NCBI RefSeq assembly: GCF_002159335.1 | Contig: NZ_NFHP01000002.1 | Location: 186,001-250,000 of the forward strand | Length of the DNA stretch: 64,000 nt | Reading direction: 5' to 3' | Source of the DNA: Collinsella sp. An7 | GTDB lineage: Bacteria; Actinomycetota; Coriobacteriia; Coriobacteriales; Coriobacteriaceae | Shown: positions 1 through 64,000 of the stretch, piece after piece | Position numbering within the stretch: position 1 is the stretch's first letter | Layout of the letters: every line of letters starts with the position of its first letter | Program-made: the position numbers and the translations under genes | The notes under the pieces: generated by a model | What the model saw: only the letters and a program-made list of their open reading frames with translations | What the model was told of the DNA's origin: nothing | The model's database searches: none

Positions 1-203
1 CCGAGCCCCTTGATAAAGCCGACCGCGCCGCGCAGGTCGTCGGAGGCCATGGCGTCGTGGACCGCATCCGTTGCCGTCGACCACGCGGAGCGCGCGGCGT
101 CGCCGGCAGACGCCTCCTCTGCCTCGTCGGGCTGGGTGGGATCGGTCTCGATCGAAAGCTTGGGAATCCGCACCGAGCGGGCGTCGTCGCGTTCATCGCT
201 CAT
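1..203 (-). CDS. unidentified protein, 5' part only (runs off the window)
   Basis: An ATG at 203 opens a frame that stays open to the window edge, giving 67 N-terminal residues. It is preceded by a strong AAGGAGG site and overlaps the end of the amaP-like gene by 11 bases, so it is translationally coupled and belongs to the same operon. The visible part is hydrophilic and acidic, rich in Asp, Glu, Ala and Ser, with no membrane segment or motif I recognise. The neighbour suggests a role in the alkaline shock/envelope stress operon, but that is context only. Confidence 0.6.
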   Translation of the reverse strand, partial: MSDERDDARSVRIPKLSIETDPTQPDEAEEASAGDAARSAWSTATDAVHDAMASDDLRGAVGFIKGL

Positions 204-738
204 GGGGGACCTCCTTGGTCACAACGGTGGTCTTGGCGGGCAAAAAGCGCACGCGCGCCGTAACGCCCGGGGTGCCCAGAGTCTCGGCGCAGGCGCGCTC
301 GATGCTATGCTGAATACGTTCGGCAAGCTCGGTGAGGCCTTGGTTGGTAAACGCGATGACCTCAACGGTCGCGCGCAGCTGGTCGCGCTCCCGGCCCAGG
401 ATGCGCCCCTCGACGGACTCCACGAGCACGTCCTCGCGCTCGGCGGCGGTGCGGATGGTCGACTCGAGCGCGCCGAGCGTAACCTCGATCTCGGGGTTTC
501 CGCCGGGGTGCATGCTCACCGGCTCGCGGCGCGAAAGAAAGACCGCGAGCACGGTGATGAGCGCACCGAGCGCGAGCACCACAAGACAGACGCCGAGCGC
601 ACCCTGCATAGTGGGGTCGTCAACGAGCCGCTCAAAGCGCGCCGTGAAGGGCCCGTAGGTGAGCCCCGTCACCACGCCGAGCACCACGATGGCAGAAAGC
701 AGGTAGAAGAAAGCACAGATCTTCTTGATGACGCGCAT
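193..738 (-). CDS. AmaP-like alkaline shock response membrane anchor protein
   Basis: This 181-residue protein has two hydrophobic helices near the N-terminus (about residues 10-30 and 50-75) followed by a soluble domain. That is the architecture of AmaP, which anchors Asp23/Gls24-family proteins at the membrane in Gram-positive bacteria. The C-terminal part, with its ERDQLRATVEV stretch, fits the Asp23/AmaP fold. I chose the ATG at 738 because a GGGAGG site lies 5 bases upstream; a GTG at 744 in frame would overlap that site. It overlaps the next gene by 11 bases. No Asp23 gene is visible inside the window; it may lie beyond the left edge. Family assignment is by architecture. Confidence 0.7.
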   Translation of the reverse strand: MRVIKKICAFFYLLSAIVVLGVVTGLTYGPFTARFERLVDDPTMQGALGVCLVVLALGALITVLAVFLSRREPVSMHPGGNPEIEVTLGALESTIRTAAEREDVLVESVEGRILGRERDQLRATVEVIAFTNQGLTELAERIQHSIERACAETLGTPGVTARVRFLPAKTTVVTKEVPHER

Positions 739-972
739 GCACACCTCCCGGGCAGACGGCGCGAACGCGCGGCGTCCTTGGCCTGCGCGACCCTCTGATT
801 ATACGCGAGCCGGGCCCGCGGCGACATGCCACGGACCCGGCTTAAGGACTTTGTCATAGGTTGGCGGGGCGAGCGCTTGGCGGTACTGCGGGAGACTCGG
901 CGGAAGCGGGCTCCTGCGAGCGCCGGTGCGGCGGGGCGCTGTCACACCTGCGCGCTGACGCGCCGAGAGCGC

Positions 973-1779
973 TTACTCCTCCTCGAGGGCGGCGATGACC
1001 TCGTCGGTCATGTCCATCGTGCTGTAGACGTCCTGGACGTCGTCGAGCTCCTCGAGACGGTCAATCAGACGCTGCACCTTCTTGGCGTCGGCGGCGGAAA
1101 CGGCGGTCGGGGTCGTCGGCACCATGGTGAGCTCGGAGCCCTTGACCTCGACGCCCTGCTCCTCAAGACCATTGGAGACGGCCATGAGATCACCGGGATT
1201 GGTCCAGACGATCCACTCCTCGCCGGCGTCCTCATAATCCTCGCCACCGGCCTCGGCCACGGCCATCATGAACTCCTCCTCATCGCCAGCGGCGCCGTTG
1301 GCCATGAGGTTCTCCTTCTTGTCGTTGGGGTCGACGATCTCCTTGGCAACGACGACCTGGCCCTTGCGCTCAAACTGGAACGCCACCGAGCCCGTGGTGC
1401 CGAGGTTGCCGCCGGAGTGGCTGAAGGCGGAGCGCACGTCGGCCGCGGTGCGGTTGCGGTTATCGGTCAGGCACTCGACGTAGACCGCCACGCCCGCGGG
1501 GCCGTAGCCCTCGTAGACGATGTTCTCGTACACGGCCGCGTCGGCACCAGCGCCAAACGCTTTGTCGATGGCAGACTTGATCTTGTCCTTGGGCATCGAC
1601 TGGGCCTTCGCCTTGGCGACGGCGGCGGCGAGCGACGCGTTGTTATCGGGATTGGGGTCGTTGCCCAGGCGGGCCGCAACGGTGATGTTACGGGAGAGCT
1701 TGGAGAAGAGGGCCGAGCGCTTGGCGTCCTGAGCGCCCTTGCGATGCTTGGTGGTTGCCCATTTAGAATGTCCGGACAT
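973..1779 (-). CDS. yebC: YebC/PmpR family regulatory protein
   Basis: The 268-residue product starts MSGHSKWATTKHRKGAQD, the unmistakable N-terminus of YebC/TACO1-family proteins. Length is slightly above the usual 240-250. Members act as transcriptional regulators or help ribosomes through difficult sequences such as polyproline. The ATG at 1779 follows an AAGGAGT site; 45 further in-frame upstream codons lack the family's conserved start and are rejected. The C-terminus is acidic (ALEEE). It is transcribed away from the ATPase operon, with a 456-base divergent region between. YebC often lies by ruvC in other bacteria; that is not visible here. Confidence 0.95.
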   Translation of the reverse strand: MSGHSKWATTKHRKGAQDAKRSALFSKLSRNITVAARLGNDPNPDNNASLAAAVAKAKAQSMPKDKIKSAIDKAFGAGADAAVYENIVYEGYGPAGVAVYVECLTDNRNRTAADVRSAFSHSGGNLGTTGSVAFQFERKGQVVVAKEIVDPNDKKENLMANGAAGDEEEFMMAVAEAGGEDYEDAGEEWIVWTNPGDLMAVSNGLEEQGVEVKGSELTMVPTTPTAVSAADAKKVQRLIDRLEELDDVQDVYSTMDMTDEVIAALEEE

Positions 1780-2235
1780 GCAAGACTCCTTCATGTATTT
1801 GCGGCCACGGGGCGCTGAGGTGCCGAGCTGGCCCATTTGAGCATGAACTTTAGCATGATATACCGTTTGCGCGCACCGGTACAGTCCCGGCGCGCGCTGC
1901 CACGCAATATGCAAAGAGATTCGAGGCGGACGTGCGAGGCCGCCCGCCGGCGGCGGGGCCGCGTTGCCACCCGCTTCGCGCGGAGCGCGAGATCGCGCCG
2001 TTCACCGAAAATAATTTGGGTGCCATCTCCCGTTATATACATTAGTGCTTTTTGTCAAAACCGCAGTTATATAGCATCAAACATCATTGTGATTGACACT
2101 TGCATGCGGGTTGACCATCTCCTAGGATACCGCGTCATCGCGACCCAACGCATCCGGAGGCGCGGTCGCGGCCGTGTAGTTTCTTTTTTTCTCGCCGTGC
2201 GGAGAGACCGCCGGCATGGGGAGAGGAGAGGTTTC
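1780..2235. other. divergent intergenic region between yebC and the P-type ATPase operon
   Basis: The stretch 2000-2130 is clearly richer in A and T than the flanking genes and probably holds the promoters for both directions. The plus-strand candidate is listed separately. On the minus strand TATCAT near 1855-1860 is a weak -10 candidate for yebC. I see no RNA gene or coding sequence here. Confidence 0.6.
2100..2128 (+). promoter_or_regulatory. candidate sigma-70-type promoter of the P-type ATPase operon
   Basis: TTGCAT at 2100-2105 and TAGGAT at 2123-2128 are separated by exactly 17 bases, about 108 bases upstream of the ATPase start. A second TTGAC lies within the spacer. The match is good but not perfect, and no transcript data are available. 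Confidence 0.45.
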
Positions 2236-5139
2236 ATGGGAAGCCGCTTCGGCGCATCGCAGCCCGTGTATCGCGATGCGCCCACCGCGCCATGGGAGGG
2301 CGCGACGGAGCGGGGCGACCGGCGCGAGGACGCCGACCCGCTCGACACCATCCGCAAACAGACAATCGACCAGGTACTATCGGAACTCGGCTCAAGCCGT
2401 GGAGGCCTCGCGTCCGAAGAGGCCGGCTCGCGCCAGCAAACGGCGGGCAAGAACCTCATCGAGAGCGCGAAGAAGCGATCGCCTCTTTTAGCGTTCCTCT
2501 CAAACTTTACGCACCTTATGGCCGTCCTGCTTTGGGTCGCCGGCTCCATCGCCTTTTTAGCCGGCATGCCCGAGCTCGGCGTCGCCGTATGGCTGGTAAA
2601 CATCATCAACGGCGTCTTCAGCTTCTGGCAGGAGCATCGCGCGAGCCAAGCGACCGAGGCCTTAAAGAAGATGCTCCCCGCCTACGCCACCGTCATCCGC
2701 GATGGGCAGGAGCAAAAAATCCTCGCTGAGGATCTTGTCCCCGGCGATGTGATGCTTCTCGCCGAGGGAGACAAGATCTCGGCTGACGCGCGCGTCATTC
2801 AGAGCTCTGACCTGCAGGTCAACCAGTCGACGCTAAACGGCGAGTCCACCCCGTCGCGCAAGACGGCCGATGCCGTGCTCGAAGAGGGGCTCTCCGCAGC
2901 CGAGATCCCCAACCTCGTCTTCGCCGGTACGAGCGTGTCGGAGGGCAACGGGCGTGCCGTGGTCTTTCGCATCGGCATGGCGACCGAGTTTGGCAAGATC
3001 GCCAGCCTGACGCAGAACATGGAGGCCGCCGAGAGCCCGCTCACGCGCGAGCTGAATCGCCTGACCAAACAGGTCACCGTCTTCGCCATGTGCATGGGCA
3101 TCGCGTTTTTCCTGCTGAGCATGCTGGTGGTGAAAGAGCCGTTTGCGAGCTCGTTCATCTTTGCGCTCGGCATGGTCGTCGCCTTTATTCCTGAGGGGCT
3201 CCTGCCCACGGTGACGCTATCGCTCGCTATGGCAGTGCAACGCATGAGTACGAGAAACGCCCTCGTCAAGAAGCTCGACTCCGTCGAGGCGCTCGGCTCC
3301 ACCAGCGTTATCTGCACCGACAAGACGGGCACGCTCACACAAAACGAGATGACCGTGAACCACTTGTGGACCGCAACGCGCGAATACGAGATCAGCGGCG
3401 TCGGCTACGAGCCGCAAGGCACCATCGAGGCTGAGGGGCGCAGCTGGCGCGCCGTTGACGACGCCGACCTCGAGCTTCTGCTAGAAGGGGGACTTCTCTG
3501 CGGTAACGCGCGCCTCGCCGCACCCGAGACCGAGGGCGGCCGCTGGGAGGTCTACGGCGACCCGACGGAGGCGTGCCTCATCGTCTCCGCAGCGAAAGGC
3601 GGTATCGACCGCGCCGAGCTCGAAAAACGCATGCCGCGCATCAAGGAGCTCCCCTTTGAGAGCCGGCGCAAGCGCATGACGACGGTGCATGCCCTCGAAC
3701 ACCCCGTCGACGGGGCCCGACGCCTGGCGTTTGTGAAAGGCGCCCCCAACGAGGTCGTCCGGCTTTCCACCAAGGTGCGCCGAAACGGCAAAACCGTCGA
3801 GCTCGACGACGCCACGCGCGAGCGCATCATGGCGGCAAACGACACCTATGCGGCCGACGGCCTGCGCGTGCTTGCCGTAGCGTACCGCCCGCTCGATGGC
3901 ATCGACGCCGATGCCGACATCCCGGCGAGCTTGAGCGACTACGATCCCGACACCATCGAGCGCAACCTCACCTTCGTGGGACTCGAGGTCATGATGGACC
4001 CGCCGCGCCCGGAGGTGGCGGCAGCCGTGGCAGAGTGCCGCCGCGCGGGCATCCGCATCGTCATGATTACCGGCGACTACGGCCTCACCGCCGCAAGTAT
4101 CGCCCGGCGCCTCAAGATTGTAGAGGGAGACGACGTCTCGGTCATCTCGGGCTTTGAGCTCGCGCATATGGACGACGAGGAGCTCAAGCGCCGCCTGGCC
4201 GGGCAGGTGGTATTCGCCCGCATGGCACCCGAACAAAAGCTCCGCGTAGTGACGGCCCTTCAGGAAATGGGCGAGATCGTGGCCGTGACCGGCGACGGTG
4301 TGAACGACGCGCCAGCACTCAAGAAGGCCGACATCGGCGTCGCCATGGGCATCACGGGCACCGACGTGGCGAAGGAGGCGGCGGACATGATCCTCACCGA
4401 CGACAACTTCGCCTCCATCGTCGCCGCCATCGAGGAGGGGCGCGCCGTCTACAGCAACATCCGCAAGTTCCTTCTGTATATCTTGAACTCCAATGCACCT
4501 GAGGCCGTGCCGTCAGCCGTGTACCTGCTCTCCGGCGGCGCCGTGCCGCTACCGCTCACCACGATGCAGATTCTTACGATCGACCTCGGCACCGATATGC
4601 TGCCCGCCCTCGGCCTCGGCACCGAGCCTCCCGAGGATGCCATCATGGACCAGCCCCCGCGCGATCCCCACGAGCGCCTGCTCAACCGCCATGTGCTGGT
4701 AAAGGCATTCCTCTGGTACGGCCTTATGGCATCGATCGCTGCGATGGCGGGCTACCTCGTGGTGAACCTGCTGAACGGCTGGGCGCTCGGCATGCCCCTC
4801 TTCGGTGTGGGCGATGACACCGACCCCGTCTACATCCAAGCGACGACTATGACGCTCGCAGGCATCGTCTTCGCGCAGATCGGGCAGGTCATGAACTGCC
4901 GCACGGAGCGCACGTCCGTCCTCAAGATCGGCCTATTCTCCAACCGCCGCATCTTGGTCGGCATCGTGTTCGAGGTAGCGCTCATCGTATTCCTCACGAT
5001 GTTCCCGCCGCTTCAGGCCGTGTTCCACACCGCGCCGCTCGGTTGGCAGGATTACGCGTTCCTCTGCTGCATCCCGCCCGTCGTCTTTGTCATCGAGGAG
5101 GCGCGCAAGGCATGGCTTCGCCGGCGCGCCCGCCGTTAA
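2236..5139 (+). CDS. P-type cation-transporting ATPase, Na,K-ATPase-like (type II)
   Basis: A 967-residue ion pump. The N-terminal cation-ATPase domain leads into membrane helices 1-2 (about 90-125), the actuator domain, helices 3-4 with PEGLL at 319-323, the phosphorylation site DKTGT with Asp362, the hinge TGDGVND at about 685-691 and a C-terminal membrane domain ending in a basic tail. Helix 6 carries IDLGTDM (Asp783, Asp787), and the region around the phosphorylation site reads EALGSTSVICTDKTG; both resemble Na,K/H,K-ATPases (P2C) more than bacterial Ca2+ pumps. The start ATG has a GAGAGGAGAGG site. Two RCK genes follow, 26 bases and then 12 bases apart, pointing to monovalent cation control. 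The transported ion is not proven. Confidence 0.9.
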   Translation: MGSRFGASQPVYRDAPTAPWEGATERGDRREDADPLDTIRKQTIDQVLSELGSSRGGLASEEAGSRQQTAGKNLIESAKKRSPLLAFLSNFTHLMAVLLWVAGSIAFLAGMPELGVAVWLVNIINGVFSFWQEHRASQATEALKKMLPAYATVIRDGQEQKILAEDLVPGDVMLLAEGDKISADARVIQSSDLQVNQSTLNGESTPSRKTADAVLEEGLSAAEIPNLVFAGTSVSEGNGRAVVFRIGMATEFGKIASLTQNMEAAESPLTRELNRLTKQVTVFAMCMGIAFFLLSMLVVKEPFASSFIFALGMVVAFIPEGLLPTVTLSLAMAVQRMSTRNALVKKLDSVEALGSTSVICTDKTGTLTQNEMTVNHLWTATREYEISGVGYEPQGTIEAEGRSWRAVDDADLELLLEGGLLCGNARLAAPETEGGRWEVYGDPTEACLIVSAAKGGIDRAELEKRMPRIKELPFESRRKRMTTVHALEHPVDGARRLAFVKGAPNEVVRLSTKVRRNGKTVELDDATRERIMAANDTYAADGLRVLAVAYRPLDGIDADADIPASLSDYDPDTIERNLTFVGLEVMMDPPRPEVAAAVAECRRAGIRIVMITGDYGLTAASIARRLKIVEGDDVSVISGFELAHMDDEELKRRLAGQVVFARMAPEQKLRVVTALQEMGEIVAVTGDGVNDAPALKKADIGVAMGITGTDVAKEAADMILTDDNFASIVAAIEEGRAVYSNIRKFLLYILNSNAPEAVPSAVYLLSGGAVPLPLTTMQILTIDLGTDMLPALGLGTEPPEDAIMDQPPRDPHERLLNRHVLVKAFLWYGLMASIAAMAGYLVVNLLNGWALGMPLFGVGDDTDPVYIQATTMTLAGIVFAQIGQVMNCRTERTSVLKIGLFSNRRILVGIVFEVALIVFLTMFPPLQAVFHTAPLGWQDYAFLCCIPPVVFVIEEARKAWLRRRARR

Positions 5140-5165
5140 GCCCCGTCTATAGGGAGGAGACCCTT

Positions 5166-5819
5166 ATGAACGTCATCATCGTAGGCATCGGCTTTATGGG
5201 CACGGGCCTTGCCCAGCGCCTCATCCATCAGGGATTCGCCGTAACCGCCGTCGACCAAAACCAAGCCGCGCTCGACGCCCTCGGCACCGATTTTCCCGGC
5301 AGGCGCGTATGCGGTGTGGGCTTTGACCGCACCGTGCTCGAGCGCGCCGGCATCGAGCGCACGGACGCCGTCGTCTCGTGCATGGGGTCCGACGAAGCCA
5401 ACATCGTGGTCGCCCATGTTGCCCGCTCGACCTTCCGCGTGCCCCGCGTTATCGCGCGCCTGCACGACCTCTCCAAGGCGGACACCTACCGCCGCCTCAA
5501 CATCCAGACGATATCGCCCAATGCTTGGGGTATCGCCCGCACCGCCGAACTTCTCACCTACCACCACCTCGACAACGTGTACGAGGTGGGCTCTGGCGAC
5601 GTGGTCTTGGTGCGCGCCGACGTACCGGCGCTGCTCGACGGCACCACGGTGCGCGAGCTCACCGCACTCGGCGAGGTGCAAATCGTGAGCGTTTCCCGCG
5701 ACAACGAGACGTTTATCCCCACGCAGGGCACCGTGCTCTCCGACGGCGACATCGTCTACGCCGCCGTCGCCACGAGCGCCGCGCGCAAGTTCAAGCAGAT
5801 GTTCGGCATCGCCGCATAA
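5166..5819 (+). CDS. TrkA/KtrA-type RCK potassium regulatory protein, first copy
   Basis: A 217-residue protein with an N-terminal Rossmann RCK_N domain starting MNVIIVGIGFMGTGLA (GxGxxG at 7-12) and a C-terminal RCK_C (TrkA_C) domain from about residue 140. Such proteins bind NAD(H), ATP or ADP and gate K+ channels or transporters at the inner membrane. The ATG follows GGAGG by 8 bases. It sits directly behind the ATPase and 12 bases before a second, related gene, so the three are probably one transcript. No TrkH/KtrB membrane subunit is present in the window. Confidence 0.9.
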   Translation: MNVIIVGIGFMGTGLAQRLIHQGFAVTAVDQNQAALDALGTDFPGRRVCGVGFDRTVLERAGIERTDAVVSCMGSDEANIVVAHVARSTFRVPRVIARLHDLSKADTYRRLNIQTISPNAWGIARTAELLTYHHLDNVYEVGSGDVVLVRADVPALLDGTTVRELTALGEVQIVSVSRDNETFIPTQGTVLSDGDIVYAAVATSAARKFKQMFGIAA

Positions 5820-5831
5820 GGAGGACGCATC

Positions 5832-6491
5832 ATGCAGATCATCATCGTGGGCGGCGGAAAGACCGGTTCGCACCTGGCCGCACGCCTTACCGACGACGGC
5901 GCCGCCGTCACCGTTATCGAGAACCGCCCCGAGGCAGCGCAGCGCGTGCGCACCGCCTGCCCCGCCGCCACCGTCATCGAAGGCTCCGGCGCCGACCCGC
6001 GCGTCCTCGAGCGCGCCGGCGTCCATATGGTGGACGCCGTCGCCGCCGTCACGGGCGAGGACGAGGTCAACCTCGTGGTCTCACTGCTCGCCAAGATGGA
6101 ATTTTCTGTCCCGCGCGTTGTCGCCCGTGTCAACAGCCCCGCCAACGCCTGGATGTTCACGCCGGCAAACGGCGTGGATGTGGGCGTGAACCAGGCGGAG
6201 ATCACCGCGCGCTTCATCATGGAGGGCATGAACGCCCGCGATGTCTACACCCTCATGCGGCTCGGGCGTGACGACCACCGCATCGTGCAGGCGACGGTTG
6301 CCCCCAAGGCGCGCGTGGCGGGGCATGCCCTCCGCGACATCGCCTTCCCGGCGGAGACCATCGTGGTGGGTATCGACCACGAGGGCACGCTTGCCGTCCC
6401 CAACGGCGACACCGTGCTCGCCCCTGGCGACGAGGCCGTACTCTTCACCACCGACGGGAGCACCGACGAGCTGCGCCGCCTGTTCTCGTAA
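5832..6491 (+). CDS. TrkA/KtrA-type RCK potassium regulatory protein, second copy
   Basis: A 219-residue paralogue of the previous gene, starting MQIIIVGGGKTGSHLA (GxGxxG), with the acidic residue at the end of strand 2 (VIENRPE) expected for nucleotide binding, and a C-terminal RCK_C domain ending DELRRLFS. AAGGAGGACGCATC precedes the ATG. The pair could form a hetero-octameric ring, as in two-gene Trk systems, or could regulate the upstream pump. Which partner it controls is inference. Confidence 0.9.
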   Translation: MQIIIVGGGKTGSHLAARLTDDGAAVTVIENRPEAAQRVRTACPAATVIEGSGADPRVLERAGVHMVDAVAAVTGEDEVNLVVSLLAKMEFSVPRVVARVNSPANAWMFTPANGVDVGVNQAEITARFIMEGMNARDVYTLMRLGRDDHRIVQATVAPKARVAGHALRDIAFPAETIVVGIDHEGTLAVPNGDTVLAPGDEAVLFTTDGSTDELRRLFS

Positions 6492-6542
6492 GGGTGCTCG
6501 GAACATACGGCGCGCACGCCCGCCTGCCGCGCGCGCCGTATA

Positions 6543-6603
6543 GGGGACGGGGCACGGGAGCTGCCGCGCATTCCGCGCAAGACAGCCAGCGTGCCCCGTC
6601 CCC
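6543..6603. repeat. palindromic repeat of the GGGGACGGG family, copy 1
   Basis: GGGGACGGGGCACG at 6543-6556 is perfectly complementary to 6590-6603, with a 33-base loop that itself contains GCGC-rich complementarity. It lies between the convergent ends of the second RCK gene and lgt. The GGGGACGGG core links it to the copies at 20707, 35640, 42663 and 53358. Confidence 0.7.
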
Positions 6604-6664
6604 GTATCTATTCGTATATCCAGCCCCTGTTCCCAAGGGGGCCGGTGCCGTAGGTGTCGGTACG

Positions 6665-7483
6665 TCACCCCACGTAATCGCGCTGGGGCCGTTTGAGGCG
6701 CAGCGCGACGATCAGCACGGCGACGCCCGCGACCACGAGCGGCAAGCTCAAAAGCTGCCCCATGGTGATGACACCGCCCAACAGGTACCCGAGCTGCGCA
6801 TCGGGTACGCGCACAAATTCGACCAAGATGCGCGCGACACCGTACCCTATGAGAAAGATGCCGAGGAACGTCCCCTGCGGCAGCGTCGGCTTCTTGCGGC
6901 TCAAGAGATAGAGCACCAAAAAGAGGACCACACCCTCGAGCAGAGCCTCATAGAGCTGGGAGGGATGGCGCGGCACCTCGCCCGCCGCCCCGCCAAAGAC
7001 CACGCCCCAGGGCAGGTCGGTCGGCTTGCCCCAAAGCTCGCCGTTTACAAAGTTGGCGCAGCGTCCGAGCGCCAGGGCGATGGGCGCGCCGATCACGGCG
7101 AGGTCGGCGATGGTCCAAGGCGAGATACGCATCACGCGACAGGCGATGAACCCGCCCACGATGCCGCCCACGAGCCCGCCGTGAAAGCTCATGCCGCCGT
7201 GGTTGGTCATGAGGATCTCCCACGGGTGCGTCCAGTAGTAGCCATCTCCGTAAAAGACCACGTAAAAGAGGCGCGCGCCGACTACGAGCCCAAAGAACAC
7301 CGCAAAGACCACCATCGACAGGTCGTCGCCCGTGAGGCTGAGCCCCCAGCGCCGCTGGGTGCGCCACATCACGAGCGCGGTGAGCGCCGTGCCCACCACG
7401 TAGGCCAAGCCATACCAGTAGATGGTGATGGGCCCCGCCGAGAACGCGACGGGGTCCAGCATCTGGTAGAGATCGTTGAGCAC
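6665..7483 (-). CDS. lgt: prolipoprotein diacylglyceryl transferase
   Basis: A 272-residue integral membrane enzyme that transfers diacylglycerol from phosphatidylglycerol to the lipobox cysteine of prelipoproteins. The Lgt signatures are visible: MSFHGGLVGGIVGG, GRCANFVNGELWG and RHPSQLYEALLEG. About seven membrane helices are present, as in the family. The start is GTG at 7483 with an AAGG site 7 bases upstream; a later in-frame ATG would remove conserved N-terminal sequence. It begins 9 bases after the NifU-like gene stops, so the two are probably co-transcribed. A likely substrate is the lipoprotein at 37510. Confidence 0.95.
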   Translation of the reverse strand: MLNDLYQMLDPVAFSAGPITIYWYGLAYVVGTALTALVMWRTQRRWGLSLTGDDLSMVVFAVFFGLVVGARLFYVVFYGDGYYWTHPWEILMTNHGGMSFHGGLVGGIVGGFIACRVMRISPWTIADLAVIGAPIALALGRCANFVNGELWGKPTDLPWGVVFGGAAGEVPRHPSQLYEALLEGVVLFLVLYLLSRKKPTLPQGTFLGIFLIGYGVARILVEFVRVPDAQLGYLLGGVITMGQLLSLPLVVAGVAVLIVALRLKRPQRDYVG

Positions 7484-7492
7484 CGGGCGACC

Positions 7493-7777
7493 TTAGAACG
7501 GCGTGTACTCGTCGTAGAGGTCGCTCGCGCCGGCCTGACCGAGGTCGTTTACGGCCACAACGCGCGTAACGCCCGGGACGTTCTCCTTGAGGATGCGCTC
7601 GATGCCCATCGAGAGGGTGAGCTGGCTCATGGGGCATCCCGCGCAGTGGCCGGTGAGCTCGAGCGAGACCTCGCCCTCGTCGTCGACCCCGCGGTAGATC
7701 ATGTCGCCGCCGTCGGCCTGCAGGTTGGGACGGATCTGGTCGAGAACCTTAACCAGCAGCTCTTCGTTAACCGCCAC
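7493..7777 (-). CDS. NifU C-terminal-domain Fe-S cluster scaffold protein
   Basis: A 94-residue protein that is only the NifU-like C-terminal domain, with the cluster-binding CxxC in GHCAGCPMSQLTL. Such Nfu-type proteins carry or deliver 4Fe-4S clusters to target enzymes. The start is GTG at 7777, chosen because AAAGGAGCC lies just upstream and the upstream in-frame residues are low-complexity basic sequence. Likely clients within this window include GltB and GltD. It is directly upstream of lgt. Confidence 0.92.
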   Translation of the reverse strand: MAVNEELLVKVLDQIRPNLQADGGDMIYRGVDDEGEVSLELTGHCAGCPMSQLTLSMGIERILKENVPGVTRVVAVNDLGQAGASDLYDEYTPF

Positions 7778-8177
7778 GTTGGCTCCTTTCTGTATACGAG
7801 CGCCGCCCGAGGGCCGCGCGATCGCGCTAACGTGATGTGCGTATGGTACTACAAGCCGCTTGGCGCGCCGCGCGCGACCGCCGCGGCGAGCCCGCTGCCG
7901 CGCTTGGGGCGCGGTACCTGTGGACAAACGATGGAGCCGCCGGGCGTAAGGTTCGCATCAGGTTCCGGGTGCATCATGCAGGTGTCGGCGCGATACAGCC
8001 TTCCCCATCCCGCGCCGATTCGGCAGGCGCCCGCTCGCACGCCCTCCCCCATCCCAAGGGCGCGGCACGGGCGCTTTTTGCCGTAGGGCTGAGCAACGGC
8101 CGCAGCCGGCACCCCGCGCTGCCGGCGCGGCAGTGCCGCAAGGCCGCTGGCGACGACGGCGGGCGTGGGCCCCACCG
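7778..8177. other. 400-base gap between the NifU-like gene and the OPT transporter gene
   Basis: No plausible gene is present on either strand. The region is extremely GC-rich. It contains a long-range complementarity GCGCCCG ... CGGGCGC followed by TTTTT near 8028-8085 (plus strand), which looks like a terminator although no plus-strand gene precedes it. It probably holds the OPT gene's 3' end signals and the NifU-like gene's promoter, but I cannot place either firmly. Confidence 0.4.
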
Positions 8178-9887
8178 CTACCCCAGCAAGCCGCCCGCCG
8201 CGGTGGCGAGCGCCACAACTACGCCCACGATGGACTCGCCACCCAACACACCGGACGCTATGACGATTCCCGCCTCATCCGCCTCCTCGCGCGCCGCGCC
8301 GCGCGCGGCCTGCAGACGGTCCCACCCAAGACGCACAAGCGCGCCAAGAACCGTGGTGAGCGTCATATAAAAGGGCAGGTAAACGCCCAGGCCGAGCATC
8401 ATCGAGGGAATGCCTGCAACATAGAGCACCCCGCCCGCCGCAAGCCCGAGCACAAACGCCGGCACGCTCGGAATGCCCGCCACCATGGTGGCGACCACGT
8501 TGGCCTGCGCCGAGACAAAGAGGGCATCCGGACCAAACGCGTTCGGCCCATACGCCGCCACAAGCGCGACGAGCACCGCCACGGCCACGCCCGTGCCGAG
8601 GAGCGCGCCAATCACCTGCCCGATCCACAGCACGTGCGGGTCGGTCCCGATAATCTGCCCCGTTTTGAAGTCGCTCATCACGTCGCCCGCGAGACCGCAG
8701 GCAACGGCGATCACGCCCGCCACAAAGAAGAGCTGCACCTGCGTGGTACTCGAGAGCGCCGCCACCATGAGCAGCACGATGAGCCCAAAGATCTCCATGG
8801 GGTCGATGCCCGACTGACCAACGGACTGCGCGCTCATGACCGCAGTCACGAACGAGAGCGTAACGATCACCGCACATGCCACGGGTGGAAGACGCAGGAC
8901 AAAGGCGAGAACGAGCGCCGCGGCCGCCACCATGAGGGCCAAAAGCCCGGGACGTTCCGTCAACCAGGCAAAGCGGACGCGGCCGGCGCGCTCCCCCGCC
9001 TTCTCGGGCCAGCGGGCCGCCTCCACGTGCCCCGCACCGCGCCCGACGCTGCGACGGCGCCCGCGCCCAAGCACGTGCGCAAGGATGACGTCCTTGAACA
9101 CCACGCCCACACCGGCGCCCATCATGAGCCCCATGCCAAGGCTCGACACAATGCCCTGTGCCGCGGATACATTCCAGAGCCCCAGCGCCGTGCCGCCCGT
9201 CACGATCCCGAGCCAACCAGCCACGGCACCAAATGCCCACCACGCCATCGAGCGGCGTCCCGCAAGAAATCCCACGGCAAGGCGCATCGGCGAGTTCTGG
9301 ATGCCGAGCGCCACACCCGGCAGCGCCGACGACGAGATAAGCGCGGGCATAAGGCCCAAGATGTCGCGTGCCACGCCCCACAGGCCTGCGAGTGCCATGG
9401 ACGCAAAGAGCCGTCGGCCAGTCTCGCCGCCCGCGCGGCTCGCTATCAGAGTCTCGGCCGCCGCCGTGCCGATGGGATACGGCAGATCGGACTGCTCAAC
9501 AAAACGCCGGCGGATCACCGAGGTGCACACGAGCCCCAGGAGCGTGCCCGCGAGCGCCACGGCGAGCATCTCGCCCCAGCTCACCTCGTCGGCAAGGCCC
9601 AAGATCCAGACGCCGGGGATGGTAAAGGCAAGACCGCCCGCAACCATTGAACCCGCGGACATGATGACCTGGGTGATATTCGCTTCGTTAAGGCTTGTGT
9701 TTCCCACGGCGCGCAACAGCACGAGCGCTGTGATGGAGGTAAAGATCGTCGGCCAGGGAAGAGACCCCATCTTAAGGGCCGTGTAGACCGATGAAGCGGT
9801 AATGACGACGCAGCCCACGCAGCCGATAAGGATACCGGCGGCGCTGAGCTGCCCGCGCAGGCTGGCGCGCGTGGCAGGTTTCTGCAT
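8178..9887 (-). CDS. OPT family oligopeptide/metal-chelate transporter
   Basis: A 569-residue polytopic membrane protein with about 14 hydrophobic segments. The N-terminal half has TALKMGSLPWPTIFTSI and the segment NEANITQVIMSAGSMVAGGL; the NEANITQ and PYPIG (SDLPYPIGTAAAE) motifs are characteristic of the prokaryotic OPT/YSL family, whose members import oligopeptides or metal-siderophore-like complexes by proton symport. Length fits prokaryotic members. A basic loop near residues 275-305 (GRGRRRSVGRGAG) probably faces the cytoplasm. The ATG at 9887 follows a GAGGGAGC site. It is divergent from coaX. The substrate cannot be read from the sequence. Confidence 0.85.
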   Translation of the reverse strand: MQKPATRASLRGQLSAAGILIGCVGCVVITASSVYTALKMGSLPWPTIFTSITALVLLRAVGNTSLNEANITQVIMSAGSMVAGGLAFTIPGVWILGLADEVSWGEMLAVALAGTLLGLVCTSVIRRRFVEQSDLPYPIGTAAAETLIASRAGGETGRRLFASMALAGLWGVARDILGLMPALISSSALPGVALGIQNSPMRLAVGFLAGRRSMAWWAFGAVAGWLGIVTGGTALGLWNVSAAQGIVSSLGMGLMMGAGVGVVFKDVILAHVLGRGRRRSVGRGAGHVEAARWPEKAGERAGRVRFAWLTERPGLLALMVAAAALVLAFVLRLPPVACAVIVTLSFVTAVMSAQSVGQSGIDPMEIFGLIVLLMVAALSSTTQVQLFFVAGVIAVACGLAGDVMSDFKTGQIIGTDPHVLWIGQVIGALLGTGVAVAVLVALVAAYGPNAFGPDALFVSAQANVVATMVAGIPSVPAFVLGLAAGGVLYVAGIPSMMLGLGVYLPFYMTLTTVLGALVRLGWDRLQAARGAAREEADEAGIVIASGVLGGESIVGVVVALATAAGGLLG

Positions 9888-10038
9888 AAGTGCTCCCTCG
9901 TATATCCGCTCCCCCTAAAGCGGGGAGTCGGGTTACGGCAATGCCTGCCCAGTATAGCCGAGCCACCGGGGCGTCTGCCGTACAATGTTTGGCGGGAAGG
10001 AACCCTGCACCGTTACGTTGCGCGTCCGAGGAGGACCG

Positions 10039-10869
10039 ATGCCCGATACCGCTACGCAGCACGTGCTCACCGTCGACGTGGGCAATACCACCACCCGCCT
10101 CGGGCTCTTCTGCGTGCGCGGCGCGAGGCGGCGCGGTGCTGGCGCCGGTGCCAACGCCGCGACGCCCGACCTCCTGGGCACCTGCGAGCTCACAACCCCG
10201 GCGCGCATCACCTCCGACGAGGCGCGCATCCAGGTTGCGCAGGCGCTCCACGTGCTACCAAGCGCCGAGGTCAACGGCGCCATGCTCTCGTGCGTGGTCC
10301 CCGCACTCACCGAGACCTGGCGGCGCGCGCTCGAGGTGCTCTCGCCCACGCGACCGCTTGTGGTGGGACCCGGCCTTAAGACCGGCGTGCGTATGCGCTA
10401 TGACGACCCCTCCGAGGTTGGCCCCGACCGCATTGCGGACGTGGTGGCGGCGCGCTCCGCCTACGGGACACCCGTCGTGGTGGTTGACCTGGGAACGACC
10501 ACCAACTTTGAGGTCGTCGATGCAACTGGCACCTTTGCCGGCGGCATCATCGCCCCGGGCATTGCGCTCGGTGCGCAGGCGCTCGCCCAGGCGGCCGCGC
10601 GCCTGCCGCAGATCGAACTCGCCGCACCGGCGCACGTCATAGGCACGAGCACGCGCGCCGCCATGCAGTCGGGTGTGGTCTTTGGCGAGGTCGCGCGTAT
10701 CGACGGGCTGCTTACTGCCCTCATGGCTGAGCTTGGCGAGGAGGCTCCCGTGGTGCTCACCGGCAGCGACGGTGAGCGTATCCAGCCGCTTCTTCGCCAC
10801 ACGGCAACCGTGGACGAAACCCTCACGCTCCGCGGGCTCGCGCTGCTTTGGCAGAACAACCGCCGGTAA
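10039..10869 (+). CDS. coaX: type III pantothenate kinase
   Basis: A 276-residue enzyme of the acetate-kinase/Hsp70 fold that catalyses the first step of coenzyme A synthesis. The family motifs are visible: the phosphate-binding LTVDVGNTTTRLG near the N-terminus, the pantothenate-site GPDRIADVVAA and the second nucleotide loop VVVDLGTTTNFEVV followed by GGIIAPGI. An insertion of about 12 Ala/Gly/Arg-rich residues (RGARRRGAGAGANAA) follows the first motif. GAGGAGGACCG lies directly upstream of the chosen ATG. Type III enzymes need a monovalent cation and resist CoA feedback. It is divergent from the OPT gene. Confidence 0.95.
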   Translation: MPDTATQHVLTVDVGNTTTRLGLFCVRGARRRGAGAGANAATPDLLGTCELTTPARITSDEARIQVAQALHVLPSAEVNGAMLSCVVPALTETWRRALEVLSPTRPLVVGPGLKTGVRMRYDDPSEVGPDRIADVVAARSAYGTPVVVVDLGTTTNFEVVDATGTFAGGIIAPGIALGAQALAQAAARLPQIELAAPAHVIGTSTRAAMQSGVVFGEVARIDGLLTALMAELGEEAPVVLTGSDGERIQPLLRHTATVDETLTLRGLALLWQNNRR

Positions 10870-10992
10870 CGAGGCGGCCCGCAGCGAATCGAGCTTGATG
10901 CTACGCTGGTATGCATTTTTAGCTCGGGATATGCAGAGTTATGTATGGATCCGCCAGCCGCGATCTTGTCGGGGCGCAAACGGCCGGCCCAT

Positions 10993-11141
10993 GGTCAAAA
11001 TCCCGAGAAATCAACGATTCCAGGGGCCGCACCGGACGCATGGCGAGCGGGCGGGCGCGTGCCGATACCAAAACCGCAGGTCGCGTTTTATGCATAGCCG
11101 CTACCCGATGGCCGAATCGTTGATTTCTCCGAATTTTGACC
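10993..11141. repeat. long inverted repeat, 28-bp arms (TGGTCAAAAT family)
   Basis: The left arm 10993-11020 starts GGTCAAAAT and ends GAAATCAACGATTC. The right arm 11114-11141 is its reverse complement at 26 of 28 positions. The 93-base centre has no coding capacity. The arms resemble the inverted repeat at 47730-47848, so this may be a small non-autonomous mobile element or a conserved structured element. Confidence 0.75.
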
Positions 11142-11271
11142 ACCCGGGACATCCCTGCAAGCAAAACGAGAGCAGCAGCTGCCCCACTTGGCTGGATATG
11201 AGGTGTCAACCCGACGAGAATGCCACATCGCCGGGAAGGTGCGTCTGCGACGGCGGGGCGCCCCGCTGGCG

Positions 11272-11509
11272 GATTGACAAACCGTAGCGAAACTTCGCCA
11301 CGCCCCGAAATTCCACCACGCATCGTCAATCTATCGGACCGAGCGACGCCCCCGTCTGACGAACCGCCGCAGAACTTCGCGGCGGCGCCGAGTACCACCG
11401 CAGATCGTCAAACGAGAAGCCGACAACCCGTCCAAGATTGACCAAGCGCAGGGAAACCGAAGCGCCGCGCACCCGACAACCGGTTGCGCGGCGCTTCGTC
11501 AAACTATCC
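11272..11509. repeat. three tandem imperfect repeats with exact 82-bp period
   Basis: Units begin at 11272, 11354 and 11436 with GATTGAC, GTCTGAC and GATTGAC. They share an AACTTCGC-type block, a CCACC-type block and an end like ATCGTCAA. The ends of a unit are mutually complementary (TTGAC ... GTCAA). The third unit carries a 13-bp hairpin, GAAGCGCCGCGCA on the minus strand, which could end glnN transcription. The period is not a multiple of three, so this is not a coding repeat. Confidence 0.7.
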
Positions 11510-11666
11510 AGTGGTGGACGAGTGAGCCCCAGAGGTGCGATGTCCGGCCCCAGGGGCTCCGTCCGGATTCCCCGGGTGCCGCAGACCGCCGCGAACGAGG
11601 AGGGCATAGGCCTTCGCGCCATGCCCGACGAGTGAACGGCGAGGTGCGGTGCCCGGGGAAGCCTGG

Positions 11667-13757
11667 CTAGACGTAGAAGAGGATGTCGTCGTAGGTCGGC
11701 ACCGGCCAGTAGTCCTCAGCGACGATCTCCTCCATGGCGTCCACGGTCATGCGCAGCGCCTCCATAGCGGGCGCGACCTCGTGCGCGTAGCAGTTGGCCT
11801 GCTCCTGCGCATCCACGATGGCCTCTGCCTTGGTGTGCACCGAGACGAGCGCCGCTATGGCCTCGTTGATGTGCGTGATGCCGTCGCAAAGCGCGTTCAG
11901 CGTCTTCTGCTCCCACTCCATGGCGGCGTCGGCGCCCGCGGCGCGGATGGTCTCCAGACCCTTGGCAACCTTGGTGGCGTACGCGGTGATGACGGGACGA
12001 TACGTGCGGCGCGCCTCGCGCACCATGGTCGTGGCCTCGATGTTCATGAGCTTGTTGTACTTCTCGAGCTTGGCCTCGTAGCGGCTGAAGGCCTCGGTCT
12101 CGCTGAGCACGCCCATGCGCTCCCACAGCGCCACGTTCTTGGGCGCAATCATGGCAGGCAGCGCATCGGCCGTGGTGCGCAGGTTGGCCAGGCCGCGGCG
12201 CTCGGCCTCGACCTGCCACTCCTCGGAGTAGCCGTCGCCCGAGAAGAGGATGCGGCGGTGCTCGTTCAGGCTCTTCTTGCAGTACTCGAGCGCCGCGTCG
12301 GCAAAGTCGTCCACGGCCACGCCCTCGAGCGCGTCGGCAAAGTGCATGAGCGCCTCGGCTACAGCGGTGTCGAGCACGAGGTTGCAATCGCTTGGGTTGG
12401 CCTCGGAGCCCACCGCGCGGAACTCAAACTTGTTGCCGGTAAAGGCGAAGGGCGAGGTGCGGTTGCGGTCGGTGTTGTCCTGCTGGAGCTTGGGCAGCAC
12501 GTCGGCGCCCAGGTCGAGCACGCCGTGCTGCGCGTGCACGGAGGCCTTGCCGTCCATGATCTTCTGCACGACCTCGGTGAGCTGGTCGCCCAAGAAGATC
12601 GAGATGATCGCCGGGGGCGCCTCGTTAGCGCCCAGACGGTGATCGTTGCCGCACGAGGCGGCCGACATGCGCAGAAGGTCCTGGTAGTTGTCCACAGCCT
12701 CGATCACCGCAGTGAGGAAGACCACAAACTGCAGGTTCTCGAGCGGGGTATCGCCGGGATCGAGCAGGTTCTCGTCCTCGGTAGCGAGCGACCAGTTGTT
12801 GTGCTTGCCCGAGCCGTTGATGCCCTCAAAGGGCTTCTCGTGCAGCAGGCACACAAGGTCGTGGCGGCTCGCGATGAGCTTCATCTTCTCCATGATGAGG
12901 AGGTTGTTGTCCACGGCCTGGTTGAGATCGGAGTAGACGGGAGCGAGCTCGTGCTGGCAGGGAGCGACCTCGTTGTGCTTGGTCTTGGAGGGAATGCCGA
13001 GCGCCCAGAGTTCGTTGTCGAGGTCCTTCATGTACTTGGAGACCGAGGGGCGGATGGCGCCGAAGTAGTGCTCCTCGAGCTCCTGGCCCTTGCAGGGCGG
13101 CGCGCCAAAGAGCGTGCGCCCGCAGATGACGAGGTCACGGCGACGGCGGTAGGCATCCTTCTTGATGATGAAGTACTCCTGCTCATCGCCCACCGAGGGA
13201 ACAACGCGCTTGGGATATTTGCCAAAGAGCGCGAGCACGCGCTTGGCCTGGGTGTCGAGCACCTTCATCGAGCGTAGAAGCGGGGTCTTCTTGTCGAGCG
13301 CCTCACCGTTGTAGGAGCAAAACGCCGTGGGGATGCAGAGCACGTCGTCTTTGATGAAGGCCGGGCTCGTGGGGTCCCAAGCGGTGTAGCCGCGCGCCTC
13401 AAAGGTCGCACGCAGGCCGCCGTTGGGGAAGCTCGACGCATCGGGCTCGCCCTTGATGAGCGCCTTGCCGGTGAACTTGGTGATGGCCGTGCCGTCGCCC
13501 ACGGGCTCGAGGAAGCTGTCGTGCTTCTCGCTCGTAATGCCCGAGAGTGGCTGGAACCAGTGCGCGTAGTGGGTGGCGCCCTGCTCGAGCGCCCAGGTCT
13601 TCATGGCGTGCGCGACGGCGTTGGCCACGTCGAGGTCGAGCGGCTCGCCCCCCTCGATGGTGGCGAAGAGACGCTTCCACACGTCCTTGGGGAGGTACTC
13701 CTTCATCACGTGCTCGGAGAACACCTTGGTTCCGTAGCGCTCGGTCAGATTCGCCAT
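11667..13757 (-). CDS. glnN: glutamine synthetase, type III
   Basis: A 696-residue glutamine synthetase of the large GSIII class, which makes glutamine from glutamate, ammonia and ATP and forms dodecamers. Diagnostic sequences include FQPLSGITSEKHDSF, the GSIII-specific FEGINGSGKHNNWSL and ANEAPPAIISIFLG. Length matches the usual 700. The ATG at 13757 follows AGGGAGC; eleven upstream in-frame codons lack a ribosome site. It is divergent from gltB across 577 bases, giving a GS-GOGAT nitrogen assimilation locus. No adenylylation tyrosine of the GSI type is expected in this class. The shared intergenic region carries a phased pentamer array that may control it. Confidence 0.95.
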   Translation of the reverse strand: MANLTERYGTKVFSEHVMKEYLPKDVWKRLFATIEGGEPLDLDVANAVAHAMKTWALEQGATHYAHWFQPLSGITSEKHDSFLEPVGDGTAITKFTGKALIKGEPDASSFPNGGLRATFEARGYTAWDPTSPAFIKDDVLCIPTAFCSYNGEALDKKTPLLRSMKVLDTQAKRVLALFGKYPKRVVPSVGDEQEYFIIKKDAYRRRRDLVICGRTLFGAPPCKGQELEEHYFGAIRPSVSKYMKDLDNELWALGIPSKTKHNEVAPCQHELAPVYSDLNQAVDNNLLIMEKMKLIASRHDLVCLLHEKPFEGINGSGKHNNWSLATEDENLLDPGDTPLENLQFVVFLTAVIEAVDNYQDLLRMSAASCGNDHRLGANEAPPAIISIFLGDQLTEVVQKIMDGKASVHAQHGVLDLGADVLPKLQQDNTDRNRTSPFAFTGNKFEFRAVGSEANPSDCNLVLDTAVAEALMHFADALEGVAVDDFADAALEYCKKSLNEHRRILFSGDGYSEEWQVEAERRGLANLRTTADALPAMIAPKNVALWERMGVLSETEAFSRYEAKLEKYNKLMNIEATTMVREARRTYRPVITAYATKVAKGLETIRAAGADAAMEWEQKTLNALCDGITHINEAIAALVSVHTKAEAIVDAQEQANCYAHEVAPAMEALRMTVDAMEEIVAEDYWPVPTYDDILFYV

Positions 13758-14334
13758 GCGTGAGCTCCCTTCATCGTGGCGGCACGGCACAACACACCCG
13801 CGGAACGCTGGTAGAGGGGCCGATCGCCCGGTGCCGCCCGGAGCCGTCGCGCGGCACCGGGTGCACGGGCCCGCCCGAACGCGCCGTCGCGAGCGTGTTG
13901 CCGGTGCAAAACATACTGCAAAGGGTACACGAGCGCGCCCGCACGCAGGGCGGCAACACGGTGGGCTCGCAAAAAATCATCGCCCGCGGGGTTATCGCTG
14001 CCGCACGAACCCCAATCCGCGAGGTCGCGGGGCATTGCCGCAGCCGCCAGGCCAAGCGCACGCGCCCGACCGGGGTCGAAACGAAGCGGAAACACGCTTG
14101 CAAACCGACGGCAACCGGACGGAAAACCCGCCGCAACCCGCAACCCCTACGATGGGCGGGCTGCAGTCTCGCTCTCGGGCTGCCGGGTGTCGGCAATCGC
14201 GCGCCGGCCCGACCGCACCCGGCAGAGCTCGGCCGGCGCCGCCAGCTCAACGTGTCGACCTGCCCGGCGCCACCAACCCGGCCCCGCCGAGAAGCCAGAC
14301 CGCCCCTGACCCCCAAGTACCCTGTGGAGGACCC
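13758..14334. other. 577-base divergent regulatory region between glnN and gltB
   Basis: No gene is credible here. It should contain both promoters. The TGCAAAACATACTGCA stretch at about 13910-13925 is the most A/T-rich part and partly palindromic. A six-fold 11-bp-phased pentamer array lies at 14078-14137. A GCACCGGGTGC-type inverted repeat lies near 13828-13865. Promoter hexamers could not be fixed with confidence. Confidence 0.55.
14078..14137. promoter_or_regulatory. 11-bp-phased pentamer array, possible nitrogen-regulator operator
   Basis: Pentamers GAAAC, GAAAC, GCAAA, GCAAC, GAAAA, GCAAC begin at 14078, 14089, 14100, 14111, 14122 and 14133, each followed by six bases. The 5+6 spacing and the GAAAC half-site match the layout of actinobacterial GlnR boxes (GTnAC-n6-GAAAC repeated). 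The location between glnN and gltB fits nitrogen control. The regulator is not in this window. Confidence 0.45.
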
Positions 14335-18954
<4,620 letters not shown>

Positions 18955-19120
18955 GACGGCGGGCCGGCGGGCATCCGGGCGGGCTCGGCGCGGCGGTCGG
19001 CGCGAACGGAGCGCCCCGCCTGAACTCGGGCCGCGGACCTTGGGGCTCCGGCGGGCGTACGGCCGACACAGGCAACTCCACCGGCCGGCCCGCGCCAACG
19101 CCCCGCAGCGCGACTTCATA

Positions 19121-19181
19121 CACACGACCCTTCCAGCACGTCCCCTTCAGTACGACCTTCTCTGCACGACCCCTTACGACG
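19121..19181. repeat. short tandem repeat (about 14-15 bp) upstream of gltD
   Basis: Four or five degenerate copies of CACGACCCCTTC-like sequence (ACACGACCCTTC, GCACGTCCCCTTC, GTACGACCTTC, GCACGACCCCTT) run directly into the gltD ribosome-binding site. The stretch is C-rich and would form an unstructured pyrimidine-rich leader. Function unknown. Confidence 0.5.
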
Positions 19182-19193
19182 AAAGGAACCGAT

Positions 19194-20705
19194 ATGGGTA
19201 AGCCGGGAGCGTTTCTTACGCACGACCGCGCGGTGCACCAGCTGCGCCCCGTATCCGAGCGCACGCGCGACTACGATCCGCTCTACGTGGAGCTTGGCGA
19301 GGCGGAGCGCCGCGTGCAGGCGAGCCGCTGCATGATGTGCGGCGTGGCCTTCTGCCAGACCGGGCACCCCTTTGGACGGGCGCGCTCGAGCGGATGCCCG
19401 CTCCACAACCTCATCCCCGAGTGGAACGACCTCGTGTGGCGCGGACGCTGGGCCGAGGCCGCCAAGCGCCTGGCGCTGACCTCGCCGCTGCCCGAGTTTA
19501 CGAGCCGCGTGTGCCCCGCCCCCTGCGAAGCCGCGTGCAACCTCGGCTCGGTTGAGGGCGAGCCGACGGCCATCCACGATACCGAGCGCGCCATCTCCGA
19601 CTGGGAGTGGGCCCACGGCGGACCGGCCCCCTTTACCGCCGGCGAGCTCGGGCCGGACGCCCCGCGCGTGGCCGTGGTGGGCTCGGGCCCAGCGGGGCTC
19701 GCCTGCGCCTGGGAGCTCGCGCGGCGCGGCTGCCGCGTTGATGTGGTGGAGCGCGCCGACCGCGCAGGGGGCCTCCTTATGTACGGCATCCCCAACATGA
19801 AGCTCGAGAAGAGCGTGGTGGACCGGCGCGTCGAGCTCATGCGCGAGCGCGGCATCGCCTTCCGGCTCGAGACGGACGCCACCGACCCAGCGGTCGCCGA
19901 GGAGCTTTTGAATGCGTACGACGCCGTGGTGGTTGCCGCCGGTGCACGGAACGCGCGCACACTTGCCGTGCCGGGCATGGACGCCTCGGGCGTGGTCCTT
20001 GCCCTCGACTACCTTACCGAGGCAACGCGTGCGCTCTTGGACGGCCGCGAGAGCGCCCTCAGCGCAGCGGGGCTCGACGTGGTGGTCATTGGCGGGGGCG
20101 ACACCGGCAACGACTGCGTGGGCACGGCGGTGCGCCAGGGGGCGCGGAGCGTCCGGCAGATCGAGGTCATGCCCGAGCCGCCGGCCGAGCGTCTGCCCGG
20201 CAACCCCTGGCCCGAGTGGCCGAACGTCCGCAAGACCGACTACGGCCAAGAGGAGGCGCAGGCGCTCATGGGCGGCGAGATGCGCGCCTGGAGCGTGGAT
20301 ACGCTCGAGGTTCTGCTCGACGCCGACGGACAGGCGCGGGCGCTCAAGGTGGCCGACCTCGACTGGACGGGCGGGCGCGCCCAGCGCATCGCCGGGACAG
20401 AGCGGGAGCTGCCCACGCAGCTCGTGCTCATCGCGTGCGGGTTTATGGGGCCCGAGGCCAGCGTGCTCGAGGCCTTTGACGTGATGCTACCCGAGCCCGG
20501 CGCCGGCCGACCACTGCCTGTGATGACCACCGCGGGCGGGCACCGCTGCCGTCTGCGGGATGCTGCGCGTGGCGACGGCGCTGAGGCGCGGCGGGCAAGC
20601 ATCTGGGCCTGCGGAGACGCCCGCAACGGTGCATCGCTGGTGGTAAATGCCATCGCCGATGCCCTCACCTGCGCACACGAGCTCGCTGAGGAACTCGGCC
20701 TGTAG
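19194..20705 (+). CDS. gltD: glutamate synthase, small subunit (NAD(P)H-dependent)
   Basis: A 503-residue GOGAT beta subunit that passes electrons from NAD(P)H through FAD and two 4Fe-4S clusters to GltB. The N-terminal cysteine sets are visible (SRCMMCGVAFC, then CPAPCEAAC), followed by the FAD-binding loop VAVVGSGPAGLACAWELA near residue 160 and the NAD(P)-binding loop VVVIGGGDTGNDC near 295. The ATG at 19194 follows GAAAGGAACC. A palindromic repeat begins two bases after its stop codon. Paired with gltB. Confidence 0.96.
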   Translation: MGKPGAFLTHDRAVHQLRPVSERTRDYDPLYVELGEAERRVQASRCMMCGVAFCQTGHPFGRARSSGCPLHNLIPEWNDLVWRGRWAEAAKRLALTSPLPEFTSRVCPAPCEAACNLGSVEGEPTAIHDTERAISDWEWAHGGPAPFTAGELGPDAPRVAVVGSGPAGLACAWELARRGCRVDVVERADRAGGLLMYGIPNMKLEKSVVDRRVELMRERGIAFRLETDATDPAVAEELLNAYDAVVVAAGARNARTLAVPGMDASGVVLALDYLTEATRALLDGRESALSAAGLDVVVIGGGDTGNDCVGTAVRQGARSVRQIEVMPEPPAERLPGNPWPEWPNVRKTDYGQEEAQALMGGEMRAWSVDTLEVLLDADGQARALKVADLDWTGGRAQRIAGTERELPTQLVLIACGFMGPEASVLEAFDVMLPEPGAGRPLPVMTTAGGHRCRLRDAARGDGAEARRASIWACGDARNGASLVVNAIADALTCAHELAEELGL

Positions 20706-20706
20706 C

Positions 20707-20776
20707 GGTGGGAAAATGGGGACGGGTGCGTTTTTCTCACTTTTGGGAAAATGGCACCCGTCCCCATTTTCCCACC
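20707..20776. repeat. palindromic repeat of the GGGGACGGGTGC family, copy 2
   Basis: A perfect 23-bp inverted repeat: 20707-20729 (GGTGGGAAAATGGGGACGGG and TGC) against 20754-20776. The 24-base centre GTTTTTCTCACTTTTGGGAA repeats part of the arm and is shared with the copy at 35640. It starts immediately after gltD and may also end its transcription. Confidence 0.85.
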
Positions 20777-20896
20777 GTCCGCGTGAACACTCGGTTTCCC
20801 GCCCGTATCGGGCCCGGACACGCGCGCGAGCGGTGTATGATTCGGGCATTTCCGCCGCGACGCCGAGTGCGCCGCCCGCACACCGGAGGGACGCCG

Positions 20897-21772
20897 ATGA
20901 GAGTCGATCAAATATTCCACGAGGCCAAGGCTGCAGGGCGCGCGCCCGTCTCGTTTGAGATGTTCCCGCCCAAAGGCGAGCTCACGCTCGAGCGCGCCCA
21001 CACCGCCGCCGAGGCGCTCAGCGCCTGCGGGCCCGACTTTATCAGCGTGACGTGCTCGGCCGGTGGCACGGGCAATTCGAGCGCCACCGCCCAGATCGCC
21101 GCCATGATCTCGCACGACTTTGGCGTGAGCGCCGTCGCCCACCTTACGGGCATCGGCCTCACCCGGGGCGACCTTGCCGAGCGCATCGAGGCGTACCGCG
21201 CGGCGGGCGTAGAGAACGTGCTCGCGCTCCGCGGTGACCGCCCGCAGGGAGCCGCGCTGCCCGAGGGGGACTTCTCCTATGCGGCGGAGATCATCCCCGC
21301 GCTTGCCGAAGCCGGCTTCTGCGTGGGCGCCGCCGCCTATCCCGAGGGGCACATCGAGTGCGACGACCTCGCCGAGAGCATCCGGCACCTGCGGCTCAAG
21401 CAAGATGCCGGCGCGAGCTTCTTTGTGACGCAGCTCTGCTTTGACAACGAGACCATCTACCGCTTTCTCGACCTCGCCGAGCGCGCCGGCATAACCGCGC
21501 CCATCACCATCGGCATCATGCCGTTTATGGGAAAACAGCAGATCACGCGCACGGTCTTTCTGTGCGGCACATCGCTGCCCTCCCCCGTCATCAAGATTCT
21601 CGCCCGCTACGAGGACGACCCCGAGAGCCTCATGGCAGCGGGCATCGACTACGCGCGCCGCCAGCTCGAGGATCTCGCCGCGCACGGAGTAGACGGCTGC
21701 CACATCTACACTATGAACCGTCCCTCCGTCGCGCGGGCGGCGATGGCGGCCCTGCGCGGCGACGCGGCGTAA
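20897..21772 (+). CDS. metF: 5,10-methylenetetrahydrofolate reductase
   Basis: A 291-residue TIM-barrel flavoenzyme that makes 5-methyl-THF for methionine synthase. Family marks are VSFEMFPPKGE near the N-terminus (catalytic Glu), LTGIGLTRGDL, NVLALRGDRPQ and FFVTQLCFDNE. Length is typical. The ATG follows CGGAGGGACG. A TATGAT -10-like sequence preceded by TG lies at 20835-20842 and could start this operon. The next gene begins three bases after the stop, so metF, the reactivation protein and probably metH form one unit. Confidence 0.96.
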   Translation: MRVDQIFHEAKAAGRAPVSFEMFPPKGELTLERAHTAAEALSACGPDFISVTCSAGGTGNSSATAQIAAMISHDFGVSAVAHLTGIGLTRGDLAERIEAYRAAGVENVLALRGDRPQGAALPEGDFSYAAEIIPALAEAGFCVGAAAYPEGHIECDDLAESIRHLRLKQDAGASFFVTQLCFDNETIYRFLDLAERAGITAPITIGIMPFMGKQQITRTVFLCGTSLPSPVIKILARYEDDPESLMAAGIDYARRQLEDLAAHGVDGCHIYTMNRPSVARAAMAALRGDAA

Positions 21773-21775
21773 GCG

Positions 21776-22594
21776 GTGGCCGAGATGTGGCCCATGGACG
21801 CAACGGGGGTGCCGACCCCCTGGGCTCCAAGCGCAGGCGAGCACCTTGCGATCAACCGCGCCGAGGTGCTCCGCTACCTGGGCTACACGGGCCAGGAGAT
21901 GGAACCCGAGCTTGCCGACCGCATCGAGACGGTTGTTGCCACGCTTGAGGCCTCGCTGGCACCGCGGGGGGTCTGGGCGGTCTTTGCCCTCAGGGGTACG
22001 GACGGAGACGCACCGGAGGATACAGACGGCGCGCCGCCGCTTAGCCTCGACGGATCGACCGTCGAGCTTGCCGGGCGGGACATCCGCCGCCATCTTGCAG
22101 GGGCACCCTGGTGCGCCGCGTTTGCGGTAACGCTCGGCATGGACGTTGAGCGGCGACTCCGCACCGCCGGCAGCCAGCACCCGCTGGAAGCCGCCGTGCT
22201 CGACGCTGCCGCGTCTGCCGCCGTGGAAGCTGCGGCGGACGCACTCAATACCGAGGTCGAGCACCGCGCAGCCGCCGCAAACCTCCTCTGCACCTGGCGT
22301 TTTAGCCCTGGGTACGGCGACTTACCGCTCGACGCGCAGCCGGGCCTCCTCGCCGCTCTCAACGCCACGCGTCTCTGCGGTATCACCGCCACGCCCACCA
22401 ACCTGCTCATGCCCACCAAGAGCGTGACGGCGCTGGTGGGGCTCTTCCCCCAGGCTGCGGACGCTGACGGGCGGAACCAGGCGGGTCAGACGGCCCGGCC
22501 TGACGCCCGGCTCGCCTGCGCAACTTGCCGGTTTGCCAGCGGTTGCTCGCTCCGGGCCCGGGGCGAGACCTGCGGGCGCAGCGCACCTGCCTAG
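21776..22594 (+). CDS. stand-alone MetH reactivation (AdoMet-binding) domain protein
   Basis: A 272-residue protein corresponding to the C-terminal activation domain of cobalamin-dependent methionine synthase. The AdoMet-binding signature RFSPGYGDLPLD (RxxxGYG) and the following LNATRLCGITATPTNLLMP-type segment are clear. In larger MetH enzymes this domain re-methylates oxidised cobalamin using AdoMet and flavodoxin; here it is a separate polypeptide. The C-terminal tail has a four-cysteine pattern (CATCRFASGC ... C) not found in the fused domain. The start is GTG at 21776, or ATG at 21785; neither has a strong ribosome site, implying coupling to metF. Confidence 0.88.
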   Translation: MAEMWPMDATGVPTPWAPSAGEHLAINRAEVLRYLGYTGQEMEPELADRIETVVATLEASLAPRGVWAVFALRGTDGDAPEDTDGAPPLSLDGSTVELAGRDIRRHLAGAPWCAAFAVTLGMDVERRLRTAGSQHPLEAAVLDAAASAAVEAAADALNTEVEHRAAAANLLCTWRFSPGYGDLPLDAQPGLLAALNATRLCGITATPTNLLMPTKSVTALVGLFPQAADADGRNQAGQTARPDARLACATCRFASGCSLRARGETCGRSAPA

Positions 22595-22819
22595 CCGGAC
22601 GCGCCCGCAGGTGCCTGGCGGCACACCCCACGTCGCGCGGCCGCACCGTTGCGCCTAAAAACGGTGCACGTCGCCGCGAGCGCACCATATCGCACGGGGA
22701 CTGAGCCTGCTGGTCGGCAGGACACCCGCAATGCAAACGGATGCCCGGCACGGTATGCTACCCCGTACACCGATCTTCTCCTTGAGTTGACGCGGATCTT
22801 CCAGACCGAAGGAACCCTT

Positions 22820-25414
22820 ATGACCGACACCGCTACCACCGTGCTCGCCCCGCTCACCAGCCGCCTTGCGGCGGGCGAGGCTTACCGTCCGCGCACGCTC
22901 GACGCCCTGCGCATCGCCGACGGCGACCTGCGTGCTGTGCTCGAGGGCAAACGCCACCTGCTCTTTGACGGCGGGATGGGCACCATGCTCCAAGCAGCGG
23001 GACTCAAGGCCGGCGCCGCGCCCGAGCTCCTCAACCTCAGCGACCGCCAGGCCATCGAGCGCGTGCACGCCGCCTACGTCGAGGCCGGCGCGGAGGTGAT
23101 CACCACCAACACCTTTGGCGCCAATGCCCTCAAGCTCGGTGACGCCGCGCAGGTGGAGGAGGTATACGCGGCGGCTGTCGCGGCCGCACGGGCTGCGGGA
23201 GCGCGCTACGTTGCGGGCGATATCGGGCCGCTCGGCGCGCTGCTGCGGCCGCTCGGCACGGTGAGCTTTGACGAGGCGTACCGCGAGTTTGCCCGCATGG
23301 CGCGCGCCGCCGAGGAGGCCGGGGCGGATCTCATCGTCATCGAGACCATGACCGACCTCGCCGAGATGCGCGCTGCGGTGCTCGCCGTAAAGGAGCAAAC
23401 GCGCCTGCCCATCTTTGCCACCATGACCTTTGAGGCGGACGGGCGCACCTTCCTCGGGACCCCGCCCGAGGTGGCCGCCGTAACGCTCGACGCGCTCGGG
23501 GCCGATGTCATCGGCATCAACTGCTCGCTCGGCCCGGCCGAGATTCGCCCCTTTGTGCAGCGCATGCTCGGCGTTACCGCCAAACCCGTCATGGTGCAGG
23601 CCAACGCCGGTCTCCCGCATGTAGAGGACGGCCAGACGGTCTACAGTATTGGGCCCGAGGAGTACGCCGCCGCGGTGGCCGAGATGGTTACCGACGGGGT
23701 CGGCGTCATCGGCGGGTGCTGCGGAACGACGCCCGCCTACACCGAGCTCCTTGCCCGCATCGTCGCCGGGTGCACACCGCAGACGCGCACTGAGCGCCCC
23801 GACTTTACCTGCGCGAGCGCCCAGCGGCTCGTGTGCCTCGCCGAGGGCACCCGCCAGGTGGCCGTCATCGGCGAGCGCCTCAACCCCACGGGCAAGAAGC
23901 GCCTGCAGGCAGCGTTGCGCGCCGGCGACATGGACTACGTGGTCGGCCAGGGCATCAGCCAGCAGGAGCAGGGAGCAGACGCGCTCGACGTTAACGTAGG
24001 GCTCCCCGGCCTCGACGAACCGGCTACCATGGAGCGCGTGAGCGAGCAGCTGCAGGCGAGCGTCGTCTTGCCGCTGCAGTTCGATTCCACCGAGCCCGCC
24101 GCCATCGAGGCGGCCGTTCGTCGCTACGCCGGCAAGCCGATCATCAACTCGGTGAACGGCTCGGCAGAGAGCCTTGCCTCCGTGCTCCCGCTCGCCGCGC
24201 ATTACGGCTGCAACGTCATCGGACTCACCCTCGACGAGCAGGGCATCCCCGAGACGGCGGAGGCGCGCCTCAAGATCGCCGAGCGCATCGTGCGGGAGGC
24301 CGAGCACTGGGGTATCGGGCGCGAGCGCATCCTCATCGACTGCCTCGTGATGACCGTCTCCACCAACCAGCATCAGGCCCAAGAGATTCTCCGGGCCGTC
24401 CAGCTGGTGCACGACCGGCTCGGCGTGCGGTGCGCCCTCGGCGTCTCCAACGTGAGCTTCGGCCTGCCCGCGCGCGAGCTCCTCAACGCCACCTTCCTTG
24501 CCGCCGCGCTCGGCGCCGGGCTCGATGCGCCCATCATCAACCCCGGCTCGGAACGCTACATGGACGTTATCCGCAGCTTCCGGGTGCTCAATGCCGAGGA
24601 CGAGGGGTCGTCCGCCTATATCGAGCGCTACGCCGGGCAAACAGACCCCTACCGCGTGGCGGCCGATGTGGCAGCGGGCAAACTGGTGGCGAGCGACAAC
24701 TCGGCAGGCGCCGCGGCCAAGACGCCAACGCAGGCAGATACCCCGGCAGCAGGCGCAGCGGGCGCTGATGGCTCGCCGGTCGACACCGCCGACCAGCACG
24801 AGGCCATCCGCCACCTCGTGGTGACGGGACGCCGTGGCGAGACCGCCCGGGCGTGCGAAGAGCTGCTCGCCACCGTTGAGCCCCTAGAGCTCATCGACGG
24901 CTACCTCATCCCCGCACTTGACGAGGTCGGGGCGCTCTTCGATCGCGGCAAGCTTTTTCTCCCCCAGCTCATGGCATCCGCCGAGGCGGCGCGCGCCGGG
25001 TTTGACGTGATCCGCGCCGCGCTCCCCGAAGCATCTGCCGCAGCCAAGGGTGCCGTCTGCCTCGCCACCGTTAAGGGGGACATCCACGACATCGGCAAAA
25101 ACATCGTCAAGATGCTCCTCGACAACTACGGCTACGAGGTCTTTGACCTTGGACGCGACGTTGAGCCCGAGGCGATCCTCAGCTGCGTGCGCGAACACGG
25201 CATCCGCCTGGTGGGACTCTCCGCCCTCATGACCACAACCGTTGCCAACATGGCCTCAACGATCGAGCTCCTCAAGCGCGAGATGCCCGGCGTTACGATC
25301 ATGGTGGGCGGCGCCGTGCTCACGCCCGACTACGCCCGCCAGATCGGTGCCGACTACTACGCCAAAGACGCCGCCGAGTCGGCCCGCATCTGCGAGGAGG
25401 TGCTCGGCGCCTAA
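22820..25414 (+). CDS. metH: cobalamin-dependent methionine synthase lacking the activation domain
   Basis: An 864-residue enzyme that transfers the methyl group of 5-methyl-THF to homocysteine. Order of domains: homocysteine-binding barrel (LFDGGMGTML near 50; zinc ligands in GINCSLGP and GGCCGTT), pterin-binding barrel (INSVNGSAES), cap domain and Rossmann B12 domain with DxHxxG (Asp754, His756 in KGDIHDIGKN). It ends straight after the B12 domain; the reactivation domain of the usual 1200-residue enzyme is supplied by the gene at 21776. A short Ala/Thr-rich linker near 630-655 precedes the cap. GAAGGAACCC precedes the ATG. Confidence 0.96.
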   Translation: MTDTATTVLAPLTSRLAAGEAYRPRTLDALRIADGDLRAVLEGKRHLLFDGGMGTMLQAAGLKAGAAPELLNLSDRQAIERVHAAYVEAGAEVITTNTFGANALKLGDAAQVEEVYAAAVAAARAAGARYVAGDIGPLGALLRPLGTVSFDEAYREFARMARAAEEAGADLIVIETMTDLAEMRAAVLAVKEQTRLPIFATMTFEADGRTFLGTPPEVAAVTLDALGADVIGINCSLGPAEIRPFVQRMLGVTAKPVMVQANAGLPHVEDGQTVYSIGPEEYAAAVAEMVTDGVGVIGGCCGTTPAYTELLARIVAGCTPQTRTERPDFTCASAQRLVCLAEGTRQVAVIGERLNPTGKKRLQAALRAGDMDYVVGQGISQQEQGADALDVNVGLPGLDEPATMERVSEQLQASVVLPLQFDSTEPAAIEAAVRRYAGKPIINSVNGSAESLASVLPLAAHYGCNVIGLTLDEQGIPETAEARLKIAERIVREAEHWGIGRERILIDCLVMTVSTNQHQAQEILRAVQLVHDRLGVRCALGVSNVSFGLPARELLNATFLAAALGAGLDAPIINPGSERYMDVIRSFRVLNAEDEGSSAYIERYAGQTDPYRVAADVAAGKLVASDNSAGAAAKTPTQADTPAAGAAGADGSPVDTADQHEAIRHLVVTGRRGETARACEELLATVEPLELIDGYLIPALDEVGALFDRGKLFLPQLMASAEAARAGFDVIRAALPEASAAAKGAVCLATVKGDIHDIGKNIVKMLLDNYGYEVFDLGRDVEPEAILSCVREHGIRLVGLSALMTTTVANMASTIELLKREMPGVTIMVGGAVLTPDYARQIGADYYAKDAAESARICEEVLGA

Positions 25415-25497
25415 CCCGGCTCCGCGGCGCCCGCGCGTCCAAAACCCTACGCGGGAACAGACGCCAGTCTCCGGCCGAGCGGTTCCGCAGCGCTCGC

Positions 25498-25547
25498 GTG
25501 CACCCAAAACCGAATCAGCCGGGGTGCACGAGAAGCTTCTGGCGAAG
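25498..25547. terminator. two small hairpins between convergent metH and the SARP-like gene
   Basis: GTGCACCC at 25498-25505 pairs with GGGTGCAC at 25522-25529, and GCTTC/GAAGC form a second small hairpin at 25534-25547. Neither is followed by a T-tract. They may slow or end transcription from either side. Confidence 0.3.
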
Positions 25548-25663
25548 CGGCGCCCAAGCACCGCGAAACCGAACCGGCCCCTCCCGCCCCGTATAGCGCG
25601 CATCACCCCACTCCGCACTGCTGACATCGCCGCCTCCTGCCTTCTATTCCCACAGGTCGCACA

Positions 25664-28600
25664 TCACCCCCGTCCTATGCGGCCGACACCCCGGCCGCTC
25701 ACGATCTGGTCGTAGAGGGCGCGCGTCTTGGGCTCGGGGATCGCGCGCTCCTGCCGTTTGAGGCGCTCGAGATGCGCGCGGTAGAGCTCCACAACCTCGC
25801 GGCGCCGCCCACCAAGCTCGTACACGCGCATCGCCATGCGAATCACGTCCTCGCGCATCGGCGTTTCCGCAAGCGCCGCCTCGACCATCCAGCCCGCCGT
25901 GGAAAGGTCCTCCTCGCCGATCGCCGTCTCGGCGCCGCGCAGCATGCAGTCGACAAACTTGGTCCGAAACGCCTCTCGCATCTGCATAAAGTAGTCGGAG
26001 CCGGCTGCATCCGGCACATAGAGCGGACCGGCGTAGAGCTGCTCGAGCTTGAGGCACGCGTCAATGATGTTTGGCGCCGTGATCCCACGGCGCTTCAGCA
26101 ACACCTCGCGGGCAATCAGGTCAAAGCGCATGGCGTCCGAAACCACGTACTCCGCGTTAAACGCCACGCCCTCGCCCTGCACGATGAGGTACTGCGGCCC
26201 GCTCTTCTTCTGCCCAAGAGCACGGCGAAGCACCGAGAGCGTTGAGTAGAGGCTGTTGCGGGCATGGTCGTAATCGTAGGTGGGCCAGAACTCCTCCTGC
26301 AGGGCGCTGCGCTTGACGAAGGCCCCGGGCGCGATGGCAAGGCGCGCCGCTACAACGCTTGTCTTTCGCCGGCGCCACAACGCGCTCGTAAGCACGTGTC
26401 CGTTGCGCTCAATCTTGAGCCCGCCAAAGAGACGGATGGTCACCTGTCCTAAAACCGTCTTCTCGGCATCGCCGACCACCTCAAAAAGCCGCTCGCCATC
26501 GCGGGACGCACCGTCCGAGAAGAGATACCGGCCCTGCACCTGCTCGGGCAGCAGGCGCACAAGCGAGGACGCCTGCTTGCCCAGAGCACGGAGCGAAAGC
26601 CGTGCCGCAAGGCGAATGGTCGGGTCGAGGAGCTCCGTGCGATGCAGCGAGAACCAAGCCGAGAGCTCGGCATCAAAGCGCACCACCGCAAGGCTCAACG
26701 CCTCGGCCCATGCCCGCGCAGGCGAGCACGGCGCGTGTGACAGGTCGAGAAGCTCCGCCTCTTCGCAGAGCGCCGCCCGCGAGGTGTTGCAAAGATGCGT
26801 CGTGCGCTCCAGAAGCGTCGCCTGCTCGAGTACGAAACGCAGGCGTTTATCGGCAAGCTTGAGTACCTGCTGCGCACGAAATCCCGCGTTGATCATCTGG
26901 TCGAGCCCCAGGAACTGCCATCCCTCAAAGACCAGGCAGAAGAGCTGAAGCGCCTGATCGGAGGTGCGAACCGCAAGTGTTCCCGCATCCACGAAGGCGC
27001 GCTCGTCGCTCAGGGGCATCCCGGCATAGATACGCCGTACCGCCAAGACGAGCCGTACCAGCACGACCACGGGGACGAGATTTCGCTCCCGCAGCACCTC
27101 GAGAGAGGCGGCGAGACGGTCATCCCGCTCGTCGACCCCTGCAAAGCTCCCGCTCAGCACCTCGGCCATGAGCTCGGTCATGCGTGCAAAGATATTTGGG
27201 AGCGCCACGGCCACATCTTCGACCTCGCCGCCCTCACCCTGTGTTCGCGAGATGGCTGCCCCATCGATGCGGCCGGGCATCGGCTTGCCCTCGAACATCG
27301 CGCGCATGAGTCTTACAAAGTCCCGAAGGCACTGGGCCGTCTCGCTTGGGCGGCGCACCTCATTGCGGTAGGAGATATCAGGCAGGCCAATCCCCGTGCA
27401 CGAGGCCCAAACGCCCCGCAACGCACTGGCTACGGCCCAATCGTCGGGAGAGATATCGCGCTCTATCTCGTCGGCGCTGATGCTGAGGCACATCGCCATG
27501 CGGCGCGCCGTCTTGAAATCTCCCAGCGTGAGCGAGGCGGTGTAGCGCGCGAGCACCACCCCGATCGTGGGCTCGGCGTCGGGCTCTTCCAGCTCGAGGG
27601 AAGACCCCAGACGTGCGATGTACCTCCCCTGGCCCGCCATCGTAAACGCCACGGGAAATTGCCCCATGATCTCGAGCGTCTCGGTACGGCCCAGCTCCTC
27701 TTGCGCAAGGGCAACGGCCCTGTCGACGCGCCCCGCCTTCATCAAGGCCCGCACGGCGCGCGCCGGCAACCCGGGAATCGCCTCGGCTACCATCTTGCGC
27801 ACAGCCGCAAGCGCCTCATACGAGCTCCCCACGCACGAGAAGGTCCGCGCCGCCGCGTCGAGGCCAAAGAGCGGATAGTCGTGCGTCAGACGCACCTGCA
27901 CCTCGCGCGAGAGCGTAACGCCGCACATCTCCATCTCCGCCAGCTTGCCTGAGCCCATAAGCAGCATCATGCCCGCGCCGCGCAGCGTATCAGGAGCCAC
28001 GGTTAGCAGCTCCTGCCAGGCATCACGGTAGAGCGTCTCGGCGTACGAATCGAGCACCGCGGGCTCCGTTCCCGCCTGCCACACCGCCGAGGAAAGGGAT
28101 GCCACCAAAGCGGGGATTCCCTGCGTCAGACCATATACATCGAGGTCGCCGGCAATGGAGAATGTCCGCATCCACGCTGCGTACTCACGAGGGTGGACAC
28201 GGAGCGCTTGCGCCCCGATGCGCGCGGCATCGCCCAGGGCGCTCAGCAGCGCTCGGTTGCCCGGCGTACAGGAGAGCGCCATCTCGTACCCCTCCGCTCG
28301 AAGGCTCCTCAGGCGCCCCACAAGGGTCTCCATCGCCTCCTCGTTGCTATCCGGGACGTTGTCAACGGCAATAAGCGGGTGCAGCTTTGCCGGGAGCTCA
28401 GCCTCGCAGGTATCGAGCGCCGCCAGCAACTCCTGAATCTCCATCCCTGCCGCATCCACGGCCTTTGCGTACCCGCACCCCGGGTCGCTGCGAATCTCGT
28501 CGGCATACTGCAGCAGCAGCGCCGTCTTGCCAAATCCCCGCGGTGCCGCGACGATGACAATGCCCGCATTCCTACCCTGCTTGACCAGATCGCGCAGCAG

Positions 28601-28744
28601 CTCCACGCGGCGCACGGTAAAACTTTCCCCCATGGGCAAGCGCGGCGGTTGGGGTGACCGCCCATCGCGCTTTCCCACCTGCGTTGCGGTTTGCTCGCCT
28701 GCCTTGGCAATTATGTTCTGCGTCGCGCCTTCTCGTGTCTCCAT
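25664..28744 (-). CDS. large SARP/BTAD-type transcriptional regulator with ATPase domain
   Basis: A 1026-residue regulator. Residues 67-74 (APRGFGKT) form a Walker A motif in a STAND/AAA-type NTPase domain, followed by a long helical region resembling MalT-type sensor repeats. The last 270 residues hold an OmpR-like winged helix (VTIRLFGGLKIERNGHVL, then LWRRRKTSVVAARL) and a bacterial transcriptional activator domain (DYDHARNSLYSTLSVLRRAL onward). The domain order is inverted relative to classic SARPs, which have the DNA-binding domain first. The ATG at 28744 follows GGAGGGG; an alternative ATG lies at 28753. Its upstream region carries two arrays of 11-bp-phased heptamers, so autoregulation is likely. 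The inducer is unknown. Confidence 0.85.
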   Translation of the reverse strand: METREGATQNIIAKAGEQTATQVGKRDGRSPQPPRLPMGESFTVRRVELLRDLVKQGRNAGIVIVAAPRGFGKTALLLQYADEIRSDPGCGYAKAVDAAGMEIQELLAALDTCEAELPAKLHPLIAVDNVPDSNEEAMETLVGRLRSLRAEGYEMALSCTPGNRALLSALGDAARIGAQALRVHPREYAAWMRTFSIAGDLDVYGLTQGIPALVASLSSAVWQAGTEPAVLDSYAETLYRDAWQELLTVAPDTLRGAGMMLLMGSGKLAEMEMCGVTLSREVQVRLTHDYPLFGLDAAARTFSCVGSSYEALAAVRKMVAEAIPGLPARAVRALMKAGRVDRAVALAQEELGRTETLEIMGQFPVAFTMAGQGRYIARLGSSLELEEPDAEPTIGVVLARYTASLTLGDFKTARRMAMCLSISADEIERDISPDDWAVASALRGVWASCTGIGLPDISYRNEVRRPSETAQCLRDFVRLMRAMFEGKPMPGRIDGAAISRTQGEGGEVEDVAVALPNIFARMTELMAEVLSGSFAGVDERDDRLAASLEVLRERNLVPVVVLVRLVLAVRRIYAGMPLSDERAFVDAGTLAVRTSDQALQLFCLVFEGWQFLGLDQMINAGFRAQQVLKLADKRLRFVLEQATLLERTTHLCNTSRAALCEEAELLDLSHAPCSPARAWAEALSLAVVRFDAELSAWFSLHRTELLDPTIRLAARLSLRALGKQASSLVRLLPEQVQGRYLFSDGASRDGERLFEVVGDAEKTVLGQVTIRLFGGLKIERNGHVLTSALWRRRKTSVVAARLAIAPGAFVKRSALQEEFWPTYDYDHARNSLYSTLSVLRRALGQKKSGPQYLIVQGEGVAFNAEYVVSDAMRFDLIAREVLLKRRGITAPNIIDACLKLEQLYAGPLYVPDAAGSDYFMQMREAFRTKFVDCMLRGAETAIGEEDLSTAGWMVEAALAETPMREDVIRMAMRVYELGGRRREVVELYRAHLERLKRQERAIPEPKTRALYDQIVSGRGVGRIGRG

Positions 28745-28823
28745 GGCTCCCATCCCCTCCGATTTCCACGGTATGTGAGGGATGGACGGCATTCGCAAAC
28801 AAGTTGGGGCGTGCAGACTGTTC

Positions 28824-28863
28824 GGTCAGACCCCGGTCAGATTCTGGTCAGATATTGGTTAGA
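28824..28863. promoter_or_regulatory. four heptamer repeats at 11-bp phase, probable SARP operator 1
   Basis: GGTCAGA occurs at 28824, 28835 and 28846 and GGTTAGA at 28857, each separated by four bases. Direct heptamers every 11 bp are the known operator layout for SARP-family proteins. The array lies 80-120 bases upstream of the SARP-like gene start at 28744. Confidence 0.7.
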
Positions 28864-29067
28864 CCGCCCAACATCAACCATCTCTCACAAAGCCGCAGCT
28901 CATGGCACTGACTGACCGGAATTTCGATTATTCACACCGCGATACCCCCGCGTGATTCCTATAGTTTTTAATAACACACCGATTTTTTACGCACGTTTAC
29001 CGATGCTTTCTGGTCATGGCATCATCATTCGTGGTAGGAACGATATTTAGATAAATAACACCCCTTG

Positions 29068-29096
29068 GGTTAGATTTTGGCCAGAATTTAGTTAGA
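29068..29096. promoter_or_regulatory. three heptamer repeats at 11-bp phase, probable SARP operator 2
   Basis: GGTTAGA at 29068, GGCCAGA at 29079 and AGTTAGA at 29090 repeat the same heptamer and the same 11-bp spacing as the first array, in the same orientation. The array lies about 130 bases upstream of the tRNA-Leu(TAA) gene. The 200 bases between the two arrays are A/T-rich (28910-29060) and hold no gene. Confidence 0.65.
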
Positions 29097-29189
29097 CCCG
29101 TCGGCGTCGCTCGGTATCACGACTTCATCACATTTGCGAGGGGCATGCCATGGTTAAGCCCTATCCAGCGAGCAGTGGGCGCGGCGCCC

Positions 29190-29216
29190 TTGCCGCCGGC
29201 GCGCATCTGCTAGACT
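29190..29216 (+). promoter_or_regulatory. candidate promoter of tRNA-Leu(TAA)
   Basis: TTGCCG at 29190-29195 and TAGACT at 29211-29216, the latter preceded by an extended -10 TGC, lie just upstream of the tRNA. The spacer is short (15 bases), so the extended -10 may carry the activity. Confidence 0.4.
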
Positions 29217-29226
29217 ATTGGCTCGC

Positions 29227-29311
29227 GGGGGCGTGGCGGAATTGGCATACGCAGGAGACTTAAAATCTTCGGCCTTCGGGATTGTGGGTTCGAGTCCCAC
29301 CGCCCCTACCA
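29227..29311 (+). tRNA. tRNA-Leu (anticodon TAA)
   Basis: The 85-base gene has a 7-bp acceptor stem (GGGGGCG with CGCCCCT), D-arm with AATTGGC, anticodon stem GGAGA/TCTTC around loop CTTAAAA (anticodon TAA), a class II variable arm, T-arm GGGTTCGAGTCCC, discriminator A and encoded CCA. It reads UUA/UUG codons. Confidence 0.95.
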
Positions 29312-29627
29312 GCATCTTTGCAACGATATATAGCTCTTGGGTAGGTTCGGCCAGGGATAATTCCCTGGCCCATACCTTCGTGACGGGGCATGCGTTAGCT
29401 CAGGCTCGCCCTCGAGCGAAGCCTAGTTCTCTGCGCCTCTGGCTGGAGCGAGCTTTAGGGTAGAAGCCCGCTGCGGGCGATGTTAGAATCGGGTTATCTT
29501 TTTTGGATGCCAGTCGCCACCCCGGCAAACCGATCTTCCGCCGCGGGATGACAGGCGCTCTGGGTACAGACGCTCCCGCAGCAAAGGTGGGAGCTTTGGA
29601 AATATGACCTCAAAGGGGGCAACAACC
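29312..29627 (+). other. structured non-coding leader upstream of the PTS IIB gene
   Basis: No gene is present. Several hairpins stand out: GGCCAGGGA/TCCCTGGCC with a four-base loop at about 29351-29372, GCCCGC/GCGGGC-type near 29466-29478, and GCGGGA ... TCCCGC enclosing GGCGCTCTGGGTACAGACGC near 29541-29578. A TTTTTT run lies at 29500-29505. An extended -10 (TGTTAGAAT) at about 29482-29490 could start a 130-base leader. I could not match it to a known riboswitch class. Confidence 0.4.
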
Positions 29628-29912
29628 ATGAAGAAGATCGTGCTTGCCTGCGGCGCAGGCGTCGCGACCTCCGCCGTCGTAGCTCAGAAGGTTTCCGCGC
29701 TGCTCGACGCGAACGGCCAGGCCGATGCGTACGAGATCGTCCAGTGCGCCGTGGGCGACGCGAAGGACGCGTGCGCCGATGCCGACCTCCTGATTGCCAC
29801 GACCGTCGCGCCCGAGGGCCTCTCCTGCCCGTACGTTAACGGCGTGCCCTTCCTCACCGGCATCGGCCGTCCGGCAGCGGAGCGCGAGGTGCTCGAGGCG
29901 CTCGGCCTCTAG
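29628..29912 (+). CDS. PTS galactitol-type EIIB component, orphan
   Basis: A 94-residue phosphocarrier of the lactose/cellobiose-galactitol IIB fold. The phosphorylated cysteine is Cys9 in KIVLACGAGVATSA, with the following phosphate-binding loop. In a complete system it receives phosphate from IIA and passes it to sugar entering through IIC. No IIA or IIC gene is adjacent; it stands alone between two tRNA-Leu genes. GGGGG lies 8 bases upstream of the ATG chosen; an ATG 24 bases earlier lacks the family start. Either it serves an EIIC encoded elsewhere or it is a regulatory remnant. Confidence 0.85.
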   Translation: MKKIVLACGAGVATSAVVAQKVSALLDANGQADAYEIVQCAVGDAKDACADADLLIATTVAPEGLSCPYVNGVPFLTGIGRPAAEREVLEALGL

Positions 29913-29942
29913 CGCTCGGCTCGCGCGCTAAAAAGTTGGCCC

Positions 29943-29971
29943 TTGCGCGGTCGGCGCGGCTACGGTAAGAT
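29943..29971 (+). promoter_or_regulatory. promoter of tRNA-Leu(CAG)
   Basis: TTGCGC at 29943-29948 and TAAGAT at 29966-29971 are 17 bases apart, ending 30 bases before the tRNA. This is one of the clearest promoter-like sequences in the window. Confidence 0.65.
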
Positions 29972-30001
29972 GGACCGTGCTTTCGGCGCAAGCCAAAAGT
30001 C

Positions 30002-30088
30002 GCGGGCGTGGCGGAATTGGCAGACGCGTATGGTTCAGGTCCATATGGGGGCAACCCCGTGAAGGTTCAAGTCCTTTCGCCCGCACCA
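30002..30088 (+). tRNA. tRNA-Leu (anticodon CAG)
   Basis: The 87-base gene has acceptor GCGGGCG/CGCCCGC, D-arm AATTGGC, anticodon stem TATGG/CCATA around loop TTCAGGT (anticodon CAG), a long variable arm GGGGGCAACCCC, T-arm with GGTTCAAGTCC, discriminator A and encoded CCA. It reads the major leucine codon CUG. Its last 20 bases recur at 30261-30280. Confidence 0.95.
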
Positions 30089-30098
30089 TTACATGTTT

Positions 30099-30122
30099 AG
30101 GCCCCAGCAATGGGGCCTTTTT
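30099..30122 (+). terminator. Rho-independent terminator of tRNA-Leu(CAG)
   Basis: AGGCCCC and GGGGCCT form a stem around AGCAAT, followed at once by TTTTT. Confidence 0.85.
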
Positions 30123-30172
30123 CGTATCCGCGCCCCGCACAGGGACTTGAACCTGAGAAGGCGCGGAGCTGA

Positions 30173-30254
30173 GGAAAGCGCATGAGCGCTTTTCCAGCGC
30201 AGCGCGCAAGGAGGCCGCAGGCCTCCGCAGCGGACGCGGATTCGCGCAGCGAAT
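30173..30254. repeat. cluster of three hairpins inside the tRNA-end duplication
   Basis: GGAAAGCGC/GCGCTTTTCC (30173-30195), GGAGGCC/GGCCTCC (30210-30226) and ATTCGC/GCGAAT (30240-30254) follow each other between the tRNA and its duplicated 3' end. Just before them, 30131-30153 carries an inverted tRNA T-arm sequence (reverse complement of CAGGTTCAAGTCC). It looks like the residue of recombination or a mobile element at the tRNA. Confidence 0.55.
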
Positions 30255-30260
30255 ACGCGA

Positions 30261-30320
30261 AAGTCCTTTCGCCCGCACCATAAGAAATTGAGGCCCCGGC
30301 AATGGGGCCTTTTTCGTATC
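30261..30320 (+). pseudogene. duplicated 3' end of tRNA-Leu(CAG) plus its terminator
   Basis: The 20 bases AAGTCCTTTCGCCCGCACCA at 30261-30280 are identical to 30069-30088. After a 10-base diverged spacer, the terminator stem AGGCCCC-GGCAAT-GGGGCCT with TTTTTCGTATC (30291-30320) repeats 30099-30128 with one substitution. The 5' part of a tRNA is absent. Such partial copies are typical of att-site duplication when DNA integrates at a tRNA 3' end. Confidence 0.75.
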
Positions 30321-30347
30321 TATGCCCCCCCTGAGAGATGCCCCCCC

Positions 30348-30677
30348 TCAAGCCGCGGCGTGGTCCGCCCCGGTGCGCTCCGCGCGCGGCACGCGCCGCT
30401 CGTGGCGCAACACCACGAACCACCGCGGGCCCGACCATCCGCACAGCTCCTTCCAGAGCGTCGTCACATGGCTGCCGATCAGCACGCTAAACGCGTAGCC
30501 ATCCCCCACACGGCGCCGCGATTCGACCCGCTCGATGCGGAAGAGCCGTCCATCGGGCAGCATCACCACCTCGGGCGTCTCCGTGCCGTCGGGCGCCACG
30601 CGCAGCAGCACCTCAACATAGGTCCGCATCCCCTTGCCCACCACAGGAACCGCCTCCTCAGATACATCCGAACGCAT
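30348..30677 (-). CDS. conserved hypothetical small soluble protein
   Basis: I do not recognise this 109-residue protein. It begins MRSDVSEEAVPVVGKG, has a beta-rich centre with a repeated strand pattern (TYVEVLLRVAPDG, PEVVMLPDGRLFRIERVES) and a Trp-rich region (LWKELCGWSGPRWFVVLRHE), and ends in a polar tail. No membrane helix or signal peptide. The ATG at 30677 has no clear ribosome site; an ATG at 30629 preceded by AAGGGG is an alternative that would give 93 residues. Codon use is like its neighbours. Confidence 0.6.
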   Translation of the reverse strand: MRSDVSEEAVPVVGKGMRTYVEVLLRVAPDGTETPEVVMLPDGRLFRIERVESRRRVGDGYAFSVLIGSHVTTLWKELCGWSGPRWFVVLRHERRVPRAERTGADHAAA

Positions 30678-30723
30678 GTTCCAAGGATAGAAATCCGTGC
30701 GGACACAAAGCGCGCATGAAAAC

Positions 30724-30761
30724 GGGGCGGGTGCCATCGCCTGCACGATGGCACCCGCCCC
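30724..30761 (-). terminator. strong Rho-independent terminator of the SurA-like gene
   Basis: A perfect 16-bp stem (GGGGCGGGTGCCATCG with its complement) around a 6-base loop, followed on the minus strand by GTTTTC. It lies 42 bases past the SurA-like stop codon. The GGGGCGGGTGC arm resembles the GGGGACGGGTGC palindrome family. Confidence 0.7.
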
Positions 30762-30802
30762 AATCAGATCACATGCTGCTTAGGTGCCAGCGCGCCCTCG
30801 CC

Positions 30803-31981
30803 CTACTCGTACACGCCGTAGAGCGTCAGGTTGCAGCCCGCGTAGAGCCCGTTGACATAGTCGGTCCACGTCTGCTGTGCGGCGCTCGCCGTTTCGTAGT
30901 AGTCCTGGTAAGCCACATAGAACGCGGCCGTAGCCTGCGCGTAGGTTGCCGTCTTACCGTCAAAGTTCGCCCCGTCGATCGCGGCGTACATGTCGCCGTC
31001 GGTGCGCGCCCACGTACCGGTCTCGGCATCCCACTCGTCACCCAGAAGACCGATGATGTAGGTCGCGTAGTCGGCCGAGGAGGCGTTCTCGTCGCCATCG
31101 GCGGGAGCAGTCGGCTGGGTCGGGGCGGTCATAGACGACGCATCGGGCACGATCTGCTCATAGAGCTTGTTGATGAGCGCATTCGTGCGCACGATCTCGC
31201 GCGCCTGGTCCTCGTCGATCTGGTACTGCTCGGCAAGCGTCTCAAAGTCCGACACACCGAGCGTATCCTCGGCGTACTCGGCCATCTCGTCCTCCGAGAC
31301 CTCGATGCCGCGCTGCTCGGCATCGGCCACCAGCAGCTCGTTGCGCACGTCGGAGATGACAACCTCCGCCGAGGGCACGGTGTAGGTGCCGTCGTCGTTC
31401 TTGGCGGCCTCGAGGCTGTACTGCCCCTCGATGGCGTCGCGCACGGTCATGGTGCGCTCCGCACCGTCGCAGGTGTAGCGGGCGAGCACCCGGTCGAGCT
31501 GATCCTCGGTAACGGTTGCGCCACCAGCGCCGCCCGTCTGCGTAAAGCCGCCCGAGCCCACAAAGTATCCGAGGATGGCCGCAAAAATCACCGCCACGAT
31601 CGCCCCGGCAACCATGAGCAGGATGCGCGAGCGCGGAGCCGGGGTATCCCCATCGCCGGCAGACGCATCGGCGTCGGGCGCAGGCTCGGCAGCGTCCTCG
31701 ACCTCGTCCTCAGTCTCGTCATCGTCCACCTCGTGCTCGTCGGCGGAATCGTCCGCCTCGGAAGCATCCTCAGCCGCCGGCTCGTCCGCGACCTCGCCAT
31801 CAGCCGCCTCGTCGGCACTCTCCGAGGCGCCAGCACGGCGGGCGATGTCCTCGGCAGACGGCCCTTGCATAAGCTCGACCTCGTTCTGGGGCAGGTCATC
31901 CGGCACGTCGGAGCGGCCTATGATCTCAATGCCCTCGATGTACTCGCGATCCTCGTCGTCCCTCTTCTGCATCAGACCCAT
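30803..31981 (-). CDS. membrane-anchored protein with SurA-like chaperone domain
   Basis: A 392-residue protein: a cytoplasmic N-terminal part of about 115 residues that is strongly acidic (long Glu/Asp/Ala runs), one membrane helix (ILLMVAGAIVAVIFAAILGY, about 120-142), then an extracytoplasmic region with repeated helices resembling the SurA/PrsA N-terminal chaperone domain (EDQLDRVLARYTCDG, then VSEDEMAEYAEDTLGVSDFETLAEQYQI). No parvulin catalytic motif is visible. It may assist folding of exported proteins. The ATG at 31981 follows AAGGGAG. A strong terminator follows. Family assignment is moderate. Confidence 0.6.
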   Translation of the reverse strand: MGLMQKRDDEDREYIEGIEIIGRSDVPDDLPQNEVELMQGPSAEDIARRAGASESADEAADGEVADEPAAEDASEADDSADEHEVDDDETEDEVEDAAEPAPDADASAGDGDTPAPRSRILLMVAGAIVAVIFAAILGYFVGSGGFTQTGGAGGATVTEDQLDRVLARYTCDGAERTMTVRDAIEGQYSLEAAKNDDGTYTVPSAEVVISDVRNELLVADAEQRGIEVSEDEMAEYAEDTLGVSDFETLAEQYQIDEDQAREIVRTNALINKLYEQIVPDASSMTAPTQPTAPADGDENASSADYATYIIGLLGDEWDAETGTWARTDGDMYAAIDGANFDGKTATYAQATAAFYVAYQDYYETASAAQQTWTDYVNGLYAGCNLTLYGVYE

Positions 31982-32182
31982 ATCGACTCCCTTTCCGTCG
32001 ATGCGCGGGCGCACCCACGTGACCCCCGCTCCCCCGGAGATCGCTTCGTTACCGTTCGCAGCAACTTACTCAGCCGCACTCCGCCCGTCAGGCAAGGGAG
32101 CGGCCGCCCCCCATCGGACACACACCGCACATGCGCTGCGCGCCCGCAACGCCACGCAGCCGCCCCTGCGGACGGCACGCGC

Positions 32183-33268
32183 TTACGCCAGGTGCGTGAT
32201 CACCGCGTTGGCAAACGCCGCCGTGCCCACGGCACCCTCGGCACTACCCGTCTGGGCGAGGCGCACATCCGCCGTCACGCTTGTACCCTCTGCAAGCGTT
32301 GCCGTCACGGCGGCTCGCACGCGCGCCGCCGCCTCGGTCTCGCCCAGGTGGTCGAGCATCATGGCCGCCGAGAGAATCTCGGCCGTGGGGTTGGCAAGGT
32401 CGCGCCCGGCAATGTCCGGCGCCGAGCCGTGCGTGGCCTCAAAGACGGCGCAATCCGCCCCGATGTTGGCGCCGGGTGCCATGCCGAGCCCGCCCACGAG
32501 CCCCGCGCACAGGTCGGATACGATGTCGCCGTAGAGGTTGGGCAGCACGAGCACGTCAAAGCGCGTCGGATCCTGCACGAGCCCCATGCAGCAGGCGTCG
32601 ACGATCTTGTCCTCAAAGGCGATATCGGGGTAGAGCGCCGCCACCTCGCGCGCCACGCGCAAAAAGAGCCCGTCGGTTGCCTTCATGATATTGGCCTTGT
32701 GCACCGCCGTGACCTTGCGGCGGCAGTGAGCGCGCGCGTACTCAAAGGCGTACGTCACGATTCGGCGCGACCCCTCCTCCGAGATGGGCTTGACCGAGAT
32801 GGCCGATCCGGCGCGGAACGGCCGCTGCCCGCTCGCCTCGACCAGCCGGGCGAGCTCGGCCACCTCCGGCGCATCCGGGGCAAACTCAATACCCGCGTAG
32901 AGATCCTCGGTGTTCTCGCGCACGATCACCAGGTCGACATCGCGAAAGCGCGAGCCGTCGCCCGGCAGCGACCGGCACGGCCGCACGCACGCATAGAGGT
33001 CGAAAGCCTGGCGCAGCGCCACGTTAACGCTGCGAAAACCCGTCCCCACCGGCGTGGTGACGGGCCCTTTGATGGCCACGCCCAGCTCGCGCACAAGCTC
33101 GAGCGTCTCGGGCGGGAGCGGCGTACCGACGCACTCGATCTGGGCGGCGCCGGCCTCGGCCACATGCCATACGATCTGCGCACCCGAGGCGTCGACCACG
33201 CGCCGCATGGCCGTGGTGATCTCGGGGCCGATGCCGTCTCCGGGAATGAGAACCACGTCGTGAGCCAT
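32183..33268 (-). CDS. NAD-dependent isocitrate dehydrogenase (IDH/IPMDH family)
   Basis: A 361-residue decarboxylating beta-hydroxyacid dehydrogenase. It begins VVLIPGDGIGPEIT and has VRENTEDLYAGIE, the phrase typical of NAD-dependent isocitrate dehydrogenases, then KANIMKATDGLFL, the metal site DACCMGLVQDP ... NLYGDIVSDLCAGLVGG and ATHGSAPDIAG. Homo-isocitrate or tartrate dehydrogenase activity cannot be excluded from sequence; 3-isopropylmalate is less likely because no leuBCD neighbours occur. GAGG lies 7 bases before the ATG. It starts 3 bases after the HEAT-like gene stops, so both are in one transcript. Confidence 0.88.
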   Translation of the reverse strand: MAHDVVLIPGDGIGPEITTAMRRVVDASGAQIVWHVAEAGAAQIECVGTPLPPETLELVRELGVAIKGPVTTPVGTGFRSVNVALRQAFDLYACVRPCRSLPGDGSRFRDVDLVIVRENTEDLYAGIEFAPDAPEVAELARLVEASGQRPFRAGSAISVKPISEEGSRRIVTYAFEYARAHCRRKVTAVHKANIMKATDGLFLRVAREVAALYPDIAFEDKIVDACCMGLVQDPTRFDVLVLPNLYGDIVSDLCAGLVGGLGMAPGANIGADCAVFEATHGSAPDIAGRDLANPTAEILSAAMMLDHLGETEAAARVRAAVTATLAEGTSVTADVRLAQTGSAEGAVGTAAFANAVITHLA

Positions 33269-33271
33269 GGG

Positions 33272-33973
33272 TTACTCCTCGTCGTCGGCGTCGTCCGCAT
33301 CGTCGCGCGGGGCGACGCGCGTGCGCTTCTTGGGATCCTTAAGCTTAAAGCGCTTGACCAGCAGGTCGTAGATCTCGGCCGAGCGACTCTTGATAAAGGC
33401 ACCCTTGCCGCTCTGCGCGTCAAACTGCAGGCGGCCGGCAAGCTCCTCGGCAACCTCGCCGGCGATCTTGCCCTCAGCGAAGGTGTGGAGGCAGGCGAGC
33501 ATGTCGCGGTACTCAAGGTCGCCGTGATAGCACTGGATGGCCTCATCGAGGATGGGCCACACCTTCTTGGAGCGGCCGCGCTCCGAGGCGCCCCAGGTAA
33601 CGAGCAGGTTAAAGGCCGAGAAGCGCAGCGTGGACGAGAGCTCGTCAAAAAGCGCCGCCTCGGCACCCTCAAACGCCGCGCCGACCTCCTTGGCATGCTC
33701 CGGCACGAGGCAGGTGAGGGCATCGAGCACCTCCCAACGGGTCTGTGCCTCGGGGCGGTAGAGTGCGTCGATGAGCGCGTCGATGTGCGGCGCGAGGAGC
33801 TCGGCGTCCTGAGCGGCAAGGAGTGCCACCACGCGCGCGGCAAACTGCCGCTTGCGGCGGCTCGCACTCGACAGGTCCTCGACGAGCGCGTCGAGCGCCG
33901 AGCTGTCCTTCTCGACGAGCTCGAGCTGTGCGCGCTCCTCGTCGTTCATCTCGTGCTGTGCGGTTTCTGCCAT
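33272..33973 (-). CDS. HEAT-repeat-like conserved protein
   Basis: A 233-residue all-helical soluble protein. The central region has repeated amphipathic helix pairs (SASRRKRQFAARVVALLAAQ, then HIDALIDALYRPEAQTRWEVLDALTCLV) that resemble HEAT/ARM repeats, suggesting protein-protein contact. The C-terminus is Lys-rich and then acidic (DDADDADDEE). Specific function unknown; similar genes in this class are annotated as hypothetical. The ATG at 33973 has GGGAG 8 bases upstream; a GTG at 33982 is less likely. Neighbours are the dehydrogenase downstream and a membrane protein upstream (12-base gap). Confidence 0.65.
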   Translation of the reverse strand: MAETAQHEMNDEERAQLELVEKDSSALDALVEDLSSASRRKRQFAARVVALLAAQDAELLAPHIDALIDALYRPEAQTRWEVLDALTCLVPEHAKEVGAAFEGAEAALFDELSSTLRFSAFNLLVTWGASERGRSKKVWPILDEAIQCYHGDLEYRDMLACLHTFAEGKIAGEVAEELAGRLQFDAQSGKGAFIKSRSAEIYDLLVKRFKLKDPKKRTRVAPRDDADDADDEE

Positions 33974-33985
33974 AGAATCCACTCC

Positions 33986-34480
33986 CTATTTCCGCCCGGC
34001 GCGGCGTCCACGGCGCGCACCGGTACCGTTATCGTTCTGCTTGCGTCCTGCGTCGGACGTGTGCTGGGCCGGGGCCGAGCCACCCTGCCCCGGGGCCACC
34101 GAGATGAGGTCGGGCTCACGCTCGCCGGCGCGCCTGCGGCGCCGTACCTCGGCCTTGCGCGCCGCGTCGACCCCACGCTGTCCCCGGTTGCGGTTAAAGA
34201 ACCGGTCGAGCAGACGCCAAGGCCCCACCGACTCGCCAAAGCCCATCTTAAGGCCCACAATCGAGCCCATGAGCAGGCCGAGCGGCGTGGCATAGAGCAA
34301 GGGCAGAAGCGTCAGCACCGCGGTCAGCACGACGCAGATGAGGATGGCGGCGAGGTTGTAGAGCCAGTACGCCCGGGCATCGACGGCCCGCTCGCCCCAA
34401 TGCTCACCGATCGTAAAGCCGATGTAGACGCTAAAGACAAAGAGCAGGGCAAACAGGATCACAAAGGCGGTGTCACCCAT
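33986..34480 (-). CDS. conserved membrane protein of unknown function
   Basis: A 164-residue protein with three hydrophobic segments (about 5-27, 38-62 and 65-82) followed by a basic cytoplasmic tail rich in Arg (RRRRRAGERE, then GARRGRRAGRK at the end). The first helix is followed by EHWGERAVDARAYWLYN. I recognise no family. It starts 6 bases after the upstream dehydrogenase gene stops and is followed by the HEAT-like gene, suggesting a four-gene operon. Confidence 0.6.
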   Translation of the reverse strand: MGDTAFVILFALLFVFSVYIGFTIGEHWGERAVDARAYWLYNLAAILICVVLTAVLTLLPLLYATPLGLLMGSIVGLKMGFGESVGPWRLLDRFFNRNRGQRGVDAARKAEVRRRRRAGEREPDLISVAPGQGGSAPAQHTSDAGRKQNDNGTGARRGRRAGRK

Positions 34481-34486
34481 CGGGCG

Positions 34487-35614
34487 CTACTCCCCGTGAT
34501 GGCCGTGGCAACACCCGTGGCCACCCTCGCCATGCCCATGACCCTCGCCGTGGCAGCAGCCCTCGCCATGCCCGTGGCCCTCGCCGTGGCAGCACTCGTG
34601 GTCGCCGTCACCGTGATCGTGATGATGCCCGCCGCAGCACTCATGCTCGCCCTCGCCATGATCGTGGCCGCAGCCGCAGCCGTCCTCGTGCTCGGAGGTA
34701 TAGCGCGACCAATCGAGCCCAGCCGCAATAGCCGCCTCTTCCTCCTGGTAGAGGATGGTGATGGCCTGGGTGCCGAGCTCCGCACCACCGATGGCGTCGA
34801 GCATGTCGTAGAGGGTAAAGGCCACATCGGCCCCGGGCAGGGCGATATCGCGCTCCTCAGCCTCGGCGAGGGCAAGGCTGATGTCCTTGATAAAGTGGCG
34901 AACCTTAAAGCCGGGCTTCCAGTCGCCGTCGATGGCCTTGGGGCCGAGCTGCTCAAGAGCACCCGAGGCACCCGTGCCCGTAAGGATCATCTCGCGGGTC
35001 GCGTTGAGGTCGAGGCCCTCCTGCTGGGCAAAGGCGAGCGCGTCGGCCATGCCCACCATCGACGCGGCGAGCGCCACCTGGTTGGCGAGCTTGGCGCTCT
35101 GGCCCTTGCCCGCGCCGCCAAAGCAGAAAATCTTGCCCGTAAAGGTCTCGAGCAGGGCACGAACGGGTTCGAGGTCGCGCTCGGTGGCACCGGCGATGGC
35201 CGTGAGCGTGCCCGCGATGGCCCCCGCCTCGCCGCCCGTCACGGGGCAGTCAAACGCGGTGCGCTCCGACACGGCGGCGGCACCGGCGATATCGCGCGCG
35301 AGCGCCGGCGAGGAGGTGGTGAGGTCGATGAGGATGGCGCCGGGCTTGGACGCAGCGAGGATGCCATCGCCCGCGAGGTAGAGTTCCTCAACGTCCTCAG
35401 GGTAGCCCACCATGGTAAAGACCACGTCGGCCCCGCGCACGGCCTCGGCCGGGCTCTCGGCCCACGTGGCGCCGCGCTCAACAAGGCCCTGGGCCTTGGA
35501 AGCGGTGCGGTTGTAGACGGTCAGGGGATAGCCGGCGTCGAGGATGTGCCCGGCAATGGGCGCACCCATGATGCCGGTCCCAATAAACGCAACGGACTGC
35601 TTCGTATCAGCCAT
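34487..35614 (-). CDS. 3-hydroxyisobutyrate dehydrogenase family protein with His/Cys-rich tail
   Basis: A 375-residue NAD(P)-dependent beta-hydroxyacid dehydrogenase. The Rossmann loop VAFIGTGIMGAPIAGHIL is at 9-26, the substrate motif FDCPVTGGEAGA near 120 and the catalytic Lys in GKGQSAKLANQV near 170. The enzyme part ends near residue 300, as usual. The last 69 residues contain 19 His and 10 Cys in repeats such as CCHGEGHGHGEG, a metal-binding tail not normal for the family. AAAGGAG precedes the ATG. The natural substrate (3-hydroxyisobutyrate, tartronate semialdehyde or succinic semialdehyde) is not determined. Confidence 0.9.
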   Translation of the reverse strand: MADTKQSVAFIGTGIMGAPIAGHILDAGYPLTVYNRTASKAQGLVERGATWAESPAEAVRGADVVFTMVGYPEDVEELYLAGDGILAASKPGAILIDLTTSSPALARDIAGAAAVSERTAFDCPVTGGEAGAIAGTLTAIAGATERDLEPVRALLETFTGKIFCFGGAGKGQSAKLANQVALAASMVGMADALAFAQQEGLDLNATREMILTGTGASGALEQLGPKAIDGDWKPGFKVRHFIKDISLALAEAEERDIALPGADVAFTLYDMLDAIGGAELGTQAITILYQEEEAAIAAGLDWSRYTSEHEDGCGCGHDHGEGEHECCGGHHHDHGDGDHECCHGEGHGHGEGCCHGEGHGHGEGGHGCCHGHHGE

Positions 35615-35639
35615 GTGATAACTCCTTTAATCGTCGGAC

Positions 35640-35740
35640 TGAGAATATGGGGACGGGTGCGTTTTTCTCACTTTTGAGAATATGGGGACAGGTCGCATAT
35701 TCTCAAAAGTGAGAAAAACGCACCCGTCCCCCTATTCTCA
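35640..35740. repeat. 101-bp palindrome of the GGGGACGGGTGC family, copy 3
   Basis: Arms of 45 bases (35640-35684 and 35696-35740) are complementary at 44 positions around GGGACAGGTCG. Each arm itself contains TGAGAA ... TTCTCA complementarity. It includes both the GGGGACGGGTGC and the GGGGACAGGT variants, so it may be a nested pair of units. It reaches the last codon of the degV gene at 35738. Confidence 0.9.
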
Positions 35741-36688
35741 GCTGCGGACTTTCCGTGCGATGCGATCGGACAGAGAGACCTTCTCCGCCCGGTTCTTGCC
35801 CCAGAAGATGAGCGCCACCATGCCCGGGCCCACGTGCGCGCCGATGGTCGGGCCCACCGAGCCGCGGATGATGGTGAGATCGGCGCAACCGGGCTCCTTG
35901 CGCACCGCGGCCTCCACCCAGTCGCCGTCCTTCTCGGCGTCGGCGGTAACGATGGTGAGCGGAAGCGCCGGATCGAGCACGTAGTTCTCTTGGAACGACT
36001 TGATGAGCCCCTTGAGTGCGCGCTTGCGGCCGCGGCTGACCCCGGTGAGCGAGAGCGACCCGGCGAGGTCGAACGAGAGGGACGCCTTGACGTCGAGCTT
36101 GCTGGAGAGCTGCGCCGCCGCGGGCGGAATGCGGCCGCCGGCAGCGAGCGAGTCGAGGCTGTCGAGCGTAAAGTAGCCGTGCACGTAGTGCTTGGCCTCG
36201 TTGGCCCATTCGACGAGCTCGGAGGCCGAGAGTCCCGCCGAGCGCTGGCGGACCGCCTCGAGCGCAAGCAGCTCGCCGCAGGCGCAGGGCAGGCAGTTGT
36301 CTACGATGTAGAGCTCAAAGTCCGGGTACTCGGCGCGCACCTGCTCGGCGGCACGGCACGCAAAGTCGTAGCTCCCCGAAAGCGCGCTCGTAAAGCACAG
36401 GTAGACCGTGGGCGTGCCCTCTTTGGCGCACTCGGTAAAAAACTCCAGGTAGCGACCGAGCGAGATGGCCGAGGTCGACATCTTCACACCGGAGCGAATC
36501 TCGTCGTAAAACTCCTTGGGAGAGATCGACGTCCAGATGTCGTCGGTCTTCTCCACCCCATCGACGATATAGGGAAACCCGAGGATATCGACGTCGAGCG
36601 TCGCGGCGATCTGGGGCGTGAGATCGGCGCAGGTATCGACAACGATACGGTAGCGGTTGGCGTGACCGGTGGGCGAGGAATCCTTCAT
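35738..36688 (-). CDS. DegV family fatty-acid-binding protein
   Basis: A 316-residue member of the DegV family, which binds a fatty acid and, as FakB, presents it to fatty acid kinase FakA for phospholipid synthesis. Family sequences are YRIVVDTCADLTPQI at the start, KMSTSAISLGRYLEFF, CFTSALSGSYDFACRAAEQV and GRIPPAAAQLSSKLDVKASLSF. It is slightly longer than typical (280). The ATG at 36688 follows AAGGGC. No fakA kinase is in the window. Its stop codon overlaps the end of the 101-bp palindrome. Confidence 0.9.
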   Translation of the reverse strand: MKDSSPTGHANRYRIVVDTCADLTPQIAATLDVDILGFPYIVDGVEKTDDIWTSISPKEFYDEIRSGVKMSTSAISLGRYLEFFTECAKEGTPTVYLCFTSALSGSYDFACRAAEQVRAEYPDFELYIVDNCLPCACGELLALEAVRQRSAGLSASELVEWANEAKHYVHGYFTLDSLDSLAAGGRIPPAAAQLSSKLDVKASLSFDLAGSLSLTGVSRGRKRALKGLIKSFQENYVLDPALPLTIVTADAEKDGDWVEAAVRKEPGCADLTIIRGSVGPTIGAHVGPGMVALIFWGKNRAEKVSLSDRIARKVRS

Positions 36689-36709
36689 GCAAAGCCCTTC
36701 TGTGAGCAA

Positions 36710-36737
36710 CAGGCGGCCGCCGCAAGACGACCGCCTG
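36710..36737 (-). terminator. hairpin after hpf
   Basis: CAGGCGG at 36710-36716 pairs with CCGCCTG at 36731-36737. It lies about 35 bases beyond the hpf stop on the minus strand. There is no T-tract, so termination would be weak. Confidence 0.35.
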
Positions 36738-36772
36738 CCTTGACTCGTGCACTGGCGCTATTTTACTCGCTT

Positions 36773-37357
36773 TTAGCCCTCGGGCTCCTCAATCTTGGGC
36801 TTGATGATGCCATATCCACCATTCTTACGGTGATACACCACATTGATGAGGCCGGTGGCCGCGTTCTCAAAGACGTAGAAGTCGTGGCCCAGCAGGTCCG
36901 TCTGCACGAGAGCCTGTTCCTCGGTCATGGGCGTGATGTCGATGATCTTCTCGCGCACCAGGAGGTCGTCCTGGTCCTCGGGGATGAGAAGATCGGCGAG
37001 GTCCTCGACCCGGGCCTCCGGGGCAACCTCGGCCGCCGACGGGCCCTGCTGACGATTATCGATGACCTTGGTCTTGAACTTACGCAGCTGACGGGTGACC
37101 TTATCGGCCGCCAGGTCGATGGCGGAGTACATGTCGACCCCGTGCTCGGCCACGCGGATGACCGACCCGCGGGCGCGCACCGTGACCTCCACGATGGCGG
37201 GCTCGGGGTTGGAGGGATTCTTCTCGTAGCGGAGCACGACGTCCGCCGTCATGGGCTCGATATCGAACACCTTGAGGGCGTCGCCGATCTTCTCGTCAAC
37301 ATGCGCGCGCAGAGCATCGGTTACCGTGGTCTTGCGTCCCGAAACCGTGATATCCAT
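36773..37357 (-). CDS. hpf: long-form ribosome hibernation promoting factor
   Basis: A 194-residue long HPF, which dimerises 70S ribosomes into inactive 100S particles in stationary phase. The N-terminal domain (MDITVSGRKTTVTDALRAHV ... YSAIDLAADKVTRQLRKFK) binds the 30S decoding centre, and the C-terminal domain (LLIPEDQDDLLVREKIIDIT ... GHDFYVFENAATGLINVVY) mediates dimerisation. AGGAGC precedes the ATG at 37357; upstream in-frame codons have no site. It sits near comF, as in many Gram-positives. Confidence 0.95.
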   Translation of the reverse strand: MDITVSGRKTTVTDALRAHVDEKIGDALKVFDIEPMTADVVLRYEKNPSNPEPAIVEVTVRARGSVIRVAEHGVDMYSAIDLAADKVTRQLRKFKTKVIDNRQQGPSAAEVAPEARVEDLADLLIPEDQDDLLVREKIIDITPMTEEQALVQTDLLGHDFYVFENAATGLINVVYHRKNGGYGIIKPKIEEPEG

Positions 37358-37509
37358 GAGCGCTCCTGTTCTCCTCGGGGATAGGACTCGGTACTGAGGT
37401 TGTACCCAATCCAAGCCGATTGAACCCCTATCCGGATGGGCGGCATCCGGCGGGGCGGAGCGCATGCGAGCGCGGCGGGGCGGCCCCCGGCGGGCGCGAC
37501 GCACAAACG

Positions 37510-38466
37510 TTAATCGAGACTGTTCATGCTGTCGACGGAGGCGGACCCGCTGGCAGTGGCGGTGCCGTCGCCCGAGGCGTCATCAGCCGGCGCCTCTTCC
37601 TCTTCGCTCGGAACGGTCACGCCCGAGACCACAGTGTCGGAGAGCGAAAGCGGCAGGTGGCCATACCAGACGGTGTGGATGGCATCGAGCGTGCCATCGC
37701 CCGCGATCTTGTCAAAGGCCTCCATGATGGCATCACCCAAATCGCCCGACTGCGTGCTCACCGCAAGGCCGTAGGCGGTGGGAGCGCTGATCGTGCCCAA
37801 AAAGCCCACGCCCGGATAGGCACGCGCGAGGTAGGCACCAGCCGTGGCGTCGCACACCACGTAGTCGACCTCGCCCGAGGCGAGCGCCTCAAAGCAGGCG
37901 TTGACGTTGGAGTAGGTGTTCTGGGTGGCACCGATGCCGGCGCGGGTGAGCGCCTCCTGCGAGGCCGAGCTCGACTGCACGCCCACGGTGGAGGCGGCGA
38001 GCGTCTCGGCACTCAGCGTGGTGGCCGCGTCCTCGGGGCCAAAGACGGCCGTCGCGTTCTCGAGGTAATCGCCCGAGACGGCCACCGAGCTCGAGTTGTC
38101 GCCCGCCTCGGCACCAAGGTAGAGGTCGGCCGTACCGTCGGAGAAGGTGCTCTCGGCCGAGGCGCCGAAGACGATCCGCACGTCGAGTCCCATGCGCTCG
38201 GCGAGGGCATGGGCAACGTCCACGTCGTAGCCCTCGATGGTGCCGTTCTGCTGTATGGCCTGCGGGGCATCTGAGGTGTCGACGGCAACGGTGAGGGTGC
38301 CCGCCTGGACCAGATCGGCGTCGTCGACCGTCTGCTTGTGAGTAACGGGCGCCTCGCTGCTCAGCGAGGGTGTCAACAGCGAGCAGCCGCCCGCGCCCAT
38401 GGCAAGCGCCACCGCGCACACGCCCGCCAGCACACGCCCGATGCGCCGTTTCATGCTGCCCGTCAT
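37510..38466 (-). CDS. extracellular solute-binding lipoprotein, family 3 (amino acid type)
   Basis: A 318-residue lipoprotein: a basic start, hydrophobic helix, and a lipobox-like AGGCS with Cys28, then a periplasmic-binding-protein fold of the polar amino acid family (VQAGTLTVAVDTSDAPQAI, GYDVDVAHALAERMGLDVRIV, then DLYLGAEAGDNSSS). The C-terminus is an acidic, Ser/Ala-rich tail. Such proteins capture an amino acid for an ABC importer, but no permease or ATPase gene is adjacent. The start could be ATG 38466 or ATG 38454. A T-box-like sequence lies 23 bases upstream of the ATG. Confidence 0.85.
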   Translation of the reverse strand: MTGSMKRRIGRVLAGVCAVALAMGAGGCSLLTPSLSSEAPVTHKQTVDDADLVQAGTLTVAVDTSDAPQAIQQNGTIEGYDVDVAHALAERMGLDVRIVFGASAESTFSDGTADLYLGAEAGDNSSSVAVSGDYLENATAVFGPEDAATTLSAETLAASTVGVQSSSASQEALTRAGIGATQNTYSNVNACFEALASGEVDYVVCDATAGAYLARAYPGVGFLGTISAPTAYGLAVSTQSGDLGDAIMEAFDKIAGDGTLDAIHTVWYGHLPLSLSDTVVSGVTVPSEEEEAPADDASGDGTATASGSASVDSMNSLD

Positions 38467-38922
38467 GAATCTCGCCCGTCCTCACCTACCCGGTACCACC
38501 CGGGCCTCAAGCCGCGCACGCTCCAAGCGAGCGCAGCGCCGTTATGCGTCTATCCCCCAGCTGACCTGGTCTTTGACCCCACACCTGCGCACTGGGGCGT
38601 TTGCTCGGCCGCCGCGGCGGCGTCACGACTAACCCGCTCGCCCGCGGGGCGGTATGCCCCCGATGGGTAGAACGGACGGTGCGACTTACCTCTAGGACGC
38701 GCCATGATCGCCCCCGCGCGCACGCGGCGGCTTACGTGGATCCTTTTGACCGCGTCTGTCTTGGACTAGGGCTCGCGCCCGCAACCACAGCCTGAGGGAT
38801 GCGGGCATTATACCAAAGCGCGGGCGGATGGGCTGAGGTCGCGCCGCAGGTAATGGCCCGGAAAGACAATGGGGGCGCGGCGTGGGGCACGATTGAGTGC
38901 CAACCCCGAGACGCCCGGCCCC
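38467..38922. other. 456-base leader region upstream of the solute-binding lipoprotein gene
   Basis: No gene is credible. Reading on the minus strand towards the lipoprotein gene, 38502-38489 reads CGGGTGGTACCGGG, which matches the T-box core AGGGTGGNACCGCG at all but two positions and could form a hairpin with flanking CCCGG. The rest contains GC-rich stems, for example GCCGCCGCGGCGGC near 38610-38624. Stem I of a T-box could not be drawn convincingly. Confidence 0.35.
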
Positions 38923-39738
38923 TTACCAGACGCGGGCGAGGGCGAGCGCTTCCACCCGAGCAGCACCTGAGGCTGCCAGCGCCTCCGCAACCGCGGAGAG
39001 CGTGGCCCCGGTGGTGATGACGTCGTCGAGCACGAGGAGCCGCATGCCGCGCACGTCGGCCACCACCTCGTAGACACCCTGCGCGCTCTCCGCACGGGCG
39101 GCCCGACCGAGGGCGCGCTGGTCGGAGCGACCGTGTTTGGCGAGCGCATCCGCCAGAGGTTTGCCCGCAAGCTCGGCAAACGGTCGGGCCACTGCCTCCA
39201 TGTGGTCAAACCCGCGACGCGCAAAGGCCGCGGCCGTTACGGGCACAAAGGTGACGGCGTCCGCATCGGAGAGGATGCCGCCGTAACGGCCGGGCGCCGT
39301 CTCCTCGGCGTGGAGCGCTGTATCGTAGAGCATCTGGGCGATGAGCGGGGCGAGGCGCCGCTCGCCGCCATCCTTGTAGGCGCGGATGATGCGCGGCAGG
39401 GGCTCGGCAAAGACCGCCGTGGCAAGCACCCGACCCAGGGCGCGTTGAGGGTCTGCAGGAACCTTGCCGCCCGGTGCCAGGGGCGTTGGGGTCGTTGCGC
39501 CCACAACGCGCGACGCCTGCCCCGCCGTGGCGCCCGCTCGGTCGCACTCCGTACAGAGGAGGTCGCCAAACGGCGCGCCGCAGCGCAGGCAGGCGTGTAA
39601 GGGATCGATCGGCGTGAGCTGGTATAGGCAATCGTCGCAGATGAGCGCACCGGGCCGTTCGCACCCCGCGCACCGCGTGGGCGAGAGCACCTCGAGCGCG
39701 GCCTCGCGGAGGGCGCCGAGGAGCGCTCCCTTATGCAT
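38923..39738 (-). CDS. ComF family phosphoribosyltransferase-like protein
   Basis: A 271-residue ComF-type protein. An N-terminal zinc finger (CAGCERPGALICDDCLYQ, then CLRCGAPFGDLLCTEC) is followed by a type I phosphoribosyltransferase fold with the PRPP loop LLVLDDVITTGAT. ComF helps single-stranded DNA uptake in competent bacteria; many carriers are not known to be competent. The ATG at 39738 overlaps the ricT stop by 8 bases, so translation is coupled. The C-terminus ends after the PRTase core. Confidence 0.9.
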   Translation of the reverse strand: MHKGALLGALREAALEVLSPTRCAGCERPGALICDDCLYQLTPIDPLHACLRCGAPFGDLLCTECDRAGATAGQASRVVGATTPTPLAPGGKVPADPQRALGRVLATAVFAEPLPRIIRAYKDGGERRLAPLIAQMLYDTALHAEETAPGRYGGILSDADAVTFVPVTAAAFARRGFDHMEAVARPFAELAGKPLADALAKHGRSDQRALGRAARAESAQGVYEVVADVRGMRLLVLDDVITTGATLSAVAEALAASGAARVEALALARVW

Positions 39739-41461
39739 CTCCGCTCGGCGCTGCGGGCGCCGAGCCCTCGCCACCCTCGGAGCGCGGCTTGCGCGGGCGC
39801 CGGCGACGGCGGCGCTTGGGAGCTTGGCCCTCGCCCTTCTCGCCCGAGGCGGCGGGATTCGCCCCGCGCTCCTCCGCAGCACCGGAGGACGAACCGCCGC
39901 GCGCTCCCCCGCCATCGCCGGGACGGCGACGCGTCACCTTGACCTCGCCCTCGCTCAACTGGTCCGCAACGGAAGGAGTATCGGGCTTAACGGAGCGGCC
40001 GCGCCCGCCAAACCCCTCTGCAGACGAACCGGCCGTGTGACGCCGGCGGCGCGAGCGCCCGGGTGCGGCGGATGCGGAACCCTTGGCGTTGGCCGCGGCG
40101 GCATCGGAATTGCCCGCACCGGGCGCGCCGGTACCGGCCCCCTCGCGAGCTGCCGCGCTGCGGAAGGCGTCGTTGCGCTCCTCGGCCGTCAGGTGGCGGC
40201 GGCGACGGCGTGTCGGACCCGAGCCGGCGCTCGCATCGCCCGTGGCCTGCTGCGCCGCGCCATCACCGGAACGGCGCGCGCTCGTGTGCTCCTGACCCTC
40301 GGCAGCCGCACCCGTCGAGCGCTTGCGGCGCCGGCGACCCGTCGAGCTGCCCTCTCCCGCAGCGCCGGCAGCCTCATCGCGCTCCGGCTCGGCCTGCGCC
40401 GAGCGGCTCTTGCCGCGGCTGCGCTTGCTGCCACCTGTCTGCACGCTCGAGCCGCCCTCGGCCGCACGGCGCCGGCGCGTGGGCCCAGACGTCACGATGC
40501 GATCGGCCTGCGAGAGCCCGTCGCCCACGTCCATGCCGTTCTGGCGGTCGAGCTCCATGAGGGCGAGCGAGATGTCCGCCGAGTCGATCTTCTCCAGCAC
40601 GTCGCGCGTCACGCAGTCGGGCCGGCAGGCGCAGTGCTGCTCCTCGGCCTTCTTCTTGCACGCGTCCGAGCAGGTCATGTCGGAGAGGCTCACGCGGAAG
40701 GTCTTACCGCCCTCGAGCCTGAGCACCAGCTGCTCGCGCGGGGTGTCGTACTCTTGGATCTTGGCTTTGCCGAGCGGGGTGTCGATGAGCGTCTTCTTTT
40801 TGGGGGCGCGGCTCTTAAAGTCCTTGTACGCCTCAAACTCGTAGCGCAGGCAGCACATGAGCCTACCGCACACGCCCGAGATCTTGGCCGAGTTGAGCGG
40901 GAGGTCCTGCTCCTTGGCCATGCGGATCGAGACCGGCTCAAACTGCCCGCCAAAGCGCGTGCAGCACAGCTCCTGGCCGCAGGTGGCGTAGCCGCCCGCA
41001 AGGCGCGTCTCGTCGCGCACGCCGATCTGGCGCATGTCGACCCGTGTGTGGAAGCACGCCGAGAGATCCTTGACGAGCTGGCGGAAGTCCACACGGTCCT
41101 CGGCGGCAAAGTAGAAGACGGCCTTCTCGCCCCCAAAGAGAAACTCCACGCCCACAGGCTTCATGTCGAGGCCGTTTTGCTTGACGAGCCGGCGGAAGTC
41201 GGTCATGGCGGCGTCGCCGCGATCGGCCAGCTCGTCGGCGCGGTCGAGGTCGGCGTCGGTGGCGATGCGCAAGACCGGCTTGAGCGGAGCGGCGAGCTCG
41301 GACTCGTCCACCTCAAAGGGATCGGCCGTTACCAGGCCGAGCTCGGTGCCGCGCTCGGTGGAGCAGACGGCGTAATCGGCCTCGACGATATCGAGACCCT
41401 GTGGGTCAAACCACAGCTCGCGAGCGGCAAAGGGAAACTTAACGGGTACTACGATCGGCAT
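39731..41461 (-). CDS. ricT: RicT/YaaT (PSP1) family protein with long Arg-rich C-terminal extension
   Basis: A 576-residue protein. Residues 1 to about 300 are the PSP1 domain with the cysteine motifs of RicT (GGYATCGQELCCTRFGG, then SGVCGRLMCCLRYEFEAY and a Cys-rich SDACKKKAEEQHCAC). In Bacillus RicT, with RicA and RicF, forms an Fe-S complex that stimulates RNase Y-dependent mRNA maturation and sporulation/competence. The final 270 residues are low-complexity with six basic blocks (TRRRRA, RRRRKR, RRRRRH, RRRRH, RRRP, KRRRRRRPRKPR), an extension absent in the Bacillus protein. It overlaps holB by 13 bases. Confidence 0.92.
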   Translation of the reverse strand: MPIVVPVKFPFAARELWFDPQGLDIVEADYAVCSTERGTELGLVTADPFEVDESELAAPLKPVLRIATDADLDRADELADRGDAAMTDFRRLVKQNGLDMKPVGVEFLFGGEKAVFYFAAEDRVDFRQLVKDLSACFHTRVDMRQIGVRDETRLAGGYATCGQELCCTRFGGQFEPVSIRMAKEQDLPLNSAKISGVCGRLMCCLRYEFEAYKDFKSRAPKKKTLIDTPLGKAKIQEYDTPREQLVLRLEGGKTFRVSLSDMTCSDACKKKAEEQHCACRPDCVTRDVLEKIDSADISLALMELDRQNGMDVGDGLSQADRIVTSGPTRRRRAAEGGSSVQTGGSKRSRGKSRSAQAEPERDEAAGAAGEGSSTGRRRRKRSTGAAAEGQEHTSARRSGDGAAQQATGDASAGSGPTRRRRRHLTAEERNDAFRSAAAREGAGTGAPGAGNSDAAAANAKGSASAAPGRSRRRRHTAGSSAEGFGGRGRSVKPDTPSVADQLSEGEVKVTRRRPGDGGGARGGSSSGAAEERGANPAASGEKGEGQAPKRRRRRRPRKPRSEGGEGSAPAAPSGDA

Positions 41462-42579
41462 AGAAGCGCCTTTCTGATATCGAGGAGCATGACCTCGAGG
41501 GCCAGCTGGGGGGTGATGTTCCGGGCGATGGTGCGCTCGGCGGCGGTCACGGCGCGGATGGCGCGCACCGCGCCGGGCACGGTCGTGGCGGCGGCGAGAC
41601 GGCCCACGGTCTCGCGGGCGTCCTCGTTGACGATGCCGCCCGCATCCTCGAGGGTGAGCAGCACGTCGCGCATGAGCGAGCGGGCGCTCGCCAGCACTTC
41701 CATCATACCCGAACGCTCGCGGGCGTTGAGTTCGCGCTTCTGACGGTCCTCAAGCTGCTTTAATGCTCCACGCGAGAGGTAGTCGGCGTTTTGGCTGAGA
41801 ACCGCCTCCTGGGTCGACTTGACCTCGGCGAGCGGTGCCTTGACGGCCATGATGAGCTCCTTGGCCGCGCGGAGGATGTCGAGTTCATCGGCGTGCGGGA
41901 GCGCGTCGAGGGAGCGGAGCATCGTGCGGCGGGCCTCCTGACGCTCGGCGCTCTTAAGGAAAGCGACTGCGCGCGCTGGGCTCCCCGCCACGGCCACGGC
42001 CATGCGGCAGCGCGGCTCGGTGGCGCCCGTTGCCTGCGCGACGGCACGGGCAGCGTCGGCCGGCGCGACCATGCGGAAGGGCACGCACTGGCAGCGCGAG
42101 ACGATAGTGGGCAAGATGGTCTCCGCCGAGGTGCCCAGCAGAATGAAGGTCACGCCCGCGGGCGGCTCCTCAAGCGTCTTGAGCAGGGCGTTTGCCGAGT
42201 CGGCCCGGAGGCGGTCGGCCTGGTCGATGATGTAGACCTTGGTCTTGGCGCGGATGGGCGCGAGCGACACATCCTCGATGAGGTCGCGCGTCTGGCCGAT
42301 GAGGTAGCCCGTAACGCTCTCGGGCGCGTAGTAGTGCACGTCGGGATGGGTGTGGCGGGCCACGCGCACGCACGCCTCGCAGGACCCGCAGCCGCCGTGC
42401 TCGCACACGAGCGCCTGCGCGAGGGCCCAGGCGGCATCGAGCTTGCCCGAGCCGGGAGCCCCCAAAAAGAGGTAGGCGTGGCTCGTGCGGCCGCTCGTAA
42501 CGGCGCGGGCGAGAAAGTCGCGCACGCGGGGTTGTGTGTCGAGCTGGGCGAGCAGGCTCGCCGGGGCAAGATCGGGCAT
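41449..42579 (-). CDS. holB: DNA polymerase III delta-prime subunit
   Basis: A 376-residue clamp-loader subunit. The AAA+ part has a degenerate Walker A (GAPGSGKLDAAWALAQAL, Lys then Leu instead of Thr/Ser), the zinc-binding CEHGGCGSCEACVRV, the VYIIDQADRLRADSANALLKTLEEPPAG region and the SRC motif (TIVSRCQCVPF). Delta-prime does not hydrolyse ATP, matching the degenerate site. GGGAGGTG precedes the ATG at 42579. It follows tmk and overlaps ricT, the usual tmk-holB-ricT order. Confidence 0.92.
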   Translation of the reverse strand: MPDLAPASLLAQLDTQPRVRDFLARAVTSGRTSHAYLFLGAPGSGKLDAAWALAQALVCEHGGCGSCEACVRVARHTHPDVHYYAPESVTGYLIGQTRDLIEDVSLAPIRAKTKVYIIDQADRLRADSANALLKTLEEPPAGVTFILLGTSAETILPTIVSRCQCVPFRMVAPADAARAVAQATGATEPRCRMAVAVAGSPARAVAFLKSAERQEARRTMLRSLDALPHADELDILRAAKELIMAVKAPLAEVKSTQEAVLSQNADYLSRGALKQLEDRQKRELNARERSGMMEVLASARSLMRDVLLTLEDAGGIVNEDARETVGRLAAATTVPGAVRAIRAVTAAERTIARNITPQLALEVMLLDIRKALLCRS

Positions 42580-42662
42580 GGGCGGCACCTCCCTAGGCGT
42601 CAGGCGGGTTGGGTGAGTAACCATGATAGCCGTTTGCCCGGACAGCTGATGCAGCCCGGCAT

Positions 42663-42720
42663 GTGACAGTGGGGACAGGTTATGTTGTCACGTGACAACA
42701 TAACCTGTCCCCCTTGTCAC
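42663..42720. repeat. palindrome of the GGGGACAGGTT family, copy 4
   Basis: Arms of 29 bases (42663-42691 and 42692-42720) meet at the centre TGTCACGTGACA; 27 of 29 positions pair. The outer end overlaps the tmk stop codon (42717-42719), so the element supplies the end of the coding sequence. Confidence 0.9.
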
Positions 42721-43466
42721 ATGGCGAGGGCGGCGCGGGCGCTCGCAGCGTCGACCGCAAGCCCCACGCTTGCAAGCTCGGCAAGCGCGCAGGCAAAGAC
42801 CGCGTCGATGGGCTGCGAGGCGTCCACGAGCTTCACGCGCCCGGGCTCCTCACGTGCGATGGTGCGGTAACCTGCCGCCACGCGCTCCTGATAGGCAAGG
42901 CCCTTGGCCTCGATACGGTCGGGCGCGCCCTCGCGCGCTGCAGCCCGGTGCGCGGCCTCGTGCGGATCGATATCAAAGACGAGCGTGAGGTCGGGCACGC
43001 AATCCCCCGCCGCAAGGGCGTTGGCGGCGCTCGCCGTCTCGCGCGGCACGCTCCCCGCGCACGACTGGTACGCGGTGGTGGAATCGTAGAACCGGTCGCA
43101 CAGCACGACCTTCCCCGCTGCGAGCGCGGGACGAATGGCCTCGTGCACGTGCTGGGCGCGCGCCGCCTCGTAGAGCAGAAGCTCGCAGGTGTCGCACATG
43201 GCGGCGTTGGCGGGGTCGAGCAGAAGGCTCCGGATCTTCTCCGAGATTTCAACACCGCCTGGCTCGCGCAAAAGCACCGCGTCGCGGCCGGCATGCTCGA
43301 GCGCCGCCTTGATGAGCCGCGCCTGGGTGGACTTGCCGCACCCGTCGATACCCTCGAGCGTGATGAACATGCCGCGCCCGCGATCGGCCGCCTGCTCGGC
43401 CCGGTCCGCGCTATCCGCCGTCGGCTGCTCGCACGCGCAGCAAGCGCGTTCCAGATTCTCCGCCAT
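42717..43466 (-). CDS. tmk: thymidylate kinase
   Basis: A 249-residue dTMP kinase. The P-loop is in MFITLEGIDGCGKSTQARLI, followed by the DR(Y/F) motif CDRFYDSTTAYQS and VFDIDPHEAAHRAAAREG. The catalytic part is of normal length (about 217), but the only good ribosome site (AGGGGGAG) precedes an ATG at 43466, giving a 32-residue N-terminal extension MAENLERACCACEQ with three cysteines. An internal start at 43370 has no site. It begins 8 bases after the DUF4013 gene. Its 3' end lies in a palindromic repeat. Confidence 0.93.
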   Translation of the reverse strand: MAENLERACCACEQPTADSADRAEQAADRGRGMFITLEGIDGCGKSTQARLIKAALEHAGRDAVLLREPGGVEISEKIRSLLLDPANAAMCDTCELLLYEAARAQHVHEAIRPALAAGKVVLCDRFYDSTTAYQSCAGSVPRETASAANALAAGDCVPDLTLVFDIDPHEAAHRAAAREGAPDRIEAKGLAYQERVAAGYRTIAREEPGRVKLVDASQPIDAVFACALAELASVGLAVDAASARAALAM

Positions 43467-43474
43467 GGCTCCCC

Positions 43475-44614
43475 CTAGACTGCGCGATCCATGTAGTACT
43501 TGACGTTCTCCTGGTACTCGGGCCATCCCTCGGGGTGGAAGTCCTGCACCCAGTAGCCGAGGGCGCGCGCCGACACGATCGAGGCGGTTGTCGACACAAA
43601 GAAGATCGCGAAGCAGAGCACGAGCGTGATGGGAATGAACGATACCATGAGCGAGAGCATCTGCGCCACGATGTACGAATCGGGCAAGTAGGCGCTCGGC
43701 ATGCTGTATGCCACCGACGCGGCAGAGCCCACCACCACGGCAAACCAGACGACCTCGCACAAGAGCGTCACCGCGATGGAGATGATCGCGGGCGCCCACG
43801 TGGCGGCAAAGATCTGGCCGGTCTTGCCCGGCGCGGCAAAGAGCGACCAGGCGCGCTTGACGTTGAGGCCCGAGCGCACGCGGCCGCAAAGCGCTGTGCG
43901 CATGTACATGGCGGCAAAAAACGGCAGGCAGCAGATGATGAAGGCAATGACGAGCAGCACGTAGACAGCCCCCAGCCCCAGCGCGCCAAAGACGGTGGCC
44001 GAGAGCAGCGCGAGCACGAAGAGCGCGACGGTCATGATGACCGAGACACCGTAGATGTAGAGGCCGTTATCGAGCACGCCGGGGCGCACGATCTTTTGCG
44101 GCAGCGGCAGGTGCCGGCCAAGCGCCTGCTCGCGCGCCCAGGTGTAGACGTAGCCGTTGAGCACGAGGCTGCCCACGCCGGGCACAAACTGAAAGAGCGC
44201 GAGCTTGAAGATGATCCAGAGCTTGCCGGGGGACGCCTTGAAGTCCATCCAGGCGCGCTTGAGCGGGCTCGGCTGATAGACGGGCTGCGGGGCGATGGAG
44301 GTTTCGGGCGCGCCCGGGAAGGTCTCGGTGGGATTGGTGCCGGTGGGCGCCGCAGTGGCGCTTGCCGAGGTGTTGCCGGATGCGGCGCCGGCGGACGCGG
44401 CCGCGGTGTTCTCTGGGGCACCGTTCTGCGCGGACGTCGGCTGCTCGGGGGCTGCGGAAGCCTGCGCGGACCCAGACGCCACCGGCGCGTCGTCGGACGG
44501 CTCGCCGGCGACAGACTCGCTCGTTGCAACAAAGAGCGTGCCGCACTGCGGGCAGCACGCATTCTGGGGGTCGGCTGGCTCAAAAGTAAACCCACAGGTA
44601 GGGCAGGTGGCCAT
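43475..44614 (-). CDS. zinc-ribbon and DUF4013 membrane protein
   Basis: A 379-residue protein. The N-terminal zinc ribbon CPTCGFTFEPADPQNACCPQCG is followed by 80 residues of Ala/Pro/Thr/Ser linker and a DUF4013-type membrane domain with about six helices (SPLKRAWMDFKASPGKLWII at its start, then NGYVYTWAREQALGRHLPLP). Function of the family is unknown; it may be a membrane remodelling or transport factor. GAGGAGA precedes the ATG at 44614. It is the gene directly upstream of tmk and may share its transcript with tmk-holB-ricT-comF. Confidence 0.8.
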   Translation of the reverse strand: MATCPTCGFTFEPADPQNACCPQCGTLFVATSESVAGEPSDDAPVASGSAQASAAPEQPTSAQNGAPENTAAASAGAASGNTSASATAAPTGTNPTETFPGAPETSIAPQPVYQPSPLKRAWMDFKASPGKLWIIFKLALFQFVPGVGSLVLNGYVYTWAREQALGRHLPLPQKIVRPGVLDNGLYIYGVSVIMTVALFVLALLSATVFGALGLGAVYVLLVIAFIICCLPFFAAMYMRTALCGRVRSGLNVKRAWSLFAAPGKTGQIFAATWAPAIISIAVTLLCEVVWFAVVVGSAASVAYSMPSAYLPDSYIVAQMLSLMVSFIPITLVLCFAIFFVSTTASIVSARALGYWVQDFHPEGWPEYQENVKYYMDRAV

Positions 44615-44910
44615 GATGTCTCCTCTGACTGATGGGGCGCGGGCGCCGTGCGCTGCGCCGCCGATTCCGGGCGCCGCACACGGAGCGCGGCGTCCGTCCA
44701 TTGTAGCCGATAGCCAACCGGCCGGTGAACGCGCCCCGCACCGGCAAAGCGCCCCAGCCGCGCGACGACGTCCGAGTGCTGCGCACCGTTTGCAGACACA
44801 CCCGGCAAGCAAAAAGCCCCACCCGGAGCCCACCTCACCGCAAGCGCAATCGTCGCGCAAGTGAAACAAGCTCCAGACGGGGCCCTCAGCCAATCAACCG
44901 CGCAGCTGCC

Positions 44911-47529
44911 CTACGCGTCCGACCCCTTGCTCGTCTTGGTAGACGTCTTCTTGGCCGTTGTCTTCTTGGCAGCGGTCTTCTTAGTAGCCGTCTTCTTTGC
45001 CGCGCCCTTCGACGTCGTGCGCTTGGCACCGGGCTTTGCCGCCGCCTTGGAACCGGCGCGACCGCGGCCTCGGCCGGAGGAGGCCTTCTGCTCCTTGCCC
45101 GGGCAGTCCATGTTCACGCAGATCCGCCACGGACCGCGCGCCGTCTCAACCACCACGATGGGCGCGCCGCAGTGCTCGCACACCTCGCCCGTAGCCTCGA
45201 GCTTGCCGCGCGCCGGCAGCGGGTAGGAGACCCCACACTCGTCGTAGTTGGTGCAGCGGATGAAGCGTTTGCCGCTGCGCTCGCTCTTGTGCGCGATCAG
45301 GTCGCCGTGCCGACCGGCCTCGGCGCACACGCGGCACTCGCCCACCTTGAGATCGGGCTCGTAGTTGGTGGGGCACTTGGGGTTCACGCAAACCTCGTAG
45401 GCCTTCTGCCGGAACGGCTGACACTTGATGCGCGGCGCTCCGCACTCCGGGCACACGGCCGCCTCGCCCTCGAGCGGGCTCACCTTTACGCCGGAGGGCA
45501 CCGGGTAGGTCACGTCGCAGTCGGGCCAGCCCATGCACCCGATAAAGCTTCCGCGCGTCTTGGCGGAGGTCTTCATCACCAGGTCCTTGCCGCACTTGGG
45601 GCAGGTCCCCACGCGCGCGTCGGCCGTCACCGCATCGGCTATCGCCTCGCCAAGGTCGTCCTTGTGCTCAATGAGCGCATCGAGCATGCCGGCAAGGAGC
45701 GCCCGCGAGTGCTCGACCACGTGGTCTTGGGTGTCCTTGCCCTCGGCCACACGGGTCATATCCTCGTCGAGCTCGGCCGTCATCTCGGGCGTGGTGATGC
45801 GCGGTGCAAACTCGTGCAGCGCGTCCACGATGGCCATGCCCAACTGGCTCGGCTCGATGGGGTCGTTTTTGAGGTAGCGCACCTGGTAGAGGCGCTCGAT
45901 AATCGAGGCGCGGGTGGACTTGGTGCCAAGGCCCCGCTTCTCCATCTCCTGCACGAGGCGCCCCTGGCTGTAGCGAGCGGGCGGCTCGGTCTGCTTGGCC
46001 TCGAGCTTGATGTCGCGCACGTCCACCGTCTCGCCCTCGGCAAGCTGCGGCAGCTGCTCATCGCGCTTGAGGCCGTAGGGGTACGCCTCGCGGAACCCCG
46101 CCTCTACGAGCACATCGCCCGAGGCGGTAAACGGCTCGCCCGCAACATCGATCGAGAGCTTGGTGTTCTCGATGGTCGCGGGGCCCATGAGCGTTGCCAA
46201 GAAGCGCCGCGCGATGAGCATATAGAGCTTCTTCTGGCCGCCGTCGAGGGTCTCGGGATCGCCCTGGCCCGTGGGGTGGATGGGCGGGTGGTCGGTGGTC
46301 TCGACCTTGCCGCGCGTGGGCTTCATCGGCCCGGCGAGCACCTTTTGGCAGACGGGTCGGAGCGCCGGCGAGCCCGCCGCGAGCCCCTTGACCACACCCG
46401 CAATGTCGAGCGAGCGCGGGTAGACGGTGTTGTCGACGCGCGGGTAGGAGATAAAGCCCGCCATGTAGAGGCTCTCGGCGATACGCATGGTGCGAGCCGG
46501 AGAGATGCCCTCAGCCGCCGCGGCCGCCTGGAGCGCCGTGGTGTTAAAGGGGATGGGCGGCTGCTGCTTGCGGCTGCGTTTGGCCACCGCGGTAACGGTG
46601 CCCGTGGAGGCGTGCTCCACATGCGCAAAGGCCGTCTCGGCTGCATGCTTGTCGGTAAAGCGCGCGGTGGCGTGCGCGATCTTAAAGTCGCTCCCGTCCA
46701 CACCCTGGGCCGCCGCCATGCCGCGAATCTGCCAGTAGTCCTCGGGCACAAAGGCCATGCGCTCGCGCTCGCGCTCAACCACCAGGGCGAGCGTGGGCGT
46801 CTGCACGCGGCCGGCGGAGCGCACGTTGCCAAAGCCGCCAAAGCGCGCGAGCGTGAGGTAGCGCGTGAGGACAGCGCCCCAGATGAGGTCGATGTACTGG
46901 CGGCTCTCGCCGGCATCGGCAAGGTCCTGGTCGAGCGTGACGAGGTTCTCGAAGGCGTGGGTGACCTCGCCCTTGATGAGCGCCGAGTACCGCGCGCGGA
47001 AGGCTGGCACGTCGGGCGCCACCTCGCGCACCATGTCGAGCGCGTCGGAGCCGATGAGCTCGCCCTCGCGGTCGAAGTCCGTGGCGATGATCACGGCGTC
47101 GGCCTTTTTGGCGAGGTTCTTGAGAACGCGGATGATCTCCTTCTCGGCCGGCTTCTTGAGCACGGGGGCCCAGGTGAGGTAGGGCAGGCTCTCGACCTTC
47201 CAGCCTTTGAGCGAGATGCCGTTGGCGAGGAAGGGCTTGCGCTTGCTCTGGTAGGGCGGGCGCGCAAGGCCATCGGGGATGTCGGCGGGAAGCACCTCGC
47301 CGTCCTCGGTGAGGCTGTACCAGCCCTGCTTCTTATCGAAAAGCACGTCGTCGGGAAAGTCGGGCGCCAGGATGTGCCCGGCGAGCCCCATAGAGACCCA
47401 CTCCTCCCCGTCCACCTCAAACCGGTAGACCTGCGTGTTGTAGACCTTGTCGTTTTTGGGTTTGGTGGTGGAGAGCAGCTGCGCGATCTTTTGCGCGGCG
47501 ATGTTCTTCTCTGCAACGACGAGCTTCAC
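44911..47529 (-). CDS. topA: type IA DNA topoisomerase, archaeal/TopB-like, with zinc ribbons and Lys tail
   Basis: An 872-residue topoisomerase that relaxes negative supercoils. The Toprim metal site is ATDFDREGE (Asp151, Asp153, Glu155) and the catalytic Tyr is Tyr362 in GFISYPRVDNTVYP. The SYPR phrase and the absence of the TYMRTDS phrase of ordinary bacterial TopA suggest the archaeal/TopB-like branch. Several C-terminal zinc ribbons follow (CPKCGKDLV, CPECGAPRIKC, CEHCGAPIV), then a 45-residue Lys/Thr/Ala tail. The start is GTG at 47529 behind AGGGGGTG. It lies in the topA-tmk-holB neighbourhood common in Actinobacteria. Confidence 0.92.
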   Translation of the reverse strand: MKLVVAEKNIAAQKIAQLLSTTKPKNDKVYNTQVYRFEVDGEEWVSMGLAGHILAPDFPDDVLFDKKQGWYSLTEDGEVLPADIPDGLARPPYQSKRKPFLANGISLKGWKVESLPYLTWAPVLKKPAEKEIIRVLKNLAKKADAVIIATDFDREGELIGSDALDMVREVAPDVPAFRARYSALIKGEVTHAFENLVTLDQDLADAGESRQYIDLIWGAVLTRYLTLARFGGFGNVRSAGRVQTPTLALVVERERERMAFVPEDYWQIRGMAAAQGVDGSDFKIAHATARFTDKHAAETAFAHVEHASTGTVTAVAKRSRKQQPPIPFNTTALQAAAAAEGISPARTMRIAESLYMAGFISYPRVDNTVYPRSLDIAGVVKGLAAGSPALRPVCQKVLAGPMKPTRGKVETTDHPPIHPTGQGDPETLDGGQKKLYMLIARRFLATLMGPATIENTKLSIDVAGEPFTASGDVLVEAGFREAYPYGLKRDEQLPQLAEGETVDVRDIKLEAKQTEPPARYSQGRLVQEMEKRGLGTKSTRASIIERLYQVRYLKNDPIEPSQLGMAIVDALHEFAPRITTPEMTAELDEDMTRVAEGKDTQDHVVEHSRALLAGMLDALIEHKDDLGEAIADAVTADARVGTCPKCGKDLVMKTSAKTRGSFIGCMGWPDCDVTYPVPSGVKVSPLEGEAAVCPECGAPRIKCQPFRQKAYEVCVNPKCPTNYEPDLKVGECRVCAEAGRHGDLIAHKSERSGKRFIRCTNYDECGVSYPLPARGKLEATGEVCEHCGAPIVVVETARGPWRICVNMDCPGKEQKASSGRGRGRAGSKAAAKPGAKRTTSKGAAKKTATKKTAAKKTTAKKTSTKTSKGSDA

Positions 47530-47952
47530 GGGGGCACCCCCTGGCCGGTACGGACTGGGACTGACGCGCGTTGGGCCGGACCGCGCGGCGGGCGCGCGGC
47601 GGGCGGCGCATCTTTGCGGGACAGTATAAGCGACTTAGCGAGGTCTACGAAATGCACAGATTTGCCCGGCGGCGCGCTCGCGGGAGAAGGTGGGCCGTCT
47701 TGGATGGGTTAATTAATTGCCCGAATGCTGGCAAACTCATATTTCAGCGATTTTTGTCCAGGATCTGTACCTGCGGTTATTGTGCGTTTTCCGAGATAGT
47801 TATGGGTGTTTTCAAGTGGACAAAAATCGCAGTAATACGAGCTTCACCTTTTACGTGGAAGCCGTGAGGATGACTTTCCATGCTCACCAACAATAGTGAC
47901 TGCATGGGTATGTCTTTTAAGCATATTGTCCTTGTGTTTGGCCACACGCGCC
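47530..47952. other. 423-base A/T-richer gap upstream of topA
   Basis: The stretch 47700-47950 is much poorer in GC than the rest of the window. It holds the inverted repeat listed separately. No gene is credible. The topA promoter should lie near 47560-47700 on the minus strand; no hexamer pair stood out. Confidence 0.5.
47730..47848. repeat. 119-bp inverted repeat of the TGGnCAAAA family
   Basis: GCGATTTTTGTCCA at 47747-47760 is perfectly complementary to 47817-47830. With mismatches the arms extend to about 31 bases (24 of the first 28 match). The arm, read inward to outward, is TGGACAAAAATCGC, resembling the TGGTCAAAATCCCG arm of the 10993 element. It may be the same class of small element. 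Confidence 0.7.
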
Positions 47953-48993
47953 CTACACCGTGAGGAACACCATCGCAATTATGAGCGCAAAGCCCGCAAG
48001 ATCCGTCGGCGCAAAGAACGTGCCCAACAGAAGCGCGCTCGTGACCGTGGCCGAGATGGGCTCAACCGTGCCGATCAGGCTCGCACGCATGGAGCCGATG
48101 TCGCGCACACCCTGCATATATAAGAAGTACGCCAAAAACGATCCCACGAACGCCAACACAGTAAAGGCGCCCCACCCCATCGCGTCGAAGGCGGGCATGT
48201 TCGTCCACGGCTGGATGAACGCGCTCGACACGAGGCCCGAGATGAGCATGCCCGACCCCGTGACGATCGACGAGCCGTAGCGCCCGAGCAGCCCTGCGGG
48301 GATGATGGACATGCACGCCGCCCCCACCGCCGCAACGAGCCCGATAACAAGCCCTTCTGCGGGGATGGCGAGGTTGGCCGGGTTGCCGCCCGTGGCGATG
48401 AGATAGGTCCCGGCGAGCGCCAGCGCCACACCCGCAAGCTCGCGGCGGCGCGGGGCACGCCGGGTGCGCAGACACGCGTACACCATGATGATCACGAGCT
48501 GCAGGCACTGCAGCACCGTTGCCGTGCCGGCGTTGGTGAGGCGCACCGCCATGAGGTAGCCAAACTGGTTGAGGAGCACGCCGCCCAGGGTGAAGACGAG
48601 CAGGATCGCCAGGTCGCGTGGAGTGCGCCAGAGCTTGATGAAGCGCGCGCGGTCGAAGGCGAGGATAGGGATGAGAAAGAGCAGGCCCGAGCAGATCTGG
48701 CGCGCGCACATAAGCCAGAGCGTGTCGACCTGGTAGTTGTCGAAAAGAAAACTCGCGCAGGTGCCCGAGAAACCCCAGAACGTACCGCCCGCAAGCGTGG
48801 CCGCAACGCCCATGATGAGCTGGCGGTTCTCAGAGGCGTTGAGGCGTTCGCGGATTCCGCGGCGCTGGGCGCGGTCTGCTGCGGAAGTGCCGTAGGGAGC
48901 GGCGGACTGCACGGCGGCAACATCCTGCACAGCGCCGTTCTCCGCGGCCCCAAATCCCCCTACGGCATCCCTCTGCTCAGTTCTCTCGGTCAT
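47953..48993 (-). CDS. EamA/DMT family transporter
   Basis: A 346-residue protein with ten membrane helices in two EamA halves (first from about 58, second from about 205) and a 50-residue hydrophilic N-terminus. Family features include GGTFWGFSGTCASFLFD in helix 1, GTATVLQCLQLVIIMVYACLR between halves and RASLIGTVEPISATVTSALLLGT near the end. Members export amino acids, metabolites or drugs; the substrate cannot be told. GGGGGGATC precedes the ATG. It is a single gene with no operon partner. Confidence 0.9.
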   Translation of the reverse strand: MTERTEQRDAVGGFGAAENGAVQDVAAVQSAAPYGTSAADRAQRRGIRERLNASENRQLIMGVAATLAGGTFWGFSGTCASFLFDNYQVDTLWLMCARQICSGLLFLIPILAFDRARFIKLWRTPRDLAILLVFTLGGVLLNQFGYLMAVRLTNAGTATVLQCLQLVIIMVYACLRTRRAPRRRELAGVALALAGTYLIATGGNPANLAIPAEGLVIGLVAAVGAACMSIIPAGLLGRYGSSIVTGSGMLISGLVSSAFIQPWTNMPAFDAMGWGAFTVLAFVGSFLAYFLYMQGVRDIGSMRASLIGTVEPISATVTSALLLGTFFAPTDLAGFALIIAMVFLTV

Positions 48994-49324
48994 GATCCCC
49001 CCTTGGTCCAGGGGCCACCTTACCGCATGAACTCATCGGGTTAAAGTGAAAACGCCAACTTCCCGGACCGGGTGCAAAACTTGCTCCCGCGCGCTAAAGC
49101 GTGTGCTGGCGGTTATGTGACCGAGTCAAATGGCTCACCGCGGCTACACGTATTCGTCATCCGGCACGCTAAAGTACGTACTGGGCAGACGCGGAGACAC
49201 ACGTGCGCAGCACGCGTTCAGCATTGCGCCCGGAAGATTTGAACGGGCAATCCGGATTGCGATTCTTACGATAGCGACCCCAGACGGAAAGAAATGAGTG
49301 AGTAAGGTTTGCCGCGTTAACGGA
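48994..49324. other. 331-base gap with no recognisable feature
   Basis: Between the transporter and the small membrane protein I see no gene, RNA or clear repeat. It presumably contains the transporter's promoter near 49010-49060 and the membrane protein's end. Confidence 0.4.
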
Positions 49325-49921
49325 TTATTGCTCGTGGCCGTCGGTCGTGTTCGACGCAGCGGGCGCCGCAGCCGACCCGTCGCCCAAGCGCGGGCCGGGC
49401 GCGAGGTAGCGCGCGCAGCAGCGGGGCACGGCCCAGATGGCGATACCGATCCAAACGACACTGGTGATGATGTTGGTGAGGTCCAAATCGGAGAAATCCG
49501 TCAGCTCGAGGACAATCGTCACAACGTTGGGAATGAACCCTACTAGTCCGACAAGCCCTGCGTAGAGCAGAAACGCATCTCGCTTACTCCAGTGATTCTG
49601 CTCGACACAGAACTCACCAGGAAAGGCCCGAGCAAAGTAGTCGCGCTTGATGGCCTTGTATGCACTCGAGAGGATAATGAGCGTCACAATCAGAAACACA
49701 ACGTCGATCAACGCGATCCAAATGTAAAAGTAGAATGACTGGACAACATCGAGCTGGAACGGACGATAGCCAAGAACAATCATCACCCGGAGTACGATAA
49801 GCGCCACCACAAGCACAACGTTGGCCACCACCGTATACACCGCATAGCGCTTGAAGGCGCGTCTGGCCTTCTCCCCCATGACCTGCCACGACGCCTTGAG
49901 CTGATTGACGATGCCCTCCAT
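49325..49921 (-). CDS. membrane protein of unknown function, four helices
   Basis: A 198-residue protein. After an amphipathic N-terminus (MEGIVNQLKASWQVMGEKAR) it has four hydrophobic segments (about 27-50, 63-85, 115-138 and 143-165) and a C-terminal Ala/Gly-rich polar tail with paired cysteines before it (PRCCARYLAPG). Aromatic-rich FYFYIWIALIDVVFLIVTLI marks helix 2. No family recognised. AAGGAACGATC precedes the ATG at 49921. Base use is somewhat less GC-biased than neighbours (more T and A at third positions), so recent acquisition is possible. Confidence 0.6.
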   Translation of the reverse strand: MEGIVNQLKASWQVMGEKARRAFKRYAVYTVVANVVLVVALIVLRVMIVLGYRPFQLDVVQSFYFYIWIALIDVVFLIVTLIILSSAYKAIKRDYFARAFPGEFCVEQNHWSKRDAFLLYAGLVGLVGFIPNVVTIVLELTDFSDLDLTNIITSVVWIGIAIWAVPRCCARYLAPGPRLGDGSAAAPAASNTTDGHEQ

Positions 49922-50188
49922 GATCGTTCCTTCCCCCGAGGCCAATCGTATGGTAGCTATACCCCCCCTAGGGCCTAAGTTGAGCGGCGTACAAGCCATT
50001 TCGCCAAGCGGCGCAAACAATTTGTTGATGGTCGCCCGAGCGGCAACGCGGTTGCGCTGCGTTTGCGGCGCCCGCCGGCGCGCGCCCGCGCGCAGACCGC
50101 CCGCCTCGCAACATCCGTCCGCACGGCGCGGCATACCGCCTGATGGGTATAAGCAACCTCGTTCCACCATCTGATGTTAAGGAGCGCC

Positions 50189-53100
50189 ATGTCCGCCACT
50201 ACCCCGTCCACCGCAGAAACCGCCGCCCCCGCCACGAGGGCCGCCGAGAGCGCCGCGCCCGACTCCCCCGAGGGAGCCTCCCCCAAGGGAGCCGCCACCG
50301 CGGGCGAAACCGCACCCGCCGCCTCCCCCGCCCGCGTGAGCGCGGCCACGCTGCTCGCCCCGGGCGCCGAGGTCTCGGGCTTTACCGTCACCCGCACCGA
50401 GACCATCCCCGAGCTCGACGCCGACGCCTACGTGCTCAGCCACACCGCATCAGGCGCGCGCCTCCTCTACCTCGCCTGCGACGATGAGAACAAGGCCTTC
50501 GCCATCGCCTTTAAGACCCCGCCGGCAGACGACACGGGCGTCTTCCACATCCTCGAGCACTCCGTCCTCTGCGGCAGCGCCAAATTCCCCGTCAAGGAGC
50601 CCTTCGTCGACCTCATCAAGAGCTCGATGCAGACCTTCCTCAACGCCATGACCTACCCCGATAAAACCGTCTACCCGGTGGCCTCCACCAACGAGCAGGA
50701 CCTCTTGAACCTCATGGACGTCTACCTCGACGCCGTGCTCAACCCCGCCATCTACACCAAGCCCACCATCTTTGAGCAGGAGGGCTGGCACGAGGAGGTT
50801 GAGCGCGACGCCACGGGCACGCCCCGCCGGCGCGTGAACGGCGTGGTCTACAACGAGATGAAGGGTGCGCTCGCCGACCCCATGGACGTGCTCGACAACG
50901 CCGTCAACCGGGCGCTCTTTCCCGACACGGCCTATGCGCACGAGTCGGGCGGCAACCCGGCGGCGATCCCGAGCCTCACCTACGAGGGCTTTCTCGATAC
51001 GCACGCGCGCCACTACAACCTCGCCAACAGCTACATCGTGCTCTACGGAGATTTTGCCGACGTGCGCCGCGAGCTCGCCTTTATGGATGAGCGCTATCTG
51101 AGCGACGGCGCCCGCGCGGCCGAGGACGCCTGGCGCGCGGCGGCCGGACTCGACCCCCAGCACGTGGGCGCGCCCAACCCGCTCAAGCACCAAGACCCCG
51201 TTGTCTGCGACCACCTGCGCGTGGAGATGGAGACCACCCCCGACAACGCCCTCGTGGGCGCGGCCTACGTGCTGGGCGAGGCGGCGGACACCTTCCGCAC
51301 CGTGGCGGCCGACGTGCTCTTTGACGCCCTCCTGGGCTCCAACGAGGCGCCCGTCAAGCGCGCGATCCTCGAGGCGGGCATCGGCGGAAACGTGCTCTCC
51401 TACACCTCGTCCGCGTGTCTGCAACCCTACGAGCTCATCATGCTACAGGGCGCCAAGCCCGAGATGGCGCGCACGTTTGCGCAAGTCATTGAGGATACCT
51501 GCCGCGAGCTGGTGGAACAGGGCGTCCCGCGCGACCGCCTGGAGGCCGTGATCTCGAGCAACGAGTACACCCTGCGCCAGCGCGACTACGGCACGGCCGA
51601 CGGCGTGGTGCTCGCCTGCGATGCGCTCTCGACCTGGCTCTACGCCGAGGACACGCCCGAGACGCACGCCGCCACCGCCGCGCTGGAGTACGCCGACATC
51701 TACGCGCGCCTGCGCCGCGAGCTTGAGGGCGACTTCTTTGAGAACCTGCTGCGCGAGCTCGTGCTGGAGAGCAGCCACCGCGCGCTCGTGGAGCTTGTGC
51801 CAGTGGAGGGCGAGGCCGGAGCGGAAGCCGCGGCGGATGGCGCGGCCCCGGCGGACGCAGCCGCCGGCGAGCCCCTCACGCCGGAGGAGGCGGCACGCAT
51901 CGAGGAGCGCGTGGCCGAGCTCCGTGCGGCACAGGAGGCTGAGGACACGCCCGAGGCCAAGGCGACGCTCCCCCGCCTCACGGTGGCCGATATCGGAGCA
52001 GCGCGCCCCGAGCCGCCGCTCGCGCTCGACCGCAACGCCCCCATCCCCTGCCTGGTGCACCCGCTCCCCACGCACGCGCTCGCCTACGCACTCACTTACT
52101 TTGACCTCACCCACGTGAGCTACGCCGAGCTCCCCTACGTCAAGGTCCTCTGCCGCCTGCTGCAGCAGCTCCCCACCGCGCGGCACACGGCCGCCGAGCT
52201 CGACAGCTACATCACCGGCAACCTCGGCTTTCTCTCGTTTGGCACCGAGGTCTTTCAGCAGGCCAACTGGCGGCTCGCCCGCCCCGTACTCTGCGTGGCG
52301 GCCGGCGCCCTCTCCGAGAAGATCGACGCACTGGCGAGCATCCCGCACGAGGTATGGTCGGAGACCCTCTTTGAGGACACCGAGCGCATGCGCGACGTGC
52401 TCGTGCAGCTCAAAATCGGCATGGAGCAGGCATTTCTGACCTCGGGCCACCAGGCGGCGCTTGCGCGCTCGCTCAGCTACGTGTCGCCCGCCGCGGTGGT
52501 TGCCGAGCAGCTCGGCGGCGTGGACTTCTACCGCTTCTTGACCGAGCTCGTGGAGCACTTTGACGAGCGGGCAGAGGACCTCTGCGAGAAGCTCCACGAG
52601 CTCTCGGGGCGCATCTTTACCTCAACGGGGACGGTGGCGAGCTTTACCGGCTCCGCCGAGGACTACAGTCGCTACTGGGCGGCGGCCGGCCCGCTCGGAC
52701 TCGAGCCGCGCACCGCGCCCGCCAAGGAGCTCTACGTGCCCGCGCCCGAGCCCAAGCGCGAGGCCTTCGTAATCCCGAGCGACGTGTGCTACGCCGCGCA
52801 GGCAACCGACCCGCGCGCACTCGACATTGCCACCGACGGGCGCTGGGGCGTGGCCGCCGGTGCGCTCTCGTACGACTACCTCTGGAACGAGATCCGCGTT
52901 AAGGGCGGCGCCTACGGGTGCGGCTTCCGCGCGGCCGTCGACCGGCAGCTCGCCTTCTACACCTACCGCGACCCTGCCATCGACCCCTCGCTCGAGCGCA
53001 TCGCCCGCGCCGGCGCCTGGCTCAGCTCGTTTGAGCCCGACCAGCCGACCTTTGAGGGTTTCTTGGTGGCAAGCGTGGCGTCGCACGACGCACCCGTTAA

Positions 53101-53329
53101 GCCCTACGCGCAGACCAAGCGCCGCAACGCCGAGTACTTTGCGGGGCGCGAGCCAGGCTTCCGCGACCAGGTGCGCGCCGAGATGCTCGCCTGTACCCCC
53201 GCCGACCTGCGCTCTCTTGGTGAGGACGTAACGCGCGTAGCCGCCGAGGCGCCCATTTGCGTCTTTGGCGGGCGCGCGATCATCGAGGCGAGCCAGCGCG
53301 ACTGGAACATCGTGGACCTTATGGGCTAA
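50189..53329 (+). CDS. M16C-family zinc metallopeptidase (PreP-like)
   Basis: A 1046-residue inverzincin. The inverted zinc motif HxxEH is in FHILEHSVLCGSAKFPVKEP (His120, Glu123, His124), and the M16C middle and C-terminal barrel halves follow (FDALLGSNEAPVKRAILEAG; KGGAYGCGFRA near the end). The first 60 residues are an Ala/Pro/Thr low-complexity stretch without a signal peptide, so the enzyme is probably cytoplasmic and degrades peptides. A second low-complexity insert lies near 545-580. TTAAGGAGC precedes the ATG. It is followed by the perfect palindrome at 53358. Confidence 0.92.
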   Translation: MSATTPSTAETAAPATRAAESAAPDSPEGASPKGAATAGETAPAASPARVSAATLLAPGAEVSGFTVTRTETIPELDADAYVLSHTASGARLLYLACDDENKAFAIAFKTPPADDTGVFHILEHSVLCGSAKFPVKEPFVDLIKSSMQTFLNAMTYPDKTVYPVASTNEQDLLNLMDVYLDAVLNPAIYTKPTIFEQEGWHEEVERDATGTPRRRVNGVVYNEMKGALADPMDVLDNAVNRALFPDTAYAHESGGNPAAIPSLTYEGFLDTHARHYNLANSYIVLYGDFADVRRELAFMDERYLSDGARAAEDAWRAAAGLDPQHVGAPNPLKHQDPVVCDHLRVEMETTPDNALVGAAYVLGEAADTFRTVAADVLFDALLGSNEAPVKRAILEAGIGGNVLSYTSSACLQPYELIMLQGAKPEMARTFAQVIEDTCRELVEQGVPRDRLEAVISSNEYTLRQRDYGTADGVVLACDALSTWLYAEDTPETHAATAALEYADIYARLRRELEGDFFENLLRELVLESSHRALVELVPVEGEAGAEAAADGAAPADAAAGEPLTPEEAARIEERVAELRAAQEAEDTPEAKATLPRLTVADIGAARPEPPLALDRNAPIPCLVHPLPTHALAYALTYFDLTHVSYAELPYVKVLCRLLQQLPTARHTAAELDSYITGNLGFLSFGTEVFQQANWRLARPVLCVAAGALSEKIDALASIPHEVWSETLFEDTERMRDVLVQLKIGMEQAFLTSGHQAALARSLSYVSPAAVVAEQLGGVDFYRFLTELVEHFDERAEDLCEKLHELSGRIFTSTGTVASFTGSAEDYSRYWAAAGPLGLEPRTAPAKELYVPAPEPKREAFVIPSDVCYAAQATDPRALDIATDGRWGVAAGALSYDYLWNEIRVKGGAYGCGFRAAVDRQLAFYTYRDPAIDPSLERIARAGAWLSSFEPDQPTFEGFLVASVASHDAPVKPYAQTKRRNAEYFAGREPGFRDQVRAEMLACTPADLRSLGEDVTRVAAEAPICVFGGRAIIEASQRDWNIVDLMG

Positions 53330-53357
53330 TGAGGCCGCCGGCGGTGCCGCCGCCGCA

Positions 53358-53413
53358 TGACAATGGGGACAGGTTGTTTTGTCACGTGACAAAACAACCT
53401 GTCCCCATTGTCA
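53358..53413. repeat. perfect 56-bp palindrome of the GGGGACAGGTT family, copy 5
   Basis: Two 28-base arms (53358-53385 and 53386-53413) are perfectly complementary, with the central TGTCACGTGACA. The end TGACA recurs at the centre. It lies between the convergent ends of the M16C peptidase and metA genes. Confidence 0.92.
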
Positions 53414-53414
53414 C

Positions 53415-53475
53415 AACTGGTAATCGCAAATGACCAGTTTTGGCGTAACTGGTAACTTTTGGTGACCAGTTTGGC
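53415..53475. repeat. two tandem 32-bp hairpin units between the M16C gene and metA
   Basis: AACTGGT at 53415 and 53447 pairs with ACCAGTT at 53433 and 53465. The two units share the phrase ACCAGTTTTGGCG/ACCAGTTTGGCG. They start two bases after the palindrome and end 10 bases before the metA stop. Either hairpin could act as a bidirectional terminator. Confidence 0.65.
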
Positions 53476-53484
53476 GCCGCGTAC

Positions 53485-54447
53485 TTAGGCATGCGGGCGA
53501 GCAATCGGGGAGTGCGACGGGGTGCTTGAGGAGCCCACGGTCCGGATGTCGTAGGGGGTCGTCTGGTAGACGTAGTAGTTGAGCCAGTTGGTATAGATGA
53601 GCTGCGCCTGCGCGCGCCAGGTGTTGAGCGGCGGGCGCGCCGGGTCGTCGTCCGGGAAGTAATGCGCCGGCACCTGGGGGTTCAGGCCGCGCGCCACGTC
53701 GCGCTCGTACTCGAGGGCGAGCGTGTCGGTGTCGTACTCGGGGTGGCCGAAGATAAAGAACCGGCGGCTGTCTGTCGACTTGACGATATAGAGCCCCACC
53801 TCGTCCGATGCCGCGATGACCTCGAGCTCGGGCACGCGGGCCACGTCCTCGGCGCGGACCTCGGTGTTGCGCGAGTGAACGGCATAGAACCGGTCGTCGA
53901 GCCCGCGCACCAGAGGCGAGCTCGGCTTGACGAGCCGGTGCTCAAAGACCCCCGACGCCTTGTGCGGTAGCGGATGCTTGTTGATGCCGTAGTGGAAGTA
54001 GAGCCCCGCCTGCGCGCCCCAGCAGATGTGGAGCGTAGAGTGCACGTGGGTGGTGGACCAGCTCATGATGCGGCAGAGCTCGTCCCAGTAATCGACCTCC
54101 TCAAAGGGCATCTCCTCCACCGGCGCGCCCGTGATGATGAGCCCATCGAAGCGCTCGTGGGCGATCTCGTCAAAGGTGCGGTAGAAAGTCTCGAGGTGGC
54201 TCGCCGAGACATGCGCCGCCTCGTGGCTCGCCGTGCGCAGCAGCTCGACCTCGATCTGCAGAGGCGTGTTGGAGAGCTTGCGCATGATCTGCGTCTCGGT
54301 GGCGATCTTGGTGGGCATGAGGTTCAGGATGAGCACGCGCAGCGGACGAATGTCCTGGTGGATGGCGCGATACTCGGTCATAACGAAGATGTTCTCGGCC
54401 TCGAGCGCCGCGGTGGCAGGCAGAGCGTCGGGGATGCGGATGGGCAT
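53485..54447 (-). CDS. metA: homoserine O-acetyltransferase (MetA type)
   Basis: A 320-residue MetA-family acyltransferase that activates homoserine for methionine synthesis. Family phrases are [19 protein letters not shown], the nucleophile Cys142 in [16 protein letters not shown] and [10 protein letters not shown] (catalytic His/Glu). Residue 111 is Glu (ITGAPVE); in characterised MetA proteins Glu111 gives acetyl-CoA use and Gly111 succinyl-CoA, so acetylation is predicted. It ends with a Ser/Pro/His tail. It starts three bases after the oxidoreductase gene stops, so both are in one transcript. Confidence 0.94.
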
Positions 54448-54449
54448 CG

Positions 54450-55658
54450 CTACTCCCCCTCCGGGGCGGGCGCGATTGCAGGGGCGGCGGCCCCGGCGGA
54501 ACCGGCGGCTGCCTCCGCGGGCGCGAGCGCATCCCGCCCCGTTGCCCCCGCAACCGGAACCCCTGCCTCGCTCGCCAGCTCGGCCTCCTCGGGGTAGTAG
54601 ATGCCCCAGTCGTAGCGCAGGCGGGTCATAACGTCCATCACATCGGCCGCGATATCGATGAGCCCGGCCGCACGCTCGTCGCCCGCTACCGCGCGCTCGA
54701 GGTCGGCCACCTCGTAGGCGAGGGCATAGCCCTCCTCGCCCGCCTCGACGATCTCGCGGTGACCGTCCTCCGTCCAGGTGATGACGGCGCGGTCGGCACG
54801 CGGGTAGGCCTCGACCTCGATGTAGCAGCGGTCAAACGAGAGCATGGCGCGCTTGGGCTGTTTGGCGTGGAGCGAGAGCGAGAAGACGCCCAGCTGGCCC
54901 TCGGCGTTGCGCGTTACAAAGCCGCTCGTCTCGTCCACCCCCGTCACCGCGCGGTTGGCGAGCGAGACAGCCTCAGTAGGCGCGCTCGCCATAAAGAGCC
55001 GAGCGATGCTGAGCGCATAAACCCCGATGTCGAGCATGGCACCGCCCGCAAGATGCGGGTTGTAGAACCGGTTGGAGAGGTCGCCGTACTCCTTGTAGCT
55101 GCCAAAGTTTACCTGGGCAAGTACAAGCGGGCCAAACTCACCGGCATCTGCCCGACGGCGGAGCTCACGAAAAAGCGGCATGTGGAGGATCGTCGTGGCA
55201 TCCATGAGCTGCACGCCATGCGCGGCGGCGATGCTGCGCGCCTCGGCGAGCTCGGCGGTGTTGAGCGTGATGGACTTCTCGCAGAGCACATGCTTACCCG
55301 CGGCGAGCGCACCGCGCAAGAAGGTGATGTGCGTGTTGTGCGGCGTGGTGATGTAGATGGCATCAATGGAGGGGTCGGCGTAGAGTTCCTCAAAGGTGTC
55401 GTAGACCCGCTCCACGCCCCAGCGCTCGGCAAAAGCGAGCGCCTTGGCGGGAGTGCGGTTGGCCACGCCCGCGAGCCGCCTACCAGCGAGCTCCATGACC
55501 TGCGCCATCTGGTTGGCGATGACCCCGCAGCCGATGACCGCCCATCTGAGCTGGGGCGCCGTAAAGATGTTCGACGGGAAGGGACGGTCTTGGACGGCAG
55601 CGTACGCCGCGTCGGACGCGGCGGCAGAATCGAGCGTGGTGGACAAACGCATTGACAT
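54450..55658 (-). CDS. Gfo/Idh/MocA family oxidoreductase
   Basis: A 402-residue NAD(P)-dependent sugar-type dehydrogenase. The Rossmann loop is [14 protein letters not shown] near 38-52, the second motif is [13 protein letters not shown] (Lys of the EKP motif kept, Pro replaced by Ser), and the C-terminal alpha/beta domain follows ([17 protein letters not shown]). An N-terminal extension of about 35 residues and a C-terminal Ala/Pro-rich tail lie outside the family core. GAGGAGC precedes the ATG. The substrate is unknown. It is directly upstream of metA. Confidence 0.88.
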
Positions 55659-55855
55659 AGCAGCTCCTCACCGAGGGTGCGCGGGACTGCGCACAGGTGA
55701 GACTCATTATAGCCGCGCCGCGCGGGGAGGCGGGGCGGGCGGAGAGGGTGCTGCCGGCAGGAGGCGCCGAGCGGGGGCGACGGTCACCGGCAACGGATTC
55801 GGCACCGCCGCCTACAAGGCACCCGGGCGCCCGCGACGGAGCGCCGCCAACCCCT

Positions 55856-57523
55856 CTACGCCGGCAGCGTGATAATGAAGACCGTACGCTCGGGGGTAGA
55901 CTCGCACGCAATGGTGCCGCCGTGGGCCGAAACGATCTCTTTGGCGATGGCAAGGCCCAGACCTGCACCGCCGCGGTTGGTTGCGCGAGCGGCATCCAGG
56001 CGGTAGAACTTTTCAAAAATCACCTTGAGCTTGGGCGAGGGGATGGGGTCGCCCTGGTCCTCGAAGCGAATCTCCACCGGCGCGGCAACGGGTGTGGCTG
56101 CAGTGGCGCCCTCCACCCCAGTCGCTGGCGCCGCCGCGCGTTCCGCACCGGCCGGCCCCAGCCGGCGGGCGGTTACGCGGATGGTCGTTCCCTCGTAACT
56201 GTAGGCAATCGCGTTCTTCATCACGTTGTTGAACACGCGCGCCATCTTGTCGCCGTCGACGAGCACCACGAGCCCCTCGGGCACATCGATCTCGGCCGTC
56301 TTGTGCTGTGCCGCGAGCGTGGGATAGAACTCATCGGCCACCTGCGCGAGCATAAGGTTGAGGTCAACGTAGCCGCGCGTGAGTACGATATCATGAAAAT
56401 CAAAGCGCGTGATGTCAAAGAACTCCTCGATGAGCTCGTCGAGCCGGTGCGCCTTCTCGAGCGCCACCCCCGTAAAGCGCGCCCGCTGCTCGGCCGGCAG
56501 GTCGGGCGCCTCCTCCAAAAGCGACAGGTACCCCACCACGCTCGCGAGCGGGGTCTTGAGGTCGTGCGCGAGGTAGGTTACGAGATCGTCCTTGCGGCCC
56601 GCCTCGTCGCGCAGGGCCTGCTCGGCGCGACGCTCGCGCTCGCGCACCCGGGCGAGCGCGCTCTCCACCTCGAGGAAGGTGCCGTCGAGCCCACGCCAGT
56701 CGTCGGGCCGCTCGATCAGCCGCTCCTCCAGATGCTCCGCGATCGTGTGGTCGGCCTCCTCCTGCCCGCGCTCAAACCCAAAGCGGTACATCGAGCGGCC
56801 GGCAAAAAACGCCCCGCACACGGCCACTGCCAGCAAAAAGCCGCAAAACATAAAGAGGTGATCGAGCCCAAAGACGATCGGCATATCGACGCTCTCGCTC
56901 ACGAGAAAGCCGATAAAGATGACGGTGAGCCAGGCCGCGCCGCCCATTACCACGCAACGACGGGCCGAGGGGAAGCGGTCGATGGCGAGGTAGCCCACAA
57001 AGAGCAGCACCACAAAGAGCAGCAGGCTATCGAGCCCCACAACCACAAAGAGCAGCACAAAGAGCATCGAGATGGCGAGCGCCCGGTTGTCGAGAAGCCT
57101 GTCAAGACGATGGACGAGCTCCTCGTTGGGGTCGGTGGGCGGCATGTCGGCAAGAACCGTGCTGGGGTCGACCTCGGGCATGGTGCCCTCAGCTAAGGGC
57201 GCGGTACCGGGGGTGCCAGTGGCAGACGCGCCGGTGGCAATGCGGGCAGGCTCATCGGCATCCCAAAACGGCGTGGGCGGTTGGACGTGGGGGGCGCCTT
57301 GGCCGTACGCGGGGTCGCCCTGCTGGACCTCGCCGACCTGGGGCCGCGCGCCCTTGCCGACGGCGGATGCTGAAGCAGACCCCGAAGCCGCATCATCACT
57401 CTGCTCATCCAACCCGCCACCAACGGCGGAGCCCGCTGAGCTTGCCGGTGCCACAGGCGCCCCGGTTACCGGGTGCACCGGCGCGTGCGCCGCGCCGCGC
57501 CCCTTCCAGTCCCTTAACGCCAT
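55856..57523 (-). CDS. VanS-type sensor histidine kinase
   Basis: A 555-residue kinase. It opens with a 140-residue Pro/Ala/Gly/Ser-rich cytoplasmic stretch, then four close membrane helices (about 148-243) with short loops, a coiled-coil linker and the DHp domain with His320 in YLAHDLKTPLASVVGYLSLL, the N box NNVMKNAIAYS and G boxes GDPIPSPKLKVIFEKFYR and GGAGLGLAIAKEIV. The lack of an extracellular domain suggests it senses the membrane or cell wall. GAGGAGG precedes the ATG. It starts 19 bases after the response regulator gene ends. Confidence 0.92.
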   Translation of the reverse strand: MALRDWKGRGAAHAPVHPVTGAPVAPASSAGSAVGGGLDEQSDDAASGSASASAVGKGARPQVGEVQQGDPAYGQGAPHVQPPTPFWDADEPARIATGASATGTPGTAPLAEGTMPEVDPSTVLADMPPTDPNEELVHRLDRLLDNRALAISMLFVLLFVVVGLDSLLLFVVLLFVGYLAIDRFPSARRCVVMGGAAWLTVIFIGFLVSESVDMPIVFGLDHLFMFCGFLLAVAVCGAFFAGRSMYRFGFERGQEEADHTIAEHLEERLIERPDDWRGLDGTFLEVESALARVRERERRAEQALRDEAGRKDDLVTYLAHDLKTPLASVVGYLSLLEEAPDLPAEQRARFTGVALEKAHRLDELIEEFFDITRFDFHDIVLTRGYVDLNLMLAQVADEFYPTLAAQHKTAEIDVPEGLVVLVDGDKMARVFNNVMKNAIAYSYEGTTIRVTARRLGPAGAERAAAPATGVEGATAATPVAAPVEIRFEDQGDPIPSPKLKVIFEKFYRLDAARATNRGGAGLGLAIAKEIVSAHGGTIACESTPERTVFIITLPA

Positions 57524-57542
57524 GCCGGCCTCCTCTACCGCC

Positions 57543-58256
57543 TTAAGCGTCTATGGTGTAGCCCACGCCCCAGATGTTGCGGATAAACCGCGGGTTCTGG
57601 GCGTCGTCGCCGATCTTCTCGCGCAGATGCCGAATGTGCACCATGACCGTGTTGTTGGAGCCCGCCATAAACTCCTCGTTCCATACCGCGCGGAAGAGCT
57701 CCTCCACGGGCACCACCTTGCCGCGGTGCTCCACCAGGTAGAGCAGGATCGCGTACTCGAGCGGCGTTGTGCGGACGGGCTTTTCGTCCACCGTCACCTG
57801 GCGCGCGTCGCGGTTGATGGTGAGGCCGTTCACGCTCAGCAGCGAGTCCTCCGTCTGGTCGCGCGTGCCGTAGCTCGTATAGCGCCTGAGCTGGGCCTTT
57901 ACGCGGGCCACAAGCTCCAGCGGACGGAAGGGCTTGACCACGTAGTCGTCGGCCCCGAGCGAGAGGCCCTCGATCTTGTCTGCCTGGGCATCGCGAGCGG
58001 TGAGCATGATCACCGGATAGGTGCGATTGGCACGGATGGTGCGCAGCAGCTCAAAGCCGTCGATATCGGGCAGCATGATGTCGAGGATGGCAAGGTCGAA
58101 CTCGTGCGTGAGAATCTCACGCGCGGCGTCGGCACCGTTGTAGGCGAGCGTTACCTCGTAGCCTTCGTTCTGGAGATAGATGCCTACCAGGTCGGTAATG
58201 GTGTGCTCGTCGTCAACCACAAGGATGCGCGGCACGGTCTTGGTATCGGTATCCAC
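57543..58256 (-). CDS. OmpR/VanR-type response regulator
   Basis: A 237-residue regulator. The receiver domain has acidic pair Asp15-Asp16, phosphorylated Asp59 in LAILDIMLPDIDG, and Lys in VVKPF; the C-terminal winged helix (PLEYAILLYLVEHRGKVV ... GSNNTVMVHIRHLREKIG) binds DNA. The sequence is most like VanR. I chose the GTG at 58256 because AAGGAG lies 6 bases upstream; an ATG at 58280 would place that site inside the gene. It is co-transcribed with the kinase. No vanHAX ligase genes are present nearby. Confidence 0.93.
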   Translation of the reverse strand: MDTDTKTVPRILVVDDEHTITDLVGIYLQNEGYEVTLAYNGADAAREILTHEFDLAILDIMLPDIDGFELLRTIRANRTYPVIMLTARDAQADKIEGLSLGADDYVVKPFRPLELVARVKAQLRRYTSYGTRDQTEDSLLSVNGLTINRDARQVTVDEKPVRTTPLEYAILLYLVEHRGKVVPVEELFRAVWNEEFMAGSNNTVMVHIRHLREKIGDDAQNPRFIRNIWGVGYTIDA

Positions 58257-58692
58257 AAAGCGCTCCTTCCCCCGTTTCATTATGACGGCTTGGCGGCGGC
58301 AGGGCGAGCGGATGGGGGTATTTTAAGCCGGCGTTAAGGAGCAGCCACGAAAGACCCATGGCGAGGAGGGCGTGCGACGGTAGCGATGCGGGCAAGTGTG
58401 ACGATCAGGGCGGAGCGGACCGGCGAGGCGGGTAGGCCTGCTCTGCCGTACCCGGTTCCATCTCGTAGAACGAATCGGTCAAAAATGGGGCATTTTCTGA
58501 CGGATTCATTCAACTAGAAGGAATGAGACAGAAGGGATCGGCCGGCGCGGAGTCCATCAGAAGGAATCGGACACGGCGGGACGGGAGGAATCGAACAGAG
58601 CGCATCGAGCAAGGATACTTTGATGAGCGGTTCCCTAGACTCGCGCGGCCCGGGCGCACGTCGCGCGCACCCAGTCCGCGCCCGAGCCGCAC
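58257..58692. other. 436-base gap between the KefB-like gene end and the response regulator gene
   Basis: No gene. GGTCAAAAATGGGGCATTTTCTGAC at 58479-58503 has AAAATG/CATTTT complementarity and starts like the arms of the 10993 element, but no partner arm is present. Three degenerate copies of AGAAGGAATCGGACA lie at about 58516, 58559 and 58585. The regulator promoter should lie near 58290-58340 on the minus strand. Confidence 0.4.
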
Positions 58693-60774
58693 CTACATCG
58701 CGGCCGATGCCGCCCCAGACTCGGCAGTAGCTTCGGCGGTGCTCCCGGGCTCACCCTCTGCATCACCGGCCACGCCGGCCAGCCTCTCAGCGGCTGAGAT
58801 GCCCTCGGGCGTGGCCAGAAGACCGAGCACGTCGCCCGGGCGCAGCAGCTCGTCGGGCGCCATCACGAGCGTCACGTCGCCGCCGCGGCGGCGCGCCACC
58901 ACCTGCGCCCCGGTGCGCACGCGCAGGTCGCTCTCCGCAAGGGTCCGACCGGCCAGCTCGCTGTCCTCCTCCACAGGCACCCAGTGCAGCTCGAGCTCAT
59001 GCAACGAGGCGACGAGCCGCTCCAGGGCGAGACGCCGCTTGAGCGGCACGCGGGCGGCAAGCGCCTCGTAGCCGCTCGCGCGCAGGTCGTTGGCATAATC
59101 CTGGATCTGCTGCGGGCGGTACCCCAGTCGCAGGAGCGCGTGGCGCATCAGCTCGATCCCGCCCTCCAGCTCGGGGCGCACCACGTCGCTCGCGCCGAGC
59201 CGCACGAGCTCCGCCACGCAGTCGTCGCTGTCGGCGCGCGCCACCACGACAAGCTCCGGCGCCAGCTCGCGGGCGGCGCGCACGATGAGCTCGGCCGCCG
59301 CCTCCTGGTCGATTGCCACCACCAGCAGGCGCGCCCGGTCGAGGTGCGCGTGCTCGAGGATGCTGGAGTTGGCAGCGTCGCCCTGGAGCACCATGAGTCC
59401 CGCCGCATCCGCCTCGTCGGCCGCATCGATATCGCGCTCCACCACCAGGCACGGAATCTCCAGCTGCGCGAGCACCTCGGTCACGCACTGCCCCGCCTGT
59501 CCGTATCCCACCACAACCACGTGGTCGGCCAGGGTCTCTGCCGGCGGCGCAAAGCTCGGCACGTGGCGCTCGTACAGTCCCGCGAGCCGCGGATGAGCGC
59601 TAATCCAGCTCTCGAGCGGGTCGATGATCATAAAGGTAAACGAGTTGAGCGCAATCGACACCACTGCGCCACCGAGGATGAGGCTGTACTCGTCGGGCGT
59701 GAGCACGCCGAGCGCGATACCCGTCTGCCCAATGATGAACGAGAACTCGCCGATTTGCGAAAGACCCGACGCCACCGTGAGCGTGGTGTGCAGCCCCGCC
59801 GAGAGCACCATGCCGAGTACCATGTTGATGGCCCACTTGCCCGCTATGATGAGCGCCACGAGCGCGATGAGCTCGGACAGGTGCGCCGCGAGCGTGGCGG
59901 GGTTGACCATCATGCCCACCGAGGCAAAGAAGATGATCGAGAAGAGGTCTTTAAAGGGAATGGCCTCGGCTGCCACGCGGTGACTGAGCTTGGAGCCGCT
60001 CACCACCACACCGGCGAGGAACGCCCCGAGCGCCACCGACAGGTCGAAGAAGACCGAGGCGACCATGGCCGTGCCGAGCGCGATGACCACCACCGCCAAC
60101 TGGAAGAGCTCCGAGGGGCAGAAGCGCGCGATCCGGCCGAGGAGCCACGGCAGCACCCGCGAACCCACCACGAGCATAAGCGCCACGAAGGCGACGGTCT
60201 TGACGAGCGCCTCCGCGAGCCCGAGGGCGAGCTCCGCGCCCGAAATCTCGCCCGGGCCGAAGATGACGGGGAGCACCACGAGGATCACGACCGTCGCAAG
60301 ATCCTCGACGATGAGCCAGCCCGTGGCGATCTTGCCGCCGCGGCTCTGGTAGAGACCGGCGTCGGTGAGGTTCTTGATGAGCACCACCGTTGAGGCGATG
60401 CTCACCGAGAGCCCGAGCATGATGCCCGCCTCGGGCGTCCAGCCGAACGCCATGGCGAGCGCATAGCCCGCAAGCGTGCCGGCGGCGATCTGCAGGATGG
60501 CGCCGGGGATGGCGATGCCCTTGACCTCAAAGAGGTCCTTGAGCGAGAAGTGCAGGCCGGTGCTGAACATCATGAACATGACGCCGACCTCGGACAGCTG
60601 GTTCATGGCGTCGGAATCGCCGATGAAACCGGGGGTGAAGGGGCTCACCACCAACCCGCCGATAAGATAGCCCACGATGGGCGGCAGGCGGAGCGCACGC
60701 GCCACGATGCCGCCGGCAAACGCGGCGACGAGCGCGAAGACAAAGGTCATGAGCAGGATGGTCTCTCCGTGCAT
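58693..60774 (-). CDS. KefB/CPA2-type cation:proton antiporter with RCK domain
   Basis: A 693-residue CPA2 antiporter. The N-terminal membrane domain (about 12 helices, residues 1-385) has the CPA2 phrases LRLPPIVGYLIGGLVVSPF, GLHFSLKDL and SGLSQIGEFSFIIG. A TrkA_N Rossmann domain follows from about 415 (HVVVVGYGQAGQCVTEVLAQ) and a TrkA_C domain from about 595. Such proteins exchange K+ or Na+ for H+ and respond to nucleotides or thiols. No KefF-like partner is adjacent. The ATG at 60774 has AAAGGAAG upstream. C-terminal 30 residues are a Gly/Ala/Ser tail. Confidence 0.93.
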   Translation of the reverse strand: MHGETILLMTFVFALVAAFAGGIVARALRLPPIVGYLIGGLVVSPFTPGFIGDSDAMNQLSEVGVMFMMFSTGLHFSLKDLFEVKGIAIPGAILQIAAGTLAGYALAMAFGWTPEAGIMLGLSVSIASTVVLIKNLTDAGLYQSRGGKIATGWLIVEDLATVVILVVLPVIFGPGEISGAELALGLAEALVKTVAFVALMLVVGSRVLPWLLGRIARFCPSELFQLAVVVIALGTAMVASVFFDLSVALGAFLAGVVVSGSKLSHRVAAEAIPFKDLFSIIFFASVGMMVNPATLAAHLSELIALVALIIAGKWAINMVLGMVLSAGLHTTLTVASGLSQIGEFSFIIGQTGIALGVLTPDEYSLILGGAVVSIALNSFTFMIIDPLESWISAHPRLAGLYERHVPSFAPPAETLADHVVVVGYGQAGQCVTEVLAQLEIPCLVVERDIDAADEADAAGLMVLQGDAANSSILEHAHLDRARLLVVAIDQEAAAELIVRAARELAPELVVVARADSDDCVAELVRLGASDVVRPELEGGIELMRHALLRLGYRPQQIQDYANDLRASGYEALAARVPLKRRLALERLVASLHELELHWVPVEEDSELAGRTLAESDLRVRTGAQVVARRRGGDVTLVMAPDELLRPGDVLGLLATPEGISAAERLAGVAGDAEGEPGSTAEATAESGAASAAM

Positions 60775-61129
60775 AGCTTCCTTTCATGAGGGATCGAGGG
60801 GCGGGGGCGTGTGTGCGGTCGGGCGGTTGGGGCAAGCAGGCCGACCGGAGTCGGATGCGGGCAGGCAGATCGAGCCGCAAAGCGATGTCGGGCACGAGAT
60901 GCGCCGTCGGCAAAGGACATCGCACACGCGTACAGAAACGGCCGACCTTCCCGATACGAAGGCCGGCCGATCAGACGCACGCATCAAAAGTGTTTTTGTT
61001 TATACCCCGCAAGGTACCAAACTATACCGATGCATGGCACTATACCTGCGGATTTTCTGATAGCGCATCGACACGCGGACGCAGGTGCGCCTCAGGAGAC
61101 CCCGACAACGCCGCTCGCTCGCAACGGCC
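60775..61129. other. 355-base gap upstream of the KefB-like gene
   Basis: No gene. GGCCGACCTTC/GAAGGCCGGCC form an inverted repeat at about 60938-60967. On the minus strand, two GGTATAGT sequences and a GGTATAAA lie within 61000-61050 and are -10 candidates for the antiporter. Sequence is A/T-richer from 60985 to 61060. Confidence 0.45.
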
Positions 61130-62152
61130 CTACCCCTGCAGATAGGAGAGAAGCTCGGGGAGCGCCTGTTCCGCATCGGCGCGACCGCGCTGGTAAACCA
61201 CCTCAAGAATGGCCGGGTCGCGCACGATTCCCGGCGTCTTGACCGACGCGCTCGGCCGAATGACGAAGAGCTCGCCGGCACGCTCGAGGGAGGCGATCTT
61301 GTCCAGCGTCTCGTTGTAGCGGAGGTGACGATCGGCAAGGCACTCCGCAAACCGCGGATAGCGGCGAAACCATACGCGCAGGAGCGGCATGAGGCTGTTG
61401 GGGTCCTTGCGATAGCCCGCGGGCTGCGTGAGCACGGCGACCGTCTTGGAGAGCCCCTGGGCGCGCGCCCACGCCACGGGGATGGAATCGGCCACGCCGC
61501 CGTCGAGCAGCAGGCGCCCATCGAGCTCGACCGGACGTGACAGCACCGGAATCGACGCCGACGAGCGGATCCATTCGATGATCTCGTCGCCCGTGCCGTC
61601 TAGCTCGTGATACACCGCCTCCCCCGTGGCAAGGTCGGTCGACACGGAGAAGAAGCGCATGGGGTTGGCGCGAAACGCATCAAGGTCGAAGGGGTCGAGC
61701 GTCCACGGCAGCTCGCCGTAGGCAAAGTCGCGGCTGTAAAGGTCGCCGGTGGTGATGAGGTTGCGCAGGCTCGCGTAGCGGTGGTCCGCGCAGTACCGCT
61801 CGTTGTAGCGGCGCGGACGGCCGATCTGCAGCGACTTGAAGTTGCACCCAAACGTCACCCCGGCGCTCACGCCCACGGCGAGACCGGCCGTGACGCCGTG
61901 CTCCATGAGCACGTCGATGACGCCGGCGGTGAAGAGCCCGCGCATGCCCCCGCCCTCGAAGACGAAGGCGGCATCCGCGCCGATGACGGGCTCTGGCGCG
62001 GGGGTCTCGACGATCGGCTCGCCCACGGGAAAACGCACGCCGGGAACGGTTCGCGGGATGCGAGGGGCTTGGGTGTGGGTCGCTTGGGTGCGAGGGGCTT
62101 GGGTGTGGGTCGCTTGGGTGCGGGCGGCTGGGGTTGCGTTGCGCGCGGACAT
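61130..62152 (-). CDS. patatin-like phospholipase family protein
   Basis: A 340-residue patatin-fold hydrolase. The oxyanion loop is FEGGGMRGLFTAGV, the nucleophile Ser is in the GVSAG of VGVSAGVTFGCNF, and the catalytic Asp is in LDGGVADSIPV. The family hydrolyses lipids, and bacterial members can be toxins or housekeeping lipases; no signal peptide is visible, so it is cytoplasmic or surface-associated with unknown role. The first 35 residues are a 10-residue tandem repeat (QATHTQAPRT). AGGAGACC precedes the ATG. It is a single-gene unit. Confidence 0.92.
   Translation of the reverse strand: MSARNATPAARTQATHTQAPRTQATHTQAPRIPRTVPGVRFPVGEPIVETPAPEPVIGADAAFVFEGGGMRGLFTAGVIDVLMEHGVTAGLAVGVSAGVTFGCNFKSLQIGRPRRYNERYCADHRYASLRNLITTGDLYSRDFAYGELPWTLDPFDLDAFRANPMRFFSVSTDLATGEAVYHELDGTGDEIIEWIRSSASIPVLSRPVELDGRLLLDGGVADSIPVAWARAQGLSKTVAVLTQPAGYRKDPNSLMPLLRVWFRRYPRFAECLADRHLRYNETLDKIASLERAGELFVIRPSASVKTPGIVRDPAILEVVYQRGRADAEQALPELLSYLQG
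62061..62125. repeat. 30-bp tandem repeat inside the patatin gene
   Basis: Two full units start at 62061 and 62091 and a partial third at 62121. They encode the QATHTQAPRT repeat at the N-terminus. The period is ten codons, so copy number can change without a frameshift. Confidence 0.8.
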
Positions 62153-62200
62153 GGTCTCCTCCTTGACGCAGATGGAGGGTAGTATACCGCTGCTCGTCTC

Positions 62201-62240
62201 CGCCGTATGACAATGTACCTGTCACCATTGTCATACGGCG
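62201..62240. repeat. palindrome related to the GGGGACAGGT family, decayed copy 6
   Basis: Perfect 15-bp arms (CGCCGTATGACAATG and its complement, 62201-62215 and 62226-62240) surround TACCTGTCAC. This matches the right half of the 53358 copy (ACCTGTCCCCATTGTCA) with a changed base, as if the centre of a full copy was lost. Confidence 0.6.
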
Positions 62241-62245
62241 GGGCC

Positions 62246-62340
62246 TGGGTTCACGAGCGGGTTCATTGCGCGGGGTTTTGCCGCCAACTCCGGGCAAAAC
62301 CCGCTGCAATGAACCCGGCAATGAATGCACTTGTGAACCA
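62246..62340. repeat. nested inverted repeat upstream of the patatin gene
   Basis: GGGTTCATTGC-GCGGGGTTTTGCC (62259-62282) pairs with 62292-62316 (two one-base bulges), and the outer GGTTCAC and GTGAACC (near 62248 and 62333) enclose it. It gives a long stem of more than 20 bp in a non-coding gap. It may end transcription of the FtsX-type gene, which reads toward it. Confidence 0.65.
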
Positions 62341-62467
62341 GCAGGTAGAGGAGTTAACGCATCTGCCCGCGTCCACCCACCGCCCGGCGCCGGCGCCGCC
62401 GCCCGGTACCAGCCACCCGCCCAGCACCAGCCCCCGTCACTCGGCGCCGGCCACCCGCCACATGCCC

Positions 62468-63829
62468 CTACCGCACAAGACCGCGCTCGCACACGCGGCA
62501 GGTAAGCAGATAGTAGAGCGCAAAGACCGCCGCCGTGGCGCCCACCGTTCCTGCGACGATGGGGACGAAACCCGCCGACTCCGCCATGAGGGCGAGCGCA
62601 CCGATGAGCACGAACCCGAAGACGCAATGCGCGCACGCCATGGCGAAGGGTGCCGCAAAGCTCACCCCGACCTGCCGGCGGAGCGATCCCGCGGCCAGGC
62701 GGCGCGGAGCCCCGAGCCGGTGCAGCGCGCGGTACGCGGCGTGCGCGTCCGCCGCTTGCGACAGCTGCTGCAGCGCAAGCACCGCCGCCGCGGCCACCAG
62801 AAACGCCGCCCCGTAGAACACGCACGCGTAGGCGATGGGCGCCATGCCGTCGGCGCTCATGGCAAATTCGCTCGCACTCGCCCGGAGCCCCACGCTAAAG
62901 ACGAGCCCCGCCACCACCATGCACAGACCGGCCGCGATGAGCACGCATTCGGCCGCCAGCGCCGCGCAGCCGCTCTCGACGCGTGCCTCAACCTGCCGCA
63001 CGGTAAAGGGGGTGAGCCCGGCGTAGTAGCGCTCGGGCCGGCGGGTACGCAGGCGCTCCGGCAGACGGCGAGCGAGCACGCGGAAAAGCAGGTAGGTTCC
63101 TCCTAGGGCGATAAAGCCCATGGGCACGATGAACACGATGAAGCCCCCCGGGTTGAGAAGGCACGTCCCCCACACGAGTGCAAGCAAAAGCGCCGCGGCG
63201 ACCGTCTGCGCCCGCAGCTGCCCCCGCCCCGCCAAGCGCGGCCGCTCCGGTGTGCGCTCGGTCTGCATGAGCTCGAGAAGCGTCCTGCGCCGGATGCTCC
63301 GCACGGCAAGCAGCGCCGCCACCACGGTGATGACGGCAAAGGAGCAGACGCACTGCACCGTGGCTTCGGGCGAGAACGTTGCCACCGGGTGCCACGACAC
63401 GCCGAAGACAAACGCCGCAACGAGCCCAAAGACGGGAGACAGCGCCGCGCCGAGCGCTATGCCCGCCACCAAGGCGAGCACCCCCATGAGCCCGCTCTCG
63501 AGCGCAAGTACCATCGAGACGTGCCCCGGCCCCATGCCGAGCAGCGTGTAGAGGCCAAACTCCCGCGTGCGCCGCCGCACCAGAAAAACGTTGGCGTAGC
63601 CGAGCAGGAAGACGAAGATCACGTCGATAAAGACCGAAAAGGCACCGAGGATCTCGCGCGCCTTATGGAAGTAGAGCCGTTGCGCCTCGGTAAGATCGAG
63701 CGCGAGCAGGTAATCCGTCGAGGCGAGAAACGAGTAGAGCAAACACGCCGCGAAGGCGAGCGTGAGCGCGTAGACGGAAAAATCGCGCGCGGAGCGGCGA
63801 ACGTTGCCGACGGCAAGCTTGAGAAGCAT
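62468..63829 (-). CDS. FtsX-like ABC transporter permease
   Basis: A 453-residue membrane permease of the FtsX/MacB-type superfamily (ABC exporter class). It starts MLLKLAVGNVRRSARDFSVY, the pattern of antimicrobial-peptide-resistance (BceB-like) permeases, with the FtsX core RRRTREFGLYTLLGMGPGHV. Around 9-10 helices are present. It lacks the large extracellular domain of true BceB proteins (650 residues), so it is a smaller relative. An ATPase partner is expected just upstream, beyond the window edge. AGGAGGTGCC precedes the ATG at 63829. Confidence 0.85.
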   Translation of the reverse strand: MLLKLAVGNVRRSARDFSVYALTLAFAACLLYSFLASTDYLLALDLTEAQRLYFHKAREILGAFSVFIDVIFVFLLGYANVFLVRRRTREFGLYTLLGMGPGHVSMVLALESGLMGVLALVAGIALGAALSPVFGLVAAFVFGVSWHPVATFSPEATVQCVCSFAVITVVAALLAVRSIRRRTLLELMQTERTPERPRLAGRGQLRAQTVAAALLLALVWGTCLLNPGGFIVFIVPMGFIALGGTYLLFRVLARRLPERLRTRRPERYYAGLTPFTVRQVEARVESGCAALAAECVLIAAGLCMVVAGLVFSVGLRASASEFAMSADGMAPIAYACVFYGAAFLVAAAAVLALQQLSQAADAHAAYRALHRLGAPRRLAAGSLRRQVGVSFAAPFAMACAHCVFGFVLIGALALMAESAGFVPIVAGTVGATAAVFALYYLLTCRVCERGLVR

Positions 63830-64000
63830 GGCACCTCCTGAGCGAATAGGACGGGGCTGAGCGGCCACCCTATCCTCCCACACGCCGGTTACCCCACCCT
63901 TACCGTTGGCGAACACTTTTGTAAGGCGTTTCGCGGCATCGACGCGAGGGCAAAACGAGGGCAGCCTCCCCACCTTCCGCGGTGAGGCACAAGACGTAGT
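63830..64000. other. window edge, upstream of the permease gene
   Basis: The last 171 bases contain no identifiable gene start on either strand. Any minus-strand ATPase partner of the permease would begin beyond this edge. Confidence 0.4.

Follow-up and report, generated by a model that had tools for sequence, protein, structure and literature searches.

A SARP-type regulator gene and two heptamer arrays

We analysed a stretch of 64 kb from a contig of Collinsella sp. An7 (referred to as the window; the genome comprises 2.37 Mb in 18 contigs). On the minus strand it carries the gene of a large regulator, P0001 (25664..28753), for which ATG at 28753 or 28744 most likely is the start rather than TTG at 28798. 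P0001 consists of an N-terminal STAND-like P-loop ATPase region, a helical-repeat middle, seen in the structural model, and a C-terminal winged helix followed by a BTAD domain. The P-loop (Walker A), APRGFGKT (28523..28546, minus strand), was assigned from sequence and conservation; the form APxGFGKT is conserved among the P0001 family. An AAA_16 match was below the curated cut-off, and the profile matches to MalT and Avs4 were weak. The winged helix (PF00486-like) and the BTAD (PF03704) were located by Pfam and structure match at 25703..26350, minus strand (residues ~775-1032 of 1044). PF03704 scored 28.5 bits at a cut-off of 22.1; PF00486 reached 19.4 bits, which is below its curated cut-off of 26.2. 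In an AlphaFold2 model (pLDDT 84) the C-terminus matched AfsR in the transcription-initiation complex (8k60, 8hvr; TMt 0.75-0.77) and also EmbR, in both cases over the whole SARP domain. The PF03704 score and the structure matches agree with the order that defines a SARP, an OmpR-type winged helix and then a BTAD. The domain is not at the N-terminus as in the classical members. Because it is C-terminal and the ATPase N-terminal, we designate P0001 as a SARP-type or SARP-domain protein, not as a classical SARP. A PDB sequence search with P0001 yielded no direct match and an NCBIfam search no match.

P0001 is the only BTAD protein in its genome. An ortholog, one each, was present in 60 of 60 family genomes (split in one genome), and homologues were found in 239 of the 248 genomes of the class Coriobacteriia. 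Beyond the family, strong similarity was limited to the wHTH-BTAD part. A contig profile search with the P0001 family alignment returned 51 named loci, with P0001 alone as a query none; the named homologues are from Collinsella, Enorma and Candidatus Coprousia, which places the window in a Coriobacteriaceae genome. Two orthologs are broken by a stop (L146 and G017:C68:17029-19964), possibly by loss of competence control or by assembly errors. Convergent to the regulator gene and adjoining it is a methionine/one-carbon cluster (19194-25414, plus strand) with an oxidoreductase containing Fer4_20, MTHFR, a Met_synt_B12-like protein and a B12-dependent methionine synthase. A 1653-aa open frame at 30716-35677 (plus strand) without Pfam match probably is antisense to minus-strand genes in high-GC DNA.

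Upstream of the regulator gene the plus strand carries two arrays of heptamers. Array 1 (28824..28863), reversed relative to the regulator gene, consists of four GGTYAGA heptamers in 11-bp steps (starts at 28824, 28835, 28846 and 28857); three read GGTCAGA and one GGTTAGA. Array 2 (29068..29096) is 244 bp away from array 1 and has three heptamers, again in 11-bp steps (starts at 29068, 29079 and 29090), which in order read GGTTAGA, GGCCAGA and AGTTAGA. A three-heptamer pattern with up to three mismatches matched three times in the 64-kb window, each time within arrays 1 and 2, and not once in each of 100 dinucleotide-preserving shuffles of the window. This confirmed that the 4 + 3 heptamers at 11-bp phase are real; none is expected by chance. 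A preliminary description of this DNA had listed four and three heptamers in a single orientation and exact 11-bp phase, next to a SARP/BTAD regulator with a C-terminal DNA-binding domain and an ATPase domain. The pattern search and the shuffles bore out the former, the BTAD score above the Pfam cut-off and the P-loop near the N-terminus the latter. The assignment of array 2 as GGTCAGA-type held for phase and orientation, but two of its three heptamers are one base off the consensus and the array ends at 29096.

Array sites and the genes behind them

The pair GGTYAGA-N4-GGTYAGA occurred 26 times in the genome (14 exact matches, 12 with one mismatch), compared to none in a reversed control; the genome-wide search for the 7+4 pattern that had been proposed earlier thus had a strongly positive outcome. 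These 26 pairs group into about a dozen sites, which have the sense orientation and for the most part lie 60-130 bp upstream of genes. Such sites precede comEA-comEC, yraN-comM-dprA, recA-recX and rpsF-ssb-rplI. They also precede prmC with sua5 behind it, nfo, the gene of a SpaA-repeat surface protein, AbiEi/REase-like genes and the Shango defence system (SngA, SngB). Among these, the SpaA-type adhesin (L039) and prmC (L034) have no known link to transformation. A sequence-only profile, R1, was built from nine arrays. It recovered the known sites, which for those nine is circular, and added a palindromic double array, the minus arm of which lies ~80-140 bp upstream of the Tad/Flp pilus operon cpaB-tadZ-cpaF-tadB-tadC. 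In Micrococcus luteus, Flp pilus genes are reported to be essential for transformation (PMC8467076). All main transformation operons that were found in the genome carry an array site. A site common to the uptake pilus, ComEA/ComEC, DprA, RecA and SSB is what characterizes a competence regulon, and it is conserved in relatives. Judged by these positions, the arrays define a predicted natural-transformation (competence) regulon. A function of the repeats as DNA uptake sequences was rejected, the sites being too few (~17).

Geometry of the sites

The arrays face their gene and the number of heptamers differs between sites. In a typical long array, heptamers at 0, 21-22, 32, 53 and 64 bp are complemented by degenerate copies at 11 and 43, which gives about seven in all with a step of ~10.7 bp. 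Nine nucleotides past the last heptamer a strict TANNNT was present at 5 of 12 own arrays, and at 8 of 12 when two of the three conserved bases were accepted. Each of the other distances from 3 to 29 gave at most one strict match. Some own arrays have no clear -10 at 9 nt (comEA, L032; nfo, L036; L035). In SARP promoters the repeats are 11 or 22 bp apart and the 3' repeat is 8 bp from the -10 (PMC10936776). The spacing observed here is of this kind, 11 bp with 10/21 steps and TANNNT at 9 nt when GGTYAGA is counted or at 8 with GTYAGAT; the difference from the published 8 nt arises because the heptamer frame was set differently. In addition, at 6 of 12 own arrays (L028, L029, L036 and L039 among them) and at comM promoters of some relatives, the first heptamer is preceded at 2-3 nt by an element TGASCTGC (up to one mismatch). 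This element is suggestive of an inverted half-site.

Conservation in relatives and other families

The strict GGTYAGA pattern is almost private to the own genome and species. When relaxed cores were used and orthologous promoters were read, phasing and -10 distance proved to be kept in relatives and the heptamer letters to change. The recA, comM and comEA promoters of nine relatives had same-strand spacing peaks at 11, 21, 43, 53 and 64 bp, with almost none on the opposite strand; for TANNNT at 9 nt the counts were 7 vs 0. Several com promoters of relatives retain only degenerate heptamers. In one relative, G050, sites stand at an AbiEi-like gene, a REase-like gene, yraN-comM and the Shango system; the prmC site recurs in G006. 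For the tad promoters of relatives, a strict count of heptamer cores gave no spacing peak; degenerate phased copies were seen by eye, clearly only in G080.

G080 belongs to another family of the same order. CGCTKGA-type heptamers in 11-bp phase stand before its recA, comEA, comM and tad genes, with 51 phased pairs in forward and 0 in reverse orientation. Read by eye, recA has ~12 copies, and 9 nt separate the last copy from TATACT (recA), TATGCT (comEA), TACCAT (comM) and CATACT (tad). The upstream region of the G080 BTAD gene itself carries no array; hence, the link between protein and arrays is weaker outside the family. For families beyond G080 single promoters were read by eye; in G126, GCAAGG-type repeats are found 9 nt before TATGCT. 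The recognition-helix region is LYSxLS-like where the motif is GTYAGA-type and FYSxWS where it is CGCTKGA/GCAAGG-type. This parallel change, which is confounded with phylogeny, supports P0001-type proteins as candidate binders.

The promoter of the regulator gene

Between the presumed -10 of the regulator gene, TACCGT (28768..28773, minus strand), and the first heptamer of array 1 there are exactly 50 bp, and relatives have kept this distance. In 37 non-redundant family loci, reversed heptamers were 50 bp from TANNGT in 8 and 49 bp in 5, followed by further steps at 60/61 bp (8 loci), 71/72 bp (5) and 82/83 bp (7); other distances mostly occurred once or twice. Several relatives have a second array beyond the first, at 242 bp (L116, L149, L161) or 228-234 bp (L118, L150). 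A TANNNT 9 nt downstream is absent at both window arrays. A consensus sigma-70 scan of 28700-29650 had no match, which is uninformative for SARP-type promoters as these lack a -35.

Because array 1 is in a class-I-like position relative to the regulator's -10, we infer autoregulation. From this geometry, the window arrays most likely are autoregulatory and not tRNA/PTS operators. The autoregulation probably is positive and possibly aided by the distal array 2, as in competence switches that reinforce themselves. The preliminary description had recognized SARP-type repeats, which stands, and had allotted one array to the tRNA-Leu/PTS side, which does not. Array 2 indeed lies 130 bp upstream of tRNA-Leu and shares its orientation. 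However, it has no TANNNT at 9 nt, and a second array recurs at a similar distance from array 1 in several relatives, within the upstream region of the regulator. An operator for tRNA-Leu/PTS genes is very unlikely on these grounds and was rejected. The proposal that the adjacent BTAD protein is the likely binder gained support: it is the sole BTAD protein, its C-terminus is AfsR/EmbR-like and the arrays are conserved in its promoter region.

Proposed mechanism and alternatives

We consider it highly probable that the neighbouring SARP-STAND regulator uses the arrays as operators and is the master activator of natural transformation in this Collinsella-type bacterium. The sequences provide the basis for this: the sites with their orientation, phasing and -10 distance, the target genes, the conserved geometry, a single BTAD protein and its predicted fold. 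At target operons the C-terminal SARP domains would bind in a head-to-tail row along 2-7 heptamers that are spaced by ~10.7 bp. The protomer closest to the -10 would lie 9 nt before it, where a -35 would otherwise be, and would recruit RNA polymerase in the manner of AfsR. At the regulator gene the nearer window array, reversed and beginning 50 bp upstream of the -10 (about -63 to -102), would mediate class-I-like autoregulation. The STAND-like ATPase part may gate assembly. We infer that P0001 binds the sites and acts as an activator, with oligomerisation controlled by its ATPase, and that the cells can be transformed.

A different protein might bind the arrays and P0001 merely be one more target gene. 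This would fit the BTAD upstream region of G080, which is without array even though recA, comEA, comM and tad have them. Yet direct heptamer repeats of 11 bp at ~8-9 bp from a -10 are a SARP signature, the genome offers no second BTAD protein, and motif and recognition-helix region change together, albeit confounded with phylogeny; we regard another binder as unlikely. Alternatively, the regulator could serve a DNA-damage/recombination (SOS-like) response, with com genes included through common recombination functions. Among the targets, recA-recX, ssb and nfo (endonuclease IV) are compatible with this, and actinobacteria possess with PafBC a LexA-independent damage response of a SARP-resembling mechanism (PMC10936776). 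But excision repair does not involve comEA-comEC, dprA, comM or the Tad pilus operon, and recA possesses, downstream of its heptamer promoter, a distinct LexA-box-like promoter, so that the array looks like an additional input. An SOS-like function thus is quite improbable.

A dispersed repeat (mobile or promoter cassette) with no role in regulation would account for the 70-bp arrays at L028 and L030, which are 86% identical overall with the likeness reaching into the spacers, and for a palindromic core with similar flanks that is common to two sites. This reading of the arrays is hardly credible in view of the sense orientation of the sites upstream of genes, nearly all core transformation operons included, and of a phasing and -10 distance that are conserved across families despite the change of heptamer, at varying heptamer number.

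Beyond the operator function of the arrays for the adjacent regulator, we tentatively put forward a wider reading, which is possible rather than probable. P0001 could represent a transformation master regulator common to the class Coriobacteriia and outside the known families of competence regulators, i.e. an ATP-gated STAND protein the C-terminal SARP domains of which polymerise head to tail on 2-12 phased heptamers up to RNA polymerase. Its own gene would be autoregulated through the reversed array, 50 bp away from the -10, and its targets, which comprise the uptake pilus, DNA import, recombination and an anti-phage system, would be switched on jointly.

Comparison with known regulators

AfsR from Streptomyces coelicolor is a large SARP with STAND/NOD and TPR domains, which targets afsS via a 22-bp box. 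P0001 resembles AfsR in the SARP fold (TMt 0.75-0.77), a putative STAND-type ATPase in the same polypeptide, 11-bp direct repeats beside the -10 and, by analogy, the presumed recruitment of RNA polymerase. It differs by the C-terminal position of the SARP domain, by sites of 2-7 heptamers (up to ~12 in another family) and by competence genes as targets. The combination of a SARP with a large ATP-binding part is shared with the SARP-LAL regulator PimR (Streptomyces). Heptameric direct repeats are reported to matter for binding of SARP-LAL regulators of the PimR type (PMC5930380, PMC3367932). Unlike P0001, SARP-LAL regulators have the SARP half at the N-terminus and control secondary metabolism. 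MalT has, like P0001, an N-terminal P-loop of the APxGxGKT type (a weak profile match) and a C-terminal DNA-binding domain; it is an ATP-dependent oligomer on arrayed boxes. MalT possesses a LuxR-type HTH instead of wHTH plus BTAD, however, and its targets are maltose genes. With ComK, SigX and Sxy(TfoX)-CRP, P0001 by analogy would share the principle that one regulator serves uptake pilus, ComEA/ComEC, DprA, SSB and RecA, whereas protein family and type of binding site are unrelated. ComK is positively autoregulated.

The literature we searched, mostly papers available without subscription, covers competence regulators of other phyla as well as SARPs that control antibiotic production; SARP-type control of transformation was not found in it. 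Nor did this literature contain a report on natural transformation or a competence regulator in Coriobacteriia (Collinsella, Eggerthella and relatives). Probably, the regulator is a master switch for DNA uptake that was previously undescribed in these bacteria. Collinsella and Eggerthella, like their relatives, are abundant in the gut. With a candidate switch and a readable operator code, DNA uptake, its signal and its genes become directly testable, and in gut species which are hard to manipulate, forced regulator expression could serve as a genetic tool. Mutant screens are still being used to map how comEA-comEC is regulated even in Micrococcus luteus, the actinobacterial model (PMC8467076). 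If true, SARP-type activation would extend from antibiotic production to DNA uptake, and operators of 2 to 12 repeats would constitute a natural series for the study of activator assembly.

Observations at individual sites

The Shango array is present in two species (G000:C4:14945-15005, L029; G050:C1:60492-60532, L249), in both with a small gene coming first. Its position suggests that defence may be switched on together with DNA uptake. Genes that are AbiEi/DUF559-like or MTES_1575-REase-like repeatedly follow arrays (L028, L037, L038, L262 and L264 in the own genome; L240 and L244 in G050). Possibly, these are new competence-associated nucleases or parts of toxin-antitoxin systems. The upstream regions of recA (L031, L084-L112) contain a second promoter-like stretch on the downstream side of the heptamer promoter; its palindrome, TTGAC...CGAACAGCTGTTCG or a close variant, resembles a LexA box. 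The LexA-box-like element of the recA promoter is CGAAC-N4-GTTCG, and the arrangement suggests a dual control of recA by competence and SOS. Finally, head-to-head arrays with similar flanks, in the own genome of the form TCTAACC-N4-GGTTAGA, were found at L254 (G000:C1:340804), L258 (G000:C11:274112) and L238 (G048:C66:5283). One arm of these arrays faces a region without an obvious gene, perhaps that of a small RNA.
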